Shown here: positions 1 to 64,000 of the stretch, piece after piece
How positions within the stretch are numbered: the stretch's first letter is position 1
Layout of the letters: the number at the start of each line of letters is the position of its first letter
From: Halorubrum cibi
Lineage (GTDB): Archaea > Halobacteriota > Halobacteria > Halobacteriales > Haloferacaceae
Assembly (NCBI RefSeq): GCF_900182635.1
Contig: NZ_FXTD01000002.1
Location: 186,001 to 250,000, forward strand
Direction of reading: 5' to 3'
Length of the DNA: 64,000 nt
Notes under the pieces: model-generated
Databases searched by the model: none
The model's input: the letters and a program-made list of their open reading frames with translations, nothing else
Told to the model about the DNA's origin: nothing
Made by a program: the position numbers and the translations under genes

Positions 1-2202
1 ATGACCGACCGGGAGCGGAACGCCGTCTGGCGCGACGTCACCGCCGAGGTGACGAGCCTCTGGGGGACCAGACAGGTGCGCCAGCGTCGTCCGGAGCCCG
101 AAGACGAGGCCCGAAACGTCCAGTGGTACCTCGAGAACACGCTGTTCGACGTGGTCGGCGACGCCTACGAGGAGTTCGAGGAGACCATCTCGAGCGAGTA
201 CGAGGCCGTAGACTGTCCCAAGCTCTTCGAGTTCCGGTCGTGGGCGGGATCCGACCGCGACGGCAACCCGTTCGTCACGCCCGAGGTGACGGCGGAGACG
301 CTCGAACGGCAACGCGAGATAGCCGTCGAGAAGTATCGGGACCGGTGTAAACGGCTCTCGGCGGTGTTGAGTCAAGACGGGGACCGGTACGCGATAGACG
401 GTCCCCTTCGGGAGTCGCTCGCGGCGGACGCCGAGCGCTTCCCGACCGTGGTGAAGGAGGCCCGCGAGCGGTACCCCGACGAGCCGTACCGTCAGAAGCT
501 GAAGCTGATGCGCGAGCGGCTCGACCGCGTCGACGACGTGCGGCCGGGCGGGTATCCCGACGGCGACGCGTTCCTCGCGGACCTCGAGGTCGTCGCGGAG
601 TCGCTCTCGGTCGACCGCAACGACGCGGTCCGCACCTCGTTCATCGAGCCGCTCCGCCGCCAGGTCGACACGTTCGGGTTCGTCCTCGCGTCGCTCGATC
701 TCAGGGACCACCGCGAGAACCACACCGAGGCGGTCGCCGAGGCGGTCGCGGCCGAGGGCGTCGACTACCGCGAGATGGACGAGGAGGCGCGCACCGACTT
801 CCTCACCGGGGCGATCCTCCAATCCGAGCCCGTCGTCGACGCGGAGGACCCCGGCGACGTCTCGGAGACGACGGAGCGCGTGTTCCGCCGCTTCCGCGAA
901 CTCGCCGACTGGCAGGCGGAGTACGGCACGCAGGCGATAGACACCTACTGTATCTCGATGACGGAGGAGCCGAGCCACGTCCTCGAGGTGCTCTTCTTGG
1001 CCGACCAGGTCGGCGTCGTCTCCCTGCCGGACCACTGCGGACTCGACGTCGTCCCCCTCCTGGAGACGGAGTCCGCGCTCAACGGTGCGGAGCGGATCCT
1101 CGGCACGCTCTTCGAGAACGAGGCGTACGGCACCGCCCTCGAGACCAGAGGGGAGATCCAGGAGGTCATGCTCGGCTACTCCGACTCGAACAAGGAGAAC
1201 GGCTTTCTCGCGGCCAACTGGGACCTCTACAGGAACCAGCGCCGGCTCGCGAGCTTCTGCCGCGAGGAGGAGGTCACCCTCCGGCTGTTCCACGGTCGCG
1301 GCGGGTCCATCTCGCGGGGCGGCGGTCCGATGAACGAGGCGCTGCTCGCGCTCCCGAACGAGACGGTCACGGGTCAGGTGAAGTTCACGGAGCAGGGCGA
1401 GGCGATAGCCGAGAAGTACGCCAACCACCGGATCGCCGAGAGGGAACTCGAGCAGATGCTCGACGCGCAGATCCGCGCCCGCCACGAGGCCGACGAGGAG
1501 CCGACGGAGGACGTTCCAGACGAGTGGGTGGACGCGATGGAGACGATGGTGCCGGCCGCTCGAAGCGCCTACCGCGATCTGCTAAACGCCGACGGATTCG
1601 TCTCCTACTTCGGACAGGCGACGCCGATCTCCGTCGTCGAAGACCTCAATCTCGGTTCCCGGCCCGCCTCCCGAAGTGGGGAGCGAACCGTCGAGGACCT
1701 CCGGGCGATCCCGTGGGTGTTCTCGTGGACGCAGACCCGGCTCATCCTCCCCGGCTGGTACGCGCTGGGGACCGGGCTCGACGCCTATCTCGAGGACGCG
1801 GGAGAGGAGGCCGGCTTAGAGACGCTCCGGGAGATGTACGAGGAGTGGCCGTTCTTCCGGACGACCCTCGACAACGCCGCGCTCGCGCTCGCGCGAACGG
1901 AGCCGGAGATCGCCGCGGAGTACGCCGACCTGGCCGATGACGACCTCCGCGAGAGGTTCTTCCCGAAGCTCGTCGAGGAGTACGAACGCGGGCGTGAACT
2001 CGTGCTCGCGATCAGCGATCGCGACGAACTCGTCCGGCGCGAGTGGCTCGCGGAAAGCCTCGATCGGCGGAACCCCTACGTCGACCCGCTCAACCTGCTC
2101 CAGGTCGACCTGCTCGGCCGGACTCATCGGACCGAAGCGGAGGAACGGACCCTCAGACTCACCGTCAACGGGATCGCGGCCGGAATGAAGAACACCGGTT
2201 GA
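1..2202 (+). CDS. ppc: Phosphoenolpyruvate carboxylase, C-terminal 733 residues (5' end outside window)
   Basis: Catalyses PEP plus bicarbonate to oxaloacetate, the anaplerotic feed into the TCA cycle; cytosolic. Visible family motifs are SWAGSDRDGNP (about residues 80-90 of the visible part), SLDLRDH (231-237), GYSDSNKENG (392-401), FHGRGGSISRGGG (430-442, the Gly-rich active-site loop) and the conserved C-terminus MKNTG. The usual length is near 880-900 residues, so about 150-170 N-terminal residues, including the first catalytic His, lie upstream. The ATG at position 1 is almost certainly an internal Met, because strong homology begins at once without a recognisable N-terminus. The downstream gap (2203-2380) carries only a short inverted repeat. 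Confidence 0.95.
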   Translation: MTDRERNAVWRDVTAEVTSLWGTRQVRQRRPEPEDEARNVQWYLENTLFDVVGDAYEEFEETISSEYEAVDCPKLFEFRSWAGSDRDGNPFVTPEVTAETLERQREIAVEKYRDRCKRLSAVLSQDGDRYAIDGPLRESLAADAERFPTVVKEARERYPDEPYRQKLKLMRERLDRVDDVRPGGYPDGDAFLADLEVVAESLSVDRNDAVRTSFIEPLRRQVDTFGFVLASLDLRDHRENHTEAVAEAVAAEGVDYREMDEEARTDFLTGAILQSEPVVDAEDPGDVSETTERVFRRFRELADWQAEYGTQAIDTYCISMTEEPSHVLEVLFLADQVGVVSLPDHCGLDVVPLLETESALNGAERILGTLFENEAYGTALETRGEIQEVMLGYSDSNKENGFLAANWDLYRNQRRLASFCREEEVTLRLFHGRGGSISRGGGPMNEALLALPNETVTGQVKFTEQGEAIAEKYANHRIAERELEQMLDAQIRARHEADEEPTEDVPDEWVDAMETMVPAARSAYRDLLNADGFVSYFGQATPISVVEDLNLGSRPASRSGERTVEDLRAIPWVFSWTQTRLILPGWYALGTGLDAYLEDAGEEAGLETLREMYEEWPFFRTTLDNAALALARTEPEIAAEYADLADDDLRERFFPKLVEEYERGRELVLAISDRDELVRREWLAESLDRRNPYVDPLNLLQVDLLGRTHRTEAEERTLRLTVNGIAAGMKNTG

Positions 2203-2223
2203 CGTCTCCTCTCACGGTAGTCG

Positions 2224-2237
2224 CCGGATCTCCGGCC
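2224..2237. terminator. Short inverted repeat after ppc
   Basis: The sequence gccgga-tc-tccggc is a perfect 6-base inverted repeat with a 2-base centre, about 20 bases after the ppc stop. It is followed by an AT-rich stretch (2240-2273). It may contribute to 3'-end formation for ppc. No T-tract follows directly, so the assignment is tentative. The remaining gap up to the S19e stop at 2381 shows no convincing gene. Confidence 0.3.
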
Positions 2238-2380
2238 AGTAGTATATTCGATATAGCAGTATGAAGTATACACACCGATCAAGTTCCGAGCGACGGTTCC
2301 ACGCCGCGGGACGAAGGAGGCCGACGAGCCGGAGGCTCACGGCGAGACGAACGGACGAAAACGGAGAGAAGAAAGCGAAC

Positions 2381-2836
2381 TCAGGCGTAGCGTTCGAGTT
2401 CCGGCCGGTCGAGGTTCTCGAAGACCTCGCTCGCGACTTCCGAGAGGAACGCCTCGCCCTCGTCGGACACTCGGCGACCCTCGCCGGCGGCGGTGGTGAC
2501 GAGTCCCTCCTCCTCGAGCGCCTGAAGCGACGCGCGGATGAGCTTGCGGGAGCCGCTCTCGTGCTCGCCGGGACGAACGATGTATCGGTTGGAGCCGCGC
2601 TTCTTCGAGCCGTACTCGGTGGCGAGCCGTTCGATGCCGATCGGCTCGTTCTGGGCGACCTTGCGGAGGAGGCTCGCCGAGCGGACGTACCAGAAGTCGT
2701 CCTGCTCGGGCGGGAGCTCCTTGCCCGCGCCGGTCTTGGTGAACTCCACCCAATCGGGCTCGTCGATCCGGTCCTCGAGTCGCGCCGCGACGGCCTCGAT
2801 GAGGGCGTCCGCCGGCACGTCGTAGATGGTTACCAT
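2381..2836 (-). CDS. rps19e: 30S ribosomal protein S19e
   Basis: Archaeal/eukaryotic-type small-subunit protein that binds 16S rRNA near the head and is needed for 30S maturation. The 151-residue product starts MVTIYDVPAD and contains the S19e hallmarks WVEFTKTGAGKELPP (about 28-42), WYVRSASLLRK (46-56) and the SKKRGSNRY segment. The ATG at 2836 was chosen over an in-frame Met 12 codons upstream because family members begin with this MVTIYDV sequence and there is no upstream homology. Downstream on the minus strand the DNA becomes pyrimidine-rich with short T runs, a plausible archaeal terminator. The gene lies about 100 bases downstream of HMG-CoA synthase on the same strand. Confidence 0.95.
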   Translation of the reverse strand: MVTIYDVPADALIEAVAARLEDRIDEPDWVEFTKTGAGKELPPEQDDFWYVRSASLLRKVAQNEPIGIERLATEYGSKKRGSNRYIVRPGEHESGSRKLIRASLQALEEEGLVTTAAGEGRRVSDEGEAFLSEVASEVFENLDRPELERYA

Positions 2837-2939
2837 TAGGGGAGAATTCAGCCCAAGGTCGTTTAAACCCATCGTATTCGAGAGCCGTCGTGTGAGCCGT
2901 TTTCACGGAGAACGGGGAAGACGATGGCTCGCCGGGACG

Positions 2940-4283
2940 TTACTCGACGTACTCGTATTTCCGCTCGTTCATCCGGCCCCAGCCGGTAAAGACGAACTCG
3001 GCTTCGGGAGCGGTGAACTCCTCGATCTCGCGGTCGAGGTCCTTGTCGTACTCGTGGATGTCGTGGACGTCCTCGTACTCCTCCCACGAGAGGTCGTATC
3101 GGTCCTCGAGTTGGTCGTCGATGTCGAGCGCGTCGACTTCCGAACGCCACCCCTCACGGACCGTCTCGGCGTGGATCTCGGCCTGCGCGCCGGAGCCGTA
3201 GGAGGCGACGAGCAGCGTCTCCCCGACGAAGTCGCGGTCGCGCTCGAGCGCGTCGCGCAGGGCGCTCACGCGGGCGACGTGAACGGAGGACGTGTACCAG
3301 TTGCCGACCTCTCGGGAGAGCCCCAGCGTCGGCTCGACGGCGTCGTCGTACCACGTCCGGTACTGCTCCGTCGTCTTCAGCTCGTCCATGTACTCGCGGA
3401 TCGCCTCCTCGTAGGCCTCGCGGTCGTCGTACTCGTCCTCGCGCGGCTGGCGGCCGATCTCGCCGGCGAGGTCGTCCTCGTACTCGGTGTCGCGGATCAC
3501 GTGGCGGTACGCGAGCAGGGCGGCCTTCCGGACCATCCCCGGGAACGGGGTGTGGAACGGGGCGTACGCGAAGTCGTCGAGCTCGATCTTCCCCGCGACC
3601 GACTCGTAGTCCTCGAGCGCCTCGCGCATTCGCGAGAGGTACACCTTCATCGAGCGCTTGCCGTCGACGCTGGGGAACTGCTGGTTCGGCTTCAGGAAGT
3701 CCGTCTCGTCCTTCGAGCCGTACCCCTGGTCGTTCGAGAGCTCAACGAGGTTCGGGTCCTCGGCGATGAGCATCGCGACCGCGCCAGCGCCCTGGGTCGC
3801 CTCGCCGGGGTCGCCGCGGGCGTACAGCGCGGTGTCGGTCGCGATCACGAGCGCCGCCCGGCCGCGGTTCCGCCCCGCTCGGATCCAGTTGTACGCGTCG
3901 TCGACGGCCTGCGTGCCGGCGACGCAGGCGAACTTGCGCTCGCCCTTGTTGGCGTGGACGAAGTCGCCGTCGTACACCTTCTCCAGACAGCCCGCGATGT
4001 ACGTCGAGACGGGCTTCGAGTGGTCGAACGCGGACTCCGTGGCGACGTCGATCCGCCCGATGTCGTCGGGCTCAAGCCCCTTGCGGTCCATTAGGCGCTT
4101 GGCCGCATTCGCGCCCATGGTGACGATGTCCTCGTAGACGTCCGGGAACGAGGAGTTCGTGAGCCCCAGCCCCTTCGTGTACTTCTCCGGGTCGTCGCCC
4201 TTCTGCGGGGCGAACGTGCCCGGCAAGTCGAGTTTGAGCTTTCCGGATCGGATCTCGATGGCGTCGATCCCCACTGCGGTCAT
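2940..4283 (-). CDS. hmgB: Hydroxymethylglutaryl-CoA synthase
   Basis: Condenses acetyl-CoA with acetoacetyl-CoA to HMG-CoA, the first committed step of the archaeal mevalonate pathway that supplies isoprenoid lipids and carotenoids. The protein has 447 residues. It shows the thiolase-fold catalytic set: Glu about 83 in VATESAFDHSKP, nucleophilic Cys about 120 in GERKFACVAGTQA and His about 244 in APFHTPFPGMVRKA. The start ATG at 4283 gives the typical MTAVGIDAIEIR N-terminus. A weak TATA-like cataag lies about 25 bases upstream, consistent with a leaderless transcript. HMG-CoA reductase is in the same window at 28.6 kb but not in the same operon. Confidence 0.96.
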   Translation of the reverse strand: MTAVGIDAIEIRSGKLKLDLPGTFAPQKGDDPEKYTKGLGLTNSSFPDVYEDIVTMGANAAKRLMDRKGLEPDDIGRIDVATESAFDHSKPVSTYIAGCLEKVYDGDFVHANKGERKFACVAGTQAVDDAYNWIRAGRNRGRAALVIATDTALYARGDPGEATQGAGAVAMLIAEDPNLVELSNDQGYGSKDETDFLKPNQQFPSVDGKRSMKVYLSRMREALEDYESVAGKIELDDFAYAPFHTPFPGMVRKAALLAYRHVIRDTEYEDDLAGEIGRQPREDEYDDREAYEEAIREYMDELKTTEQYRTWYDDAVEPTLGLSREVGNWYTSSVHVARVSALRDALERDRDFVGETLLVASYGSGAQAEIHAETVREGWRSEVDALDIDDQLEDRYDLSWEEYEDVHDIHEYDKDLDREIEEFTAPEAEFVFTGWGRMNERKYEYVE

Positions 4284-4356
4284 GGACGGTCGTTCACGAG
4301 GTGGGCTTATGGGTGTGTCGATAGGGTGTTACGTCGGTTGTCGAATATTGGCGATG

Positions 4357-6909
4357 CTAATAATTCTCGTTCACGTACGTGGAACAGGCCTGCCCGTTGA
4401 TCGTAGAACTCTGACCACAACTGATGTCGCCGGCAGTGTCAACGAATACATCGCCTCCGATGGTGCTCGACTGGCCGAGAGAGACTTGGCCATCAGTGGT
4501 CACGCTTCCCTGAACGGTAGCCTGCTGTCCGACGGTCACGTCGCTGCCGGCGACAACATCGCCTCTGACATCCGAGTTCTGTCCGAGCGTCACCGCTCCG
4601 TTGCTCGTGAGGGTTCCACCCACTTCCGAACGGAGATTCATCGTCACGTCACCTCGTACATCGATTCCGCCTCCGACGACCGCATCTTGGCCGACGGTCA
4701 TCGATCCGCCGCTCGTGACGGTTCCGTCCACCTCCGAACGAAGATTCAGTGTGACATCTCCGTTCGCATCGATCCCCCCTCCGACGACCGCATCTTGGCC
4801 GACGGTCATCGATCCGCCGCTCGTGACGGTTCCGTCCACCTCCGAACGAAGATTCAGTGTGACATCTCCGTTCGCACCCGCATTCCCCTCAATGACACCG
4901 TCCTGTGCGACAGTTAGCGAACCCGTGGAAAAGAGGTTTCCATTAACGGTACCGCTCACGGATCGATCTCCGGCTGTGGACGCGATGCCGAACGTGGTTG
5001 ATGTCGTCGTCCCAGTGGCTGGGTGTTCAAATATGACATCATACTGTTCACCCGCGATATCACCGGTATTCACGCTGTTAACGGTGATTTGTATTTGGGT
5101 TCCACCCGGATCACCGCCCGATCCCGCAGTATAGACTACCTCCGCATTGGGGCCACCAGCAGATATCTCGGCAGTTCCCGTCCCGGAGTCCACCGTCACG
5201 GTTGCGCTGTTGTATTGGATCTCACGACTGCCCGGAGGACCAGCACCGTCCTGCGGATCATCGAGGTTGATCACTACTTCCTCGCCCTCTGCTAGGTCAC
5301 CGTTCAACGAGAAGGTGAACGTCTGGCTCTCAGTATTTGAATTTTCGACCATATTCGAGACAAAGACTGAGATGAACTCAGTGATCTGCTCTCCGTTGGT
5401 AGGTTCGGTAATCGTCAGACTGGCAGTTCCGACCTCCGATTCATCAGTCCAGCGACCGCTAGCATCCTGACCGCGAACGGTCAGATCGTACTCACCAACT
5501 TCCCAAGAGTCAGTGGAAACGGTTTCAAATAAAGTATATACACGCCCAGTAGTGTCAGGATCCTCAGTAATTGAGATAGGATATGATGTTCCGTTCTCGT
5601 GTTCGGCAATGATTTCTGCGGCTTGAATGGGAGTCCCACTTCGAATCAATGATCTCTGTCCAACACTACTTATCGTAGCGGTGAGATCAAACGGTTCTCC
5701 ACGTGAGATGTTCACTGGAGAAATCATTGTATTGTTTACTTTTGGACCCGAAACGTTTCCTCCCATCTCAGATGTCTCTGGAGAGATAACGATTCTCTCG
5801 TAATCTTTTCCGCCCGCACCATCAGCGCCAACACCATTTATAGTGAATACTGTTCCACTCTCGGAACGAATCCGGCCGTTTGAATCTGTCTGAAGCGTCT
5901 GCTCGGGAGCTACAGAGTTCGTACTGTCATAAACATTCACTGTCGCATCCGTAACCGGATTATTATATCGATCACGAACTTCGATGATGGTGGTCCCACT
6001 TTCCGGAATTCGTACGATGTATCCGTTCGATTCGTCTTCAACGGAGATCTCGGAACCAACACCAACCTTCCCAATCCTGAGTTCGTACGATTCAGCGTTG
6101 ATTGTCAGTCGAATGTTATCGTTCGAGGTTATGCTAGCAGTACCGTTGTCAATCCGATCATCCCATTCGTTTGTAAGTCGAGCGAGTTGCTGATCTTCGG
6201 AGATACTCGTTGGAAGAACGATCTCTAATGGTTCTGTAGGGTCTTCTCGCGTCAGTGTGACTGTTCGTTGACTCGCTGAGAGGGTCCTTGGATCGATAGT
6301 CTGCTGATCAATACCGTTCTCCGAGAGTTCTCCATCAAGCAGTGGGATCATCACGACACGCTGTTCATTACGAACTATCGACTGTCCGGAGCGTCCGAGT
6401 GCGGTTTCATCGAATTCCGCAACGACGAGAGAATGCTCATATAGCAGATTCGGACTTCCTTGGATCTCGTTATAGTTCGCCGAATATCGAATCAAGCTGG
6501 TGTTGAATGTGAGGTTTCCGGCGTCGTTGTTCGGCCCATTTGTCCAGAAACTCTCCGTATTCCCGTCTTCGGTTACGTCAGCGTTCTCGATCCGTAGCTC
6601 ACGTGAGTCACTCGTTGATAACGATCCCGAGACAGGTGGTGGATTCAAAAAGAACGTCCGGGGTGGATATCGAGTCCCCAATTGAAGTGAGACGGGTCTC
6701 GAATCACCGATCGTGCTGGCAGACAACAAGGAATTTCGCAACTCTAAGAATTCACCTTCCACCTGCTGGCTGTGTTCGAATTCGATCTCCTCGTTCTCCA
6801 TCGGCACGAATTGGACCTGATACGTCGCCATCGCGAGGATCAGGAAGCCGAAGAGGATCACCGTCCCCACCACGACCGACTGGCCCCGACGGTCGTGTCT
6901 GAAACTCAT
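4357..6909 (-). CDS. Pilin-like/membrane-anchored surface protein with C-terminal bactofilin-like repeats
   Basis: The 850-residue protein starts with RHDRRGQSVVVGTVILFGF, a charged stretch, a Gly-Gln that resembles a class III (type IV pilin-like) cleavage site, then one hydrophobic helix (about residues 10-30). A long Ser/Thr-rich extracellular-type region follows, with Ig-like segments (about 270-560). The C-terminal 200 residues are Gly-Asp-Val-Thr beta-solenoid repeats of the polymer-forming (bactofilin/halofilin-like) type. Three consecutive repeats have a 36-residue period, and two are nearly identical at DNA level. The gene is much AT-richer than its neighbours (24 of 60 bases G/C at 5521-5580). 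The ATG at 6909 sits about 25 bases from a TATA box. Likely exported and membrane-anchored; function unknown. Combining a pilin-type anchor with bactofilin-like repeats is unusual. Confidence 0.75.
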   Translation of the reverse strand: MSFRHDRRGQSVVVGTVILFGFLILAMATYQVQFVPMENEEIEFEHSQQVEGEFLELRNSLLSASTIGDSRPVSLQLGTRYPPRTFFLNPPPVSGSLSTSDSRELRIENADVTEDGNTESFWTNGPNNDAGNLTFNTSLIRYSANYNEIQGSPNLLYEHSLVVAEFDETALGRSGQSIVRNEQRVVMIPLLDGELSENGIDQQTIDPRTLSASQRTVTLTREDPTEPLEIVLPTSISEDQQLARLTNEWDDRIDNGTASITSNDNIRLTINAESYELRIGKVGVGSEISVEDESNGYIVRIPESGTTIIEVRDRYNNPVTDATVNVYDSTNSVAPEQTLQTDSNGRIRSESGTVFTINGVGADGAGGKDYERIVISPETSEMGGNVSGPKVNNTMISPVNISRGEPFDLTATISSVGQRSLIRSGTPIQAAEIIAEHENGTSYPISITEDPDTTGRVYTLFETVSTDSWEVGEYDLTVRGQDASGRWTDESEVGTASLTITEPTNGEQITEFISVFVSNMVENSNTESQTFTFSLNGDLAEGEEVVINLDDPQDGAGPPGSREIQYNSATVTVDSGTGTAEISAGGPNAEVVYTAGSGGDPGGTQIQITVNSVNTGDIAGEQYDVIFEHPATGTTTSTTFGIASTAGDRSVSGTVNGNLFSTGSLTVAQDGVIEGNAGANGDVTLNLRSEVDGTVTSGGSMTVGQDAVVGGGIDANGDVTLNLRSEVDGTVTSGGSMTVGQDAVVGGGIDVRGDVTMNLRSEVGGTLTSNGAVTLGQNSDVRGDVVAGSDVTVGQQATVQGSVTTDGQVSLGQSSTIGGDVFVDTAGDISCGQSSTINGQACSTYVNENY
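4562..4896 (-). repeat. Three tandem 108-base (36-residue) repeats, two with a 99-base identical core
   Basis: The C-terminal coding part of the pilin/bactofilin-like gene contains consecutive 108-base units beginning at about 4573, 4681 and 4789. Units two and three share a perfectly identical run of about 99 bases (4670-4768 and 4778-4876); unit one is a diverged copy. The repeat encodes a 36-residue beta-solenoid unit with the pattern GDVTLNLRSEVDG then GGSMTVGQDAVVGGG. Near-perfect identity implies a recent duplication or ongoing homogenisation, so copy number may vary between strains. Confidence 0.9.
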
Positions 6910-6930
6910 TGCCCACCCTGGGTCGCGAAT

Positions 6931-6940
6931 ACTTATAAAA
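6931..6940 (-). promoter_or_regulatory. TATA box of the pilin/bactofilin-like gene
   Basis: On the minus strand the sequence reads ttttataagt, centred about 26 bases before the ATG at 6909. This is the spacing expected for a haloarchaeal leaderless transcript. It supports choosing 6909 as the start rather than the more distal in-frame Met at 7032. Confidence 0.6.
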
Positions 6941-7135
6941 TCCCGCAGCCGCGCCTCACGCGTGATAACCACTCTCGGTACGACACCTCGACTCGATTCG
7001 GTCGGCACCGATCCGGCCGATCCGCCGATCATACATTCTATATCGGTATATCAAATCTCGATCCGATCGTGATCGCGGGCATGATCCCCGCCGAGTACCG
7101 GGTCGTTTTTGCGCGCGGCGAGTGTCTCCGGTCGT

Positions 7136-7861
7136 ATGGCGAAACAGCCGCACCTGCTGGTGGAGGAGGGCGACGTCCACGAGATCGCGATCGTGCCGGG
7201 CGACCCCGGCCGCGTCGACCGGATCGCGGACCTGTGTGACGACAGCGAACTCGTCGCCGAAAACCGCGAGTACAAGGTCGTCAACGCGAGCTACGAGGGC
7301 GTCGACCTCACGATCTGCTCGACCGGGATCGGCTGTCCCTCCGCGGCCATCGCCGTCGAGGAACTCTCGCGCGTCGGCGTCGAGACGTTCCTCCGGTGTG
7401 GCACCTGCGGCGCGCTCCAAGCCGACATGGAGGTCGGCGACATGGTCGTCGCGACCGGCGCGGCCAAGGAGGAGGGGACGAGCAAGCGCTACGAGTCCGT
7501 CGAGTACCCGGCGGTCCCGGACTACGACGTGCTCTCCGCGCTCGTCGACGGCGCGGAGGCGAACGGCGAGGAGGTCCACGTCGGCCCCATCGTCTCCGAC
7601 GACGCCTTCTACAACGAGAGCGACGAGTACGTCGTCGACTGGGAGGACGCGAACCTGCTGGCGATCGAGATGGAGGCCGCGACGGTCTTCTCGCTCGCCC
7701 GCCGGAAGGGCCTCGCCGCCGGCGCGATCTGTACCGTCGACGGCAACCTCGTCGCGGGAACCCAGAAGGGCGCCGACTCCGATGACGAACTCCCCGAGAA
7801 GGCGAGAGACAACGTCGAGCGCGCGATCCGAATCACGCTCGAGGCGGTCACCGCGCTGTAG
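7136..7861 (+). CDS. udp: Uridine phosphorylase (nucleoside phosphorylase family)
   Basis: Phosphorolyses uridine to uracil and ribose 1-phosphate (pyrimidine salvage); cytosolic. The 241-residue product has the PNP/UDP family signature: phosphate-binding VPGDPGRVDRIA (about 19-30), GIGCPSAAIAVEEL (about 69-82), LRCGTCGALQ and the nucleoside-binding EMEAATVFSLA (about 180-190). The start at 7136 (MAKQPHLLVEEGDVHEIA) gives the family N-terminus; an upstream in-frame Met adds nine residues without homology. It converges with the UPF0179 gene, leaving only 6 bases between the stops. Substrate specificity (uridine versus other nucleosides) is inferred from similarity. Confidence 0.9.
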   Translation: MAKQPHLLVEEGDVHEIAIVPGDPGRVDRIADLCDDSELVAENREYKVVNASYEGVDLTICSTGIGCPSAAIAVEELSRVGVETFLRCGTCGALQADMEVGDMVVATGAAKEEGTSKRYESVEYPAVPDYDVLSALVDGAEANGEEVHVGPIVSDDAFYNESDEYVVDWEDANLLAIEMEAATVFSLARRKGLAAGAICTVDGNLVAGTQKGADSDDELPEKARDNVERAIRITLEAVTAL

Positions 7862-7867
7862 CGGGGA

Positions 7868-8317
7868 TCACTCCTCCTCGGCTTTGAACTCCACGAGCGT
7901 CAGCTCCCGGTCGAGCGCGCAGGAGTCGTGCGGCGGGTCCCCGAGCACCCGCTCGATCCGGCGCTCCTCGTCGAAGTCCGCCCCGTCGGGGACGCAGTAC
8001 TCGTGGCTCGGGCACTCGGTGTGCGGACACGGTCCCGCGAGCGACGCCCGGCTCCCGGCGTACGCGCCCTTCGAGGGGACGTTGGCGGGGACCGGCGCGG
8101 GCTCGACCTCGACCGCGCGGACGCCGGCGTCGTGGACGGCGCAGTCGAGCGTCTGCGCGTTCTCGCGCACGTCCGTGACCCGGTACCGGGTCCCGACCGA
8201 GAGGTTGAGACACTGGCTCCGGTAGGGACAGCCCGCGCAGTCGGGCGACTCCCCCTCGTAAACGAACTCGCGGCCGGCGTCCGCGAGCCGCGAGCCGATG
8301 AGCGTGACCGTGGGCAT
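7868..8317 (-). CDS. UPF0179 family protein, cysteine-rich
   Basis: A 149-residue archaeal conserved protein of unknown function. It has eight cysteines: CAGCPYRSQC (about 27-36), a single Cys near 59, CPHTECPSHEYC (about 98-109) and one near 133. The paired spacing suggests metal or Fe-S binding, which is inference. The family is widespread in archaea. The ATG at 8317 gives MPTVTLIGSRLA, the usual start. It lies back-to-back with tmcA, whose start at 8460 is divergent, so the 142-base gap should hold both promoters. Confidence 0.85.
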   Translation of the reverse strand: MPTVTLIGSRLADAGREFVYEGESPDCAGCPYRSQCLNLSVGTRYRVTDVRENAQTLDCAVHDAGVRAVEVEPAPVPANVPSKGAYAGSRASLAGPCPHTECPSHEYCVPDGADFDEERRIERVLGDPPHDSCALDRELTLVEFKAEEE

Positions 8318-8459
8318 GGTCGGAGAGAAGGCCCCCGGCGTCGTAAGCGTCCCGCCTCAGCGGAAGCCTCCCCTCGGCGGAGACGACGACGGTCGTCTCC
8401 CACGCCGACCGCGATCCGGAAGGCAACACACATCCCCCGCGCCCGAGAAGGGCCGTCGA

Positions 8460-10778
8460 ATGATCGGGGAGCTGGCGAGAGACCTGAAGCGCGAGGCCGA
8501 GCGGGCGAACCAGCGGCGGCTCCTCGTGCTCGCCGGCGATCGCGACCGCGGAATCGACGCCGCCTACGACGCGATCGAGGCGGTCGGTGTCGACGACGAA
8601 CGCGTCTCGATCGTCTCGACCCGCGAGGGATTTCGGTTCGAGCGGGTCGCCCCGCGGGCCGCGGACGAACTCCTCGGCCGCACGCGTGAGGTCGTCGTCC
8701 TCGACTGTCACGGCCGGTTCGTCCCGAACGCGCTGGGGCGGGCCGCGGGCGCGGTGGACGGCGGCGGGCTGCTCGTCCTCTTGACCCCTCCGCTCGAGGA
8801 CTGGCCGGAGCGTCGGGACGGCTTCGACGAGTCGCTCGCGGTCCCGCCGTTCGCGCTCGCGGACGTGACGGGGCGGTTCCGCGAACGGCTGGTCGGGACG
8901 ATCCGGACGCACCCCGGCGTCGCGGTCGTCGATCTGGGCGAGGCGGAATCCGGAGCGACCGGACCGGGAGCGACCAGATCGGGAACGACCGGATCGGAGG
9001 CCACGATCCGTCGCGACGGCCTCACCGATCCGCCGGCGGCGCGCGCGCGGTCGCCGCCGGGACGCCCCGCGACCGCGACGTTTCCAGCGGCGGTGTACGA
9101 GGCGTGTCTCACCGCCGACCAGTCGCGCGGGGTCCGGGCACTGGAGTCGCTCGCGACGCCGGGGTCGGCGGTCGTGATCGAGTCCGATCGCGGCCGCGGG
9201 AAATCGAGCGCGGCCGGACTCGCCGCGGGCGCGCTCGCGCTCGCCGGCCACGACGTGCTCGTCACCGCCCCCGCCTTCCGCAACGCCGCGGAGGTGTTCG
9301 CTCGTGCGCGTGAGGTCGTCGGTGCGGGCGCGGACGACGTCGAGGACGACCGAACGATCCGCGTCGCCGACGGCGGTCGCGTCCGATTCCTCCCGCCGGC
9401 GGCCGCGGCCGAGCTCCCCGACGACCCGGACTGCGTCGTCGTCGACGAGGCGGCGGCGCTGCCGGTTCGACTGCTCGAGCGGTTCCTCTCCGCGCCCGCG
9501 GTCGCGTTCTGTACGACCGTCCACGGCTACGAAGGGGCCGGCCGCGGCTTCTCGGTGCGCTTTCGCGACCGGCTCGCGGAGAGCGAATTCGCGGTCCGTG
9601 ACGTCCGCCTCGACGAGCCGATCCGGTACGCCCGCGACGACCCGGTGGAGTCGTGGATCGCGCGCGCGCTGTTGCTCGACGCCCGCCCGTCGGTCCCGGA
9701 GGCGGTTGCGGGGACGACCGTCGCGGACGTCGGTTACCGGACACTTCCGCCCGACGAGTTGCTCTCGGACGAGACCCTGCTGGGCGAGGCGTTCGGGCTG
9801 CTCGTGGCCGCCCACTACCGAACGGAGCCGAACGACCTCGCGCGGCTGCTCGACGCCCCGAACCTCGTCGCGCGCGCGCTCGTTTCGGGCGATCGAGTCG
9901 TCGCAGTCGCGTTGCTGGCGCGGGAGGGCGGGCTCGACCCGGAGACTCGGGCGGGGATGTACGAGGGCGAGCGCGTCCGCGGCAACATGGTGCCGGACGT
10001 GCTCACGAGCCAGCTCCGCGACGAGTCCGCCGCCGAGTCTCGAGGGCTCCGAACCGTTCGAATCGCGGTCCATCACGCGCTCCGCGGCCGCGGAATCGGC
10101 TCGCGCCTACTCGAGGAAGTCCACGACGAGTTCGACGAGGAAGTCGACCACTTCTCGGTCGGTTTCGGTGCCACCCCACGGCTCCTCCGGTTCTGGCGGC
10201 GGGCGGGCTACCGGAGCGTCCACCTCTCGACGACCCGCAACGACGCCTCCGGAGAGCACTCCGCGATCATGCTTCGGCCGGAGAGCGACGCCGGGAAAGC
10301 CCTGCTCGATCGGCACGCGATCGCCTTCCGAGACCGCGAGCGCGACGCCCTGTCTGACGCCCATCGCGACGTCGACGCCGACGCGGCTCGCGGCGTCCTC
10401 GCGGCGTGTTCCGCGCCGGTGTCGGTCGATCTCACCGACCACGAGTGGCGGGCCGTCGTCGCGGCGTCGTTCGGGCCGGGAATGTACGACGTCGCGCCCG
10501 GCGCGTTCCGCGACCTCGCGATCGCGACGCTGACCGGAGGCGGAGGTGCACCGACCGACACGGAAACCGGCTTCGACGTCGACCTCGACGACCGCGAGGA
10601 GCGGCTGCTCGTCCGGAAGGTGTTACAGGGCCGTCCGTGGGAGTCGGTCGCAGACGAGCTGGAGTACGTCTCGACGGCGGCGTGTATGCGCGCGCTCGGA
10701 TCGGCGACCGAGCCTCTCGTCGAGCGCTACGGGACCGACTTCGCGCTGGCGGAACGTGATCGGTTCCTCGACGGCTGA
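8460..10778 (+). CDS. tmcA: tRNA(Met) cytidine acetyltransferase TmcA
   Basis: Forms N4-acetylcytidine in RNA using acetyl-CoA and ATP. The 772-residue protein shows the TmcA/Nat10 order: an N-terminal DUF1726-type domain, a RecD-like helicase/ATPase domain with Walker A DRGRGKSSA (about residue 243-251) and Walker B DCVVVDEAAALP (about 322-333), a GNAT domain with HHALRGRGIGSRLLEEV (about 540-556), and a C-terminal RNA-binding region. A poorly conserved Gly/Ala/Thr-rich insertion (about 160-205) links the first two domains. The start at 8460 (MIGELARDLKREAERANQRR) was chosen because upstream in-frame sequence has no homology. Archaeal homologues acetylate tRNA and, in thermophiles, many rRNA sites. 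Confidence 0.92.
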   Translation: MIGELARDLKREAERANQRRLLVLAGDRDRGIDAAYDAIEAVGVDDERVSIVSTREGFRFERVAPRAADELLGRTREVVVLDCHGRFVPNALGRAAGAVDGGGLLVLLTPPLEDWPERRDGFDESLAVPPFALADVTGRFRERLVGTIRTHPGVAVVDLGEAESGATGPGATRSGTTGSEATIRRDGLTDPPAARARSPPGRPATATFPAAVYEACLTADQSRGVRALESLATPGSAVVIESDRGRGKSSAAGLAAGALALAGHDVLVTAPAFRNAAEVFARAREVVGAGADDVEDDRTIRVADGGRVRFLPPAAAAELPDDPDCVVVDEAAALPVRLLERFLSAPAVAFCTTVHGYEGAGRGFSVRFRDRLAESEFAVRDVRLDEPIRYARDDPVESWIARALLLDARPSVPEAVAGTTVADVGYRTLPPDELLSDETLLGEAFGLLVAAHYRTEPNDLARLLDAPNLVARALVSGDRVVAVALLAREGGLDPETRAGMYEGERVRGNMVPDVLTSQLRDESAAESRGLRTVRIAVHHALRGRGIGSRLLEEVHDEFDEEVDHFSVGFGATPRLLRFWRRAGYRSVHLSTTRNDASGEHSAIMLRPESDAGKALLDRHAIAFRDRERDALSDAHRDVDADAARGVLAACSAPVSVDLTDHEWRAVVAASFGPGMYDVAPGAFRDLAIATLTGGGGAPTDTETGFDVDLDDREERLLVRKVLQGRPWESVADELEYVSTAACMRALGSATEPLVERYGTDFALAERDRFLDG

Positions 10779-10828
10779 GGTCAGGGTCCGAAGGTCGGCG
10801 CCTCGATCGGTCGTCGAGCAGTCGTCGA

Positions 10829-11125
10829 TCAGTCGTCGGCGGACTCCGGGTCGTGGATCGGGAGGTCGGCGACGTGGTCCGCGGCCTCGGAGAAGTTCGG
10901 CCCGGGTTCGATCTCGCCGGTCTCCGGGTCCCATTCGATGTATCCCGCCTCCTCGAGCGCGGGGAGATGGGTCTCACGGAGCGCGGCTTCGATCTCCTCC
11001 GCGCGGCCGCGCGGTCGGAGGTCCGTCACCGATTCGACCGCGTCGTCGGCGATCGCCGCGACGACCCGGCGGCGAGGCACGAACGCGAGCGGCGACGTGT
11101 CGGCGGCGGTAGTGTCGTGGGACAT
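10829..11125 (-). CDS. Small winged-helix protein (DUF7344-like)
   Basis: A 98-residue acidic protein with a winged-helix-like core: RRRVVAAIADDAVESVTDL followed by a recognition-helix-like region and HLPALEEAGYIEWDPETGEI as the beta-wing. This is the pattern of the small haloarchaeal HTH proteins of the DUF7344 kind, usually regulators near signalling or exported-protein genes. The target is unknown. The ATG at 11125 is followed by a Thr/Ala-rich stretch without homology. The upstream region (11126-11160) contains an ataaaac-like AT-rich patch that could be its promoter. Confidence 0.6.
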   Translation of the reverse strand: MSHDTTAADTSPLAFVPRRRVVAAIADDAVESVTDLRPRGRAEEIEAALRETHLPALEEAGYIEWDPETGEIEPGPNFSEAADHVADLPIHDPESADD

Positions 11126-11192
11126 GATCGGTTTCGTGTGTATTCGTATTCACACAGCGTGGAGAAATAAAACTACGGGCGCGAGCGCTCGC

Positions 11193-11594
11193 TCAGTCGG
11201 ACCGGTACGCCCGTCGCAGGAAGACGAACACTCCGCCGAGCATCGCCAGGTTTCCGAAGAAGGCCAGCCGCTCGCCGCCGCGGTCGTCCTCGTCGGCGTT
11301 CCAGAAGTCGTGCATCGTCGCCGTGACGACCGCGAGGAAGGCGGCGGCCGCGCCGGTCGCGATCCGAGGGAGTCGCCAGAGCGCGATCCCGAGCCCGGCG
11401 ATGACCATCGTGCCGGAGGCCATCGGGGCCGCAATCTCGGGGAGCGGAACGCCCGCGGAGTCGGCGTAGGCGACCGTGTCCTCCATGTCGCGGAAGTCCT
11501 CGGAGGCCTGAAGCGCGAGCCCGAGTCCGAGCGCGACCCGGCCGAGCCGCGAGAGCGAATCGTCGGCGTCTGATTCCGGTGGATCTCCGTTCAT
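11193..11594 (-). CDS. DoxX family membrane protein
   Basis: A 133-residue protein with about four predicted membrane helices: LGRVALGLGLALQ, ASGTMVIAGLGIAL, TGAAAAFLAVVTATM and LAFFGNLAMLGGVFVFL. The MHDFW segment before the last helix and the final RRAYRSD fit DoxX-like proteins, many of which act with quinones or redox stress systems. The specific role is unknown. The start at 11594 (MNGDPPESDADD) removes nine residues of unsupported upstream sequence. It lies 65 bases upstream of the small HTH gene on the same strand. Confidence 0.7.
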   Translation of the reverse strand: MNGDPPESDADDSLSRLGRVALGLGLALQASEDFRDMEDTVAYADSAGVPLPEIAAPMASGTMVIAGLGIALWRLPRIATGAAAAFLAVVTATMHDFWNADEDDRGGERLAFFGNLAMLGGVFVFLRRAYRSD

Positions 11595-11669
11595 GTCACC
11601 CGCAACGCACGCGAGGTACAAAACTCTACAGTCGACGACGGGGCGTTTCCGAGACGACGTCGAACGCGC

Positions 11670-12284
11670 TCACGAGTGCGGTCGGAAGAACGCCGAAACC
11701 GCCTCGCCGACGTCGGCGGACCGCCCGACGAAGAAGTGGTCGGATTCGAAGGAGACGGTCTCGATCCCCAGCGCTCTCGCCCGTTCGACCACCGGTTTCC
11801 AGTCGGCCGTCGAGTCGCGGGTCGCGTACCCGATCCGAACGGGAACGTCCCCGGCCCGGAGAGCGTCGAGTGCGGCGACCGCGTCGACGTCGGTCGCGAG
11901 CCGATCGGTCGGTGCGAGCGCGAAGACGCCGGAGAGTTCCGGTCGGCTCGCGGCCGTGACGAGCGCGACGGTGCCGCCGAACGAGTAGCCGAACAGCCCG
12001 ACCCGGTCGTATCGATCGAGCGCCCAGCCGACGGCGCCGTCGGCGTCGGTACACTCGCCGTACCCCCCGTCGTACTCGCCGTAATCGAACCGGAGACAGT
12101 CGACGTCGGAGTCGGTGAGCGCGCCGCTGACGGCGACGAGGCGCTCGTCCCCGCGGTGGCCCCCGTGACGCGGGTGAGGGGGACAGGCGACGACGACCGC
12201 GTCCGACCGGGTTCCGTCGATCGCGGCGCGGTCGAGGCTGGCACGCACGTCGCGGCCGCCCGGTATCAGGACGGTGTCGCTCAC
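11670..12284 (-). CDS. Alpha/beta hydrolase (dienelactone-hydrolase/KANL3-like)
   Basis: A 204-residue cytosolic alpha/beta hydrolase. The nucleophile elbow GYSFGG (about residues 99-104, Ser nucleophile) follows a core strand in YDRVGLFGYS. An N-terminal strand-loop with CPPHPRHGGHRGD matches the HPHPxxGG oxyanion-hole motif of this family. The acid is likely the Asp in YATRDSTADW (about 154) and the base the His in SDHFFVGR (about 183). The substrate is unknown. It is part of a compact minus-strand run; its start is 14 bases from the stop of the next upstream gene (12299-12697). Confidence 0.8.
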   Translation of the reverse strand: MSDTVLIPGGRDVRASLDRAAIDGTRSDAVVVACPPHPRHGGHRGDERLVAVSGALTDSDVDCLRFDYGEYDGGYGECTDADGAVGWALDRYDRVGLFGYSFGGTVALVTAASRPELSGVFALAPTDRLATDVDAVAALDALRAGDVPVRIGYATRDSTADWKPVVERARALGIETVSFESDHFFVGRSADVGEAVSAFFRPHS

Positions 12285-12298
12285 GGGAGGAAGAGGAG

Positions 12299-12697
12299 TC
12301 AGGGCACCTGCGTCACGCGGTCGACGCCGTCGAGATCGGTCAGGTCGGCGGCGAGTGCCTCCTGATCGACGCCGACCTCGTAGTAGAACACCACGTCGAA
12401 GGTGCCCTCACGCAGGAGCTGTTGACACTCCCAGACGAACGCCTCCTCGTCGAGGGTGCGCCCCTGGAACTGGTTCGAGGAGAAGTCGGTGTCGTCGTTG
12501 CCCGCCTCGATGTACGTCTCGCCCTTCCCGGCGTGGTCGGCGATGACCTCGTTGGCGTCGACGGTGAGTTCGTGCATCTCGAGGTCCTCCTGACTCGACA
12601 ATTCCGTGTGGACGATACAGCCGACGAGTTCGACGTCGCCGGGCTCCAAGAGCGCCTTCGTCCGTTGATAGAGGTCCGACTCCAAGGTCTCGCTCAT
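12299..12697 (-). CDS. Conserved haloarchaeal protein (resembles DUF5778)
   Basis: A 132-residue protein with no membrane segment or recognisable catalytic motif. It starts MSETLESDLYQRTKALLEPG, contains a hydrophobic strand ELVGCIVHTELSSQE and ends with an alternating strand/helix TFDVVFYYEVGVDQEALA. Three scattered residues (Cys about 27, His about 30 and Cys about 90) could be functional, but no motif is evident. It resembles a haloarchaea-restricted conserved family, and I assign no function. It sits between an alpha/beta hydrolase and an aldehyde dehydrogenase on the same strand. Confidence 0.6.
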   Translation of the reverse strand: MSETLESDLYQRTKALLEPGDVELVGCIVHTELSSQEDLEMHELTVDANEVIADHAGKGETYIEAGNDDTDFSSNQFQGRTLDEEAFVWECQQLLREGTFDVVFYYEVGVDQEALAADLTDLDGVDRVTQVP

Positions 12698-12766
12698 ACT
12701 GGACCGTTCGGTTCCGACGCTAAACGAGTGACGGTTCCGTCGCGACTCAGAGCCGATCGCGCCGGT

Positions 12767-14128
12767 TCACTGGACCCAGACCGTCTTCCGGTTCACGAAC
12801 TCCTTGATTCCCGCCTCCGAGAGCTCCCGGCCGAATCCCGAGATCCCGACGCCCCCGAACGGAACCCGCGGGTCGGAGGCGACGACGCGGTTGACGTAGA
12901 CGCAGCCGGCGTCGATCTCGTGGGCGAGCCGCTCGCCGCGCTCCCGGTCGGTCGTCCAGACGCTCCCGCCGAGCCCGAAGCGCGTGTCGTTGGCCCGCTC
13001 GATGGCTTCTTCCTCGTCGTCGACGCGGAAGACGGCCGCCACGGGACCGAACAGTTCGTCCCTGGCGGCGGGGGCGTCGTCCGGGACGTCCGTCAGCACC
13101 GTCGGCGGGTAGAAGGCCCCGTCGCGGTCGAGCGGCTCCCCGCCCGTCTCGAGGGTCGCGCCGGCCTCGACGCTCCGTTCGACCTGGTCGTGAAGCTCCG
13201 CCATCAGGTCGGCGCTGGCCTGTGGCCCCACCTCGGTGTCGCGGTCGGTCGGGTCGCCCACGGTCAGCGCTTCGGCCCCCTCGACGAGCCCCGAGACGAA
13301 CTCGTCGTAGACGTCGTCGTGGACGACGAAGCGTTTCGCGGCGATACACGACTGCCCGGAGTTCTGGTTGCGCGCCCACACGCCCTCCTCGATCGTCGTC
13401 TCGAGGTCGGCGTCGTCGAGGACCACGAACGGGTCGCTACCGCCGAGCTCGAGGACGGACTTCTTGATCCGCTTCCCGGACGCCGAGGCGACCGCGCTCC
13501 CTGCGGGACCGCTGCCCGTGAGCGTCGTCGCCTTCACCCGGTCGTCGTCGATGGCGTCCTCGACGAGGTCCGACGGGATGAGAAGCGTCTGGAAGGCGTC
13601 TTCCGGGAAGCCGGCGTCGCGGAGCACCTCCTCGATGGCGAGCGCACAGCCGGGGACGTTCGAGGCGTGTTTCAGCAGGCCGACGTTGCCGGCGACGAGG
13701 TTCGGCGCGGCGAAGCGGAACACCTGCCAGAACGGGAAATTCCACGGCATCACGGCGAGGACGGGCCCGAGCGGCTCGTAGGAGGTCTTCACCTCCGAGC
13801 CGGGCGGGCTCGGGTGGTACTCGTCCTCGAGGTAGGCGCTCGCGAACTCGGCGTAGTGTTCACACACCCATGCGCACTTCTCGATCTCGCCTTCCGCCTG
13901 CTCGATCGGCTTGCCCATCTCCCGAGTCATGAGCTCGGCGTACTCGGACTTCCGGTCACGGAGGATCTCGGCGGCGGAGACGAGCAGCTCCTCGCGTTCA
14001 CGTCGCGGTCGCTCGCGCCAGGAGTCGAAGGCCGCCTCCGCGCGGTCAAGCGCGTCTTCGACGTCCGCCGCGTCGTCCTCCTCGTACGTCTCGACCGTCT
14101 CGCCGGTCGCGGGATCGACCACGTCCAT
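12767..14128 (-). CDS. NAD(P)-dependent aldehyde dehydrogenase, succinate-semialdehyde type
   Basis: Oxidises an aldehyde to its acid with NAD(P). The 453-residue protein is shorter than typical ALDHs (about 480-500), as in the YneI/Sad-type succinate-semialdehyde dehydrogenases. Motifs: MPWNFPFWQVFR (NAD-binding and active-site Asn), LTGSGPAGSAV, ELGGSDPF (general base Glu, about 226) and NSGQSCIAAKRF (nucleophile Cys, about 260). The start at 14128 (MDVVDPATGETV) matches the family. An in-frame ATG at 14152 cannot be excluded, because a tatttaatta promoter element lies near 14185-14195. A GabT-like aminotransferase lies 1.2 kb away across mutY, suggesting a semialdehyde substrate by inference. 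Confidence 0.85.
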   Translation of the reverse strand: MDVVDPATGETVETYEEDDAADVEDALDRAEAAFDSWRERPRREREELLVSAAEILRDRKSEYAELMTREMGKPIEQAEGEIEKCAWVCEHYAEFASAYLEDEYHPSPPGSEVKTSYEPLGPVLAVMPWNFPFWQVFRFAAPNLVAGNVGLLKHASNVPGCALAIEEVLRDAGFPEDAFQTLLIPSDLVEDAIDDDRVKATTLTGSGPAGSAVASASGKRIKKSVLELGGSDPFVVLDDADLETTIEEGVWARNQNSGQSCIAAKRFVVHDDVYDEFVSGLVEGAEALTVGDPTDRDTEVGPQASADLMAELHDQVERSVEAGATLETGGEPLDRDGAFYPPTVLTDVPDDAPAARDELFGPVAAVFRVDDEEEAIERANDTRFGLGGSVWTTDRERGERLAHEIDAGCVYVNRVVASDPRVPFGGVGISGFGRELSEAGIKEFVNRKTVWVQ

Positions 14129-14180
14129 GGACGGAGGTCCCGCTCTCCGCATCTATGTCTTTCCATGGGAATCGAGAATG

Positions 14181-14196
14181 AATAATTAAATACGGT
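14181..14196 (-). promoter_or_regulatory. AT-rich promoter upstream of the aldehyde dehydrogenase
   Basis: The minus strand reads ccgtatttaattattcat just upstream of the aldehyde dehydrogenase gene. A TATA-type element here would start transcription near 14155-14165. That leaves a leader of about 30-40 bases for the start at 14128, or almost none for the alternative ATG at 14152. Confidence 0.5.
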
Positions 14197-14298
14197 TCCT
14201 ATAACCGGATCCAACGAAGGTTATGAAACGACGATCGGTTACTCCCATCGTTGCTCGCCCGCGACGTCTCAGAATCCGTTCGACGCGTCCGGATCGCA

Positions 14299-15249
14299 CT
14301 ACCGGAGGCGAGCCGTTATCTGATCGTCCCGTTCCTCGATCCTGACGAGACCGTCGTCGGCGAGGTCCGAAAGCAGCCCGCGGAGCCACTCCCGTCCGTG
14401 CTCGCCGTCGGGCGTGTAGTCCACGCGGATCCGGTGGCCGAGCGCGTCCAGGTCCATCTCGTCGTGTTCGCCGAGGAGTCGAACGATCCGACCGCGGAAC
14501 TGTCGACGGCTTCCCTCGAAGCTCGGCTGAGTGGGAACGTCGGGCGCGGTGAAGTCGCCGGTCTGGTACGCGTGACACCACTCGCGCCACGGGCAGCCGG
14601 CCTCGTCACACCGGGGTTTCTTCCCGCACGCGACGCCGCCGAGTTCCATGATCGCGTTGTTCCAGATTCGGGACTCGCCGGCGGGCATGACGTGGGAGGC
14701 GACCCGTTCGAAGGCGTCGTCGTCGTCCGGAACGTCGAAGGCGCGGTGGAGGACGCGTTTCACGTTGGTGTCGACGACCGCGTCGCCGTTGTTGAACGCG
14801 AACGACGCCACCGCGTTGGCGGTGTAGGGGCCGACGCCCATCAGCTCCCGTAGCTCGTCGGGAGAGTCGGGGAACGCCCCGCCGTACTCGGTTTCGACCT
14901 GCGTCGCCGCCTCGTGGAGGTACGTCGCGCGGTTGTTGTACCCGAGCGAGTGGTCCGACCAGAAGGCGACCACGTCGCTCTGGTCGGCCGCGGCGAGGTC
15001 GGCCGCGGTCGGCCAGCGCTCGAGGAAGTCCTCCCACGCGGGGACGACCCGGTCGAGCTGGGTCTGCTGGCTCATCACCTCGCTGACGAGGATCTCGTAG
15101 GGGTCCGTCGTCCGCCGCCAGGGGAACTCCCGGTGGTCCGTCTCGTACCACTCGCGGAGCGCGTCGCGGACCGCCTCGGGATCCGCCGGGAGGGAGGGAT
15201 CGTCGCCGTCGGCGAGCCCGGAGACCACGGTCTCGTCGGGATCGGTCAT
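14299..15249 (-). CDS. mutY: A/G-specific adenine glycosylase MutY
   Basis: Removes adenine mispaired with 8-oxoguanine in base-excision repair. The 316-residue protein has the HhH-GPD fold: catalytic Glu about 57 in VSEVMSQQTQ, helix-hairpin-helix LMGVGPYTANAVAS (137-149) and catalytic Asp about 160 in VVDTNVKRV. The [4Fe-4S] ligands are Cys 208, 214, 219 and 225. The spacing is C-x5-C-x4-C-x5-C rather than the bacterial C-x6-C-x2-C-x5-C. A C-terminal winged region (about 245-316) stands where bacterial MutY has its NUDIX-like domain, and no obvious 8-oxoG-recognition domain is seen. The start at 15249 gives an acidic N-terminal extension of about 25 residues. Confidence 0.9.
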   Translation of the reverse strand: MTDPDETVVSGLADGDDPSLPADPEAVRDALREWYETDHREFPWRRTTDPYEILVSEVMSQQTQLDRVVPAWEDFLERWPTAADLAAADQSDVVAFWSDHSLGYNNRATYLHEAATQVETEYGGAFPDSPDELRELMGVGPYTANAVASFAFNNGDAVVDTNVKRVLHRAFDVPDDDDAFERVASHVMPAGESRIWNNAIMELGGVACGKKPRCDEAGCPWREWCHAYQTGDFTAPDVPTQPSFEGSRRQFRGRIVRLLGEHDEMDLDALGHRIRVDYTPDGEHGREWLRGLLSDLADDGLVRIEERDDQITARLR

Positions 15250-15314
15250 ACGCTCCGTCGGGCGGCGGGCGGTTTATCCGTGATGGTCCGTCTCGCCGAG
15301 GTAAATCGGGTACC

Positions 15315-16655
15315 TCAGGCGACGTCGGCGATCGCGGCCGTCAACAGCTCGCAGCCGAGCTCGATCTCGCGCTCGGTGACGTCGAGCGGCGGGAGGATCC
15401 GGATCACCTTCTGGCCGCACGCGAGGGTGAGAAGGCCGTGTTGGACCGCCCGGTCGACGACCTCGTCGCGGCGGTCCGTAGTGTCGAACTCGACGGCGAG
15501 CATCAGGCCCTTGCCGCGCACGTCGACGACGCCCTCGGGGTCGGCGTCGCGCATGACCTCGAGGAACTGCCGGCCGCGCTCGCTCGCGTTCTCCATGAGC
15601 CCCTCCTCGCGGATGGCGTCGATCGTGAGCGACCCCTGGAGCGCGCCGACGACGTCGCCGGCCCCCCACGTCGAGGAGATCCGGCCGGTCTCCTCGGGGA
15701 AGACGTCCGAGCGGGAGACGGTCGCGCCGACGCGGAGCCCCTTCGCGCTCGTGATCACGTCGGGCTCGATCGCGTAGTTGTCCGCACCCCACATCTCGCC
15801 GGTGCGGCCGAGCCCGGACTGGATCTCATCGGCGATGAGCGTGATGTCGTGTTCCTCGACGAGGTCGGCGATCTCGTCCGTGAACGCCTCCGATGGGAAC
15901 CGGTAGCCGCCCTCGCCCTGGATCGGCTCCATGATGAGGTACGCGACCTCGTCGGGGTCGATGTGGCCGGTCTTCGGGTCGAGCTTCTGGCGCAGTCGCG
16001 ATTCGCCGTCGGCGAAGAAGCCGCACGAACAGGTGTCGGCCGAGCACGTCCGGTCGTCACAGAACGGCGCGTCGTGGACGCCGCTCATCTCGGGGAAGTC
16101 CCGCCGGTAGACGGACTTCGAGCGATTGAGCGAGAGCGCCCCGAGCGTCCGGCCGTGGAAGGCGCCCTCGAAGGTGATCGCGTACTTCGCGCCGTCCGCG
16201 TCGTCGTAGGAGATCTTGATCGCGTTCTCGACCGCCTCCGCCCCCGAGTTCGAGAGGAAGACGGTGTCCATGTCGTAGTGGGAAGTGATGTCGGTGAGTC
16301 GGTCCATGAGGTCGGCGGGGCCGGGAGTCGCCTCACCCGGCGGCTTGCCGTCGGAGACGTAGAAGTCTTGACCCGCGATCTTCGTCGGATCGACGATCCC
16401 GAACTCCTCCATCGGCTCGGTGATGAGCGGGTTGTTGTACCCGAGCGGCGCGGCGGCGACGTGGCTCGTGAAGTCCATGAGGACGTTTCCGTCGACGTCG
16501 GTACAGAAGGGACCCGTCGCGGGCGCGGTGCGGTCCCAGACGAACTCGTAGACGTACGTGCTCGGTGCCGCCGATCGGTGGTGGTAATCGACCCACTCCT
16601 GGGCTCGCTCTCCCGGGAATTCGGTCACTTCGGGTGTTACCGTGTCACGGTCCAT
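15315..16655 (-). CDS. Class III aminotransferase (GABA/ornithine-type) with a Cys-rich insertion
   Basis: PLP-dependent fold-type I aminotransferase of 446 residues. Visible are the phosphate-binding SNSGAEAVENAIK (about 135-147), FHGRTLGALS (about 166-175), EPIQGEGGY (243-251), PLP-ring Asp about 276 in LIADEIQSG and Schiff-base Lys about 305 in SAKGLRVG. The closest types are 4-aminobutyrate and other omega-amino aminotransferases; the exact substrate is unknown. An uncommon feature is the Cys-rich segment at about 199-211 (Cys 199, 204, 209, 211), which looks like a metal site. It lies 65 bases upstream of mutY on the same strand. The PadR gene farther upstream (16755-17030) is in the same direction and may be cotranscribed. 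Confidence 0.85.
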   Translation of the reverse strand: MDRDTVTPEVTEFPGERAQEWVDYHHRSAAPSTYVYEFVWDRTAPATGPFCTDVDGNVLMDFTSHVAAAPLGYNNPLITEPMEEFGIVDPTKIAGQDFYVSDGKPPGEATPGPADLMDRLTDITSHYDMDTVFLSNSGAEAVENAIKISYDDADGAKYAITFEGAFHGRTLGALSLNRSKSVYRRDFPEMSGVHDAPFCDDRTCSADTCSCGFFADGESRLRQKLDPKTGHIDPDEVAYLIMEPIQGEGGYRFPSEAFTDEIADLVEEHDITLIADEIQSGLGRTGEMWGADNYAIEPDVITSAKGLRVGATVSRSDVFPEETGRISSTWGAGDVVGALQGSLTIDAIREEGLMENASERGRQFLEVMRDADPEGVVDVRGKGLMLAVEFDTTDRRDEVVDRAVQHGLLTLACGQKVIRILPPLDVTEREIELGCELLTAAIADVA

Positions 16656-16754
16656 ACACTAGGGTGTCACCCGACCGCGAAAAAAGAGGGGGCTACCATG
16701 GGAGGAGGGTCGAGATCGAAAACGTCGAGAGTTCGGATCGGGAGAAAGGGTCCG

Positions 16755-17030
16755 TCAGTGCTCGATGTACGTCGTTTCCCACTCCGTGCGGGCGTCGATC
16801 TCGCGACGTCCGCGGCGGGTGAGCGTGTAGTAGTTCGTTCGGCGGTCGCGTTGTCCCTTCTCGACGAGACCCTTCTCGACGAGCGTATCGAGGTTCGGAT
16901 AGAGCCGGCCGTGATGGATCTCCTTTTCGTAGTAGTCCTCCAGCTCGTCCTTTATCGCCAGTCCGTGCGGCTCCTCGAGGCCGGCGATCACGTAGAGCAA
17001 GTCGCGCTGGAAACCTGTGAGGTCGTACAT
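16755..17030 (-). CDS. PadR family transcriptional regulator
   Basis: A 91-residue winged-helix DNA-binding protein. MYDLTGFQRDLLYVIAGLEE opens the family, LAIKDELEDYYEKEI and HHGRLYPNLDTLVEKGLVEK form the HTH and wing, and NYYTLTRRGRREI completes it. It has only the minimal PadR domain, without the C-terminal dimerisation helices of longer members. The start at 17030 was chosen because homology begins there and a very AT-rich promoter lies just upstream. Such regulators often repress their own promoter or a neighbour; the aminotransferase (15315-16655) directly downstream is a candidate target. Confidence 0.85.
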   Translation of the reverse strand: MYDLTGFQRDLLYVIAGLEEPHGLAIKDELEDYYEKEIHHGRLYPNLDTLVEKGLVEKGQRDRRTNYYTLTRRGRREIDARTEWETTYIEH

Positions 17031-17039
17031 GCGGCTGGA

Positions 17040-17073
17040 CGGATATATACGTGGAAAATAAATAAATATACCG
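17040..17073 (-). promoter_or_regulatory. AT-rich promoter of the padR gene
   Basis: The minus strand carries tatatttatttattttcc at 17052-17070 and gtatatatcc at 17041-17050, just upstream of the padR start. The first can serve as a TATA box with a leaderless start. The second overlaps the expected initiation region and would be a natural site for autorepression, though I see no classical PadR palindrome. Confidence 0.5.
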
Positions 17074-17428
17074 TTACATCCGATCCCGAATACGGAAGCA
17101 TCCGACACGTATCGCACCGATGTGAGCCGTTCAGTACTGTCAAATGATATACTATCAGTTCGGTATAGACGGCGTTTTTCGGCGCTCGAAGTGTGTTCGA
17201 GAATCGATACGAATTCGACGAAGTCGAGAAGATCACCGCGAACCGAACGGAGCGCGTCGGCGAGCCGATGGCTCGAAGTTCGATCGTCGAGAACGAACGC
17301 AGGCCCCACGCGGAAAAAAGCCGCGTGAGGCGCGCGTTCGAAATTGGTCCCCGCTGACGCTTCGGCCCTCCAGACGAAGCGTCACCTGACAGTATTGGGT
17401 TGATAGTAATAAACCTATCGAGCGCGAC
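17074..17428. other. Intergenic region without recognised gene
   Basis: About 350 bases between the padR promoter and the small minus-strand gene ending at 17429. It contains an AT-rich patch around 17140-17170 (aatgatatactatcagttcggtat) that could be another promoter, and a second AT-rich patch at 17400-17420. No frame shows family homology or acidic haloarchaeal composition. Small RNA genes cannot be excluded. Confidence 0.5.
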
Positions 17429-17575
17429 TCACATGTGTTCCTCTTCCAACACCCATCCGAGCGCGCGCTTGTAGTGGGTGAAAAGCTCCTCGACCCCGCG
17501 GTGGGACATGTCCTCGTCGGCCAACTCCTCGCGCAGGAACTCGTACTGCTCGCGGACCTCCTCTTCGGAGCGCAT
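17429..17575 (-). CDS. Small conserved haloarchaeal protein (48 aa)
   Basis: A 48-residue acidic protein, MRSEEEVREQYEFLREEL onwards, predicted to be a helical hairpin (helix, short DEDMSHRG turn, second helix ELFTHYKRALGWVLEEEH). The composition is typical of haloarchaeal coding DNA. The start at 17575 was chosen because upstream in-frame sequence is basic and unlike haloarchaeal protein. It is divergent from priS with 109 bases between the starts. The function is unknown. Confidence 0.6.
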   Translation of the reverse strand: MRSEEEVREQYEFLREELADEDMSHRGVEELFTHYKRALGWVLEEEHM

Positions 17576-17684
17576 ACCGAGCGGTAGGAGAGCCCGACTC
17601 AAAGGGTTGTGGTCGCTCCGGGTTCGGATCGGCTCGACCGCGAGCGACACGCCTATACGGCGACCGCGGATACTGGGTGGAACG

Positions 17685-18848
17685 ATGGACGATCGGACGC
17701 GCGAGTACCTCCGGGGTCGGTTCGGCGACTACTACCGGGAGATCTCGCTGTCGCCGCCGCCTGACGCCCACCTCCGCGAGTGGGGACACATCCCGTGGAC
17801 GCCCGGTGCGGGCACGACGATGGTCCGCCACCAGTCGACGTACGACCTGGGCGACCTCGACACGTTCTTTTCCGACAACGCCCCGCGACACGCGTACTTC
17901 TCGGCCGCCAGGTACGACGATCCGGGCGCGTCGACCATGTCGAAGAAGGGGTGGCGCTCGGCCGACCTCGTCTTCGACCTCGACGCCGACCACCTCCCGG
18001 CCGTCGACCCGGAGGAGGCGACCTACCGGGAGATGCTCGAGGCGTGTAAGGAGGCCCTCCTGCGGCTGCTCGATTTCCTCGAGAACGACTTCGCGTTCGA
18101 GGACCTCTCGGTCGTCTTCTCCGGCGGACGCGGCTACCACGTCCACGTCCGCGACGAGTCGGTCCGGGAACTGGGAAGCGAGGCGCGCCGGGAGGTCGTC
18201 GACTATGTCCGCGCGATAGACCTCGACGTCGACGGGCTGATCCGCACCGTCTCCGACCGCGGAACGACGAAACGCGTGCTCCGCACCGAGGGCGGGTGGG
18301 GCGCGCGCGTCCACGAGGCACTCGTCGAGTACGCCGACGACCTGCGCGAGATGGACGACGCGGAGGCCCGCGAGCGGCTCATGGAGCTCGACGGGATCGG
18401 CGAGGGCCGCGCGAAGACGATACTGGGCGCGTTCGACCGCAATCCCGACGCGGTCCGCGAGGGGAACGTCGAGGCCGGCGGGCCGGGCGTGCGCCGGCTC
18501 GTCTCCGCGCTCGCCGCCCGCGTGGCCGCGACCGACGCCGCCCCGATCGACGAGCCGGTGACGACGGACACGCGCCGGCTCATCCGCCTGCCCGGAACGC
18601 TTCACGGCGGGTCGGCACTCGTCGTCACGCCCATCGCACGCGACGAACTCGACGCGTTCGACCCGCTCCGAGACGCGGTCCCCGACCGCTTCATCGGCCG
18701 CGACATCCGGGTCGAGGTCGACGAGAACGCGACGGTAGAATTAAACGGCAAGAGGGTCTCAGTCCAAGCCGGCGAGAACACCGTACCCGAGTTCGCGGGC
18801 GTCTTCCTGATGGCCCGCGGCGAGGCGCGGAAGGCCCCCGAACGATGA
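17685..18848 (+). CDS. priS: DNA primase small (catalytic) subunit PriS
   Basis: Synthesises RNA/DNA primers for replication together with PriL. The 387-residue protein has the archaeo-eukaryotic primase signature: metal-binding Asp pair in LVFDLDADH (Asp about 98 and 100), SGGRGYHVHV (146-155), and a late metal/nucleotide site in RLIRLPGTLHGGSAL (about 299-313). A helical insertion (about 200-265) has a GIGEGRAKTI helix-hairpin-helix-like element. The start at 17685 (MDDRTREYLRGRFGDYY) is the conserved N-terminus. The stop overlaps the GINS start by 4 bases (ATGA), so the two replisome proteins are almost certainly cotranscribed and translationally coupled. Confidence 0.95.
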   Translation: MDDRTREYLRGRFGDYYREISLSPPPDAHLREWGHIPWTPGAGTTMVRHQSTYDLGDLDTFFSDNAPRHAYFSAARYDDPGASTMSKKGWRSADLVFDLDADHLPAVDPEEATYREMLEACKEALLRLLDFLENDFAFEDLSVVFSGGRGYHVHVRDESVRELGSEARREVVDYVRAIDLDVDGLIRTVSDRGTTKRVLRTEGGWGARVHEALVEYADDLREMDDAEARERLMELDGIGEGRAKTILGAFDRNPDAVREGNVEAGGPGVRRLVSALAARVAATDAAPIDEPVTTDTRRLIRLPGTLHGGSALVVTPIARDELDAFDPLRDAVPDRFIGRDIRVEVDENATVELNGKRVSVQAGENTVPEFAGVFLMARGEARKAPER

Positions 18849-19858
18849 ATCTGGACGAACTGCGCTCGGTACAGGCGAAGGAACGCCGCAAGGACAGCCT
18901 CCAGCACCTGCGGGACGCCTTCTACGACGACGTCGCCGCGTACGTCTCCGACCTGCGTGCCGCGCGCGACCGGCGCGCGGAGCAGGTCGAAAACCCCTTC
19001 TCGGACGACGACGTCCGGCGGATGTCCGACGAGCTCGAGACCGCCGAGGAGGTCGCGGAGGCGCTGTACGAACGGCGCGTCGGCAAGGTGGTCAAGCTCG
19101 CGTCGTTCGCGGCGGCGGAGATGTCCGTCGAGACGGAGGGGATGACGACCCAGGAGCGCGCGCTCTTCGACGACCTCGTCGCCCGCATCCGCGAGAACAA
19201 GTCCGAGGTGCTCGCGACGCTGGCCGGCGATCCGCCGTCCGCGGGAGGCGACGAGACAGCTCCGGCCTCCGAAAACGGCGACGCCGCCGGCGAGTCGACG
19301 GGAACGCCCGACTCGTCTCCGAGTCCGGAAACCGCCGGCGACCCGGATCCGCGGGAGGCGGAAGACGCCGTCCCGCCGGAGGCGGACGAACCGGTCCCAC
19401 CGGAAGCCGACCCGTCCTCGGACGTGCTTGCGGGAGCGATGGGCGGCGCTCCGACGGGATCGACCGACGGCGGCCCTCGCTCCGATCTGGCCGATCCGAC
19501 CGAGTCGAACGCGCCCGCGACCGACGCGGAACCCGGTGCCGCGAGCACCGACGGCGGCCCGACGCCAGTGGATCCCGATCCCGCGCCACCCGGCGCGCCG
19601 GGTGCGGCCGGATCGGTCGACGGGGAGCCGTCGTCGTCGGCGAACGGACCGGACCCGTCCGAGGACGAGTCGTCGTCGACGGCCGACGCCGACGCGCCGA
19701 CGATCGACCGCGAGACGGTCAGGATCACCCGCGACGTCGGCGAGATATTCGGCGTCGACGAGCGCGAGTACGACCTCGTGAGCGAGGACGTCGTCACGCT
19801 CCCCGCCGCGAACGCGACGCCGCTCGTCGAGCGGGACGCCGCCGAGCGGATCGAGTGA
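18845..19858 (+). CDS. GINS complex subunit (Gins51/Sld5-Psf1 type) with long disordered linker
   Basis: Part of the archaeal GINS complex, which links MCM helicase, primase and the RecJ/GAN nuclease at the fork. The 337-residue protein has an N-terminal helical A-domain (about 1-120, MNLDELRSVQAKERRKDSLQ onwards) and a C-terminal beta-rich B-domain (about 285-337, TVRITRDVGEIFGVDEREYD). The A-then-B order is that of Gins51. Between them lies an unusually long linker of about 160 residues, rich in Pro, Asp, Ser, Ala and Gly, low in complexity and presumably disordered; thermophile homologues are about half this total length. It overlaps priS by 4 bases. Confidence 0.85.
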   Translation: MNLDELRSVQAKERRKDSLQHLRDAFYDDVAAYVSDLRAARDRRAEQVENPFSDDDVRRMSDELETAEEVAEALYERRVGKVVKLASFAAAEMSVETEGMTTQERALFDDLVARIRENKSEVLATLAGDPPSAGGDETAPASENGDAAGESTGTPDSSPSPETAGDPDPREAEDAVPPEADEPVPPEADPSSDVLAGAMGGAPTGSTDGGPRSDLADPTESNAPATDAEPGAASTDGGPTPVDPDPAPPGAPGAAGSVDGEPSSSANGPDPSEDESSSTADADAPTIDRETVRITRDVGEIFGVDEREYDLVSEDVVTLPAANATPLVERDAAERIE

Positions 19859-19917
19859 CGCCGGCACCGGACCGCTCCGACACCAGGCCGCTCCTCACGC
19901 TCCACCACCGAGCCGAC

Positions 19918-19924
19918 TTTTAAC
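19918..19924 (+). promoter_or_regulatory. TATA-like box before the DUF998 gene
   Basis: The sequence ttttaac lies about 27 bases upstream of the ATG at 19948, matching the usual leaderless promoter spacing seen elsewhere in the window. Confidence 0.5.
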
Positions 19925-19947
19925 ACGTCGTCGGACAGTGTTCGATC

Positions 19948-20595
19948 ATGGACGACGGCCGACCGGCGGGCGGGCCGATCGAGGACCCGTCTCCGACCGC
20001 CGCCCGCCTCCTCGGCGCGATAGCGACGCTCGCCGCGCTGGGCGGGATCGCCCTCGCGATACGTCTCGACCCGACGTTCTCGTGGACGACCGACGCGCTC
20101 TCGAACCTCGGGACCCGCGAACGGAGCGCTCCGGTCTTCAACGGTGGACTGATCCTCGGCGGGCTCGCCGGGATCGGCTACGCGGCTGGGCTGTGGGTCC
20201 GCGAGCGGGAGAGCGCGTCGATCGCCGTGGGCCGACTTCGGGCGGTCGTCTTCGCGTTCGCGATGGTCGCGATGGCCGGCGTCGGCGTCTTCGACCTCAC
20301 CCGTCCGCTCCACGGTCCGGCGGCGGTCGCGTTCTACCTGCTCGTCACGGTCGCCTTCGGGATCGACGGGCTGGCGCGGTGGGGAGACCGTACCGGCCGG
20401 GTCGCGCTCGCGTTCGTCCCGGTCCACGTCGCCGTCTGGGCGACGTTCCTCGCGGGATTCTGGCCGGTGACGGGGCTCGCACTGCCGGAGCTGCCGGGCG
20501 CGCTCATGCTCGCGGCGTGGGTGTGGCTCGTCGGCCCCCTGCCGCTGGTCCGTCCGCTTCCAGTCCTCGGTGGCGGCGGGACCGACGGACACTAA
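19948..20595 (+). CDS. DUF998 family membrane protein
   Basis: A 215-residue polytopic membrane protein with about six helices, starting with LLGAIATLAALGGIALAIRL. The loop DPTFSWTTDALSNLGTRE is the family signature (a Trp/Thr-containing motif followed by Ser-Asn-Leu-Gly). Later helices include VFAFAMVAMAGVGVFDL and GALMLAAWVWLVGPL. The function of the family is unknown. Its stop lies 23 bases before the start of the beta-CASP nuclease gene, so cotranscription is likely. Confidence 0.8.
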   Translation: MDDGRPAGGPIEDPSPTAARLLGAIATLAALGGIALAIRLDPTFSWTTDALSNLGTRERSAPVFNGGLILGGLAGIGYAAGLWVRERESASIAVGRLRAVVFAFAMVAMAGVGVFDLTRPLHGPAAVAFYLLVTVAFGIDGLARWGDRTGRVALAFVPVHVAVWATFLAGFWPVTGLALPELPGALMLAAWVWLVGPLPLVRPLPVLGGGGTDGH

Positions 20596-20618
20596 CGGGG
20601 TCGTGGGCTACGGACGCC

Positions 20619-21869
20619 ATGGACGTCGAGTTCCTCGGCGGGGCCCGCGAGGTCGGCCGGAGCGCGATCCTCGTCGACGACTCGCTGCTCCTCGACTACG
20701 GCCTGCTGACGGCCGACCCGCCGCGGTACCCGATCCGCGAGCCCGAGCCCGACGCGGTCGTGGTCTCGCACGGCCACCTCGACCACGTCGGCGCGGTGCC
20801 GGCGCTGTTGAAGGGCAACCGGCGACCGCCGATCCACTGGACGCCGCCGACCGCCGACCTCGCGCGGGTCCTCGCACGCGACACGCTGAAGCTCCACGGG
20901 AACAGCCCGCTCTGTCCCTTCTCCGAGGAACACGTCGCGCGGCTCGGCGAGGTGGAGGTACGCCACGGCTACGGAGAGCCGTTCTCGGTCGCCGAGGGGG
21001 TCGACGGCGGCGGATACGAGGTGACGCTCCTCAACGCCGGCCACGTCCCCGGATCGGCGCACGTGCTCGTGGACGACGGCGACACCCGCCTGCTGTACAC
21101 CGGCGACTTCCACACCGACGATCAGCGGCTGGTGTCGGGGACGACGGCGCGGCCCGACGCCGACGTCGTGATCTGCGAATCGACTTACGCGGACGTGACC
21201 CACGAGGAGCGCGCGGCGGTCGAGGCGCGCTGGGCCGATCGCGTGCGGACGACGATCTGGGAGGGCGGCACCGTCGTCGCGCCCGCGTTCGCGATCGGCC
21301 GGACCCAGGAACTGATGCTCGTCGCCGCCGCGAACGACCTGTCGCCCTACGTCGACGGGATGGGAAAGGAGGTGACGCGGCTGCTCCGCCGGCACCCGGA
21401 GTTCCTCCGCGACCCCGAGGCCCTCCGACGGGCGAAGGGGGCGGCGCGGTTCGTGACGGGGCGGGACGGCCGGCGCGAGCGGATCGCCGGCGACAACGCC
21501 CTCGTGATCACCACGAGCGGGATGCTCGCCGGCGGGCCGGTCCGCTCGTACCTCCCGGCGATCCGGGCGAACCCGACGAACGCGGTGACGCTGACGGGCT
21601 ACCAGGTCGAGGGGACGCCCGGTCGGGAGCTACAGGAACGTGGCCGGATGGAGCTGAACGGGCGGGTCCGTCCCGTCAGCGCGCGGATCGATTCCTTCGA
21701 CTTCTCCGCGCACGCGGACCGCGGGGGACTGGAGTCGTTCCTCGACGACTACCGCGACGCGCGGGTGCTGGTGAATCACGGCGACCGGTGTGAAGCCTTC
21801 GCCGAGGACCTCCGGGCGGACGGGTTCGACGCGAGCGCACCGGTGTTAGGCGAACGAATGGAGTTGTAG
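20619..21869 (+). CDS. Metallo-beta-lactamase/beta-CASP nuclease (mRNA 3'-end processing factor-like)
   Basis: A 416-residue RNA-processing hydrolase. It has the MBL zinc site SHGHLDH (about 50-56), NAGHVPGSAHV (about 139-149), TGDFHTDD (about 165-172), CESTYAD (about 187-193) and an Arg/Gln-type beta-CASP block PAFAIGRTQELM (about 225-236). The later ITTSGMLAGGP and DSFDFSAHAD are beta-CASP motifs B/C. It lacks the N-terminal KH domains of aCPSF1, so it is closer to aCPSF2 or short archaeal exonucleases. The start at 20619 gives MDVEFLGGAREVGRSAI, the canonical beginning. Confidence 0.88.
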   Translation: MDVEFLGGAREVGRSAILVDDSLLLDYGLLTADPPRYPIREPEPDAVVVSHGHLDHVGAVPALLKGNRRPPIHWTPPTADLARVLARDTLKLHGNSPLCPFSEEHVARLGEVEVRHGYGEPFSVAEGVDGGGYEVTLLNAGHVPGSAHVLVDDGDTRLLYTGDFHTDDQRLVSGTTARPDADVVICESTYADVTHEERAAVEARWADRVRTTIWEGGTVVAPAFAIGRTQELMLVAAANDLSPYVDGMGKEVTRLLRRHPEFLRDPEALRRAKGAARFVTGRDGRRERIAGDNALVITTSGMLAGGPVRSYLPAIRANPTNAVTLTGYQVEGTPGRELQERGRMELNGRVRPVSARIDSFDFSAHADRGGLESFLDDYRDARVLVNHGDRCEAFAEDLRADGFDASAPVLGERMEL

Positions 21870-21914
21870 GCGGAACCGGTTCGACGGGAGCGTGCGTACG
21901 CCGCAGTCGAGTCG

Positions 21915-22646
21915 TTAACCCGCGGAAGGGTCGGGAGCGCGCTTTTCGATCCCGTACTCGGGGATCCGAACCATCTGGATCCGTCCCGAGACGTGTCCTC
22001 CGTTCCGCACCTTCCCGCCCGGGGCGTGAACGGTAGTGTTCTGAATTCCCTGATTCGTTACCACTTCGACGTCGAGCGGGTAATACCGCTCCGGACCGTT
22101 GATCCGGGCGTTACCGTTTCCGTTGCCCTTGCCGACGAAGTCGACAGTGATCTGATCGGCGGGCGAGAGACACGTCACGGTGTGGGTCCGTTCCAGCGAG
22201 ACGCTCGTCCCGCCACCGCTCCCGTCCGCCTCGAAGGAGAGTTCGACGTCCGCTTCGGCGGAACAGGACAGGGTGACGGTCACCGGGCTCGCGTTACCCT
22301 CACCGAGTTCGTCGGGCGCGGTCGTCGATTCGATCGACGCGTCGACGTGCTCGGCGTTCGCGATCGAGACGTCGACGTCGAACCGATCGAGGGAGTCGCC
22401 GAACCGGTTTCGGTACTCGACCACCGCGGTCGGCTCTCCGCTGCCGGTCGCGTTCGCGATCGGCTCGTAGCCGAGGTACGCGTTCTCGTCGTCGGTCACG
22501 TTGACCGCGAGTCCGCGATCGGCCTCCATCGCGGAGAAGCCCGCGGTGCCGAACACCAGCCCGACCGCCGCCGTGAACGCGAGCAGGACGCTCAGGGTAC
22601 GCAGGGCGCTCGTGCGGGCCGGCGGCGTTCGGGTGATCACGTTCAT
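21915..22646 (-). CDS. Exported DUF1102-like protein
   Basis: A 243-residue secreted or anchored protein. The N-terminus has basic residues and then a hydrophobic segment ALRTLSVLLAFTAAVGLVFG. This is followed by TAGFSAMEADRGLAVNVTDD, the 'GAF-T/S-x-x-EADR' pattern of DUF1102 proteins also seen in the two genes at 23704 and 24457. The mature part is beta-rich and Ser/Thr/Asn-rich, with Cys about 130 and 162 that could form a disulphide. The C-terminus is polar and there is no second membrane span. The start at 22646 is directly downstream of the HTH gene on the same strand (16 bases), so the two probably form an operon. Confidence 0.65.
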   Translation of the reverse strand: MNVITRTPPARTSALRTLSVLLAFTAAVGLVFGTAGFSAMEADRGLAVNVTDDENAYLGYEPIANATGSGEPTAVVEYRNRFGDSLDRFDVDVSIANAEHVDASIESTTAPDELGEGNASPVTVTLSCSAEADVELSFEADGSGGGTSVSLERTHTVTCLSPADQITVDFVGKGNGNGNARINGPERYYPLDVEVVTNQGIQNTTVHAPGGKVRNGGHVSGRIQMVRIPEYGIEKRAPDPSAG

Positions 22647-22662
22647 TGGCGGTCCCGTGGAC

Positions 22663-23247
22663 TCATTCGCGCGTTCGGAGTTCCGGCGGCCTCTCCGTGT
22701 TGCCGAGGCGGGTGCGTCGGCCGACGACGTGGTGGACGATCGACGACACGCCGAAGACGGTCACCGTGAAGATCCCAACGTCGAGCGGGGCGAGCGCGGC
22801 GAACCCCGGCGTGTCGGTCGCGACCGCGAGAAGCAACGAGACGGCGACGCCAGCGAGTCCGACGTAGTAGAGACTCCAGGGGATCTCCCTGCTTCCCAAC
22901 ACCTCGACGTAGATGTCGAGGTTCTCCAGCGTCGGTGTGGCCCTGACGAGGTTCTCGTCGTCGACGGTGACGATGTCCTTCTCCTCCAGCTTCGGGAGGT
23001 GGGTGCGCTGGAGCGTGCTGTACACGTTCCGGCGGTCCTCGTACGTCACCTCCTCCGGCTCGACGCCGACCTCCCAGGCGGTGACGTGCGTGGAGAGTTC
23101 GGAGACGTCGAGCGGTTCCTCCGTGCGTTTGAGCGCGTGGATCACGAACCGTCGTCTGCGGTTCGAGAGCACGTCGAATATCTCGTCTTGAGACAGTTCA
23201 CCTCCGTTCGCGTTCGATCCGGCAGTCGTGTCGAGAGCTGATAGCAT
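22663..23247 (-). CDS. Membrane-anchored winged-helix protein (DUF7344 family)
   Basis: A 194-residue protein with an N-terminal winged-helix domain: ELSQDEIFDVLSNRRRRFV, the DVSELSTHVTAWEVG helix, YEDRRNVYSTLQRTHLPKLE as recognition region, and IVTVDDENLVRAT as wing. Two hydrophobic helices follow (about 125-145 and 150-172), so the DNA-binding domain is tethered to the membrane. Proteins of this design are thought to sense envelope state, which is inference. A strong Shine-Dalgarno sequence precedes the ATG. It is divergent from the secreted-protein genes at 23704 and cotranscribed with the exported protein at 21915. Confidence 0.8.
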   Translation of the reverse strand: MLSALDTTAGSNANGGELSQDEIFDVLSNRRRRFVIHALKRTEEPLDVSELSTHVTAWEVGVEPEEVTYEDRRNVYSTLQRTHLPKLEEKDIVTVDDENLVRATPTLENLDIYVEVLGSREIPWSLYYVGLAGVAVSLLLAVATDTPGFAALAPLDVGIFTVTVFGVSSIVHHVVGRRTRLGNTERPPELRTRE

Positions 23248-23255
23248 TGGTGTGG

Positions 23256-23265
23256 AAACCTCCTT
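23256..23265 (-). promoter_or_regulatory. Strong Shine-Dalgarno site of the HTH gene
   Basis: On the minus strand aaggaggttt precedes the ATG at 23247 with about 8-10 bases of spacer. This is one of the few good SD matches in the window, where many genes appear leaderless. It implies a leadered transcript. Confidence 0.7.
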
Positions 23266-23703
23266 CCTTTCCCGGCCGACGGTCCCCCGACCTCCGAACC
23301 GGTTGATTTCGCTTGTAGCGTGTGGGAGGTGATACCATAAAGTAGTTGGATAATTTATCTGTTAATTTATCAGATCTATCAATAGATGGAGTCTCTCGTC
23401 GCTCGAGAGAGGAGAGGTTGAACGGACGTATGGAATCCATACTGGTTCCCTCGCTGATCGTCGATCGTGTATAAACAGTCCCTAACGATCGGTATGGGGG
23501 TCCTACACGGCCCGCAGGACCCGCTCGATGAGACCACGAGGGGCGCTTGGGCCACAACGAGTCCGCCTCGAGGAACCGACGAGACAGCCTCGCGAACATG
23601 TCGAGGATCTCATAACGAAGTACCTCCCCCCGTATGTGACATCCAAGCACTCCCGGCCCGGCCGTCCGAGCGCGGGGGTGTGTGAACACAGGTGAGATAC
23701 GAC
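23266..23703. other. Divergent regulatory region of the exported-protein locus
   Basis: About 440 bases with no convincing gene. It holds AT-rich promoter-like DNA for the minus-strand HTH gene (around 23330-23385), a perfect 7+1+7 palindrome (23428-23442), a near-palindrome tctctcg-cgagaga around 23394-23412, a tataaa box at 23470-23475 on the plus strand, and an SD-like aggtga at 23690-23695. If the tataaa box drives the gene at 23704, its transcript has a leader of about 200 bases, unusual in this genome. Confidence 0.55.
23428..23442. promoter_or_regulatory. Perfect palindrome gtatgga-a-tccatac, candidate operator
   Basis: A 15-base perfect inverted repeat lies in the divergent region between the HTH gene and the secreted-protein genes, about 30-40 bases upstream of a tataaa box. 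Position and symmetry fit binding of a dimeric winged-helix regulator. The neighbouring HTH protein is the natural candidate, but this is inference. Confidence 0.45.
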
Positions 23704-24435
23704 ATGGAACGTCGCAAATTCGTGATCGGACTGGGTGCATTGGCTTCAGGAAGCGCGGCCGCGATGGGTACCGGGGCGTTCACCGCCGCGGAACTCGATG
23801 GCCGGAAAGCGAATATTGAGGTCGTGGATGACACGGACGGGCTGATCGGTCTCGAAGCAGGTACCAGCCAACTCGTCTCGAATGATGGAGGTGCCAACGG
23901 GAACGAACTCGTCATCGATTTCGACGTGGATGGGCCCGGAGACGGTGTCAATCCGAACTCGAAGTACCAAGTCGGCGGACTCGGGGGAATCGGAAATCTC
24001 GACGAAGTCCCCGGAAACCCGACGCTGGACACCACCGTCGAGGACGTCGCGATCGACACGGACAGCGATATTGAGGACTACTACGCCTTCAGACTGCTCA
24101 ACCAGTCCGGGTCGGACCAAGCGATCGAAGTGGAGTACGAGACCAACTCGGACTTCCCGTCGGAAGCTGAAGTGTACATGGTGTCTCAGTACGAGGAAGG
24201 GAGCGGTGACCCGGAGCAGACGAGTTCACTTATCGCGTCGGCGACGCCCGATGACCGGGAGGCGAGTATCATCTACTCCGATGACACTGATTACTCGACG
24301 GATGTCGATTCGGGGAAGGACGTCAAAATCAGCCTCCTCGTCGTCGTCGATGACGCGGAGACGGATGACGATCTGGGTGGTAATATTGTTGTTCGCGCGG
24401 GGAGTCACGACGATTTCACCACCGCTGATCAGTAA
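23704..24435 (+). CDS. Exported DUF1102-like protein with twin-arginine-type N-terminus
   Basis: A 243-residue acidic exported protein. The N-terminus MERRKFVIGLGALASGSA is a twin-arginine-type signal (RRKF). The conserved sequence GTGAFTAAELDGRKANIEVVD follows, then DDTDGLIGLEAG, shared with the next gene. The mature region is predicted beta-sandwich and Asp-rich. There is no C-terminal anchor. The start at 23704 was chosen over an in-frame Met four codons upstream because aggtga lies 8 bases before it. It resembles the broad TasA/camelysin-like haloarchaeal secreted proteins in layout, but fibre formation is not shown. It is followed after 21 bases by a paralogue. Confidence 0.7.
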   Translation: MERRKFVIGLGALASGSAAAMGTGAFTAAELDGRKANIEVVDDTDGLIGLEAGTSQLVSNDGGANGNELVIDFDVDGPGDGVNPNSKYQVGGLGGIGNLDEVPGNPTLDTTVEDVAIDTDSDIEDYYAFRLLNQSGSDQAIEVEYETNSDFPSEAEVYMVSQYEEGSGDPEQTSSLIASATPDDREASIIYSDDTDYSTDVDSGKDVKISLLVVVDDAETDDDLGGNIVVRAGSHDDFTTADQ

Positions 24436-24456
24436 CTCTACTACAGGGATTCAACC

Positions 24457-25107
24457 ATGAACCGACGTGATGTCGTAGTCGGGCTGGGAGCGCTGGCCGG
24501 TACGGGAGCGTTCGCTTCCGGAACCGGCGCGTTCAGCGCCGCGGAGGTCTCCCGGCAGGCGCAGATCGAAGTCGTCGACGACAGCGACGGGCTGGTCGGA
24601 TTGGTCGCGAACGAAGCGATTTCGGGCGTTCGGATGACCGAAGGCGGCGAACTGACGATCTCGATCGGTGACGACGATCCCGGCGTGAACGTCAGTTCTG
24701 TCTACCAGTTCGGGGCGTTCGTCAGTGACGACGACGTAGAGGATATCACGGGAGACACGTTCTCCGTGGTCACGGACGACGATCCTGCCGATATGAGTGA
24801 CGGCCAGGATTCCCTCGAATCCGCACTCGCCGTCGTGAACCAATCCGCGGAAGATCTCTCTGTCACGATCGACTTCGAACTGAACGACGATATCGACGGC
24901 AACACCGAATACGCCTTCGAGCTACAGTCTTCCCAAGGTGGAAACGGTACACGAGAGGGGATCGCGACGAGTCCGATAACCGGTCAGCTCGATACGAAAC
25001 TGGCTACCGGTGAGTCGATCGGACTGTCGTTCATCGTCAACGCGCTGGAAGGCACGACGGCGGACGAGATCTCGGGGAGCCTGAGTCTCTCGGCGACCGC
25101 CGTCTAA
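24457..25107 (+). CDS. Exported DUF1102-like protein, paralogue of the preceding gene
   Basis: A 216-residue exported protein starting MNRRDVVVGLGALAGTGAF. It again has a twin-arginine-type signal followed by GTGAFSAAEVSRQAQIEVVD and DDSDGLVGLVAN, clearly homologous to the 23704 product over the first 60 residues and diverged afterwards. The mature part is beta-rich (QFGAFVSDDDVEDITGD, LAVVNQSAEDLSVTIDFEL) and ends LSLSATAV with no anchor. The 21-base gap from the previous gene indicates one operon. A T-rich stretch directly after the stop suggests the operon ends here. Confidence 0.7.
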   Translation: MNRRDVVVGLGALAGTGAFASGTGAFSAAEVSRQAQIEVVDDSDGLVGLVANEAISGVRMTEGGELTISIGDDDPGVNVSSVYQFGAFVSDDDVEDITGDTFSVVTDDDPADMSDGQDSLESALAVVNQSAEDLSVTIDFELNDDIDGNTEYAFELQSSQGGNGTREGIATSPITGQLDTKLATGESIGLSFIVNALEGTTADEISGSLSLSATAV

Positions 25108-25113
25108 CAGACG

Positions 25114-25132
25114 CGTTTTATTTTAATCGTAT
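25114..25132 (+). terminator. T-rich terminator after the DUF1102-like pair
   Basis: The bases gcgttttattttaatcg lie 8-25 bases after the stop at 25107. Oligo-T tracts on the coding strand are the usual archaeal termination signal. This would separate the two small secreted-protein genes from the large gene at 25391. Confidence 0.6.
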
Positions 25133-25330
25133 CCCGTCTTCGAAGTTCACTCGTTCTCAGAGGCGTCAGTAGCCGTCAGATCCCCGCCCCGGAGACGGGT
25201 TGATGACTCCTCGACGAACACAACCACGCTACCGTCGGTCGTGCCGACGATCGTCGCCATGACTACGATACCGACGACACGCGATCTACGGATCTCGAGA
25301 CGACACTGGCTACGAAGCATCCCGAGCATT

Positions 25331-25349
25331 CCTCGATGCTCCATCGAGG
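25331..25349. repeat. Perfect inverted repeat upstream of the PGF-pre-PGF gene
   Basis: cctcgatg-ctc-catcgagg is an 8-base perfect stem with a 3-base loop, ending 41 bases before the ATG at 25391. It lies where a TATA box would normally sit, so it may be an operator or a leader hairpin. The rest of the 283-base gap (25108-25390) holds the terminator described separately and no gene I can support. Confidence 0.5.
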
Positions 25350-25390
25350 ACCGATTACTTTGGTACCCATGGCCCGTTCCCTTTCTCGCA

Positions 25391-27109
25391 ATGTCGCCCC
25401 GTGGATCGACGATGCTACTCGTCCTCATCGGAGCGACCGCACTCGTAACCTCCACCGGCGCGGTCGTCCTCGACGGCCCCACCGACCCCCTCAACGACGA
25501 CGTCGCCCTCCAGCCCGGCGACAACCCGTACACCTTCCTCGACGAGGACGGCGAACTCGTCGTCGACGTCACCGAGGACAACCCCCGTCTCGACACCGGG
25601 GGCGTCAACGTCGACGCAGTCAGCGTCGAGGACGACCTCTTCTACGTCGTCTACAACGGCAGCGAACCCGCCGAGGTCTGGATCGAACACGACTCGCAGG
25701 CGGTGACGTTCGTGATCGAGGGCCAGCCGGCCGAAAGCGACGGGGAACCGGCGCTCCTGACGTCCGAGGACGAGATCGTCCCGGTAGGTGTCAGGATCGA
25801 CACCCGCGTCGCCGACCTGATGCCGGGCGACCGTGTCCTCGACGAGGTCTCGGTTCACGCCCGTCCCGCCGAACCACAGGCGATGACGCAGGAGGGCGGC
25901 GGGAGTGGTGGAGACGGCGATGACGGAGACGACGATGACGCCTCGTCCGACCCCACGGTCTTCGTGGATTCACCGGCTCCGGACGCCCGCGAGGTCGAGG
26001 TGTACTCGGTCGCGGTGGGTTCGGAGACCGCGGTCGACCTGGAGGGACTCGAGATGGGCGACCCCGCGGTCCGGCTCGACCGGCTGTCGTTCGTCCGGAA
26101 CCGCCCGGACGACGTGGAGTTCTCGGTCGAGGGAAGCGAGGGGCATCCGGGGTCGGTCGCGCCCGTGGACCGCCCCGGGGTCGACCCGCTCGGCTACTAC
26201 GCGGTCTCCTTCGCGGAGCCCGATCAGCCGATCGAGACGGCGACCGCGGAGGTGATCGTGGACCGTGACCGCCTCCGGGAAGACGGCGTCGAGCCCGAGC
26301 GACTCGCCGCCTATCACGAGACCGACGAGGGCGGAGACGAGGGCGACGACTGGGAACTGACCGCGACGAGAGTGATCGCCGAGACCGACGAGGCGGTCCG
26401 GCTCGCGGTCGAATCGGACGGCTTCTCCGCGTTCGCGATCGGTGCCCGGCGCCCCGCGCTCGAGGCCGTCGACGCGACTGTATCCGCCGAAACGGTCGCG
26501 CCCGGGGATGCGATCACCCTCGAGGTGACCCTCTCGAACGTCGGTCCGGTCCCCGCGAGCGACGAGCAGGTTGCGGTCCGGGCGGTCGACGACGACGGAA
26601 CTGCGGTCGACGCGCTCGCGGATGGCCCCCTCTCCGTGGACGTCGCGCCGGGCGGGGCGCTCACCCGGAACGTGACCCTGCGCCTCGACGAACCGGGCGC
26701 GTACGATCTCGTCCTCGACGACGATCGGCTGGACACCCCCGCGACGGTCGCCTCGCTCGCGGTGCGGGAGTCCGAGCCGAACTCGGAGGAGTCGAGTCCC
26801 GGCTCGACCGAGACCGCATCCGACGGCGGGACGGGTCCGGTCGACGGGGCAGACGCGGACTCCGGGACTGAGTCGGGATCCGACGGCACCGCTCCGGAAC
26901 CGGAACCGACTCGCGGGACGGGGTCCGTCGGAGATGAGTCGGTGTCGGACGGCGGCGGGAGCGCCGACGGCACCGATCCCTCGGTCGAACCGGGACGGGC
27001 GGAGCGGACGGAACCGGCCGCGTTCGACCCCGCGGACTTCGCCGGACTCGCGGTACTCGTCGCCATCGTGCTCGCCACGCTGTTCCTCGTTCGGCGCGCC
27101 CCGCGGTGA
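25391..27109 (+). CDS. Large secreted protein with PGF-pre-PGF and CARDB-like domains and a C-terminal anchor
   Basis: A 572-residue surface protein. The signal-like N-terminus TMLLVLIGATALVTSTGAVV is followed by a DUF1102-like region (about 30-170). A low-complexity Gly/Asp stretch (about 175-195) leads to a PGF-pre-PGF domain (about 195-355, with LGYYAVSF and the ending SDGFSAFAIGARRP). Next is a CARDB-type beta-sandwich (about 360-450, VTLSNVGPVPASDEQVAV). A long Ser/Gly/Asp/Glu linker (about 455-540) precedes one membrane helix LAVLVAIVLATLFLV and RRAPR. This layout fits an archaeosortase/PGF-type surface protein, but a clear PGF motif is absent. The start at 25391 was preferred because upstream codons lack haloarchaeal composition. 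Confidence 0.75.
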   Translation: MSPRGSTMLLVLIGATALVTSTGAVVLDGPTDPLNDDVALQPGDNPYTFLDEDGELVVDVTEDNPRLDTGGVNVDAVSVEDDLFYVVYNGSEPAEVWIEHDSQAVTFVIEGQPAESDGEPALLTSEDEIVPVGVRIDTRVADLMPGDRVLDEVSVHARPAEPQAMTQEGGGSGGDGDDGDDDDASSDPTVFVDSPAPDAREVEVYSVAVGSETAVDLEGLEMGDPAVRLDRLSFVRNRPDDVEFSVEGSEGHPGSVAPVDRPGVDPLGYYAVSFAEPDQPIETATAEVIVDRDRLREDGVEPERLAAYHETDEGGDEGDDWELTATRVIAETDEAVRLAVESDGFSAFAIGARRPALEAVDATVSAETVAPGDAITLEVTLSNVGPVPASDEQVAVRAVDDDGTAVDALADGPLSVDVAPGGALTRNVTLRLDEPGAYDLVLDDDRLDTPATVASLAVRESEPNSEESSPGSTETASDGGTGPVDGADADSGTESGSDGTAPEPEPTRGTGSVGDESVSDGGGSADGTDPSVEPGRAERTEPAAFDPADFAGLAVLVAIVLATLFLVRRAPR

Positions 27110-27294
27110 CGGGGCGGACGGGAAACGGAGCCCGGAACGAACGTTCGGAAGGGAATCCGGAAAGCGAGGAGGTTCGGGGACACGAGAACGATCCGAAAAT
27201 CGAGAACGATCCGGAAACCGAGACGGACCGGGAGACGACGGGCTCGAGGGAGGAAATCCGGAGAAACGAAGCGTCGGGACTCGGATCGCGTCGA
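27110..27294 (+). repeat. Purine-rich intergenic spacer with an 18-base tandem repeat
   Basis: The gap between the PGF-pre-PGF gene and the convergent small gene is almost all G and A on the plus strand. It includes a tandem pair of an 18-base unit (27184-27201 and 27202-27219, gagaacgatccg core). It has no gene-like composition. A similar purine-rich spacer with a 20-base repeat occurs at 39760-39860. Confidence 0.55.
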
Positions 27295-27552
27295 CTACGC
27301 GCCGCCGTCGGTGTACGCCCGATCGGCGAGCACGCGCTCCGCCGCCTCGTTCGCCTCGGCGGGAGTCGGGCAGTCGCCGCAGACGACCTCGTCGGCGAGC
27401 TCGCCGGCCAGCGTGTAGACGGCGGCCCCGTCGGCGCGGTCGGCGACACGCTCGAACGTCGGCCGGTAGCCGGCGGCGGCGCGCTGACCGATCTCGTCGA
27501 GCGAGGCGTCGATGGCGTATTCCAGCTGCCGGACCGCTTCCTCGGGTCTCAT
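27295..27552 (-). CDS. Small conserved haloarchaeal protein (85 aa)
   Basis: An 85-residue acidic protein starting MRPEEAVRQLEYAIDASLDE, mostly helical, with two cysteines in VVCGDCPTPAEANEAAE that could bind a metal or form a disulphide. No family function is recognised. The start at 27552 is favoured by composition; the longer open frame upstream is Ser/Arg-rich and unlike haloarchaeal protein. It is divergent from the inositol-monophosphatase-like gene with 202 bases between the starts. Confidence 0.6.
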   Translation of the reverse strand: MRPEEAVRQLEYAIDASLDEIGQRAAAGYRPTFERVADRADGAAVYTLAGELADEVVCGDCPTPAEANEAAERVLADRAYTDGGA

Positions 27553-27723
27553 ATGCGTACGTCCTCGCTCGACGCACTTAACTGTACTCGGATTCGGAAC
27601 TGAGTTAATACTGCCAGGGTCGGATCCGGCGTCGACCCCGGCACCAGTCCGGGAGTCGGTCCCGGCGACGGATTCGCCGTCGGCCAGGCGTTCGTCGGAC
27701 CGCCCCGGGTCGCCGGATCGACG

Positions 27724-27729
27724 TTTATA
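27724..27729 (+). promoter_or_regulatory. TATA box of the inositol-monophosphatase-like gene
   Basis: tttata lies 26-31 bases before the ATG at 27755, the standard position for a leaderless haloarchaeal promoter. Confidence 0.6.
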
Positions 27730-27754
27730 CGCGTCCGGAGGTCGGATCCGGGCC

Positions 27755-28558
27755 ATGACCGACGTAGACGAGCGGGCCGCGCTGGCCGAGCGGGCCGCGC
27801 GGGCGGGTGCCCGAATCGCGAGCGACGCCTTCCGGACCGACATCGACGTGGAGTCGAAAGGCGAGGACGACGTGGTGACCGAGGCCGACCGGGCCGCCCA
27901 GCGCGCCGTCATCGAGACGATCCGCGAGTCGTTCCCGAACGACGCCGTCGTCGGCGAGGAGGAGGACGCCCGCAAGCGCGTGCCCGACGAGGGGCCTGCG
28001 TGGGTGATCGACCCCATCGACGGCACGCACAACTTCGTCCGCGAGATCCGCGTGTGGGGGACGGCGGTGGCGGCCGTCGTCGACGGCGAGCCGGTCGCAG
28101 CCGCGACGGTATGTCCCGCCCTCGAGGACGTTTACACCGCCGACGACGACGGCGCGTACCGCAACGGCGAGCGGCTGTCCGTCAGCGACGCGGCCGAGCC
28201 CCGACGCGGGACCGTCGACCCGACGCTGTGGTGGGATCACGACTCCAGAGGGGAGTACGCGAACGCCTGCGAGGCGATCGTGACTCGGTTCGGCGACATG
28301 CGTCGGCTCGGCGCGGCACAGGTCGTCCTCCCGACGGTCGCCGCCGGCGGGTTGGAGGGGACGATCTCGAACCTCCGCGCGAACCCCTGGGACTCCGTCG
28401 CGGGCGTCTTCATGGTCCGACAGGCCGGAGGACGGGTGACGGATCTCGAGGGGAACCGCTGGCGACACGACTCGGTCGGGCTCGTCGCCTCCAACGGTCG
28501 CCTCCACGAGGACGTGCTGGCGGCGGCGCGGGCGATCGAGGACGGCGACGAGGGCTGA
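27755..28558 (+). CDS. Inositol monophosphatase family protein (possible fructose-1,6-bisphosphatase activity)
   Basis: A 267-residue Mg-dependent sugar phosphatase. Motifs: VGEEEDARK (metal-ligand Glu, about 67-72), WVIDPIDGTHNF (about 82-93, metal-binding Asp residues) and NPWDSVAGVFMVRQAGG (about 211-227, third metal Asp). Archaeal members often hydrolyse both inositol phosphate and fructose 1,6-bisphosphate, so the substrate is uncertain. It begins MTDVDERAALAERAARAGA at 27755, with a TATA box at the right distance. It converges with HMG-CoA reductase. Confidence 0.85.
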   Translation: MTDVDERAALAERAARAGARIASDAFRTDIDVESKGEDDVVTEADRAAQRAVIETIRESFPNDAVVGEEEDARKRVPDEGPAWVIDPIDGTHNFVREIRVWGTAVAAVVDGEPVAAATVCPALEDVYTADDDGAYRNGERLSVSDAAEPRRGTVDPTLWWDHDSRGEYANACEAIVTRFGDMRRLGAAQVVLPTVAAGGLEGTISNLRANPWDSVAGVFMVRQAGGRVTDLEGNRWRHDSVGLVASNGRLHEDVLAAARAIEDGDEG

Positions 28559-28589
28559 ACGGACTGAACGGACCGGCCCTTCCGCCCGA

Positions 28590-29810
28590 CTACCGGCCCA
28601 AGTCCGCGTGCGCCGACGCCAGGTGTCTCGACCCGAGCGCGGCGAGAAGCGAGAGCTCGCCGGCGAGCGCGCCGACCGCGATCGCCTCCGCGAGCGCGTC
28701 GGCGTTGCTGCCGGCGGGGTCGCCGCCGCCGCGGACGCCGAGCACGTCGAGGCCGGCCGCCTGCGTCGGGAGCTTCGTGCCGCCACCGACCGTCCCGACC
28801 TCGAGGCTCGCGATCGACACCGAGACGTAGAGGTCGCCGTCGGCGGTCGCCTCGGCCGTGGTGATCGCGTTCGACCCCTCGACGACCTGGGCCGCGTCCT
28901 GGCCGGTCGCGAGGAACATCGCCGCCACCGCGTTGGCGACGTGGGCGTTGAAGCCGAGCGAGCCCGCCTTCGCGGATCCGACGTGGTTCTTGCGCGTGTT
29001 GATCTCGGCTATCGCCACCGGCGTCGTGTGGAGCCGCTCCTCGACGACCTCGCGGGGGATCTCGACGTCGGCGGTCACCGACCGCCCCCGTCCCTCGACC
29101 GCGTTGACCGCGGCGGGCTTCTTGTCCGAACAGAGGTTCCCCGAGAGCGCGACCAGCTCCGCGTCGGTCTCCGCCTCGACGACGTCGCAGGCCTCGCCGG
29201 TCGCGATGGTGACCATGTTCATCCCCATCGCGTCCTTCGTGTCGAAGCGGAACCGCAGGTAGACGTTGTTGCCGACGACGTAGGGCGTGACGCCGAGCAG
29301 CTCGCCGTGGCTCGTCGTCGATTCGGCGGCCTCGCGGAGCCGGTCCTCGTTGTCGCGGACCCACTCGACGAGCGCCTCCGCCTCCGCCACGTCGGCCACG
29401 CGGAAGACGGGTGCGCGGGTCATCCCGCTCTTCGTGACGCGGGCCGTCGCGCCCCCCGCCGCGTCGATGACCGAACAGCCGCGGTTGACGGAGGCGACCA
29501 AGGCCCCTTCGGTCGTCGCCATCGGCAGGTACCGGTCGCCGTCGAACGCGCCGCCGTCGACGGCCACCGGTCCCGCGACGCCGAGCGGAACCTGGACCCC
29601 GCCGATCATGTTGTCGATGTTCGGGTCGGCGGCGGCCGCGTCGAAGGCGTACTCGCCGACGACGTCGAGGTCGGCCCCGGACTCGTCGGCGACCAGCCGA
29701 CGGCGAACGGTCGCGGCCGTCCCGGCGTCGACGTGGTCGTCCAGCTCGTGGAGCCGCACGTCGCCCTCGCGGACGCGCTCGAGGAGGTCCTCGACTGTGG
29801 GATCGGTCAT
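28590..29810 (-). CDS. hmgA: Hydroxymethylglutaryl-CoA reductase (class I, NADPH)
   Basis: Reduces HMG-CoA to mevalonate, the target of statin-type inhibitors in haloarchaea. The 406-residue protein carries PNIDNMIGGVQVPLG (substrate-binding), catalytic Glu about 101 in ATTEGALVASVNRG, DAMGMNMV (cofactor-binding), catalytic Lys about 230 in LCSDKKPAAVN, Asp about 304 in ATGQDAAQVVEGSN and the late His about 401 in SRHLASAHADLG. The N-terminus is MTDPTVEDLLERVREGDVRL, starting at 29810. It is soluble, lacking the eukaryotic membrane domain. HMG-CoA synthase is in the window at 2.9-4.3 kb. Confidence 0.96.
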   Translation of the reverse strand: MTDPTVEDLLERVREGDVRLHELDDHVDAGTAATVRRRLVADESGADLDVVGEYAFDAAAADPNIDNMIGGVQVPLGVAGPVAVDGGAFDGDRYLPMATTEGALVASVNRGCSVIDAAGGATARVTKSGMTRAPVFRVADVAEAEALVEWVRDNEDRLREAAESTTSHGELLGVTPYVVGNNVYLRFRFDTKDAMGMNMVTIATGEACDVVEAETDAELVALSGNLCSDKKPAAVNAVEGRGRSVTADVEIPREVVEERLHTTPVAIAEINTRKNHVGSAKAGSLGFNAHVANAVAAMFLATGQDAAQVVEGSNAITTAEATADGDLYVSVSIASLEVGTVGGGTKLPTQAAGLDVLGVRGGGDPAGSNADALAEAIAVGALAGELSLLAALGSRHLASAHADLGR

Positions 29811-29888
29811 GTTCGCGTCTCCTCGCGGCGGGCGCTAATGCGTGTCGGTTCGGGTACTTAGCGGGACGAGGGACGGTCGTAGATATTC

Positions 29889-30362
29889 CTACCCGCGGAC
29901 GAACTCCGAGAGCCGTTCGCGGAGGCTGTTCGGCCCCAGCGTGAGGTAGTAGGCGTCGCCGCCGTCCTCGTAGTAGCCGTCGATCCGGCGTTTCACCTCG
30001 AAGCCGATATGTTCGTAGAAGCCGAGCGCCCGCTCGTTGGTGCTCCGCGCGTGACACGAGACGGACTGATACTCCTCGGCGACGTCGGCGATCAGTCGCT
30101 CGGCCAGCCCGCGTCCGCGGTGGTCGGGGTCGACGGCGAGAAAGAGCACGTAGCCGTCCCGGCGAACCGAGGCGAATGCGATCACTTCGTCGTCCTCGAG
30201 TATGAGGTGCGTGGTGGACCGGCGATAGGCGTCGGTGAAGAACCCGCGTCGCTGACGGAGGACGCCGTCGACCCGGTGGATCCGCTCTTTGAGTTCCCAC
30301 GCCTCGAGGACGTGTTCGGAATCGCCGGGCGGGTCCGTCCGTCGCTCCACGTTGACGCTCAC
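29889..30362 (-). CDS. GNAT family N-acetyltransferase
   Basis: A 157-residue GNAT-fold enzyme. The acetyl-CoA-binding motif A is VDPDHRGRGLAERLIADVA (about 82-100). It is preceded by VIAFASVRRDGYVLFLAV and followed by NERALGFYEHIGFEVKRR (about 114-131). The acceptor is unknown; the RimI-like arrangement suggests a protein N-terminus or small molecule. The start is a GTG at 30362, giving (V)SVNVERRTDPPGDSEHV. No ATG is available without including non-homologous sequence. Confidence 0.8.
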   Translation of the reverse strand: MSVNVERRTDPPGDSEHVLEAWELKERIHRVDGVLRQRRGFFTDAYRRSTTHLILEDDEVIAFASVRRDGYVLFLAVDPDHRGRGLAERLIADVAEEYQSVSCHARSTNERALGFYEHIGFEVKRRIDGYYEDGGDAYYLTLGPNSLRERLSEFVRG

Positions 30363-30483
30363 TGGGAAAACGTAACACGCCTGTGGAATATAACTCCACC
30401 GGCCGCGAACCGATCTCGCGTCGTTTCGATCGACTGACCGAAGCGTACCGAAGCGTTTTGACGGACTCCGCCGTGTCTCCGCC

Positions 30484-31323
30484 ATGGCCGGCGAATCGTT
30501 ATCGGGTCGCGGGCGACTCCGACAGGCGTTCCTCACGGGCGTCGCCGTGATCGTCCCGCTCGTCATCACGCTCGTGGTGCTCACGATCGCGTTCAACGCG
30601 GTGTACGACTACCTCGACGCGTTCTCCTCGGCGCTCGTGCTCGTCTTCCCCGAGTTCACGCTACCGGTCGTCGGGCGTGTCGGACGCGAGCTGTTGATCG
30701 AGGTCGCGACGCCGGTCGTTTTCGTCGCGTCGATCGTCCTCATCGGGCTGGCCGTCGAATCCACCCGATACGGGGAGATCGCGGTCGATTACGTCGACGT
30801 CGCGATGGAACGGGTTCCCGGCATCGGCTCCGTCTACGAGGGGTTCAGACAGATGAGCGACGTGATGCTGGAGTCCGACGGCGGGAACTTCCGAGAGGTC
30901 GTCCTCGTCGAGTTCCCCACCGAGGGAACGTACACCCTGGCGTTCGTCACGAGCGAGACGCCCGAGGCCGTCGCCGATCCGTCCGACGGCGAAGCGATGC
31001 GGACGCTCTTCATGCCGATGGCTCCGAACCCGGTGATGGGCGGACACGTCGTTTTCGTTCCCGAATCGCGGATAGTCGACGTCGACCTGACCGTCGAACA
31101 GGGGATCCGGGCGTTGGTGACGAGCGGGGTCGCACTCGAGGACGCGACCGGAGAGGCCGAGGGAACTGATGGGACGACGGGCCTCTCCGGCAAGGAGCTG
31201 CGCCAGCTGTCCGTGACCGGCCGGCTCGACGAGCGGTTCGACCCGCCCGATCCGAGCGACGAGGCGGCGCTCGACGACGATGACAACACCGAAACCGACC
31301 CCGCCCGAAACGACGGACCGTGA
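30484..31323 (+). CDS. DUF502 family membrane protein
   Basis: A 279-residue protein. Two hydrophobic helices (about 17-42 and 68-92, VAVIVPLVITLVVLTIAF and ATPVVFVASIVLIGLAV) flank a short extracellular loop. The characteristic DUF502 soluble domain follows: RVPGIGSVYEGFRQMSDVM, FREVVLVEFPTEGTYTLAFV and APNPVMGGHVVFVPE. The C-terminal 50 residues are acidic and poorly conserved. The function is unknown. Its stop overlaps the archease GTG start (GTGA), so it is cotranscribed with the RNA-ligation genes. Confidence 0.88.
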   Translation: MAGESLSGRGRLRQAFLTGVAVIVPLVITLVVLTIAFNAVYDYLDAFSSALVLVFPEFTLPVVGRVGRELLIEVATPVVFVASIVLIGLAVESTRYGEIAVDYVDVAMERVPGIGSVYEGFRQMSDVMLESDGGNFREVVLVEFPTEGTYTLAFVTSETPEAVADPSDGEAMRTLFMPMAPNPVMGGHVVFVPESRIVDVDLTVEQGIRALVTSGVALEDATGEAEGTDGTTGLSGKELRQLSVTGRLDERFDPPDPSDEAALDDDDNTETDPARNDGP

Positions 31324-31760
31324 GCTACGAACTCCGGGATCACACGGCCGACGTCGCCGTCGAGGCGACCGCCCCGAGTCTCTCGGCGCTTTTCGCAGCG
31401 GTCGCGGACGGACTGACCGCCGCGAGCTGTGAGTCGGTCCCCGCGGAGGGGGGCGAGCGGTTCACTCTCCGGGAGGCTGCCGAGAGCCGCGAGGCGCTGC
31501 TCTTCGACTACCTCGATCGCCTGATCTACGAGCGCGACGTGCGGCTCGTTCTCCCCGCGGACCACGAGTGTCGAGTGATCGAACCCGATTCGATCGGTCC
31601 CGACGACGAGGACGAGCCGACGTACATCGTCGAGGCCGGCGCTCGCGGCGTGCCCCTCGATGCGGTGGCCGCAAGGGAGATCAAGGCGGTCACGTACTCC
31701 GAGATGACGCTCGAACGTCGCGACGACGGGTGGTACGCCTACGTCGTCTTCGACGTCTGA
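31320..31760 (+). CDS. Archease (RtcB-activating protein)
   Basis: A 146-residue archease that promotes guanylylation of the RNA ligase RtcB during tRNA splicing and RNA repair. Visible are the N-terminal Asp-bearing YELRDHTADVAVEAT (about 3-17) and the C-terminal EIKAVTYSEMTLER (about 120-133) with its metal-ligand Asp/His-type surface. The start is GTG at 31320, overlapping the DUF502 stop. RtcB begins 88 bases downstream, a classic functional pair. Confidence 0.9.
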   Translation: MSYELRDHTADVAVEATAPSLSALFAAVADGLTAASCESVPAEGGERFTLREAAESREALLFDYLDRLIYERDVRLVLPADHECRVIEPDSIGPDDEDEPTYIVEAGARGVPLDAVAAREIKAVTYSEMTLERRDDGWYAYVVFDV

Positions 31761-31848
31761 ACCGGAACGGGGGCGGCGTGCCACCGACGGACGGTTCCGT
31801 CGCCGACCACACGTAACGCCCTTCCCCCCCGCCGTCGAACCTCCGCGC

Positions 31849-33357
31849 ATGACCACGCGCGAGTTCGACGGGATCCGCCTCGAGAAGCTTCGAGAGCACG
31901 TCTGGGAGATACCGCGCGAGGGCGATATGAACGTCCCGGCGCGGGTGCTCGCCAGCGAGGCGCTCCTCGAGGAGATCGGCGAGGACGACACCCTCCGACA
32001 GCTCAAGAACGCGACGCACCTCCCCGGGATGGTCGAGCCCGCGCTGTGTATGCCCGACGGCCACCAGGGGTACGGGTTCCCCGTCGGCGGCGTCGGCGCG
32101 ATCGACGCCCGCACCGGGTGTATCTCTCCCGGAGCTATCGGGTACGACATAAATTGCGGAGTCAGGATGGTCCGCACCTCGCTGACCTACGACGACGTCC
32201 GCGGCCGCGAGGCCGAACTCGTCGACGCGCTCTTCGAGGCGATCCCGTCAGGGCTCGGCGGCGGCGGCGTGATCGACGGCGACTCCGACGCGATCGAGGG
32301 CGCGCTCTCCCGCGGCGTCGAGTGGGCGGTCTCGGAGGGGTACGGGATCGAGAGCGACCTGGCGCACTGCGAGGACGAGGGGCGACGGCCGGACGCCAAG
32401 CCGGAGTACGTCTCCCAGAAGGCCACGGATCGGGGGCGCAACCAGATGGGTTCGCTCGGCTCCGGCAACCACTTCCTCGAGGTCCAGCGCGTCACCGACG
32501 TCTTCCGCGAGGAGGTCGCCGAGGCGTACGGGCTCTCGGAGGGGCAGATCGTCGTCCTGATCCACTGCGGGAGCCGCGGGCTCGGCCACCAGACGTGTAA
32601 CGACTACCTCCGGCGGATCGAGCGGGAGCACGCCGATCTCCTCGAGTCGCTACCGGACAAGGAGCTCGCGGCCGCGCCCGCCGGGTCCGAGCTGGCCGAG
32701 GAGTACTACGGCGCGATGGGCGCGTGTATCAACTTCGCGTGGGTGAATCGCCAGCTCATCACCCACCGGACGCGCGAGGTGTTCGGCGACGTCTTCGACG
32801 CCGATCCGATCGACGACCTCGGGATGGAGCTTTTGTACGACGTGGCCCACAACATCGGTAAGAAGGAGACCCACGAGGTCCCCGTCGGCCCCGACGGCCG
32901 TCCCACCGTCGCCGAGGACGCGGTCGACCGCGCCGACCGCGAGCTGTACGTCCATCGCAAGGGGGCGACGCGCGCGTTTCCCGCGGGCCGCGAGGAGGTC
33001 CCCGAGGCGTACCGCTCCGTCGGCCAGCCCGTTATCATCCCCGGCAGCATGGGCGCTGGGTCGTACGTGCTCCGCGGCGGCGCGGAGTCGATGTCGGTCT
33101 CGTTCGGCTCCACGGCCCACGGGGCCGGCCGGCTGATGAGCCGGACACAGGCGAAACAGGAGTTCTGGGGCGGCGACGTACAGGACGACCTCGAGCGCGA
33201 ACAGGCGATCTACGTGAAAGCCCAGTCGGGCGCGACCGTCGCCGAGGAGGCCCCCGGCGTGTACAAGGACGTCGACGAGGTGGTCCGTGTCAGCGACGAA
33301 CTCGGCATCGGCGACACGGTCGCCCGCACGTTCCCGGTGTGTAACATCAAGGGGTGA
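31849..33357 (+). CDS. rtcB: tRNA-splicing ligase RtcB
   Basis: GTP- and Mn-dependent RNA ligase joining 2',3'-cyclic phosphate and 5'-OH ends of tRNA halves after intron removal. The 502-residue protein shows CMPDGHQGYGFPVGG (about 67-81), metal ligands Asp about 100 and Cys about 103 in GYDINCGVRM, HCGSRGLGHQ (about 239-248) and the guanylylated His in VHRKGATRAFPAG (about 369-371). The C-terminus KTFPVCNIKG-like ending (ARTFPVCNIKG) is typical. There is no intein. It is preceded by archease. Confidence 0.97.
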   Translation: MTTREFDGIRLEKLREHVWEIPREGDMNVPARVLASEALLEEIGEDDTLRQLKNATHLPGMVEPALCMPDGHQGYGFPVGGVGAIDARTGCISPGAIGYDINCGVRMVRTSLTYDDVRGREAELVDALFEAIPSGLGGGGVIDGDSDAIEGALSRGVEWAVSEGYGIESDLAHCEDEGRRPDAKPEYVSQKATDRGRNQMGSLGSGNHFLEVQRVTDVFREEVAEAYGLSEGQIVVLIHCGSRGLGHQTCNDYLRRIEREHADLLESLPDKELAAAPAGSELAEEYYGAMGACINFAWVNRQLITHRTREVFGDVFDADPIDDLGMELLYDVAHNIGKKETHEVPVGPDGRPTVAEDAVDRADRELYVHRKGATRAFPAGREEVPEAYRSVGQPVIIPGSMGAGSYVLRGGAESMSVSFGSTAHGAGRLMSRTQAKQEFWGGDVQDDLEREQAIYVKAQSGATVAEEAPGVYKDVDEVVRVSDELGIGDTVARTFPVCNIKG

Positions 33358-33381
33358 TCGACGCCCGAGGGGACACCCGAG

Positions 33382-34026
33382 TCAGTCGTCGACCGCGCTC
33401 TCCCCGCCGACCCGCCCGGGGCGCTCGCTCCGCTCTTCCCGTTCGCCGGTCCGGAGCACGTGACAGTCGCGACACCGGGCCTCGTAGGACTCCTCCGCGC
33501 CGACGAGGATCGTCGGGTCCTCGGCGTGGGCGGGTTCACCCTCGATGAGCCGCTGGTTCCGGGTGGCGGGCTCGCCGCACACCGTACAGATCGCCCGGAG
33601 CTTGTCGACGTACTCGGCGGTCGCCATGAGTCGGGGCAGCGGTTCGAACGGCTCGCCGCGGAACGTCTGGTCCGTCCCCGAGACGATAACCCGCGATCCT
33701 CGGTCGGCGAGCGCGTTACAGACCTCGACGAGCGCGTCCGAGAAGAAGTTGGCCTCGTCGATCGCGACGACCTCGGCGTCCGGACGCTCCAGGATCTCCA
33801 GCGGGCCGTCCCCGTCGTTGTCGACGACGGTCGCGTCCCACTGCCGGCCGTTGTGGGTGCCTATCGTGGTCTCGCCGTAGCGGTCGTCGACCGCGGGCTT
33901 GTAGACGGTCACCGACTGGCCGGCGATCTCCGCGCGCCGCAGCCGACGGAGGAGCTCCTCGGTCTTCCCGGAGAACATCGAGCCGGAGATGACCTCGACC
34001 CACCCGGACTGCGTGATCGCGTGCAT
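33382..34026 (-). CDS. tdk: Thymidine kinase
   Basis: Phosphorylates thymidine in the salvage pathway (type II TK). The 214-residue protein has Walker A GSMFSGKTEELL (about 15-26), the lid-lasso region after VVAIDEANFF (about 88-97, Glu catalytic) and VSGTDQTFRGEPFEPL. Two Cys pairs, CTVCGEPA (about 147-154) and CRDCH (about 185-189), form the structural zinc site. The C-terminal tail after residue 195 is acidic/Arg-rich and unconserved. The start at 34026 is MHAITQSGWVEVISGSMF. Confidence 0.93.
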   Translation of the reverse strand: MHAITQSGWVEVISGSMFSGKTEELLRRLRRAEIAGQSVTVYKPAVDDRYGETTIGTHNGRQWDATVVDNDGDGPLEILERPDAEVVAIDEANFFSDALVEVCNALADRGSRVIVSGTDQTFRGEPFEPLPRLMATAEYVDKLRAICTVCGEPATRNQRLIEGEPAHAEDPTILVGAEESYEARCRDCHVLRTGEREERSERPGRVGGESAVDD

Positions 34027-34110
34027 GGACTCACCGGGTCGATCCAGCGACTAAACGATTTCTCTCCGGCGCGCTCCCCCGACGCGAGCGCGACGGGTTC
34101 CCGACCGGCG

Positions 34111-35169
34111 TCACGCCCGGTGAACCGTCTCGCCGCCGAGAACGACCCGAGAGACGTCCGCGCTCCCCGCACGACGCACGACCGCTCGAACGACGTCCCG
34201 CGCGCCCGCGAGGTTGTCGGAGTCGCCGTCGAGCACGAGCAGGTCCGCCCGCCGTCCCGGCTCGATCGCGCCGCAGTCGAGCCCTGCGATCGCCGCCCCG
34301 TTCAGCGTCGCCATCCGGAGCACCTCGCGGGCGGGGAGATCGGAGAGCTTCGCCGCGAACTCCATCTCGCGGAACATCGACGGCGAGTCCAGCATGACGT
34401 TGTCGGTACCGAGCGCGACGGTCGTCCGCTCGGCGAGCTCGCGGATCGGCGGCACGCCGACGTTCGTCACGAGGTTCGACCGCGGACAGACGGCGACGGG
34501 CGTCCCCGTCTCCGCGAGCCGGTCGAGGTGGTCACCCTCCGCGTGGACCATGTGGACGAGGAAGTCCGGATCGAGGTCCATCGCCGGGTCGATGTCCTCG
34601 GCGTCGCGCTCGCCCGCGTGGATGCCGAACAGCTTGCCCGCCTCGCGGGTCGCCTCGCGGACCGCCCCGAAGTCGGCGTCGCGAGCGCCCGACGCCCCGT
34701 AGCCGTCCGCGACCGGGAGCACGTCGGGGTCGTCGCGACCGAGCACCACCGCCTCGAGGTCCCGTTCGCCGAAGTCGACCCCGTCGCCCGCGAGCGCGTC
34801 CCGAAGCGCGCGAACCCCGTCGACGCCGCCCTCGCGGAACTCGAGGAAGGTCCCCGTCCCCGTCGACTCCATGTACCGGAGGGTCCGCGCCATCGCGGCC
34901 ACCTTCTCCTCGTGGCTCGCCGCGCGCAGCAGGCGGTGTTTCAGCCCGTCCGGCGGCGCGACCAGTTCGTCGAGCGAGAGCCCCGCGCCCGCCTCCTTGG
35001 CGATCGAGTCGCCGATGTGGGTGTGCGCGTTCACGAACGCCGGGAGGATCACGGCGTCGCTCTCGGTCTCCCGTTCCTCGATCGCGGCGATCTCGTCCCC
35101 CTCGACGACGACGCGTCCCTCGACGGGCTCGAAGTCGGGGCCGCGGAGGACGGTCCCTTCGATGTCCAT
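34111..35169 (-). CDS. Amidohydrolase family metallo-hydrolase
   Basis: A 352-residue TIM-barrel amidohydrolase. Metal ligands are in FVNAHTHIGD (about 45-54), with later His in GIHAGERDAED and VHMVHAEGDHL and the Asp in ALGTDNVMLDSP. It resembles chlorohydrolase/cytosine-deaminase-type (SsnA/ATZ-like) enzymes; the substrate is unknown. The last segment AIEPGRRADLLVLDGD is the usual C-terminal composite-domain strand. The start at 35169 (MDIEGTVLRGPDFEPVEG) begins the small beta-sandwich; 18 upstream in-frame residues are Arg-rich and rejected. Confidence 0.82.
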   Translation of the reverse strand: MDIEGTVLRGPDFEPVEGRVVVEGDEIAAIEERETESDAVILPAFVNAHTHIGDSIAKEAGAGLSLDELVAPPDGLKHRLLRAASHEEKVAAMARTLRYMESTGTGTFLEFREGGVDGVRALRDALAGDGVDFGERDLEAVVLGRDDPDVLPVADGYGASGARDADFGAVREATREAGKLFGIHAGERDAEDIDPAMDLDPDFLVHMVHAEGDHLDRLAETGTPVAVCPRSNLVTNVGVPPIRELAERTTVALGTDNVMLDSPSMFREMEFAAKLSDLPAREVLRMATLNGAAIAGLDCGAIEPGRRADLLVLDGDSDNLAGARDVVRAVVRRAGSADVSRVVLGGETVHRA

Positions 35170-35313
35170 ACGCCGGCGTCTCCGTCCCGAACATAAAACG
35201 TACCGGGACGGTTCGGCGGTCACGGAGGTCGCGGCGGTCGCGATCGACGGGGTGGTCGCGGCGGTCGCGATCGACGGGATTGTCGCGGTGGTCGTTCCTC
35301 CCGCGACGACGGA

Positions 35314-36555
35314 TCAGAACTCGTCGAGCGTCGTCGGCATCGCCTTCCGGACCTCGATCACGAGCGCGTCGGGATCGAGCCCGAGTACCTCGGCGGCCGC
35401 CCGCCCGACCCGATCGGTCGCCGAGTCGGGGGCGTACACGCCGAGCCGCCACTGGTTTCGCTGGGCGACCCGCAGCGCGGAGACGAGCGGCGACTGCCGC
35501 TCGAGCCGCCGGACCTCGCCGTTGACCGTCACCCGTGCGGTCGACTCGCGCATCGAGGGCTCCGGCGGTACGTCGAGGATCACGTCCTCGCGGGCGACGC
35601 CGGCCTCCTCGGCGATCTCGCGTTCGAGCGCCAGCTCGGTCGCGTGGTCGGCGTCGTGGACGCGGTCGGGGACGTCGCCGTACTCCGCCCATACCGCCCG
35701 CTTGTAGAGGTCGCGCTCGTCGTACCGCCGCGATATCTCCGCCGTCGCCGGACAGTCGCGGACCGCCGCCAGGAAGTCGTGATCGTCCATCCGGCGAAGC
35801 TCGGCCGCGGTCGTCGCGGTCGCCTCGAGGAGGTCCGCGGCCGCCCGTCGGAGCATCGCCTTCGAGATCCGTGCCACGTGGTGGGTGTAGACGACCGGGT
35901 TCATCAACGCCCGGGCCAGGAGGAGGCTCTCCGCCGTCTGGACGTTCCCCTCGTCCAGGACGAGCGTGGGCGAGTCTCCCCCGGATTCGACACCCTCCAC
36001 GAAGGTGAGCTCCCGGACGAACCGTTCGGTGTCGATGGTGCCGTAGGGGACGCCCGTGTGGTAGGCGTCGCGCACGAGATAGTCCATGCGGTCGACGTCC
36101 AATTCGCCCGAGACGAGGCCGGCGTACGTGCCCTCGCCGGCGACGATCCCGGCGACACGATCGGGATCGAGGTCGTGCTCGCGGAGGATCGCGCCCACCT
36201 CGCCGCCGTCGAGCAGTTCCTCGACGTCGTCGTGGTACTTCCCGGTCCGGCGGTGGGTGAGCGACTCGAGGTTGTGGCTGAACGGGCCGTGTCCCACGTC
36301 GTGGAGCATCGCGGCCGCCTCGATCCGGTCGGCCTGCCGGCCGCCGATCCCGAGGTGATCGAGCGCCTGTCGGGCGAGGTGGTAGACGCCGAGACTGTGC
36401 TCGAAGCGGGTGTGGTTCGCGGAGGGGTAGACGAGCCGGACGGTACCGAGCTGTTTGACGTGTCGCAGCCGCTGAACGGCCGGCGTGTCGAGCAGCGCCG
36501 CGCCGACGCCGTCGATCTCGATGTGGTCGTGGACGGTGTCCTTGACCGTGGTCAT
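35314..36555 (-). CDS. HD-domain phosphohydrolase (dGTPase-like), copy 1
   Basis: A 413-residue HD-superfamily enzyme. SANHTRFEHSLGVYHLARQA (about 45-64) and AAMLHDVGHGPFSHNLE (about 82-98) supply the metal-binding His and Asp residues, and ELDVDRMDYLVRDAYHTGVP (about 149-168) the final Asp. This layout matches archaeal SPO1 dNTPase-like/YdhJ proteins; nucleotide triphosphohydrolase activity is inferred. A paralogue of equal length lies at 37118-38356, on the other side of a UspA gene, with DNA stretches of 37 and 47 bases completely identical between the two. Confidence 0.88.
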   Translation of the reverse strand: MTTVKDTVHDHIEIDGVGAALLDTPAVQRLRHVKQLGTVRLVYPSANHTRFEHSLGVYHLARQALDHLGIGGRQADRIEAAAMLHDVGHGPFSHNLESLTHRRTGKYHDDVEELLDGGEVGAILREHDLDPDRVAGIVAGEGTYAGLVSGELDVDRMDYLVRDAYHTGVPYGTIDTERFVRELTFVEGVESGGDSPTLVLDEGNVQTAESLLLARALMNPVVYTHHVARISKAMLRRAAADLLEATATTAAELRRMDDHDFLAAVRDCPATAEISRRYDERDLYKRAVWAEYGDVPDRVHDADHATELALEREIAEEAGVAREDVILDVPPEPSMRESTARVTVNGEVRRLERQSPLVSALRVAQRNQWRLGVYAPDSATDRVGRAAAEVLGLDPDALVIEVRKAMPTTLDEF

Positions 36556-36685
36556 GCGCGTCCTTCGTCGGGATCGGTTAAAAACGCGGGCGTCCGGAGT
36601 TGCGGACCGCCCGAGGAGCGGATTCGGTGACGTGAACCCCCGACGAGTACCACGATTTATTACCTAACCCGAACGATCGTGTGCC

Positions 36686-37087
36686 ATGTACGACGTGCTC
36701 ATCGCCATCGACGACGACGAGGCGCGAGCGACCGCCCAGGCGCGCGCCGTCGCGGATCTCCCCGGCGCGAAAGACGGCCTGACAGCACACCTCTGTCACG
36801 TGTTCACGGACAACCCCGAGGGGGCGTCGGTCAACCAGCTCGCGGCGGTCAGACGCGCCCGCGAGGCGCTCGAGGACGCGGGCGTGTCGGTCGCCCACCA
36901 CGAGGCGAGCGGCGATCCCGAAACCGAGATCGTCGAGGCAGCCGCCGACGTCGACGCCGACGCGATCTGCGTCTCCGGTCGGAAACGTCGCCCGAGCGGG
37001 AAGGCCGTGTTCGGGAGCGTCACCCAGGACGTGATCCTCTCGAGTGACCTCCCCGTGTTCGCGGTCCCGAAGCCGACTCCCGAGTGA
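36686..37087 (+). CDS. Universal stress protein (UspA) family
   Basis: A 133-residue UspA-fold protein. It begins MYDVLIAIDDDEARATAQAR and ends DLPVFAVPKPTPE. The ATP-binding loop is present in degenerate form as SGRKRRPSGKAVFGSVTQDV (about 98-117, corresponding to G-x2-G-x9-G-S). The long first helix/strand LTAHLCHVFTDNPEGASVNQ is as in haloarchaeal USPs. It lies between two paralogous HD-domain genes, both on the opposite strand, so it interrupts what looks like a duplicated pair. Its own promoter should lie in the 130-base gap; attta is visible near 36655-36665. Confidence 0.85.
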   Translation: MYDVLIAIDDDEARATAQARAVADLPGAKDGLTAHLCHVFTDNPEGASVNQLAAVRRAREALEDAGVSVAHHEASGDPETEIVEAAADVDADAICVSGRKRRPSGKAVFGSVTQDVILSSDLPVFAVPKPTPE

Positions 37088-37117
37088 GCGTGGTGAGCGG
37101 ATCCGACCGCTCTCAGG

Positions 37118-38356
37118 TCACTCGGCGACGCGGAGTCCCAACACGTCACGGGCCGCGCCGCGAACCGCGCTCACGTCCTCGACGGGACAGTACACGCCGA
37201 GCCGCCACCGACTGCGCTCCGCCGCCCGGATCCCGGCGACGAGCTCGGAGGCGTCCGACAGCCGCTGAGTGATCCCGTCGACGACGACGGCGGAGCCGGA
37301 TTCCTTGAGACCCGGTCGCGACGGGACGTCGACGACGACCCTTTCGGAGTCGACACCGGCCCGCTCGGCGATCTCGCGTTCGGCCGCGAGCGCCGCCCCG
37401 TGATCGGCGTCGACGGTGCCCGCGGGGACCTCGGCGAGTCCGGCCCAGACCGCCCGCTTGTAGAGGTCGCGCCGCTCGATCCGCCGGCCGATATCCGGGA
37501 CGTGCTCGCGGAGTTCGACGAGCAGGTCGTGGTCGGCCATCCGTCGGAAGCGCTCGACGTCCGTTTCGGTCCGGTCGAGGTAGCGCTCGCAGGCGCGTTC
37601 GAGCATCGCGCCGGCCACGCGGGAGACGTGGTGGCGGTAGACGACCGCGTTCATCAGCGACCGGGCTAAAAGCAGGCTCTCCGCGGTGGCGACGTTCCCT
37701 TCGGCGAGCACGAGGTCGGCGCTCGCGGGGTCGGAGTCTCCCACTCGGACGTCCCGTCCACGTCCGCCGTCGCCCCGTCCGCTCCCGCCCTCGACGAGCC
37801 GGAGCTCGTTCACCAGCCGCCCGGTGTCGACGGTGCCGTAGGGGACGCCCGTGTGGTGGGCGTCGCGCACGAGGTAGTCCATGCGGTCGACGTCCAATTC
37901 GCCCGAGACGATCGCTCCGACGCCGCCCTCGCCCGCGATCAGCGCCGCCACGCGATCCGGATCGAGGCCGTTGCGCTCGAGGACGCGGGTGACCTCCCGT
38001 TCGGGGTCGGTCAGGAGCCACTCGACGTCGTCGTGGTCCCGGCCCGTTCGTCGCCGGATGATCCCCTCGGTCTGGTGGCCGTACGGACCGTGTCCCACGT
38101 CGTGGAGCAGCGCGGCCGCCCGGAGGTGCGCGGCGGTGTCGGGGTCCAGATCGAGCCCGTCGAGCGCCTGCCGGGCGAGGTGGTAGACGCCGAGACTGTG
38201 CTCGAAGCGGGTGTGGTTTGCGGAGGGATAAACGAGCCGGACCGTGGACAGCTGTTTGATGTGGCGCAGCCGCTGGAACGCCGGCGTGTCGATCAGCTCG
38301 GCCGCGACCGGATCCAGCCGGACGTGGCCGTGGACGCTGTCCTTGATCGCGTTCAT
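37118..38356 (-). CDS. HD-domain phosphohydrolase (dGTPase-like), copy 2
   Basis: A 412-residue paralogue of the 35314-36555 protein, with the same HD residues: SANHTRFEHSLGVYHLARQA and AALLHDVGHGPYGHQTE (about 82-98). It has a less conserved Gly/Asp-rich insertion (about 188-205) and a shared C-terminal half. The start at 38356 overlaps the stop of MBF1 by 4 bases, so this copy is in the MBF1 operon. Retention of both copies with intact catalytic residues suggests different substrates or conditions. Confidence 0.88.
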   Translation of the reverse strand: MNAIKDSVHGHVRLDPVAAELIDTPAFQRLRHIKQLSTVRLVYPSANHTRFEHSLGVYHLARQALDGLDLDPDTAAHLRAAALLHDVGHGPYGHQTEGIIRRRTGRDHDDVEWLLTDPEREVTRVLERNGLDPDRVAALIAGEGGVGAIVSGELDVDRMDYLVRDAHHTGVPYGTVDTGRLVNELRLVEGGSGRGDGGRGRDVRVGDSDPASADLVLAEGNVATAESLLLARSLMNAVVYRHHVSRVAGAMLERACERYLDRTETDVERFRRMADHDLLVELREHVPDIGRRIERRDLYKRAVWAGLAEVPAGTVDADHGAALAAEREIAERAGVDSERVVVDVPSRPGLKESGSAVVVDGITQRLSDASELVAGIRAAERSRWRLGVYCPVEDVSAVRGAARDVLGLRVAE

Positions 38357-38931
38357 TCGTCGACGAGCGTCACGTCGAGGCGATCCGCAACCGCGCGGAC
38401 GACCGAGCCGCCGACGCCGGCGGTCGCCGCCCGCCCGTCCTCGATCGCGAGCAGGTCGTCCTCGTCGATCCCGAGCTCCGCGGCCAGCTCTTCGACGGTG
38501 AGACCCGCCTCCTGGCGGGCCTCGGTCGTCACGTCGCCGTACCCCGAGACGAGGTACGGGAGCCGGTCCTCCTCGTAGCTCGTTCCCTCCTCCTCCCAGT
38601 GGGAGGAGTCACCGGTCGCGGCGTCGTACATCTTCGCCTGCTTGTTGGCGATCTCCTGCGTGCGGCTGCGCGGGCCGTCGCTCCCGTCCGCGCCGCCGGG
38701 GCTGCCGGAGCCGCTTCCGCCGCCGGAGCCGCCTCCGCCGCCACCGCCACCGCCTCCACCGCCGCCGCCCGACCCTCGTCTCGAGTCGTCGTGCGGGCGG
38801 CAGTTCGAACAGACGAGCAGGCGCGCGCCCGCGACGTTCGCCCGTTGGAGGTTCGCCGTCTCGCGTCCGCAGAGCTCGCAGGCACCGCCGCCGTCGTCGC
38901 CGCCTCCGTCGCCCGTCGAGTACTTTGGCAT
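38353..38931 (-). CDS. Multiprotein bridging factor 1-type HTH protein with polyglycine linker
   Basis: A 192-residue archaeal MBF1-like protein that may bridge TBP to regulators. The N-terminal zinc ribbon has CELCGRETANLQ (about 18-29) and LLVCSNCRPHD. The polyglycine linker has about 14 consecutive Gly, then GSGGG repeats (about 55-80). The C-terminal cro/C1 HTH is in TTEARQEAGLTVEELAAELG (about 136-155). The start at 38931 gives MPKYSTGDGGGDDGGGA; an in-frame Met 19 codons upstream is rejected for lack of homology. The Gly-run codons (+ strand ccgccgccacc pattern) are slippage-prone. Its stop overlaps the HD gene start. Confidence 0.85.
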   Translation of the reverse strand: MPKYSTGDGGGDDGGGACELCGRETANLQRANVAGARLLVCSNCRPHDDSRRGSGGGGGGGGGGGGGGSGGGSGSGSPGGADGSDGPRSRTQEIANKQAKMYDAATGDSSHWEEEGTSYEEDRLPYLVSGYGDVTTEARQEAGLTVEELAAELGIDEDDLLAIEDGRAATAGVGGSVVRAVADRLDVTLVDE

Positions 38932-38984
38932 ACCCCACGTAGCACCCCCGGCGCGGTAAAAGCTGACGGGCCGTCGGGGCCGGT

Positions 38985-39671
38985 TCATCCGGTGCGTTCC
39001 AGGGCGGTCAAGATCCGGTCACGAAAGAGGTATCCGACCACGGTGGACCCGAAAAGCACCGTCAACAGGACGAGCGAGATCCGAACCTCGCCCTTCGCGA
39101 GGCTCGACCCGGACAGGGTGACGACGACGTACGCGGGCGTTCGGCCGACGACCATGACGACGACCAGCTTCCGGAGGTCGATCTCCGTCAATCCGCCGGT
39201 GAAACAGAGGACGTCGTCGGGTATCCCGGGAACGAGGAACGCGACGAACATGCTCGGCAGCCCGGCCTCGAACGCGAACGTATCGAAGCGGTCCATCGTC
39301 TCCGTCCGAACGACGGCCTCGACGAACGGCCGACCGTATCGACGGGACAACCAGAACGCGATCGAGCTCCCGATCGTGACCCCGAGGAGGCTGTAGACGA
39401 GCCCGAGGACCGGGCCGAACAGGTACCCTCCCGCGAAGCCGATCACCTGCCCGGGGATCGGTGCCACGACCACCTGTGCGGCCTGAACGGCGACGAAGAC
39501 GAGAGGTGCGAGCGGCCCGTATCCCGCGATGAACGTCCGGAACTCGGCTCCGTCGGTGAGGAACGGGGCGTACTCGCGGACGAACGCGTAGAGCCCGACG
39601 AAGGCGATCACCGTGACGGCCGCCACGAGGACGGCCCGTCGGCGGCTCTCCGGCGACCTGAACACTCGCAT
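38985..39671 (-). CDS. TVP38/TMEM64 (VTT/DedA-type) membrane protein
   Basis: A 228-residue polytopic membrane protein of the VTT-domain group. Characteristic is AAQVVVAPIPGQVIGFAGGYLFGPVLG (about 68-94), the re-entrant loop with the conserved Pro-Gly pairs, followed by IGSSIAFWLSRRYGRPFVEA and FVAFLVPGIPDDVLCFTGG (about 142-160). The family may act as lipid scramblase or transporter; the role here is unknown. The start is set at 39671 (MRVFRSPESRRRAVLV). An in-frame Met 12 codons upstream is possible. Confidence 0.82.
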   Translation of the reverse strand: MRVFRSPESRRRAVLVAAVTVIAFVGLYAFVREYAPFLTDGAEFRTFIAGYGPLAPLVFVAVQAAQVVVAPIPGQVIGFAGGYLFGPVLGLVYSLLGVTIGSSIAFWLSRRYGRPFVEAVVRTETMDRFDTFAFEAGLPSMFVAFLVPGIPDDVLCFTGGLTEIDLRKLVVVMVVGRTPAYVVVTLSGSSLAKGEVRISLVLLTVLFGSTVVGYLFRDRILTALERTG

Positions 39672-39759
39672 GGGACGCGTGCTCGAAGGGTTCGTTCGGC
39701 TCGTCATCAAACCGACGGTCGTCGGGGTGATGAGAGCGGGGTTTTCGAGAGGCGGTTTC

Positions 39760-39862
39760 CGGAGCGAACGGAGTGGAGGGAGCGAGGACGAGAAGGAGGA
39801 ACGAGGCCGAGAAGCGGAAACGGAGGCGGGAAGAGAAACGAGGCCGAGAAGCGGAAATTGGG
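39760..39862 (+). repeat. Purine-rich spacer with a 20-base direct repeat
   Basis: Between the VTT and DUF3054 genes the plus strand is almost entirely G and A. The 20-base unit acgaggccgagaagcggaaa occurs perfectly at 39801-39820 and 39838-39857. No gene composition. It parallels the purine-rich spacer at 27110-27294. Confidence 0.6.
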
Positions 39863-40273
39863 CTACCGAAGCCGGAAGTAGATCGCTCGCCACCCGCCGA
39901 GCGCGATCGCACCGGTCACGAGGATGACCGCGACGAAGGTGGGCGCGACCCCGCCGCGGAAGACGAACTCGCGCAGCACGAACCCGACGGCGGCCGCGGG
40001 AACCCACGAGCGCACGACGAGCGGGACCGACGACTTCGCCGTCTCCGCCGCGCCGGCGGAGTACGCGCCGACGAGCGGCGCGAGGAGGACCCACCCGATC
40101 AGGAAGGGAGCCCACACGCCGAGCAGGTAGGTCGGCTCGTTCGCGAGGAATTCGGCCGACCTGTGACTGAGCGTTCCGACGGTCAGAAGCGCCAGCAACA
40201 CGAGGACGTCGCCGACCGCAAGCGGCGCGGCCGCGCGATCGAGACGCCGGGCCAGAAACGACTGGTCGTCCAT
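39863..40273 (-). CDS. DUF3054 family membrane protein
   Basis: A 136-residue protein with four hydrophobic helices: GDVLVLLALLTVG, LLGVWAPFLIGWVLLAPLVG, an internal helix in WVPAAAVGFVLREFVF and FVAVILVTGAIALGGW. The loop FLANEPTYLLGVWAPFLIGW is typical for DUF3054. The function is unknown. The start at 40273 is MDDQSFLARRLDRAAAPLAV. It lies between the VTT gene and glyA on the same strand. Confidence 0.8.
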   Translation of the reverse strand: MDDQSFLARRLDRAAAPLAVGDVLVLLALLTVGTLSHRSAEFLANEPTYLLGVWAPFLIGWVLLAPLVGAYSAGAAETAKSSVPLVVRSWVPAAAVGFVLREFVFRGGVAPTFVAVILVTGAIALGGWRAIYFRLR

Positions 40274-40359
40274 ACGACCCCGTCGGAACCGACCCTACTT
40301 TGTACGTACGGATCCGCGTCGGCCGGGCGAAACCGCCGCTCCCCCGTCCGACCGGCGGC

Positions 40360-41607
40360 TCACTCGTACAGCGGGTACTCCCGACAGAGCTCGACGACGC
40401 GCTCGCCGACCTCGTAGATCACGTCCTCGCTGTCGGCGTCGTCGATCACGCGGTAGATCAGGTCGCCGACCTCCTCCATCGCGTCGGCGTCGAATCCGCG
40501 GGTCGTGAGGCCGGCGGTGCCGGCGCGGATCCCGGAGGGGTCGAAGGGCGAGCGCGTCTCGTCGGGCACCGTGTTCCCGTTGAGCACGATGTTCGCGGCC
40601 GCGAGCGCGTCCTCTGCGTCGCCGCCCGAGAGATCGGGGTGCGACTCGCGGAGGTCGACCAACACGAGGTGGTTGTCGGTGCCGCCGGAGACCAAGGAGA
40701 GCCCGTGGCCCTGAAGCGTCTCCGCGAGGGTCTCGGCGTTGTCGATGACGGCTTGCGCGTACTCCTCGAACTCGGGCTCGAGCGCCTCCTTGAACCCGAC
40801 GGCCTTCCCGGCGACATTGTGCATCAGCGGCCCGCCCTGCCCGCCGGGGAAGACGGCCTTGTCGACGTCGTCGGCGAACTCCTCGTCGCACATCACGATC
40901 CCGCCGCGGCCGGCGCGGATCGTCTTGTGGGTCGAGCCGGTGACGAAGTCGGCGATCCCGACCGGCGAGGGGTGGACGCCGGCGGCGACGAGCCCGGTGA
41001 TGTGCGCGATGTCGGCGAGGTGGTAGGCGTCGACGGCGTCGGCCGCGGCCTGGATCGCCTCCCAGTCGACCGTCCGCGGGTACGCGGAGTAGCCGGAGAC
41101 GACGATGTCGGGATCGAACGCCTCCGCGGTCTCGCGCAGGTCCTCGTAGTCGATGTAGCCGGTCTCGGGGTCGACCTCGTACTGCTCGACCTCGTAGATC
41201 TGGCCGGTGAAGTTCGCCGGGTGGCCGTGCGAGAGGTGCCCGCCGTGGTTCAGATCGAGCGAGAGGATCTTGTCGCCCGGCTCGAGCACCGAGTAGTACA
41301 CCGCCTGGTTCGCCTGCGTCCCCGAGTGGGGCTGGACGTTGACGTGGTCGGCCCCCCACAGCTCCGTCGCCCGCTCGATCGCGAGCTCCTCGACCTCGTC
41401 GGCGTACTCACAGCCGGCGTAGTAGCGCGCGCCGGGGTACCCCTCGGCGTACTTGTTCGTGAGGACGCTCCCCTGCGCCTCCAGGACGGCCTCACTGACG
41501 TGGTTCTCGCTCGCGATCATCGCGAGGGTCTCCTCCTGTCTCGTTCGCTCGCCGTCCAGCGCGTCCGCCACCGCCGGGTCGACCGCCCGGAGGTTCTCGT
41601 TGTCCAT
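40360..41607 (-). CDS. glyA: Serine hydroxymethyltransferase
   Basis: Interconverts serine and glycine with a folate carrier. The 415-residue PLP enzyme shows AMIASENHVSEAVLEAQGS (about 29-47), NKYAEGYPGARYYAG, VNVQPHSGTQANQAVY (about 89-104), the Schiff-base Lys about 227 in VTGSTHKTIRAGRGG and GTAGLTTRGFD near the C-terminus. The start at 41607 (MDNENLRAVDPAVADAL) was chosen over an upstream in-frame Met. It is divergent from the TbsP-like regulator with a 176-base intergenic region containing AT-rich promoter sequence. Confidence 0.96.
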   Translation of the reverse strand: MDNENLRAVDPAVADALDGERTRQEETLAMIASENHVSEAVLEAQGSVLTNKYAEGYPGARYYAGCEYADEVEELAIERATELWGADHVNVQPHSGTQANQAVYYSVLEPGDKILSLDLNHGGHLSHGHPANFTGQIYEVEQYEVDPETGYIDYEDLRETAEAFDPDIVVSGYSAYPRTVDWEAIQAAADAVDAYHLADIAHITGLVAAGVHPSPVGIADFVTGSTHKTIRAGRGGIVMCDEEFADDVDKAVFPGGQGGPLMHNVAGKAVGFKEALEPEFEEYAQAVIDNAETLAETLQGHGLSLVSGGTDNHLVLVDLRESHPDLSGGDAEDALAAANIVLNGNTVPDETRSPFDPSGIRAGTAGLTTRGFDADAMEEVGDLIYRVIDDADSEDVIYEVGERVVELCREYPLYE

Positions 41608-41783
41608 ACTCCTCGTCGCGTCCGACGACACATTAAGCCTGTTCGTCCGCGATCGGGAGCGCCAGGATCGTCCATATCACCGGATCAGTCGATTTCATCG
41701 GGTAGAAGCCCCCAGGACGCGTTGTTCGCTCTCTAAATCCCGTTAATATTAAATAGATATCCGGATTGTATACGAGGAGATAG
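41608..41783. promoter_or_regulatory. Divergent glyA/tbsP promoter region
   Basis: 176 bases between divergent starts. Toward the regulator it contains cgttaatattaaatagatat (41741-41760) as TATA-type DNA. An SD-like gaggag at 41774-41779 lies 4 bases before the ATG at 41784. Nothing else was identified. Confidence 0.55.
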
Positions 41784-42599
41784 ATGGTGTCGAATTTATT
41801 GGAATCGGACGTGGAAGACGTCCTCGACGCGGCGTTCGCGGGTTCGGACGAGGAACTGTTCGTGATCGACCCGCCGGCGTCGACGATCGTCTCGCTCGTG
41901 GACGCGGCCGTCGATCGAGACGACCTCCCGGAGATGTCGATGCTCGCCCACGAGCGCGTCCTGAAGGACGTCATGGACGACTTCCTCGTCGCGTCGAAGG
42001 CCGCGGACCTCCTCGAATCCGGAGCGTTGACGCTCCGCGTTCTCCCCGAGGACGTCGAGAACGCGCTCTTCGTCTCCGAGTCGAAGGTCGTCGCGCTCGT
42101 GAGCGCCGGCGACCGCGTCGCCGCCCTCTCGACGACGGACGAGACGTTCGTCTCCGAGGTGTTCGAGACGCACCGCGCCGCGTTCGAGGACGCCGAGGAG
42201 TACGCGCTCCGCACGCCGTCGATCAGCCGCGTTCGCGAGACGATGGCGGCGGACATCGGTGAGGACGTTCGCGACGACTTCGACGACGTGCTCGCGTCCC
42301 TGGAGAGCGCGAGCGGGAACGACGTCGGGCTCGACGAGGTGACCGTCTCGCTCCTCGTCGCCGCGCGCAACGACGTCCTGTTGTACGACATCTCGAAGTG
42401 GGGCGAGGACGTGGGGATCGCCTCGAAGGCGACGTTCTCCCGGACGAAAACGCGGCTCGAGGACGTCGGCGTCATCGACACCGAGAAGGTCCCGATCGAC
42501 GTCGGCCGACCGCGACTCCGACTCAAGCTCGGCGACGACCGGCTGGTCGGCGTCGACGCCGAGGAGTTCGCCGCCGTGGCCGCCGAACTGCTCGCGTAG
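41784..42599 (+). CDS. Transcriptional regulator TbsP-like (TrmB sister protein family)
   Basis: A 271-residue haloarchaeal regulator. The long N-terminal domain (about 1-185) starts MVSNLLESDVEDVLDAAFAG, and LAHERVLKDVMDDFLVASKA with the ISRVRETMA motif is family-specific. The C-terminal winged helix (about 186-271) contains VSLLVAARNDVLLYDISKWG and the very conserved IASKATFSRTKTRLEDVGV recognition helix. Related haloarchaeal TbsP proteins act with TrmB on gluconeogenic/glycolytic genes such as gapII; target conservation here is inference. It is the first gene of a plus-strand run. Confidence 0.8.
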   Translation: MVSNLLESDVEDVLDAAFAGSDEELFVIDPPASTIVSLVDAAVDRDDLPEMSMLAHERVLKDVMDDFLVASKAADLLESGALTLRVLPEDVENALFVSESKVVALVSAGDRVAALSTTDETFVSEVFETHRAAFEDAEEYALRTPSISRVRETMAADIGEDVRDDFDDVLASLESASGNDVGLDEVTVSLLVAARNDVLLYDISKWGEDVGIASKATFSRTKTRLEDVGVIDTEKVPIDVGRPRLRLKLGDDRLVGVDAEEFAAVAAELLA

Positions 42600-42702
42600 T
42601 CGTCACTGTCTTCCCCGCCGCGATCACGTCCTCGCCCCTTCGCCGTTCTCCCGTCATCCCCGTCCCCGCGGGCTTTTTTTCCTTCCTTCCCGTCGACCGC
42701 AC

Positions 42703-44481
42703 ATGGACATCGGACTGGTCGGCGACGGCCCCGCGGTCGAGGCGGTCGAGGCCGCGCTCGCCGACGTCGACGTGAACGTGATGTCGGTCGAGCCGTCGCT
42801 GCTCGACGGGTTCGACCTCGCCGTCGTCGTCGACACGACCGGGTCGGCGGCGTTCGACGCCGCGAACGACCTGCTCGACCGCTGGATCGCCGTCGAGGTG
42901 GGCGGAGTCGGCGGGACCCCGCTCGCTGACGTCGACGCCGCGGTGACGGTCCTCGAGGACGTGTGTTACGACTGCCTCAGGAAGCGGGTCGAAAGCGGCG
43001 GCCCGGAGGCGACGGACGCGCCGCAGGGGACGCGCTCCGCGGTGCGGTACGCCGGCGCCGTCGCCGGCCGGACGGCGATCCGGCTGCTCGCAGGTGAGCC
43101 GGTCGGCGACACGGTCCGGGAGGTCCCCGGGCCGACCCGGTCCCTGCTCCCGGTCCCCGGCTGTGGCTGCGGCTCCGAACCCGGCGCGGCGCTCCCGCTC
43201 GGCGGCGAGACCCGGTCGGTGTCGGCGGCGTTAGAGCGCGCGGAGCGGGGGGTCGATCCCCGGATCGGACCGATCGGCGAAGTGGGCGAACGCGAGTCGT
43301 TCCCGGTTCCATACTACGTCTCGCACGTCGCGGACACCACGTCCTTTTCGGACGTCCGCGCCGCGGAGTTCGCCGCCGGGGCCGACGACGACTGGGACGC
43401 CGCGTTCATGAAGGCGCTCGGCGAGGGGCTCGAGCGCTACGCCGCGGGCGTCTACCGGGCGGCGTCGTTCGCGACCGCGACCGAGGCCGACGTTCCGAAT
43501 CCGGTGACGCCGGACGCGTTCGTCCGCCCCGACGACGCCGAGGCGTACTCGTCGGGGGACGAGCTCGCGTGGACGAAGGGAGAGCGGTTGATCGGGTCGA
43601 CGAGGTCGACGCCGGGGAACGGCGATCCGTCGCCGGGCTCCGAGACCCTCGTCAGCCTCCCCGCGGAGTTCGTTCACTTCCCGCCGCCGGAACGCCGGTA
43701 CCGCCCCGCGATCACGACCGGGCTCGGCCTCGGCAACACCGGTGCGGAGGCGGCGCTGTCGGGGCTGTACGAGACGATCGAACGGGACGCCACGATGACG
43801 ACCTGGTACTCGACGACGGAGCCGCTCGGACTCGAGGTCGACGACCCGGTCGTCGATCGGCTCGAGAAGCGCGCCCGCGCGGAGTCGCTCTCGGTGTCGA
43901 CGCTGCTCGTCACGACCGACGTCGACGTCCCCGTCGTCGCCGCCGCCGTCCACCGCGACGGCGAGTGGCCGCGCTTCGCCGCCGGGTCCGGCGCGAACCT
44001 CGACCCGGTCGCCGCGACTCGGAACGCGGTCGCGGAGGCGCTTCAGAACTGGACGGAGCTCCGATCGATGGGACGGGAGACCGCCGGCGAGCAGGGGGCC
44101 GCGATCGGCCGCCACGCCGACTTCCCGGACGCGACCCGGGAGTTCTTCGACCCCGATGCGACTGTTCCGGCTGCGACCCTGGACGAGCCCGACCTCGGGA
44201 GCGGGGCGGACGGCGAATCCGACTCCGGAAGCGGTGACGGCGGCGTCGACGAACTCGAGGCGGTCGTCGACCGCGTACGATCGGTCGGGCTCGACCCCGT
44301 CGTCGCGCGCACGACCCCCCGCGACGTGGCGGTGCTCGGCTTCGAGGCGGTCCGCGTCCTCGTTCCCGGCGCGCAGCCGCTCTTCACCGGCGACCCGTTC
44401 TTCGGCGAGCGTGCCCGCGAAGTCCCCCGGTCGATGGGATTCGAGCCGGCGATCGACCGGGAGTACCACCCGTTCCCGTGA
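42703..44481 (+). CDS. YcaO-domain protein fused to an E1-like/leader-peptide-binding N-terminus
   Basis: A 592-residue protein. The N-terminal third (about 1-160) is a Rossmann-like region with two Cys pairs, CYDC (88-91) and CGC (154-156), the tetrathiolate zinc layout of cyclodehydratase C-proteins. The rest is a YcaO ATP-dependent domain with ExxER-type motifs ALGEGLERYAAG (about 238-249) and LYETIERDATM (about 357-367), and ATRNAVAEALQNW. It ends in a proline-containing REYHPFP, as in azoline-forming YcaO enzymes. YcaO enzymes activate peptide amides by phosphorylation to make azolines or thioamides. No precursor peptide, TfuA or dehydrogenase gene is visible nearby. The substrate is unknown. 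Confidence 0.82.
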   Translation: MDIGLVGDGPAVEAVEAALADVDVNVMSVEPSLLDGFDLAVVVDTTGSAAFDAANDLLDRWIAVEVGGVGGTPLADVDAAVTVLEDVCYDCLRKRVESGGPEATDAPQGTRSAVRYAGAVAGRTAIRLLAGEPVGDTVREVPGPTRSLLPVPGCGCGSEPGAALPLGGETRSVSAALERAERGVDPRIGPIGEVGERESFPVPYYVSHVADTTSFSDVRAAEFAAGADDDWDAAFMKALGEGLERYAAGVYRAASFATATEADVPNPVTPDAFVRPDDAEAYSSGDELAWTKGERLIGSTRSTPGNGDPSPGSETLVSLPAEFVHFPPPERRYRPAITTGLGLGNTGAEAALSGLYETIERDATMTTWYSTTEPLGLEVDDPVVDRLEKRARAESLSVSTLLVTTDVDVPVVAAAVHRDGEWPRFAAGSGANLDPVAATRNAVAEALQNWTELRSMGRETAGEQGAAIGRHADFPDATREFFDPDATVPAATLDEPDLGSGADGESDSGSGDGGVDELEAVVDRVRSVGLDPVVARTTPRDVAVLGFEAVRVLVPGAQPLFTGDPFFGERAREVPRSMGFEPAIDREYHPFP

Positions 44482-44551
44482 ACGTCCCCGAGCGATCCGG
44501 CGGGAACCCCCGTCTCATCCGCTCCTCTCGTTCGCCCCTCCGCCCCGCGTG

Positions 44552-44557
44552 TTTAAG
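44552..44557 (+). promoter_or_regulatory. TATA-like box before the cupin gene
   Basis: tttaag lies 25-30 bases upstream of the ATG at 44582, consistent with a leaderless start. It indicates that the cupin can be transcribed separately from the YcaO gene. Confidence 0.5.
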
Positions 44558-44581
44558 TGACGCCGCGTCGCGGTGGGTCGT

Positions 44582-44920
44582 ATGGACATCGCGTCATCCG
44601 ACGAGGTCGAGTCGACGGAGGCGGTCCCGGGCGTTCACCTCACGCAGGGGGCCGCGGGCGAGGAGGCGAGCATCCAGCGCTTCTACATCGAACCGGGCGC
44701 GGAGGTCCCCGAACACGACCACCCGCACGAGCAGGTGGGGACGGTCACGGCCGGCGCGCTCACCTTCGTCGTCGACGGCGAGGAGCGGACGGTCCACGCC
44801 GGCGACACGTTCGCGATCCCCGGCGGAGAGCCGCACGCGGCGGTCAACGAGGGCGACGTTCCTGTCGAGGGGTTCGACGTGTTCGCGCCGCCGCGACCGA
44901 ACCCGGACTGGGAGGAGTGA
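44582..44920 (+). CDS. Small cupin-domain protein
   Basis: A 112-residue single-cupin protein. Metal ligands are in VPEHDHPHEQVGTVTAG (motif 1, about 41-57; His residues and Glu) and GDTFAIPGGEPHAAVN (motif 2, about 73-88; His). It begins MDIASSDEVESTEAVPGVHL. The function is unknown. It lies 100 bases after the YcaO gene. Confidence 0.82.
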   Translation: MDIASSDEVESTEAVPGVHLTQGAAGEEASIQRFYIEPGAEVPEHDHPHEQVGTVTAGALTFVVDGEERTVHAGDTFAIPGGEPHAAVNEGDVPVEGFDVFAPPRPNPDWEE

Positions 44921-45145
44921 AGCACTCGCCGCGGTGAACGCTCGCCGCGGTGAACGCTCGCCGCAACCACAACCGCGCCTCACGCCTCCCCAGCCTCGGT
45001 CTCGGCGACCCGCCGAAACCGCTGGCGGGTCACCTCGACCTCCCTCGCGCGGTCCCCTCGCGCCCCGTCGGGCGCTCGGGGGCACGCGCCACCGCACGGT
45101 CGATTCGTGATCGAGAAGGCGGTTTTCGCCCCCGTCTCGGTTCCT
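44921..45145. repeat. Intergenic 16-base tandem repeat plus copy 1 of a hairpin element
   Basis: The spacer between the cupin and beta-RFAP synthase-like genes starts with two perfect copies of ctcgccgcggtgaacg (44925-44940, 44941-44956) and a partial third. Copy 1 of a dispersed element follows: a 26-base block (44973-44998) matching 57761-57786 with one mismatch, then a hairpin gcgccc-cgtc-gggcgc (45060-45075) matching the second copy's 57833-57848 hairpin. The spacer holds no gene I can support. Confidence 0.75.
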
Positions 45146-45151
45146 TTTATA
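45146..45151 (+). promoter_or_regulatory. TATA box of the beta-RFAP synthase-like gene
   Basis: tttata, followed by cgtccgg, lies 26-31 bases before the ATG at 45177, the leaderless spacing found repeatedly in this window. Confidence 0.6.
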
Positions 45152-45176
45152 CGTCCGGATCGAAGCGGGGACGACG

Positions 45177-46304
45177 ATGGCACTCGCGAGCGCCGGGGCG
45201 CGGCTCCACTTCGGCTTCTGTAACCTCAGTCTCTCACACGAGCGCCTGTACGGCGCGCTCGGGCTGGCGCTCGCGGAGCCGCGAGTGACCGTCGAGGCGG
45301 TTCCTGCGGAGTCGGTGACGGTGACGGTCGAGGAGGGCGCGCTCGGCGACGGAGTCGGCGCGACGGCGAGCAGCGTGGAGACCCGCGACGGCGTCCGAGA
45401 CGACGTTCGCGCCGACGTCCGCGAGTACGCCGCGACCGCCGCGAGCCTCCTCGACGTTCCGGGAGCGGCGGTCACGGTGCGGTCGTCGCTCCCGCGACAC
45501 GCGGGGCTGGGAAGCGGCACGCAACTGGCCGCGACGACGCTCGCGGCGATCTCGCGGGCGCACGGTCGGGATCCCGCGATCCGCGAGCGCGCCCCGGCGC
45601 TGGGCCGGGGCGGTCGCTCGGGGATCGGCGTCGCGGCCTTCGAGTCGGGCGGGTTCGTCCTCGACGCCGGACACCCGACCGCACGGTTCACGACGGACCG
45701 GCCGGCCGACGGGGAGTGGACCGTCCCGCCGGTCGCCGCGCGCCACGCGGTTCCCGAGGACTGGCGGTTCCTGCTCGTCCGACCGGACGCGGAGCCGGGC
45801 CGGAACGGGGAGAGCGAGGACGCCTCGATGCGGACGGCGGTCGAGCGAGCGGAGCCGGGACTCGCCGACCGGATCGCCGGGATCGTCACCCGTCGGGTGC
45901 TGCCCGCTATCGCGAGGGGGCGCGCGGAGGCGTTCGGCGCGGCCGTCGCGTCCGTCGGGCGGCTCAACGGCGCGTGGTACGCCGACGAGCAGGGCGGCGT
46001 CTACCGCCCGCCCGTCGGCGACGTGGTGGCGTCGCTGTCGGCGTCGCCGGCGGTCTTCGGGGCCGGGCAGTCCTCCTGGGGACCCGCGGTCTACGGGGTC
46101 ACCGACGCGGACCGCGTCGACGCGGCGAGGGAGGCCGGCGAACGCGCGCTCGAGGCGGCGGGCGTCGGCGGAAGCGTCGCCGTCGTCCGAGCCGAGAACG
46201 AGGGGGCGCGAGTTCGGGCGGGAGCGGGCGACGCGGACGGTCCGGATGGCGCGGCCGGCGATCCGGACGGCTCCGGTCGCGGCCGCCACGAGGGACAACA
46301 CTAA
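45177..46304 (+). CDS. Beta-ribofuranosylaminobenzene 5'-phosphate synthase-like GHMP-family protein
   Basis: A 375-residue GHMP-fold protein resembling beta-RFAP synthase, the first dedicated enzyme of methanopterin synthesis. ALASAGARLHFGFCNL (about 2-17) is the family N-terminus. SSLPRHAGLGSGTQLAATTL (about 102-121) is the GHMP phosphate-binding Gly/Ser motif. Later VFGAGQSSWGPAVYGVT (about 290-306) matches the C-terminal motif. The last 30 residues are Gly/Asp-rich and unconserved. Haloarchaea are mostly thought to use folate, so the product in this organism is uncertain. It starts a block with the RAD55-like gene. Confidence 0.82.
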   Translation: MALASAGARLHFGFCNLSLSHERLYGALGLALAEPRVTVEAVPAESVTVTVEEGALGDGVGATASSVETRDGVRDDVRADVREYAATAASLLDVPGAAVTVRSSLPRHAGLGSGTQLAATTLAAISRAHGRDPAIRERAPALGRGGRSGIGVAAFESGGFVLDAGHPTARFTTDRPADGEWTVPPVAARHAVPEDWRFLLVRPDAEPGRNGESEDASMRTAVERAEPGLADRIAGIVTRRVLPAIARGRAEAFGAAVASVGRLNGAWYADEQGGVYRPPVGDVVASLSASPAVFGAGQSSWGPAVYGVTDADRVDAAREAGERALEAAGVGGSVAVVRAENEGARVRAGAGDADGPDGAAGDPDGSGRGRHEGQH

Positions 46305-46329
46305 GCGGGCCCGCGACCGGTACCGAGGT

Positions 46330-47166
46330 ATGTCGAGTGTCCCGTTCGGCGTCGCCCGACTGGATTCGATCCTGGAAGGCGGCGCGCCGCCCGGAAGCGT
46401 GGTGCTGCTCGCCGGCGAGTCGGGGGCCGGCGCTCGGGAGTTCCTCTACACGAGCGCGGCGATGAACGCCCTCGGGCGGACCGACGAGGAGCTGTTCGAC
46501 CTCTACTACGGCGACCTCCCCGGCGACGCGACGATACCGCCGGAGGTCCACTACCTCTCGTTTACCGCCGGCGAGGCGGCGCTGACGAGGGAGATGGGGT
46601 ACACGCTGGCCGAGGAGGTCGTCGACGCCGCCGCCGAGGGGATCGAGTTCCGCGACCTCTCGCCGGAGTTCTTCCAACTCAGCCCGATCCCGCGGGAGTG
46701 GTACGAGGGCGAGACGACGACGATCGCGGACCTGAGCGATCACGGGCGCTACGACGACGTGCTCACCGCCTTCGGCGATTACCTGACCGAACACGCCGCC
46801 GGCAACGTGGTCTGTATCGACTCCGTGACCGACCTCGTCTCCGCCGCCTCCGACGACATGGAGTGGAGCGACGTCGCGATGGTGATGAAGGGACTGAAGA
46901 AGGCCGCCACCGGGTGGCAGGGGCTGATACTGGTGTTGGTCAACGAGGACGCGCTCACCGACCGCGAGTTCGGGACGCTGATGGACGCCGCGGGCGGGAC
47001 CCTCCAGTTCACCTGGGAGAGCGGCGGGTCGAAACGCGCCCGGACCATGTTCGTCCGGGAGTTCCGCGGCGTCCTCTCGCGGCTCGAGGAGGAGAACATC
47101 GTCCGGTTCGAGACGGAGGTCCACGACGGCGGGTTCGACATCAGCGACGTCCGGAAGATCCGGTGA
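46330..47166 (+). CDS. KaiC/RAD55-family ATPase-like protein (HTR-like) with degenerate Walker A
   Basis: A 278-residue RecA-superfamily protein. PFGVARLDSILEGGAPPGSV (about 5-24) is the KaiC/RAD55 N-terminal strand. The Walker A position reads GESGAGARE (about 30-38), so the invariant Lys is missing. Walker B-like VVCIDSVTDLV (about 158-168) is intact. The C-terminal TMFVREFRGVLSRLEEENIV (about 240-259) is strongly conserved in haloarchaeal HTR-like proteins. Without the Lys, ATP hydrolysis is doubtful and a scaffolding or regulatory role is more likely. The start at 46330 gives MSSVPFGVARLD; 28 upstream codons lack homology. Confidence 0.8.
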   Translation: MSSVPFGVARLDSILEGGAPPGSVVLLAGESGAGAREFLYTSAAMNALGRTDEELFDLYYGDLPGDATIPPEVHYLSFTAGEAALTREMGYTLAEEVVDAAAEGIEFRDLSPEFFQLSPIPREWYEGETTTIADLSDHGRYDDVLTAFGDYLTEHAAGNVVCIDSVTDLVSAASDDMEWSDVAMVMKGLKKAATGWQGLILVLVNEDALTDREFGTLMDAAGGTLQFTWESGGSKRARTMFVREFRGVLSRLEEENIVRFETEVHDGGFDISDVRKIR

Positions 47167-47249
47167 GCGGCGAGTATCGATCCGGAGAACCACGCGACAG
47201 GTTACTTAAGTCTCGCCGCCGAACGTGGCGTAGATGCAGGGGTATCGCG

Positions 47250-48344
47250 ATGAGTGACTCCGACGGAGGGGGGGCCGTCGAGGACGCGATCGAGAGCGCC
47301 ACCGACGGGAGTTCGGAAGTCGACATCGGAGATCCCGAAGTCGACGCCGAGGACGCCGAGGACACCGAGGTCGACGGCCGCGGCGTGACGACCGCCGAGG
47401 AGGTCGAGGAGGTCCGCACGGCGCTCGCCGACCTCCGGGAGACGACCGATCGACTGGAGGAATCCGTCGGATCGCTGCGATCGGACCTCGAGTCACTCGA
47501 CTCGGCCGTCGACGAGGACGTCGAGGACCTCCGGGAGCGGTTCGTCCGACTCTACCGTGATCTGGAAGGGAAGGCCGGGACGGACCACGAACACCCCGAA
47601 ACGGCCGACCGGCTGGAGACGGTCGCGGCCGACGTGACGGCCGCCGCCGAGCGGCTCGACGGCGTGGAGACGCGGGTCGAGTCGGTCGAGGAGGCCCTCG
47701 ATCGGGTCGACGCGACGGTGACGGACCTCGAGACGAACGTCGGGGCGATCGACGACCGCGTCGCGAGCGCCGAAGGCCGGATCTCGGATACCGACGATCG
47801 AGTCGCGGACGCGGAGGACCGGCTCTCGACTACCGAGGAACGCCTCTCCACGGCCGAAGACCGTCTCGAGGACCTCGCGGCGGCGGGCGAGGACCGCTCG
47901 GAGAAGCTCTCGCGGGTCGCGAGCGCGGTCGTCAGGGCACAGCGGGAACTCCGGACGGTTCGACGCGAGCGCGCCGACCGCGAGCGGCTTGATTCGATCC
48001 GCCGGACGGCGAACCGCCACGGGGTCAAAAAGGCCGATTGCGCCGAGTGCGGGAACGGGGTCCGACTCTCGCTGCTCTCGGAGCCCGAATGCCCCTACTG
48101 TGAGGCCCGGTTCGACGACCTCGACCCGGCGGATCGGTTCTTCCGGCGGTCGACGCTGACCGTCGACGACAGGCCGGCGCTCGAGGGCGACGTCGCCTCG
48201 AACGCCGACGAGGGAGAACGGGATGGAGAGGAGACTCGCCGGGATGGAAAGGAAGATGGTCGTGACGGGGAGGGGATCCGCCGTGAGGGAGAGGGGATCC
48301 GCGAGGATCCGGAGGGCAACGAACGTGACCGGGGCGAACGATGA
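47250..48344 (+). CDS. Coiled-coil protein with a C-terminal zinc ribbon and charged tail
   Basis: A 364-residue protein. After an acidic N-terminus (about 1-45) comes a long coiled coil (about 50-245, heptad-like RISDTDDRVADAEDRL-type repeats, several seven- and fourteen-residue near-repeats). A four-Cys zinc ribbon follows (about 264-287, CAEC then CPYC). The tail is a highly charged Arg/Glu/Asp/Gly repeat (about 320-364). The function is unknown; the layout suggests a structural or DNA-associated protein. A promoter-like acttaagtc lies at 47204-47212. Its stop overlaps the start of the next gene (ATGA), so the two are coupled. Confidence 0.7.
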   Translation: MSDSDGGGAVEDAIESATDGSSEVDIGDPEVDAEDAEDTEVDGRGVTTAEEVEEVRTALADLRETTDRLEESVGSLRSDLESLDSAVDEDVEDLRERFVRLYRDLEGKAGTDHEHPETADRLETVAADVTAAAERLDGVETRVESVEEALDRVDATVTDLETNVGAIDDRVASAEGRISDTDDRVADAEDRLSTTEERLSTAEDRLEDLAAAGEDRSEKLSRVASAVVRAQRELRTVRRERADRERLDSIRRTANRHGVKKADCAECGNGVRLSLLSEPECPYCEARFDDLDPADRFFRRSTLTVDDRPALEGDVASNADEGERDGEETRRDGKEDGRDGEGIRREGEGIREDPEGNERDRGER

Positions 48345-48841
48345 GCGACGGTCCCGGCGATCGAACGGACGACTCGACCGATCGGACGGACGCCGATCCC
48401 TTCGAGGAGATCGACGACGAGCACGAGACGGACCCCTTTACTCGGCCCGACGAGGCGGACGGGGTCGGCGCGGACCCCTTCTCGGCGCTCGAAGGCGAGG
48501 GGGCGTCCCCGGCGGACGACGCCGACCTCTTCGACCGGATGGAGGTCGACGAGGTCGACGTCGACGGCGTCTGGGAGGCGCTGGACGAGGACGTGAGCGA
48601 CCTCGACGGAACCGACGGAGCGTCGGCCGCGGCCCCGCGCGAAGCGACCGACCGCGTCGTCGACAAGCGGACGTACTGTCACCGCTGTCCGTACTTCGCG
48701 GACCCGCCTGAGACCGCCTGTACCCACGAGGACGCCTCGATACTCGAGGCGCTCGGCTTCGAGGAGTTCCGGGTCCGCGACTGCCCGATGGTGACCGACG
48801 ACGGTCCTCGCTTCGATCGGCACGGACGGCTCGACGAGTGA
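48341..48841 (+). CDS. Acidic protein with a C-terminal four-Cys motif
   Basis: A 166-residue very acidic protein. The first two-thirds (about 1-100) are low-complexity and Asp/Glu-rich. The conserved part is the C-terminus: KRTYCHRCPYFADPPETACT, with a fourth Cys in VRDCPMVTDDG (four cysteines in about 40 residues, C-x2-C-x9-C spacing first). This could bind Zn or an Fe-S cluster. The function is unknown. It overlaps the coiled-coil gene by 4 bases. The gap to TFS is 59 bases, so it may belong to the transcription-factor operon. Confidence 0.68.
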   Translation: MSDGPGDRTDDSTDRTDADPFEEIDDEHETDPFTRPDEADGVGADPFSALEGEGASPADDADLFDRMEVDEVDVDGVWEALDEDVSDLDGTDGASAAAPREATDRVVDKRTYCHRCPYFADPPETACTHEDASILEALGFEEFRVRDCPMVTDDGPRFDRHGRLDE

Positions 48842-48900
48842 CGCGGGAAGCCGGGCGACCAACGGGGAGCATAAGGCCGTCGGGGGCGTATCGCGAGGAA

Positions 48901-49230
48901 ATGCAGTTCTGTGACGACTGCGGCTCGATGATGGTCTCGCGGGACGGCGTGATGGTGTGTCGAAACGACGACTGCGGGGCGACGACCGAGCGCGACGAGG
49001 AGCTCGCCGAACGGTTCGAGTCGACGACCGAACAGACCGGCGAGGAGCTGATCGAGACGGAGGAGGGGGCGAACTTCGAGGGGAAACCCACCGCCACCGA
49101 CGTCGTCTGTGAGGCGTGCGGCCACGACGAGGCGTGGTACACCATCAAACAGACCGGCGCGGCCGACGAGCCGCCGACTCGGTTCTTTAAATGCAAGGAG
49201 TGCGGCCGCCGCTGGCGCGGATACAACTGA
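48901..49230 (+). CDS. tfs: Transcription factor S (TFS, RNA polymerase cleavage factor)
   Basis: Archaeal TFIIS/RPB9-like protein of 109 residues that restarts backtracked RNA polymerase by stimulating RNA cleavage. The N-terminal zinc ribbon is MQFCDDCGSMMVSRDGVMVC (about 1-20) with CDDC and CRNDDC. The C-terminal ribbon has CEACGHDEAWYT and RFFKCKECGRRWR (about 94-106). The catalytic Asp-Glu in CGHDEAWY (about 75-76) is present. The start at 48901 was chosen because the upstream 21 codons lack homology. Confidence 0.95.
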   Translation: MQFCDDCGSMMVSRDGVMVCRNDDCGATTERDEELAERFESTTEQTGEELIETEEGANFEGKPTATDVVCEACGHDEAWYTIKQTGAADEPPTRFFKCKECGRRWRGYN

Positions 49231-49235
49231 GTCCG

Positions 49236-49748
49236 ATGCGCCCGCGACGCCGACCCCTGCTCGCGTTCGTGGCGGCCGTCGTTCCCGTCGTCGCGTTTCT
49301 GGCGGGGCGTGCCGTCGGCTTCTGGCGCGTCAGACTCGCCGCGGGGCGGCTCCTCGCACGGCTCCCCGACGACGTTCCGAACCACGTCCGGGTCCTCCCG
49401 CCGCCCGCCGACGAGTACGTCGGAACGCTTCCGGTTCCGCCCGCGGTGGCGCGACGACGACTGCCCCGCGCCGGCTTCTCGGAGCTCGTGCGCGCGTACT
49501 TTCACGCGTACGACCGCGACGGCGATCGCGTCCACGAGGTGGGCAGCTTCGTCCGGCGGCCGGACGGGCTGACCGGCGACCACCAGCTCCACGTGCGGCT
49601 GTTTCCCGCGTCCGATGGAACCACGGAAGTGTGGGCACACTGGGAGCGAAACCCGTACGTCGCCCCGCTCGCACACCTCCGAATGGAGGGGTACGACCCG
49701 GCGGAGGGAGAGCGACGGGTTCGCGACCTGCTCGACGACCTCCGGTGA
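49236..49748 (+). CDS. Hypothetical protein with N-terminal membrane segment
   Basis: A 170-residue protein beginning MRPRRRPLLAFVAAVVPVVA, a basic start plus a hydrophobic helix (about 8-27): one membrane anchor or signal. The rest is soluble, with VHEVGSFVRRPDGLTGDHQL and TTEVWAHWERNPYVAPLAHL as the most conserved-looking parts. No family was recognised. Its start lies 5 bases after the TFS stop, strongly implying cotranscription. Confidence 0.65.
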   Translation: MRPRRRPLLAFVAAVVPVVAFLAGRAVGFWRVRLAAGRLLARLPDDVPNHVRVLPPPADEYVGTLPVPPAVARRRLPRAGFSELVRAYFHAYDRDGDRVHEVGSFVRRPDGLTGDHQLHVRLFPASDGTTEVWAHWERNPYVAPLAHLRMEGYDPAEGERRVRDLLDDLR

Positions 49749-49785
49749 CTCCCGGTCGGCGAGGCGTTCCGAACGTCTCGAGAGT

Positions 49786-51135
49786 CTACGAGCGGAGCAG
49801 GCTCCGCCCGTCGAAGTCGGCCGACTCCGCGTCGACCTCGAGCATCTCGAGCAGCGTCGGCGTCAGATCGAAGAGGTCCACGTCGTCGATCGCGACCCGG
49901 TCGTCGTCGGTGAACAGGCACGCGTTCGAGAACTTATGCATCCCGTTTCGCGGCCCCTGACTGAACACCGACTCCTTGCGCCCGAACCCGGACTTCAGGT
50001 CGAAGCCGTCCTCGGGAACGACGACCACGTCGGGCGCGATGTCGTCGGCCGGGCCGTCGAAGACGTCCTCGCCCCTGTGGATCTGCGCGCAGACGGGCGA
50101 GCCGTCGGGGCCGGTCATCGACTCCAAGTCGTCGATCAGCCGGTCGCGGACCGCCTCGTACTCCTCGTCCGGCACCGCACCGTCCGGTTCCCGGCCTTCG
50201 AGGTTGACGAAGAACCGACCGGGAATGAAGGAGAAGACCTCGGTGTCGGGAGAGATGTCGGCGAGCTCGTCGGGGTCGTCGCCGTCGTAATCCAAGTAAC
50301 CGTTCCGCGCGAGCCACTCGTTACAGTTCACCTCGTGGACCAGCTCCGTGAACCCGTGGTCGGAGGCGATCACGAGCGAGACGTCCTCGGGGAGGTCGTC
50401 GTAGATCCGACCGACGTAGTCGTCGAGCGAGCGGTAGAACTCGAGGAACGCGTCCGCGTCGTCGGTGTCGTTCGCGTAGTCGCCGAAGAGGAAGTGGTTG
50501 ATCCTGTCGGTCGTCATGAACACGCCGAAAAACAGGTCCCAGTCGTCCGCGGAGAGGTAGTGGTCGAAGACCTCGTAGCGGGCGTCGAGCGTGTCGTGGG
50601 CGTTCTCGAGGAACGCTGACTTGTCCTCGTCGTGGCCGAGCTTCGCGTCGACGTCGATGACGTAGTCGTGGTCCTCTAAGACGGACTGGACCTCGGCGTC
50701 GCTCGAGGCGTGCTCGATGGAGGGCGAGAGGAAGCCCGAGACCATCCGCTGTACGTCCTCCTGCGGCGGGAACGTCACGGGGACGTTGAGCACGGTCGCG
50801 TCGCCGCCGTCCGCGGTCACGCGGTCCCAGACCCGGGTCGCCCGGACGTGTTTGCCCATCGGAACGTACGTCTCATCGGAGCCGATCTCGCGGTCCTGGA
50901 AGCCGTACACGCCCGTCTTTCCGGGGTTGACGCCGGTGGTGAGGCTCGGCCAGCAGGCGCTCGATTCGGGCGGAACGATACTGGAGATCCGGCCGCCGGT
51001 TCCCTCGTCGGCGATGCGGTGGAGGTTCTCGAAGACGTCGGGGTGGTCGGCGACGAGGTCGTACGGTACGCCGTCGATGCCGAGGAAGACGACGCGCGGG
51101 TCGTCGTCGCCGCGGAGTCGATCGAACAGGCCCAT
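49786..51135 (-). CDS. Alkaline-phosphatase-superfamily phosphodiesterase/pyrophosphatase
   Basis: A 449-residue enzyme of the nucleotide pyrophosphatase/phosphodiesterase type. The metal site is VVFLGIDGVPYDLV (about 15-28; Asp) and the nucleophile is in SSACWPSLTTGVNPGKTG (about 58-75, Ser/Thr). VSLVIASDHGFTELVHEVN (about 254-272) supplies Asp/His metal ligands. The last segment DDIAPDVVVVPEDGF is common in haloarchaeal members. No signal peptide is visible; the cytosolic location is inferred. The start at 51135 is MGLFDRLRGDDDPRVVF. Confidence 0.82.
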   Translation of the reverse strand: MGLFDRLRGDDDPRVVFLGIDGVPYDLVADHPDVFENLHRIADEGTGGRISSIVPPESSACWPSLTTGVNPGKTGVYGFQDREIGSDETYVPMGKHVRATRVWDRVTADGGDATVLNVPVTFPPQEDVQRMVSGFLSPSIEHASSDAEVQSVLEDHDYVIDVDAKLGHDEDKSAFLENAHDTLDARYEVFDHYLSADDWDLFFGVFMTTDRINHFLFGDYANDTDDADAFLEFYRSLDDYVGRIYDDLPEDVSLVIASDHGFTELVHEVNCNEWLARNGYLDYDGDDPDELADISPDTEVFSFIPGRFFVNLEGREPDGAVPDEEYEAVRDRLIDDLESMTGPDGSPVCAQIHRGEDVFDGPADDIAPDVVVVPEDGFDLKSGFGRKESVFSQGPRNGMHKFSNACLFTDDDRVAIDDVDLFDLTPTLLEMLEVDAESADFDGRSLLRS

Positions 51136-51246
51136 GATACCCGAGAGTCGCCCTCACGGTGGAAAAACACGTCGGAGACGGCACGGACGGCGGAGACCTG
51201 TGACGGCGTCGTGCGTCCGACGGCGCGATATCGATCGCCGGCTGTC

Positions 51247-52215
51247 CTACATGTAGCCGAGGTCGCGGAGCCGCTCCATCAGGTCCTCCTTGTCCTGGGC
51301 GCGGCCGGCGCGCTCGGTGGTGTTCTCGAGGTCCTGGAGCCAGGCGGGCTCCTCGGTGGTCTTCTCCGTGCTGACCTCGCTGCCGAGCGAGCGGAACCCG
51401 GCGAAGTACTTCGGCGAGATCGGCACGTCGGACTGCTCGACGCCCTCGGGGAGGTCGTCGGCGGACTCCGGGACGTACCCCTCCTCGGGGAAGCCCTCGA
51501 CCGTCTCGGGGACGACGACCTGCCAGAACGCGTCCCACACGTCGCGCTCGTCGAACTGGAGGATGGGCTGGATCCGGTCGTGCGGCGGGTAGATGTCGGG
51601 GTCGTGTCGCGGCGAGAAGAACGTCTCGTCCGCGCGCGCCTCCTGTTCGTCCCAGCGGACTCCCGAGATCACGCCGTCGATGTCGTACTCCTCTAAGGCG
51701 TCGTTGAGCGCGACCGTCTTCAGCAGGTGGTTGCCGACGTAGGTGTCGAGCAGGAACGGGAACGTCTCCTCCTCGTACTCGAGGATCTCCCGGACGTGGC
51801 GTTGGTTGTGCTCTGAGAGCGCCGAGACCGGAACGTCGTCGCCCGGCTCGAGGCCGTGTTCATCGACGTACGCCCCGACGTCGTCGTTTCGGGCGTACAC
51901 TAAGTCGATATCCCACTCGTCGGCCCAGTGCTCGACGAAGTCGGTGATCTCCTCGAAGTGCTGGAAGTGGTCGATGAACACCGCGGTGGGCTTGTCGTAG
52001 CCGAACTGCTCGGCCACCTCGTTGATGAAGTACAGCGTGAGCGTCGAGTCCTTCCCGCCGGTCCACATGACCGCGGGGTTGTCGTACTGCTCGAGGCCGC
52101 GCCGGGTGACCTCGATCGCCTTCTCGATCTTGTGCTGGAGCGACGGGTAGTCGCTCGGGTCCTCGCCCTCGCCGTCCGCGTAGTCGACGTCGATCGCCTC
52201 GGGGAAGTCGCTCAT
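51247..52215 (-). CDS. PP-loop protein of the PAPS reductase/ATP sulfurylase (CysD) family, cysteine-free
   Basis: A 322-residue PP-loop ATP-pyrophosphatase-fold protein. VMWTGGKDSTLTLYFI (about 49-64) is the PP loop. GVISGVRWDEQEARADETFF (about 180-199) and KYFAGFRSLGSEVSTEKTTE (about 268-287) resemble CysD (sulfate adenylyltransferase subunit 2) more than PAPS reductase. There is no cysteine in the entire protein, so the reductase chemistry (which uses a C-terminal Cys) is not possible. An adenylyltransferase or tRNA-modification role is more likely. The start at 52215 (MSDFPEAIDVDYADGEGED) was chosen for homology. No CysN or other sulfur gene is nearby. Confidence 0.72.
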   Translation of the reverse strand: MSDFPEAIDVDYADGEGEDPSDYPSLQHKIEKAIEVTRRGLEQYDNPAVMWTGGKDSTLTLYFINEVAEQFGYDKPTAVFIDHFQHFEEITDFVEHWADEWDIDLVYARNDDVGAYVDEHGLEPGDDVPVSALSEHNQRHVREILEYEEETFPFLLDTYVGNHLLKTVALNDALEEYDIDGVISGVRWDEQEARADETFFSPRHDPDIYPPHDRIQPILQFDERDVWDAFWQVVVPETVEGFPEEGYVPESADDLPEGVEQSDVPISPKYFAGFRSLGSEVSTEKTTEEPAWLQDLENTTERAGRAQDKEDLMERLRDLGYM

Positions 52216-52410
52216 TCGCTTACGATACCGGGTGCGATGAAGAAGGGCTTTGTGATTCATCGCGCTCAGCGCCCATGAACACGGTTCACACGGTCCGTGA
52301 GCGGAGTCTTCACGTGGAACGCGAGCGGAGGCCTTCGGGACCGCAACGAGGTACCGGCCCGAACCGCCTCGCCGCACACGTTTTTGTACGATCGGGCTGA
52401 TGTCGTGTCA

Positions 52411-54276
52411 ATGGCAACCACGACGGACGGGGCCACGACCGGCAGCGTACCGAGCGAGATGCGTCACCTGCTCCGGGTGAACCTCTCGGAACGAACCGTC
52501 GAGACCGAGGAGGTCCCCGAGACGTACCGGAACGCGTTCGTCTCCGGGAAGGGGCTCGGGGCCGCGATGCTCCTCGACGAGCTGCCGCCCGGAACGGATC
52601 CGCTCTCCCCGGAGAATCCCCTCTTTTTCATGTTCGGTCCGCTCACGGGACACGCGCCCGGCACCTCGCGGTACGGCGTGGTGACCAAGTCGCCGCTGAC
52701 GGGCGCGTTCGTCGACTCGTACTCCGGCGGGCACTTCCCCTCGATGTTCCGGTTCGCGATGCCGAGTTACCTCGGCGTCGTCTTCGAGGGTAGCGCCGAC
52801 GAGCCGGTCCTGCTCCGCGTCGACGACGGGGAGGTCTCGATCGAGGACGCCGACCACCTGTGGGGGAGCCACGACGCTCGCGAGACGGCCCGGGAGTTCG
52901 CCGACCGCGACACCAAGGTCGCCGCGATCGGGCCGGCGGGCGAGAACGAGGTGAAGTTCGCGACGATCTCGAGCGACGAGGCCTCACACCACGCCGGCCG
53001 CGGCGGCGTCGGCGCGGTGATGGGCAGCAAGAACCTCAAGGCGGTGGTCGCGAGCGGGACGAAGCCGGACGACGGGGCGCTCCAGGACCTCCGGATCGAT
53101 CACATGCGACGGCTCGGCAACGACGCGGAGGTCGAGTGGGCGCGGGAGGGCGGCACCCAGCTCATCGTCGACTGGACCCAAGAGGTCGGCGCGCTCCCCT
53201 CGCACAACTGGACGGAGGGGACGATAGACGACGTCGAGACGCTCAACATCGACGCCTTCGAGCCGGGCCACCGGCGGCCCGACTCCTGTTACAACTGTCC
53301 GGTCGCCTGCGGGCACGTCACCGACTTCGCCGGTACGGACGTCGACGGGGCGTTCCCAGACGCCAGCGTCGCGTGGGGCCCGGAGTACGAGACGATCGGG
53401 ATGATGGGCGCGAACACCGACGTGACCGACGTGACCGGCGTGACGGAGCTCGCGGATCGCGCCGATCGACTCGGGATGGACACGATCACGCTGGGGAACG
53501 TGATCTCGTGGCTGATGGAGGCGAGCGAGCGGGGACTCGTCGACTTCGACATCGAGTTCGGCGACGCCGAGACGGCCGCACGGGTGGTCGAGCAGGTCGC
53601 CCACCGCGAGGGGATCGGCGACGCGCTCGCGGAGGGGACCGTCGGCGCGGCCGAGCGCCTCTGCCCGGACGCCCCCGAGGCCCGCGAGGCCGCGGTCGAG
53701 GTGAAGGGGATGGAGCTGCCGGCGTACGACCCGCGCGCCTCGCTCAGCATGGCGCTCGCGTACGCGACCTCCGACCGCGGCGGGTGTCACCAGCGCGCCT
53801 TCCCGATCGGGTCGGACGCGCTCGGCGGGGAGCGCGACCCGTTCGACACCGAGGGCCACGCGGCGGCCGTCGTCGACGAACAGAACGAGGGCGCGCTCTC
53901 GTTCAGCATGGTCGCGTGCGACTTCACCGCCTACGACTACGAGCGCGTCGCCGAGTGGCTCCAGCGGTTCGGCTACGACCTGACCGTCGACGACCTCGAG
54001 ACGGTCGGCGAGCGGGCGTGGACGATGACTCGACTGTTCAACCTGCGCGAGGGGTTCGGACGGGACGACGACAGCCTCCCCGAACGGCTGACGCGGCCGC
54101 TGGAGTCGGGCGGTCCCGCCGACGGCAACCGGGTCACCGAGGCGGAGTTCGAGACGATGCTCGAGGAGTACTACGACATCCGCGGCTGGACCGAGGCGGG
54201 CGTCCCGGAGGCGGCCACGATAGAGCGGCTGGACCTCGAGTCGTTCGTCCCCGAGGAGGTCGAGATCGGGGCGTGA
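52411..54276 (+). CDS. Aldehyde ferredoxin oxidoreductase family protein
   Basis: A 621-residue tungstopterin enzyme oxidising aldehydes to acids with ferredoxin as acceptor. The N-terminal domain begins LRVNLSERTVETEEVPETYR (about 20-39). GPLTGHAPGTSRYGVVTKSP and SSDEASHHAGRGGVGAVMGS (about 191-210) bind the pterin. The [4Fe-4S] ligands are CYNCPVAC (about 291-298) and a late Cys in MVACDFTAYD (about 503-506). The Thr/Ser-rich N-terminus before residue 18 is unconserved, so the start could also be the later ATG of EMRHLLRV. It precedes an aldo/keto reductase on the same strand. Confidence 0.9.
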   Translation: MATTTDGATTGSVPSEMRHLLRVNLSERTVETEEVPETYRNAFVSGKGLGAAMLLDELPPGTDPLSPENPLFFMFGPLTGHAPGTSRYGVVTKSPLTGAFVDSYSGGHFPSMFRFAMPSYLGVVFEGSADEPVLLRVDDGEVSIEDADHLWGSHDARETAREFADRDTKVAAIGPAGENEVKFATISSDEASHHAGRGGVGAVMGSKNLKAVVASGTKPDDGALQDLRIDHMRRLGNDAEVEWAREGGTQLIVDWTQEVGALPSHNWTEGTIDDVETLNIDAFEPGHRRPDSCYNCPVACGHVTDFAGTDVDGAFPDASVAWGPEYETIGMMGANTDVTDVTGVTELADRADRLGMDTITLGNVISWLMEASERGLVDFDIEFGDAETAARVVEQVAHREGIGDALAEGTVGAAERLCPDAPEAREAAVEVKGMELPAYDPRASLSMALAYATSDRGGCHQRAFPIGSDALGGERDPFDTEGHAAAVVDEQNEGALSFSMVACDFTAYDYERVAEWLQRFGYDLTVDDLETVGERAWTMTRLFNLREGFGRDDDSLPERLTRPLESGGPADGNRVTEAEFETMLEEYYDIRGWTEAGVPEAATIERLDLESFVPEEVEIGA

Positions 54277-54346
54277 TCTCGCGGTTCGAGGCGGACTTCG
54301 AGCCGGTTTCCGAACCCATTAGTCGCTCGGGCACCCACCTCGATCC

Positions 54347-55186
54347 ATGCCTTCTTCGGAGCAGTCGGCCGACGGCGTGACTCGAACGAACGGGATGCCG
54401 GTCCTCGGGCTCGGCACCTGGGAGAACGAGAACCCCGAGCAGTGCGCCGACAGCGTCGAGACTGCCCTCGAGGCGGGGTACCGACACGTCGACACCGCGC
54501 AGGCGTACGGCAACGAGGCGGCCGTCGGCGAGGGGATCGCCGCCGCCGACGTCGACCGCGAGGACGTCTTCCTCGCCACCAAGGTGTGGATCTCCAATCT
54601 CGCGTACGAGGACGTCATCGAGACGACCGAGGAGAGCCTCGAGAAGCTCGGCGTCGACGCCGTCGATCTCCTGTACGTCCACTGGCCGGCCGGCGCGTAC
54701 GACCCCGAGGAGACGCTCCCGGCGTTCGACGAGCTTCGCGACCGCGGGCTGATAGACCGGATCGGCGTCTCGAACTTCGAGCCCGACCACGTCGAGCGGG
54801 CCATGGACGTCCTCGACGCGCCGGTGTTCGCGAACCAGGTCGAGACGCACCCGTTCTGTAAACAGACGGAGCTTCGCGAGCACGCTGAAGAGCACGGATA
54901 CGAGATCGTCGGCTACTCACCGCTCGCGCGCGGCGCGGTGTTCGACGACGACGTGATCGGGGAGATAGCCGCCGATCACGGCGCGAGCGCGGCGCAGGTC
55001 AGCCTGGCGTGGCTCCGCGAGAGGGGCGTAACGGCGATCCCGAAGGCCACGAGCGCGGACCACATCGCCGACAACTGGGCGAGCCGCGGCCTCGATCTAA
55101 CCGACGAGGAACTCGAACGGATCGACGGGATCGAGCGGTACGACCGGCGGGTCCACCCGGATTTCGGTCCCGACGCCTGGGAGTGA
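54347..55186 (+). CDS. Aldo/keto reductase
   Basis: A 279-residue NADPH-dependent TIM-barrel reductase. The catalytic tetrad is visible: Asp-Tyr in YRHVDTAQAYGNEAAV (about 45-60), Lys in FLATKVWISN (about 74-83) and His in LLYVHWPAGAYD (about 107-118). NADP-binding features are SNFEPDHVERAM and TAIPKATSADHIADNW (about 226-241). The exact substrate is unknown. The start at 54347 (MPSSEQSADGVTRTNG) precedes the usual NGxxMPVLGLGTW motif. It follows the AOR gene by 70 bases. Confidence 0.88.
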   Translation: MPSSEQSADGVTRTNGMPVLGLGTWENENPEQCADSVETALEAGYRHVDTAQAYGNEAAVGEGIAAADVDREDVFLATKVWISNLAYEDVIETTEESLEKLGVDAVDLLYVHWPAGAYDPEETLPAFDELRDRGLIDRIGVSNFEPDHVERAMDVLDAPVFANQVETHPFCKQTELREHAEEHGYEIVGYSPLARGAVFDDDVIGEIAADHGASAAQVSLAWLRERGVTAIPKATSADHIADNWASRGLDLTDEELERIDGIERYDRRVHPDFGPDAWE

Positions 55187-55207
55187 ACGGTTCGGCGGGC
55201 GAGACGA

Positions 55208-55441
55208 TCAGCGCGTCTCGCCGGGCGAAACGGAACAGGTGTCGATCCCGAGAAGTGAGTACAACCCGCACGTTCCGGTCGCGGCGGTGGCGAGCATGAC
55301 GAGCGAGACGACGCCGAGGACCGGCGACGCGATCGCCGGAAGCGGTCCGGCTCCGGCGACCGTCGCGAGCGAGGCCGTTCCCAGCACAGCACCGATGAGC
55401 GTCCTGACGAGCTTGTCCGTGCTGCCGACGTTCTTGTCCAT
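55208..55441 (-). CDS. DUF2892 family small membrane protein
   Basis: A 77-residue protein: MDKNVGSTDKLVRTLIGAVL, then one helix to residue 30, a Pro-rich turn, and a second hydrophobic segment VLGVVSLVMLATAATG followed by CGLYSLLGIDTC, the YgaP/DUF2892 C-terminal signature with two Cys. The function is unknown; bacterial homologues are linked to thiosulfate/rhodanese proteins. The start at 55441 was chosen because MDKNVG is the family start. It converges with the aldo/keto reductase. Confidence 0.82.
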   Translation of the reverse strand: MDKNVGSTDKLVRTLIGAVLGTASLATVAGAGPLPAIASPVLGVVSLVMLATAATGTCGLYSLLGIDTCSVSPGETR

Positions 55442-55570
55442 ACCGTACATTACCGACGCCACGGACTAAAGCCTATCGACGGTCCTCACGGTGGCGTCGG
55501 TGTAGATTTCGGTTTCGGAGACTCGAGGCGGCCCTTCGGAGATCACCGGAGGGCCGTCATCGGAGGACCG

Positions 55571-56002
55571 TCATCGTATGACCGTCACCGGGACGACCGC
55601 CTTGTCGACGACGCTCTTCGCGACGCTGCCGACGACCTGTTCGCGCTCCTCGGAGAGGCCGCGGTGACCGACGTAGATCGCGTCGGCAGCGGTCTCGTCC
55701 GCGAACTCCGTGATCGCGTCCGCCGGGCGGCCGGTGAGTAACTGCGTCTCGACGTCGATCTCGGCGCCTTCTCCGTCGGCGACGTCGACTGCGACCGACC
55801 GCGCGTTCTCGAGGACGCGCTCGCCCTCCTCGACGGCCGCCTCCTCGCCCGGGAGGACGAGCATGCCGTCGATCAGTTCGGAGTCCGGCGTCAGCACGTG
55901 CGCGATCACGAGCGTGGCGTCGAACGCGACCGCCTGACGCGCGGCGTACCGGACCGCTTCGTCACCCAGCGTGGACCCGTCGGTGGCTATGAGGTAACGC
56001 AT
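55571..56002 (-). CDS. Universal stress protein (UspA) family
   Basis: A 143-residue UspA-fold protein starting MRYLIATDGSTLGDEAVRYA (nucleotide-binding first strand) and ending with the ATP loop IYVGHRGLSEEREQVVGSVA plus KSVVDKAVVPVTVIR (G-x2-G-x8-G-S). This copy has the full ATP-binding pattern, unlike the 36686 copy. The start at 56002 matches the family. It is divergent from no gene; the cupin gene lies 102 bases upstream on the same strand. Confidence 0.88.
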   Translation of the reverse strand: MRYLIATDGSTLGDEAVRYAARQAVAFDATLVIAHVLTPDSELIDGMLVLPGEEAAVEEGERVLENARSVAVDVADGEGAEIDVETQLLTGRPADAITEFADETAADAIYVGHRGLSEEREQVVGSVAKSVVDKAVVPVTVIR

Positions 56003-56103
56003 ATCCGGAGGTTCCGCCGCGACCGACATAACTCCTGTCGAGCGTTCCCGTGTCGTGACTCTCCGCGGGTCGTCGCTCTCCCCAGGTCGCGTTCCACCTT
56101 CCG

Positions 56104-56604
56104 CTACTCTCCGTCCCAGTAGCCGACGTCCGCGTCGGCGTCGTAGTACCCCTCCAGCGAGCGTTCCTCCCGCCCGCCCGGCGGCGATCCCACGAACACG
56201 CCGAACGTCTCCGAGTCGGGATAGACAGTTACGTCCGGCTCGACCATCGTCGAGACGGCGAGGTAGCGGAGGACCCCCTCGGAGTCGTTGATCACCCGGT
56301 GGCCCCCGGACTCGTCGGCCGGGAGCGCGACGTACGTACCCGGCGTGAGGTCGTGGACCTCGTCGTCCGGATCGTCGGTCCCCGTCGCCAGCCGGATCGA
56401 TCCGGTTCCCTCGAGGACGTAGATCGCCTCCTCGTTCGCGGTGTGGTAGTGGAACGGCCACGACTTGTGACCCGCGGGCAACTCGTACAGGCTACATCCG
56501 AGTGCGTCGCCGCCGGCCGCTTCGCCCAACTGTTTCCGCTTGAACCGTGCCTCGCCGCGATCGGTCTCGGTCCACTCCAACTCGGCCTCGTTGACGCGTC
56601 CCAT
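56104..56604 (-). CDS. Cupin-domain protein
   Basis: A 166-residue cupin. Motif 1 is SWPFHYHTANEEAIYVLEG (about 48-66; two His and a Glu as metal ligands) and motif 2 is LTPGTYVALPADESGGHRVI (about 85-104; His). An N-terminal stretch, LEWTETDRGEARFKRKQLGE, and a C-terminal FVGSPPGGREERSLEGYYDA extend the core. The type fits acireductone-dioxygenase-like or sugar-isomerase-like cupins; no substrate can be named. The start is at 56604. Confidence 0.82.
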   Translation of the reverse strand: MGRVNEAELEWTETDRGEARFKRKQLGEAAGGDALGCSLYELPAGHKSWPFHYHTANEEAIYVLEGTGSIRLATGTDDPDDEVHDLTPGTYVALPADESGGHRVINDSEGVLRYLAVSTMVEPDVTVYPDSETFGVFVGSPPGGREERSLEGYYDADADVGYWDGE

Positions 56605-56783
56605 GGTCCGTCAACGGAACCGGACGCAATAGTTTCGGGGGGAAAAACCGACACGGCGTCGTGGATGTTTATCACCGACCCGTCCGAACCGCTCGACGTG
56701 ATCCCCTCCACGACTCGACCCACGAATCGACGATCCACACGCGCGTCCGCTACGACGCTCCCGCACTCCCCCGCCACCAGCCG

Positions 56784-57521
56784 ATGTATCTAACTCTCCT
56801 CGGGGCCCTCTTCGCCGGGCTCGGCCTCGCGATGGCGTGGTACGGGCTCCGGCCGCTCGCGGTGCTCCCGCGGCTCCTTCGAGCCGAGGTTCGGCGACCC
56901 GAGGCGGTGACGGACGCCGACGACGGGGAGTTCGTGGCGGTCCGCGGAACCGCCCGCGCCGCGGGAGAGACGGTCTCGGCACCGTTCACCGGATCCGACT
57001 GCCTCGGATTCGAGTTCGAGGTGACCGAACGACAGCCGTTCGCGGTCGGGATCCCGTGGCTCGACGCCCGCCTCGACGACGGGGTCGCGACGAGGTCGTT
57101 CGCGCTGGAGGGCCCGGACGGGTCGAACGGGCGTCTCGCCGTCCGCCCGTCGCCGCGGCGGTTCGCGCTCGACACGGCGTCGACGGTCGTCGGCGTCGGC
57201 GCGAAGGAAACGCTTCCGGACCGGATCCGCCAGTTCGTCGACGCCCGCGAAGGGCTCGGTCCCGTCGCCGGCTGGATCGCGGCGATCCCCTTCTTCGGCG
57301 CTCGTCGCTACGTCGAACGCCGGATCGATCCCGGGGAGACGTACCTCGTCGCGGGACGGGTCGAGCGTGAGGAGGGAGGGAGCCTCGGGCTCACGGGTGA
57401 TCTCATGATCACCGACCGGTCGGTTCGTGGGCTCGCGCTCTCGCGGCTGTGGCGGGCCACGTTCCCGCTCCTCGCTGCGGCCGTGTTCGTCGCCGTCGGA
57501 CTGTGGGCGATCGCGGCGTGA
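56784..57521 (+). CDS. GIDE/MULAN-like membrane protein
   Basis: A 245-residue protein. An N-terminal helix LLGALFAGLGLAMAWYGL (about 4-21) is followed by a soluble domain, and a C-terminal helix LLAAAVFVAVGLWAIAA ends the chain. The soluble region (about 30-220) starts with DGEFVAVRGTARAAGETVSA, contains GSDCLGFEFEVTE and ends with RIDPGETYLVAGRVER and LMITDRSVRGL. This is the GIDE-type domain seen in mitochondrial MULAN and in many prokaryotic proteins; the RING finger is absent. The role is unknown. The start at 56784 (MYLTLLGALF) is used because upstream codons lack homology. Confidence 0.7.
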   Translation: MYLTLLGALFAGLGLAMAWYGLRPLAVLPRLLRAEVRRPEAVTDADDGEFVAVRGTARAAGETVSAPFTGSDCLGFEFEVTERQPFAVGIPWLDARLDDGVATRSFALEGPDGSNGRLAVRPSPRRFALDTASTVVGVGAKETLPDRIRQFVDAREGLGPVAGWIAAIPFFGARRYVERRIDPGETYLVAGRVEREEGGSLGLTGDLMITDRSVRGLALSRLWRATFPLLAAAVFVAVGLWAIAA

Positions 57522-58012
57522 GTGTGTGCCCGGCGGAGCAGTTCGCTCGGAGGTCGTCGTTGACGCGGTGAACACCGCCAAAGCCCAGCCGCTCGGCTAT
57601 ACTCTGGTGCCTGCGCGGGGAACTCCTCCAAAGCCCCAGCCGCGAGGACTCCTGCGCCTCGCTGCGCGCTTCGGTCGCTCACTTCGTTCGCTCCCTCCAG
57701 TGCTTACGTCGGCGGAGTTCGTCCTCGCGGCTGCCCCTTTGAATCCCGCCCAGCACAGCACCGCACCTCACGCCTCCCCAGCCTCGCGGTTCGCGCTCTC
57801 CGAGCGCTCACCGCGTCCCTCGCGTGCTGCTCGCGCCCTCTCGGGCGCTCGCAGGCGCAGGGCGAGAGCGAAGCTCTCGCTTGAAGCCGGCGACGCCACC
57901 GCATGTGAATCGGGCAGACCTGAGTAACTGAAGCAGCACTTCTCCCACGGAGGGCCCCGCGAAGCCATCGATACGTGGACGATCGCGGCCCGATCGGGAG
58001 CCCTTCGCCTGA
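57522..58012. repeat. Long intergenic element with serial hairpins (copy 2 of dispersed element)
   Basis: About 490 bases without a credible gene. It has a 50-base-spaced imperfect direct repeat (around 57577-57595 and 57627-57646), a low-complexity cgctcact-tcgttcgctc block (57665-57695), and the 26-base block (57761-57786) shared with 44973-44998. Three perfect hairpins follow: gcgctc-tcc-gagcgc (57793-57807), gcgccc-tctc-gggcgc (57833-57848) and gcgagagc-gaa-gctctcgc (57862-57880). The second hairpin matches the one at 45060-45075. A plus-strand open frame of 166 residues covers it but is basic and Pro/Ser-rich, so it is rejected as a protein. Confidence 0.75.
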
Positions 58013-59029
58013 TCACTCCGGCGACGAGACCCGCACGACCTGCTTCCCGACGTTGTCCCCGGAGAAGAGCCCGAGGAAGGCGTCCGGAGCGTTCTCCAGT
58101 CCCTCGACGACGGTCTCGCGGTGCTCAATATCGCCGTCGGCGACCCAGCCCGCGAGCCGCTCCGCGGCCTCGCCGAACCGGGTGGCGTAGTCGCTCACCA
58201 AGAGCCCCTGGACCCTCGCGCGCGGGGCGATGAGGAGGGGGAGCTTCCGCGGCCCCGTCGGCGTCTCCTCGTCGTTGTAGTGGGCGATCTGGCCGCAGAC
58301 GGCGACCCGCGCGTCGAGGTTGAGTTCCCCGAACACGGCGTCCGTGATCGGGCCGCCGACGTTGTCGAAGTAGACGTCCACGCCGTCGGGGGCGGCCTCG
58401 GCGAGCGCCGCGCCGTAGTCCTCGGCGGTCCGGTAGTTGATCGCGGCGTCGAAGCCGAGGTCCTCCGTGAGCCACTCCGTCTTCTCGTCGGAGCCCGCGA
58501 AGCCGACGACCCGACAGCCGTTCAGCTTCGCGATCTGGCCCACGACGGAGCCGACCGCGCCCGCCGCGCCGGAGACGACGACCGTGTCGCCCGGCTTCGG
58601 CTCGCCCACCTCGAGCAGGCCGAAGTACGCCGTCCGCCCGGGCATCCCCAGCACGCCGAGGTACGCCGGCGGGTCCGCCACCGACGGGTCGACGGGGGCG
58701 ACCTCGTCGGCGTCTAAGAGTGCGTGGTCGCCCCACGTCCCGTTGCCGGTGACGAGGTCACCGGCGTCGTAGCGGTCGTCGGCGCTCGAAACGACCTCGC
58801 CGACGATCCCGCCCTTCAGCGCGTCGCCGACCGCCCACGGCTCCGCGTACGACTCCGCGTCGCGCATCCGACCGCGCATGTACGGGTCGACGGAGAGGTA
58901 GCGGACGCGGACGAGGAGGTCGCCGGGGTCCGGCTCCGGGCGATCGCGCTCTCGGAGGTCGAAACAGTCGAGGTCCGGCTCGCCGCGGGGCCGTTCGGCC
59001 AGGGTCCACTCGCGCGTGGTGTCGGTCAC
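58013..59029 (-). CDS. NADP-dependent oxidoreductase of the MDR family (prostaglandin/leukotriene B4 reductase-like)
   Basis: A 338-residue zinc-independent medium-chain dehydrogenase. VRYLSVDPYMRGRMRDAESY (about 43-62) is the PTGR/curcumin-reductase N-terminal motif. GDTVVVSGAAGAVGSVVGQI (about 147-166) is the Rossmann nucleotide-binding loop, followed by FDNVGGPITDAVFGELNLDA. The final KQVVRVSSPE is typical. It reduces alpha,beta-unsaturated carbonyl compounds with NADPH. The start is a GTG at 59029 (VTDTTREWTLAERPRGEPDL), chosen because the family begins here. Confidence 0.85.
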   Translation of the reverse strand: MTDTTREWTLAERPRGEPDLDCFDLRERDRPEPDPGDLLVRVRYLSVDPYMRGRMRDAESYAEPWAVGDALKGGIVGEVVSSADDRYDAGDLVTGNGTWGDHALLDADEVAPVDPSVADPPAYLGVLGMPGRTAYFGLLEVGEPKPGDTVVVSGAAGAVGSVVGQIAKLNGCRVVGFAGSDEKTEWLTEDLGFDAAINYRTAEDYGAALAEAAPDGVDVYFDNVGGPITDAVFGELNLDARVAVCGQIAHYNDEETPTGPRKLPLLIAPRARVQGLLVSDYATRFGEAAERLAGWVADGDIEHRETVVEGLENAPDAFLGLFSGDNVGKQVVRVSSPE

Positions 59030-59105
59030 GCCCGTTCTTCGCGGTCGCGAGCCAATAGCCTTCGGGCGGCGGCGATCGGTCACGACCGCGCTCCGTCCAC
59101 GCCGC

Positions 59106-59624
59106 TCAGTCGACGTTCTCCCCGACCGGCCGGGCGACCATCTCTCCCCACGACTCGAAGCCGTGGCGCGCGTAGAATGCCTGTGCGCGCTCGTTTTTCG
59201 GGTCGACGTCGAGTACGAGCCGGTCGAGCGGGAGGTCCTGGTCGGCGGCGAGCTCGAGCGCGGCGTCCATGAGGTCGTCGGCGACGCCGGTTCCCCGGTG
59301 ATCGGGAGCGAGGTAGAGCTCGTTGATGACGGCGGCGTCCCATATGAACGCCAGCCGCTCGGGGAGACAGAAGACGTAGCCGACGAGGGAGGAGTCACTC
59401 GATCCGTCCACCGCGACGGTCACGCAGCGCGGCTCGTCTGCGACGCAGCGGTCGACCCACGCGAGCCACGCCTCGCGGTACTCGTCGGTGAGCTTTCCCG
59501 CATACGTCGCCGCCTTGTCGTCGCCGCCGGTGTTCTCGCCGAGCCCGCGCTCGAAGGCGACCTTCAGCTCGTAGAGCGCGTCGGCGTCGGTCGTCGCGTC
59601 GTAGGGGCGGAGCTCGATGCTCAC
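59106..59624 (-). CDS. GNAT family N-acetyltransferase
   Basis: A 172-residue GNAT enzyme starting (GTG) SIELRPYDATTDADALYELK. Motif A is NELYLAPDHRGTGVADDLMD (about 102-121), with Gly-rich acetyl-CoA loop RGTGVADDL. The C-terminal strand-helix is DPKNERAQAFYARHGFES (about 143-160). The substrate is unknown. The GTG start overlaps the stop of the ornithine-cyclodeaminase-type gene upstream by 3 bases (GTGA), indicating cotranscription. Confidence 0.83.
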   Translation of the reverse strand: MSIELRPYDATTDADALYELKVAFERGLGENTGGDDKAATYAGKLTDEYREAWLAWVDRCVADEPRCVTVAVDGSSDSSLVGYVFCLPERLAFIWDAAVINELYLAPDHRGTGVADDLMDAALELAADQDLPLDRLVLDVDPKNERAQAFYARHGFESWGEMVARPVGENVD

Positions 59625-60895
59625 GCGTTCTCACCCGCCTCCGCGACCGCCGCGTCCTCGTCGCCCTCCAGCACGAACTCCGCGAGCGTGGGCACGAACG
59701 TGCCGATGTCGGTGACCATGCCGACCGCCTGCGCGGAGCCGCGATCGAGAAGCTGCGTGACGGTGGCGGGGTTGATGTCGACGCAGACGGTCTTCGTCGT
59801 CGACGGGAGACAGTTCCCGACCGCGACCGAGTGGAGCAGGGTCGCGAGCATCAACACGATGTCGGCGTCGTGGGCCTGGTCGCGGATCGCGTCCTGGGCC
59901 TCCACCGCGTCCGTGACCGTGTCGGGCAGCGGGCCGTCGTCGCGGATCGACCCCGCGAGCACGGTGTCGACGTCGTTTCGCACGCACTGATACATCACGC
60001 CCTCCGTGACGATCCCCTCCTCGACCGCGGCCTCGATCCCGCCGGCGCGGATTATCTCCGAGATGGTCCAGATGTGGTGTTTGTGCCCCTTCCGCGGGTG
60101 TTCGAGCGTCTCGACGTCCATCCCGAGCGAGGTGCCGTACAGGGAGCGTTCCAGGTCGTGGGTCGCGAAGCCGTTGCCCGCCGACAGCGAGTCGACGTAG
60201 CCGGCCTCGACGAGGTCCGCGAGCGCGTCGCCCGCGCCCGAGTGGATCACCGCGGGCCCGGCGACGACCATCACGTTCCCGCCCGCCGCCTTCACCTCAC
60301 GCAGCTCCGCGGCCACCTCGCGGATCGTCGACTCCGAGGGGCGCTCGGAGGAGACGCCCCCTTGCATGAACCCGAACGCGCCGCCGGACCCGCGGGGACG
60401 CTCCGGCGGGTTCACCCGGATGCCCGACTCGTCGGTCGCGACGAGGTCGCCCTCCTCGACGGCGTTGAGCACCTTGGTGTACGCCCGCGGCTCCCCGTCG
60501 GGACCGTCGGGGTCGACGATCAGCGCGCAGTCCATCTCGATCTGCTCGACGTCGATCCACTCGCCGTCGTACCGCACCTCGGTCGGGTGGTTCGTCGTCG
60601 AGTAGAAGTCCGGGGGGACGACCTTGTCGTCGGGGGCGGCGACGAGCGCCACGTCCGAGGGGTCCTCCAACACCGCGCCGTTCTGGTGGAGCTCGTGGAG
60701 GATGGCCTGGAGCGTCCCCTCGTCGTCGGCGGAGACGCGCATCCGGCAGTACGACTCGGCCTCCTCGTGGGTCCCCACGTCGAACTGCTCGACGTCGAAG
60801 GACCCACCGAGGTCCATCACCGCGCCGAAACACCGCTGCATCGTCCCGCTGTCGATGATGTGTCCCTCGATCTCGACGGTTCGCGAGTGGCTCAT
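59621..60895 (-). CDS. Ornithine cyclodeaminase-type protein (TIGR00300, LOR/SDH-domain family)
   Basis: A 424-residue archaeal protein of the LOR/SDH domain family (TIGR00300), whose methanogen homologue is an ornithine cyclodeaminase making proline. HIIDSGTMQRCFGAVMDLGG (about 12-31) begins the conserved N-terminal domain. VMVVAGPAVIHSGAGDALAD (about 205-224) and CVDINPATVTQLLDRG (about 373-388) belong to the Rossmann/NAD part. Ornithine or arginine catabolism in this organism is inferred. It ends GTGA-overlapping the GNAT gene. Start at 60895: MSHSRTVEIEGHIIDS. Confidence 0.75.
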   Translation of the reverse strand: MSHSRTVEIEGHIIDSGTMQRCFGAVMDLGGSFDVEQFDVGTHEEAESYCRMRVSADDEGTLQAILHELHQNGAVLEDPSDVALVAAPDDKVVPPDFYSTTNHPTEVRYDGEWIDVEQIEMDCALIVDPDGPDGEPRAYTKVLNAVEEGDLVATDESGIRVNPPERPRGSGGAFGFMQGGVSSERPSESTIREVAAELREVKAAGGNVMVVAGPAVIHSGAGDALADLVEAGYVDSLSAGNGFATHDLERSLYGTSLGMDVETLEHPRKGHKHHIWTISEIIRAGGIEAAVEEGIVTEGVMYQCVRNDVDTVLAGSIRDDGPLPDTVTDAVEAQDAIRDQAHDADIVLMLATLLHSVAVGNCLPSTTKTVCVDINPATVTQLLDRGSAQAVGMVTDIGTFVPTLAEFVLEGDEDAAVAEAGENA

Positions 60896-61006
60896 ACGCC
60901 ACCGTGTCCCCCCGCGGAGAAACCGGTTTCCCCTGCGGCCGACGTTGCTGTTGACCTCGTCGGCGACGGGGCTTCGAAACGGGCCGACGGTCCCCGCGGC
61001 GGCCGG

Positions 61007-62839
61007 TCAGATCAGCCCGAGCGCCGAGAGGATCTGGTTGCCGAACACCATCGACACCAGCCCGAAGAGCATGACCAGCCCGGAGGAGACCGTGATCGTC
61101 CGGACTGCCGCGTGCCGGTCGCCGATCGGGAGCCGGCTCACGACCGCCTCCGCGACCATCCGGAGGATCCGGCCGCCGTCGAGCGGGAACGCCGGGAGGC
61201 AGTTGAACAGCGCGAGCTGGATGTTGATCCAGCCGGTCCAGAACAGCAGGTTCGCGAGCAGGAACGCCCCGCCGCCGAGGAACGCGAGCCCGCCCTCGAG
61301 GACGTAGAAGTTGGTGATCCCGCCGGCGAACCCGGCGAAGTTGAACGGCAGCCCGAACAGGCTGCCGAGCGGGAGGATCAGCGTGACGAAGACGAGCCCG
61401 AGCGCGGAGTCCGCGAGTCCGCCGAGCGCGACGCCGTCGAGCGCGCCCTCGCCGCCGTCGCCCCCGAGCAATTCGAGGTACGCGCCGGCAGGGTACTCCG
61501 AGACGCCGACGTCGTCGAGCGCGAGCCCGCTCGTGCCCGGGAAGACGCTCACCCCGATGAACCCGCCCTCGCGGTTCGGGTGGGCGTCGAGTTCCACGTC
61601 GTAGGGGACGCGCTCGTCGTCGGCGGTGTACGCGACCACCTCGACGGTCGTTCCGGGCTCTCGTTCCCGAAGCGTCGACGCGAGCGCGTCGTCGTCGCGG
61701 ATCCGGTCGCCGTCGATCTCCACGATCGTGAGCGGCTCGCCGACCGCCGCACCCGCGTCGTGGATCGGGCCGTCCTCCTGGACGCCGACGGCGTACGCGC
61801 CGATCGGAGCCTCCACCTCGGTGGCGTTCGAGCCGTCGACCCCCTCGAGTTCCACGGTCGCACGCTCGTCGTCGCCGACCGCGGCGAGGAATTCGCCCTC
61901 GGTCCGCACCGGCTCGCCGTTCACGGCGGTGACGACGGTCGGGTCCTCCGCCACCGTGACGCCGAAGGGGTTGCCGCCGGCGGACCCGATCGCCTGTAGC
62001 TCCCGTTCGACGGTGACCTCGCGCTCCCCGTCGCCGTCGTCGACGAGCATCGAGACGTCCGCGTCGGCGTCCGAGAGCGCGGACTCGAACTCGGCGGCGT
62101 CCGCGACCGGCTCGCCGGCGACCTCAACGATCCGGTCGCCCCGCGTCAGGTCGGCAGCCGCGGCCGGCGATCCGGGGTTCACCTCGCCGACCGCGTAGCC
62201 GGGCGCGACGCCCATCGCGCCGACGACCGGACCGAAGAGCAGCGCGAAGACGACGACCGTGAGGACGACGTTCGCGGTGACGCCGGCGGCGAACATCCGG
62301 GCGCGCGCGCCGCGGGACGCCTCCCGGGTCGCCTCCTCGTCCGGCTCGACGAACGCGCCGACGGGGAGGACCGCGAGGAAGACGAGCCCCATCGAGTCGA
62401 TCTCGATGTCCTCGACCCGACAGAGCAGTCCGTGTGCCCCCTCGTGGACGACCATGGCGATCGCGAGCCCGCCGACGATCTCGGGCGCGACCGACAGCGG
62501 GAGGAAGTCGTTGACGCCGGGGATGATGAGGAAGTTCTGCGGCTGCTGGATCGCCGACGGCTGCGTGGCCGACAGCGCGGAGAGCCCCGAGGAGACGATG
62601 AGGACGAACGAGCCGACCATCGCGACGAGCGCGCCGCCGAGCCCGAGGTTCGCGACCGCGCGCCAGAACCGCCGCGGTCGGGCCAGTCGCTCGAGGAACA
62701 TCCGCCCGCGACGGGTGTGGAGGGTCGTGAGCGGGCCGGAGACCCGCACGGAGTCCGGGAGGATCCCCCGGTTCCGGAGCCACGTCATGGCCGCCGTGTA
62801 CGCGAGGACCCCCGTCAGGACCCACAGCACCGTGTTCAT
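61007..62839 (-). CDS. Site-2 protease (M50 family) with multiple PDZ-like domains
   Basis: A 610-residue membrane metalloprotease. HEGAHGLL (132-139, zinc-binding HExxH) sits on a membrane helix, and the third zinc ligand lies in NCLPAFPLDGGRILRM (about 550-565, LDG motif). At least two PDZ-like domains are recognisable between about 230 and 440 (VAPGYAVGEVNPGSPAAAAD and similar). Several membrane helices flank the catalytic core. Regulated intramembrane proteolysis of membrane regulators is the general role; the membrane-anchored HTH protein at 22663 would be a candidate substrate by inference only. The start at 62839 is MNTVLWVLTGVLAY. Confidence 0.9.
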   Translation of the reverse strand: MNTVLWVLTGVLAYTAAMTWLRNRGILPDSVRVSGPLTTLHTRRGRMFLERLARPRRFWRAVANLGLGGALVAMVGSFVLIVSSGLSALSATQPSAIQQPQNFLIIPGVNDFLPLSVAPEIVGGLAIAMVVHEGAHGLLCRVEDIEIDSMGLVFLAVLPVGAFVEPDEEATREASRGARARMFAAGVTANVVLTVVVFALLFGPVVGAMGVAPGYAVGEVNPGSPAAAADLTRGDRIVEVAGEPVADAAEFESALSDADADVSMLVDDGDGEREVTVERELQAIGSAGGNPFGVTVAEDPTVVTAVNGEPVRTEGEFLAAVGDDERATVELEGVDGSNATEVEAPIGAYAVGVQEDGPIHDAGAAVGEPLTIVEIDGDRIRDDDALASTLREREPGTTVEVVAYTADDERVPYDVELDAHPNREGGFIGVSVFPGTSGLALDDVGVSEYPAGAYLELLGGDGGEGALDGVALGGLADSALGLVFVTLILPLGSLFGLPFNFAGFAGGITNFYVLEGGLAFLGGGAFLLANLLFWTGWINIQLALFNCLPAFPLDGGRILRMVAEAVVSRLPIGDRHAAVRTITVSSGLVMLFGLVSMVFGNQILSALGLI

Positions 62840-62985
62840 GTCGAACCCGTCAGAGTCGGCCGGGTGTAAGGCGTTCGGTTCGGTGAATCCGGCTCGACTG
62901 ACGAGCCGAGGGCGATCGGTGTCGGTCCGTGCGGGCTCGACTCGCGAACTAAAACCCCAAGTACCCCCCCGACCAACGTCCGGCC

Positions 62986-63225
62986 ATGATCGCGCTCATC
63001 GACTTCGTCTCCCGGCTGGTCGGCGACGTCGGCCGGTTCGTCGACATCTTCGCGAACGACCTGATCCTCGGCGCAGGCGACCCGCTCTCGGCGCTTCTCG
63101 TCGTCGTCGGACAGGTATTGATCGTCGCCTCCGTGGCCGCGTTCGGCTACGCGGCGGTCGGCGCGCTCCTCGGCGAGATCGGCGTGAAACTCCCGTCGCT
63201 CGGCGGCCGCGGGCGGAGCGAGTAG
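62986..63225 (+). CDS. Small membrane protein (79 aa)
   Basis: A 79-residue protein beginning MIALIDFVSRLVGDVGRFVD with two hydrophobic stretches (about 1-20 and 38-62, LLVVVGQVLIVASVAAFGYA) and a basic tail SLGGRGRSE. No family was recognised. The codon composition is haloarchaeal. It lies divergent from the site-2 protease, and its downstream sequence carries three T-tract repeats. Confidence 0.6.
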   Translation: MIALIDFVSRLVGDVGRFVDIFANDLILGAGDPLSALLVVVGQVLIVASVAAFGYAAVGALLGEIGVKLPSLGGRGRSE

Positions 63226-63277
63226 ACGTCGGGAAGCGTCCGGATCGCCGAGACCGGGCGATCCGCTGGCGTCGAAT

Positions 63278-63331
63278 CGGTCCGTTTTCGACGTCCGGTC
63301 CGTTTTTGACGTCCGGTCCGTTTTCGACTGC
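63278..63331 (+). terminator. Triple 18-base repeat with T-tracts, probable terminator
   Basis: Three tandem 18-base units, cggtccgttttcgacgtc (63278-63295), with a T5 variant (63296-63313) and a final diverged unit (63314-63331). Each carries T4-T5 on the plus strand, about 50-100 bases after the stop of the small membrane gene. Consecutive T-tracts are typical archaeal terminators; this also separates the gene from the convergent MCP gene. Confidence 0.6.
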
Positions 63332-63338
63332 TCCGCGA

Positions 63339-64000
63339 TCAGTCGTCGCTCGAGGTCGACTGCGGTTCCGCCCGTTTCGTCGTCTCCCCCTCCGCCGCCG
63401 CGATCTTCGTCTCCGGTTCCGTCGTCTCCCCCTCCGCCGCCGCGATCTTCGTCTCCGGTTCCGTCGTCTCCGTGGGCACCGTGAACTCGTCGAGCGTCGC
63501 CAGCAGTTCGGCGGACCGATCGGCGAGTGCGTGGACGTGTCGGGTCACTTCCGAGACCGTCGCCGTCTGTTCCTCGGCCGCAGCCGCGACGGTTTCTGCC
63601 TCCGTCGCGGTCTGCCCGCTGACCGCCGCGATGTCGTCGACCATGTCCACGACCTCCTGTGTCGTCCGAGCCTGGTCGTCGGTCGCGTCGCTTATCTCCT
63701 GGACCGTCTCGTCGACCGTCGTCACGCCCTCGACGACCTCCTCGAACTCGCGGAGGGTGGACTCGATCGTGTCGACGCTTTCCGCCACCTGCGACTCCAT
63801 CGCCTCCACGTCGCCGGCGGCCTCCTCGGAGGCCGCCTGGACCTCCTCGATCCGCCCGGAGATCTCGGCCGCCTCCCCGCGGGTCTCCTCCGCGAGCGAC
63901 TTTACCTCGTCGGCGACGACCGCGAACCCGTTCCCGGAGCCGTTCGCCCGCGCGGCCTCGATCGAGGCGTTGAGCGCGAGCAGGTTCGTCTCCTCCGCGA
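63339..64000 (-). CDS. Methyl-accepting chemotaxis/transducer protein, C-terminal part (start beyond window)
   Basis: The visible 219 codons encode the C-terminal signalling domain. [19 protein letters not shown] is the highly conserved hairpin-tip motif of MCPs, near 63940-63997, where CheA and CheW bind. The methylation helices follow ([20 protein letters not shown] and similar). Two identical 14-residue units ([14 protein letters not shown]) follow the coiled coil near the C-terminus, then [14 protein letters not shown]. The N-terminal membrane/sensor and HAMP parts lie upstream, beyond position 64000. The signal is unknown. Confidence 0.92.
63379..63462 (-). repeat. Two identical 42-base units in the MCP tail
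   Basis: 63379-63420 and 63421-63462 are perfect copies of a 42-base (14-residue) unit, encoding [14 protein letters not shown] twice in the tail of the MCP-type protein. A third copy has only its first 9 bases. It looks like a recent slippage or duplication in a flexible C-terminal tail. Confidence 0.85.

Follow-up and report, generated by a model that had tools for sequence, protein, structure and literature searches.

The locus described here lies in the window, i.e., the whole stretch of 64,000 nucleotides that was analyzed, which belongs to C2, a contig of a haloarchaeal genome of 3.2 Mb. It consists of two divergent groups of genes, one encoding a candidate regulator and a TafC-like exported protein, the other encoding two pilins (T1 and T2) and a large TafF-like protein Table 1. 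The five open reading frames of the original prediction are all present at their expected positions, except that the true start of the gene encoding the large protein is almost certainly the ATG at 25391 and not the GTG at 25241, because of the starts of its orthologs. Close orthologous loci are present in named genomes, among them those of Halorubrum rubrum and Halorubrum sp. 48-1-W, and they place the window in the genus Halorubrum. Another contig of the same genome, C11, carries a related and complete cluster. The assignment of the window locus, by family and by anatomy, to a satellite version of the Tat-fimbria (tafi) cluster of haloarchaea, kin of the Taf families, is well supported.

Table 1. 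Features of the satellite locus (window positions; identities to C11 paralogues are from blastp)
Feature	Coordinates	Strand	Characteristics
TafC-like exported protein, 243 aa	21915..22646	-	Sec-type signal ending GTAGF; two predicted Ig-like domains; NCBIfam TafC E 1.1e-19, under equivalog cut-off; 31% to C11 paralogue (E 9e-16); AlphaFold2 pLDDT 82
DUF7344 winged-helix type protein, 194 aa, candidate regulator	22663..23247	-	C-terminal transmembrane helices; Pfam PF24035, 86 bits; 40% to C11 paralogue (E 1e-51)
Four CGAG boxes, candidate operator array	23537..23605	+	Starts at 23537, 23558, 23580 and 23602
TCATAAC element	23610..23616	+	Invariant across 26 satellite loci
Covarying hairpin, candidate 5′ leader	23647..23681	+	Conserved upstream of the first pilin
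AGGTGA, Shine-Dalgarno-like	23690..23695	+	Invariant
Pilin T1, TafA/TafE-like	23704..24435	+	Tat-type RR signal; GTGAF motif; NCBIfam TafE E 2.6e-9; PDB 9p0a Pilin E 6e-5; fold nearest 7ueg
Pilin T2, TafE-like	24457..25107	+	Tat-type RR signal; GTGAF motif; NCBIfam TafE E 1.9e-8; 39% to T1 (blastp, 166 aa, E 2e-23)
TafF-like large protein	25391..27109	+	Signal; DUF1102-type N-terminal domain; weak PGF-pre-PGF and CARDB regions; C-terminal transmembrane anchor; hhalign to canonical TafF 98.7%, E 2.7e-16; 30% to C11 paralogue (E 1e-45)

As had been claimed, T1 and T2 share the motifs GTGAF[ST]AAE and DD-[TS]-DGL-[IV]-GL. Their scores with the NCBIfam TafE model are 37 and 34 bits, respectively, for an equivalog cut-off of 155, and the PDB chain 9p0a (“Pilin”), matched by T1, is the only significant sequence relative of solved structure. 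In profile-profile comparisons, the pilins match TafE over their N-terminal 53 residues (96.9%), the TafC-like protein over the same N-terminal region (hhalign, 95.5%) and, more weakly, the large protein (64.9%, E 6e-5). Therefore, the four exported proteins are related through an N-terminal region that surrounds a GTGAF-like motif, and the proposed relationship between the divergent 243-aa protein and the other exported proteins holds as an exported N-terminal architecture in common. The pilins differ strongly in their mature parts. An RR pair precedes the hydrophobic stretch in all 123 pilins that were scored, including T1 and T2, in eight of 31 TafC-like proteins (neither that of the window nor its satellite orthologs) and in none of 11 TafF-like proteins. 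The hydrophobicity of the signal is weak in the window pilins and strong in the TafC-like and TafF-like proteins. Export by Tat is thus far predicted for the pilins, and export by Sec for their TafC-like and TafF-like partners. A search of the plasmid collection with T2 gave no match.

The TafC-like protein reaches 70.9 bits with the NCBIfam TafC model (equivalog cut-off of 410). Its AlphaFold2 model, made of two Ig-like domains, mostly matches the chaperones of chaperone-usher systems, and only loosely (TM about 0.3; a two-Ig resemblance), and its sequence found no match in the PDB. Since many satellite TafC-like orthologs have the first domain alone, this resemblance was not read as membership of the PapD-like chaperones. 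In the large protein, the N-terminal signal and the C-terminal transmembrane anchor were both confirmed. The match to canonical TafF concerns its N-terminal domain. The NCBIfam TafF model gave no match in the window locus. The DUF1102-like label of the original prediction stays under the Pfam PF06510 cut-off (14.3 vs 22.2 bits for the large protein and no score for the others), as does the CARDB label (PF07705, 13.9 vs 22.7 bits), but both are right by kinship because the C11 paralogues pass these cut-offs. For the PGF-pre-PGF label (TIGR04213), the large protein scores 19.4 for a cut-off of 28 and its C11 paralogue also remains under it (21.4 vs 28).

The protein predicted to be a membrane-anchored winged-helix protein is indeed a DUF7344 protein (Pfam cut-off of 27.8 bits) with C-terminal hydrophobic helices, and DUF7344 is the only Pfam family over its cut-off in the window locus. 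DUF7344 (for domain of unknown function) is a winged-helix membrane domain that occurs widely. In the canonical clusters L105 and L106, which come from other genera and whose TafA, TafC, TafE and TafF proteins exceed the NCBIfam cut-offs, the order is DUF5305 / F-E divergent from A-DUF7344-C / peptidase. Since these clusters place DUF7344 between tafA and tafC, the DUF7344 gene occupies the position expected of a tafB and might be named accordingly. In the regulator tree, in which row L109 is a poor fragment, the satellite regulators are separate from those of complete loci, with the exception of L127.

In the C11 cluster (L041), the TafC-like, DUF7344, pilin and TafF-like genes are arranged and oriented as they are in the window (44% identity over 84 aa for the pilin, blastp E 4e-18; other identities in Table 1). 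After them come genes for a membrane protein of the polytopic type, for a signal peptidase and for a DUF5305 protein. This peptidase scores over the cut-off as an archaeal signal peptidase I and is also SipW-like. The window locus has no gene for a signal peptidase, a DUF5305 protein or a polytopic membrane protein. The earlier remark that no SipW-type peptidase is seen is thus correct for the surroundings of the locus, but its description as “self-contained” is not supported, since the three components of complete clusters that it lacks are each encoded once elsewhere in the genome. Furthermore, each of the 12 satellite-bearing genomes tested encodes, away from the satellite locus, a single peptidase of the close C11 type, 61-95% identical to that of C11 in the other eleven genomes. 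The simplest reading is that the satellite locus would borrow the C11-type peptidase. However, the proximity of a peptidase gene could be due to chance, and general signal peptidases exist.

The conservation of this neighborhood was analyzed for 55 regulator genes by stringent single-protein searches, used because iterated profiles did not keep the pilins apart from the large proteins and drew antisense open reading frames for the regulator. No peptidase gene was found within 8 kb of 40 of them, one of which (L127) actually belongs to a complete locus whose peptidase gene lies just past this limit. Divergent pilins are present at 37 of these 40 genes, in agreement with the conservation expected from the original prediction, a TafC-like gene directly behind the regulator at 25 and a TafF-like gene nearby at 13. 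Some satellites encode just one pilin and lack the TafF-like gene. Overall, these data support the proposal that the locus is of the surface-filament type and has a membrane-tethered regulator of its own.

This work also revealed a conserved control region, made of CGAG boxes, a TCATAAC element and a hairpin, which is an addition to the earlier description. The divergent intergenic region is 456 bp long in the window and 434-496 bp long in 25 related satellite loci. Its four CGAG boxes are spaced by 21-22 bp. No such chain of four appeared in 20,000 dinucleotide shuffles of the window's region alone, and a chain of four was found in three of 300 shuffles when any 4-mer and any spacing were allowed. 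Among 24 loci, which are related so that their counts are not independent, boxes lie at -8 (n = 24), -30 (n = 19), -51/-52 (n = 20) and -72/-73 (n = 14) from the next element. The distance from TCATAAC to the downstream pilin start is 87-95 bp in the 26 satellite loci, all of which have this element, and 103-114 bp in nine complete loci; the C11 locus also has it. The DUF7344 protein may bind the CGAG and TCATAAC candidate sites. A conserved leader peptide was considered and rejected, as frames shift between loci and indels are not multiples of three.

The hairpin comprises 12 pairs, five of which show changes on both sides, and 96.7% of its cells are paired compared to 22-61% when the structure is slid. 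The mean folding z-score is -1.65 for the 54 loci taken together vs -0.55 for control stretches. A covariance model of the part going from TCATAAC to the hairpin (R1) found 33 sites in 28 of the 52 genomes of the genus; 32 adjoin a satellite regulator and the remaining one precedes a duplicated pilin of the same operon (genome G038). As R1 was built from some of these loci, their recovery is expected and the informative part is the lack of any site away from satellite taf loci in these 52 genomes. No Rfam family matches this element. The hairpin is probably part of the pilin mRNA. It seems doubtful that it acts instead as a DNA element, namely a binding site of the regulator: this would fit its location within the regulator's intergenic region, beside the likely operator array, but the states observed at two pairs (U-G kept in 22 of 23 sequences; G-U in 11 compared to A-U in nine) fit RNA pairing and not a DNA palindrome, and in complete loci the sequence of the hairpin differs but its shape is retained.

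The AlphaFold2 model of T1 (pLDDT 74; mostly 70-94 in the mature domain and <50 at the N-terminus, into which the putative donor strand falls) is a beta-sandwich. In the PDB, this model comes closest to 7ueg (E 1.2e-3, probability 0.99, TM 0.35-0.44), a structure of the bundling pili of Pyrobaculum calidifontis, and next to CanA, a cannula protein of Pyrodictium. A fold nearest to that of archaeal bundling pili is thus supported, with modest scores. The structure predictions used sequences of the window and of its related loci only. A fold common to all mature domains was only partly retrieved: the pilins are homologous and the four exported proteins have their N-terminal region in common, but the model of the mature part of the TafC-like protein gave different best structural matches. 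The kinship to camelysin that had been envisaged was not retained, the nearest exact relatives being the Tat-fimbriae (Taf) families; a separate cluster with SipW and TasA-type proteins is located on contig C10.

Taken as a whole, these results make it probable that the locus is a satellite Tat-fimbria system working as follows. The RR-signal pilins T1 and T2 would be exported via Tat and their TafC-like and TafF-like partners via Sec-type signals. The SipW-like signal peptidase, encoded once, on C11, would cut the subunits at the GTGAF-type motif, and the freed N-terminal strand would join them by donor-strand complementation, in the way that TasA fibers assemble through N-terminal donor strands (PMC9674648). 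The fiber would be based on the membrane through the TafF-like protein, the TafC-like protein being an accessory, a tip or an adhesin. The DUF7344 membrane protein would control the set of subunits through the CGAG array and TCATAAC, so that the cell would choose its type of fiber, and the pilin mRNA would be protected or tuned by the hairpin. Several observations count against this model: all the window proteins are under the Taf equivalog cut-offs, the structural scores are modest, the putative donor strand falls into a part of the T1 model of low confidence and certain satellites encode one pilin without a TafF-like protein. Alternatively, the satellite could provide accessory or alternative subunits (minor pilins, tip or adhesin) that join the C11 fiber and form none of their own. 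The satellite lacks the peptidase and DUF5305 genes, several satellites are single-pilin ones devoid of a TafF-like gene and the peptidase of the complete cluster is always present in satellite genomes, all of which would suit such subunits, but we consider this rather unlikely for a locus whose TafF-like anchor, pair of pilins and regulator are its own and whose control region differs from that of complete loci. It is quite improbable that the products are non-polymerizing proteins of the cell surface or matrix, exported by Tat and folded as a TasA-like sandwich, as could be proposed from the strong divergence of the mature pilin parts and the weak structural matches, since the segment that follows the cleavage motif is conserved, as a donor strand would be, and since the pilins are kin to named fimbrial families and to PDB 9p0a.

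Beyond the satellite Tat-fimbria model, we tentatively propose that the satellite taf loci of haloarchaea are modular and exchangeable fimbrial cassettes, each controlled by a membrane-bound DUF7344 regulator of its own through tandem operators and a structured 5′ leader, and all served by one shared signal peptidase. Such cassettes would explain how several types of fibers could be made by one species. If this is true, the locus would include an envelope-linked switch between fiber types and an archaeal leader element of mRNA that has not been described before. Of greatest interest is the control region, which is conserved and tied to a membrane regulator whose domain has no known function. 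The cassettes give a testable target for DUF7344, and the CGAG array, TCATAAC and the hairpin provide concrete candidates for a binding site and a leader, open to assays in haloarchaeal genetics strains.

Fimbriae that depend on Tat form a class of filaments that is recent and unusual; no paper relevant to tafi/Taf, DUF7344, DUF1102 or DUF5305 was found in the library searched. Like the haloarchaeal Tat-fimbriae (NCBIfam TafA NF052520, TafC NF052521, TafE NF052522 and TafF NF052523), the window locus combines Tat-signal pilins with TafC-like and TafF-like partners, a DUF7344 gene between pilin and TafC, a TafE-TafF pair and the same divergent layout. It differs from them by proteins that are below every equivalog cut-off (kin, not equivalogs), by the lack of peptidase and DUF5305 genes, by two pilins beside the TafF-like gene, by the Sec-type signal of its TafC-like protein and by its control boxes. 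Compared to 7ueg and bacterial TasA, it has in common a predicted beta-sandwich and an N-terminal segment after signal cleavage but differs by Tat signals in place of Sec ones, by a sequence identity that is low (7% to 7ueg) and by modest structural scores; unlike SipW-dependent TasA/camelysin systems, it has no adjacent SipW peptidase. The complete cluster on C11 has homologues of all parts of the window locus, with their order unchanged, as well as TCATAAC and a leader hairpin, but it has only one pilin and adds three genes (membrane protein, signal peptidase and DUF5305), and the complete loci related to it carry TTCAG-type repeats about 32 bp apart in place of the CGAG boxes.

The model of the TafC-like protein from the satellite taf (Tat-fimbria) locus loosely matches chaperone-usher chaperones, and cysteines 128 and 159 are near-invariant across the family alignment, which makes a chaperone-like role possible for this protein. 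In complete taf clusters, the signal peptidase adjoins a polytopic membrane protein, possibly an additional processing factor; the one encoded by the cluster on contig C11 displays weak rhombosortase-like similarity (E 0.007).

Coordinates of the features discussed
Feature	Location	Genomic position
TafC-like protein	window 21915-22646 (-)	
98-aa ORF	window 10829-11125	
Duplicated TCATAAC-hairpin element and pilin	L045:9100-9205	G038:C5:156099-156204
Polytopic membrane protein	L041:13625-14653	
SipW/TasA-type cluster	L042:3-9175	G000 contig C10

At L045, the TCATAAC-hairpin control-region element and a pilin copy are duplicated jointly within one operon, and therefore both seem to move as a unit. 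L160 and L163 (G142, G233) hold tandem satellite loci in which two or three DUF7344 regulators accompany as many as ten pilin-like genes, some of them coding for products of 350-520 aa; these are possibly expanded fimbrial arrays.

Away from the taf locus, a 98-aa ORF matches the DUF7344-regulator profile (E 2e-11), but this match may be spurious since the profile also caught antisense ORFs. A haloarchaeal taf pilin was found on a metagenome-assembled contig labelled Spirochaetaceae bacterium (L181), which is probably mis-binned.

Finally, contig C10 carries a SipW-type signal peptidase clustered with several TasA/camelysin-type precursors harboring a TTAYFSDEE-like motif, a cluster that is separate and distinct from the taf loci.
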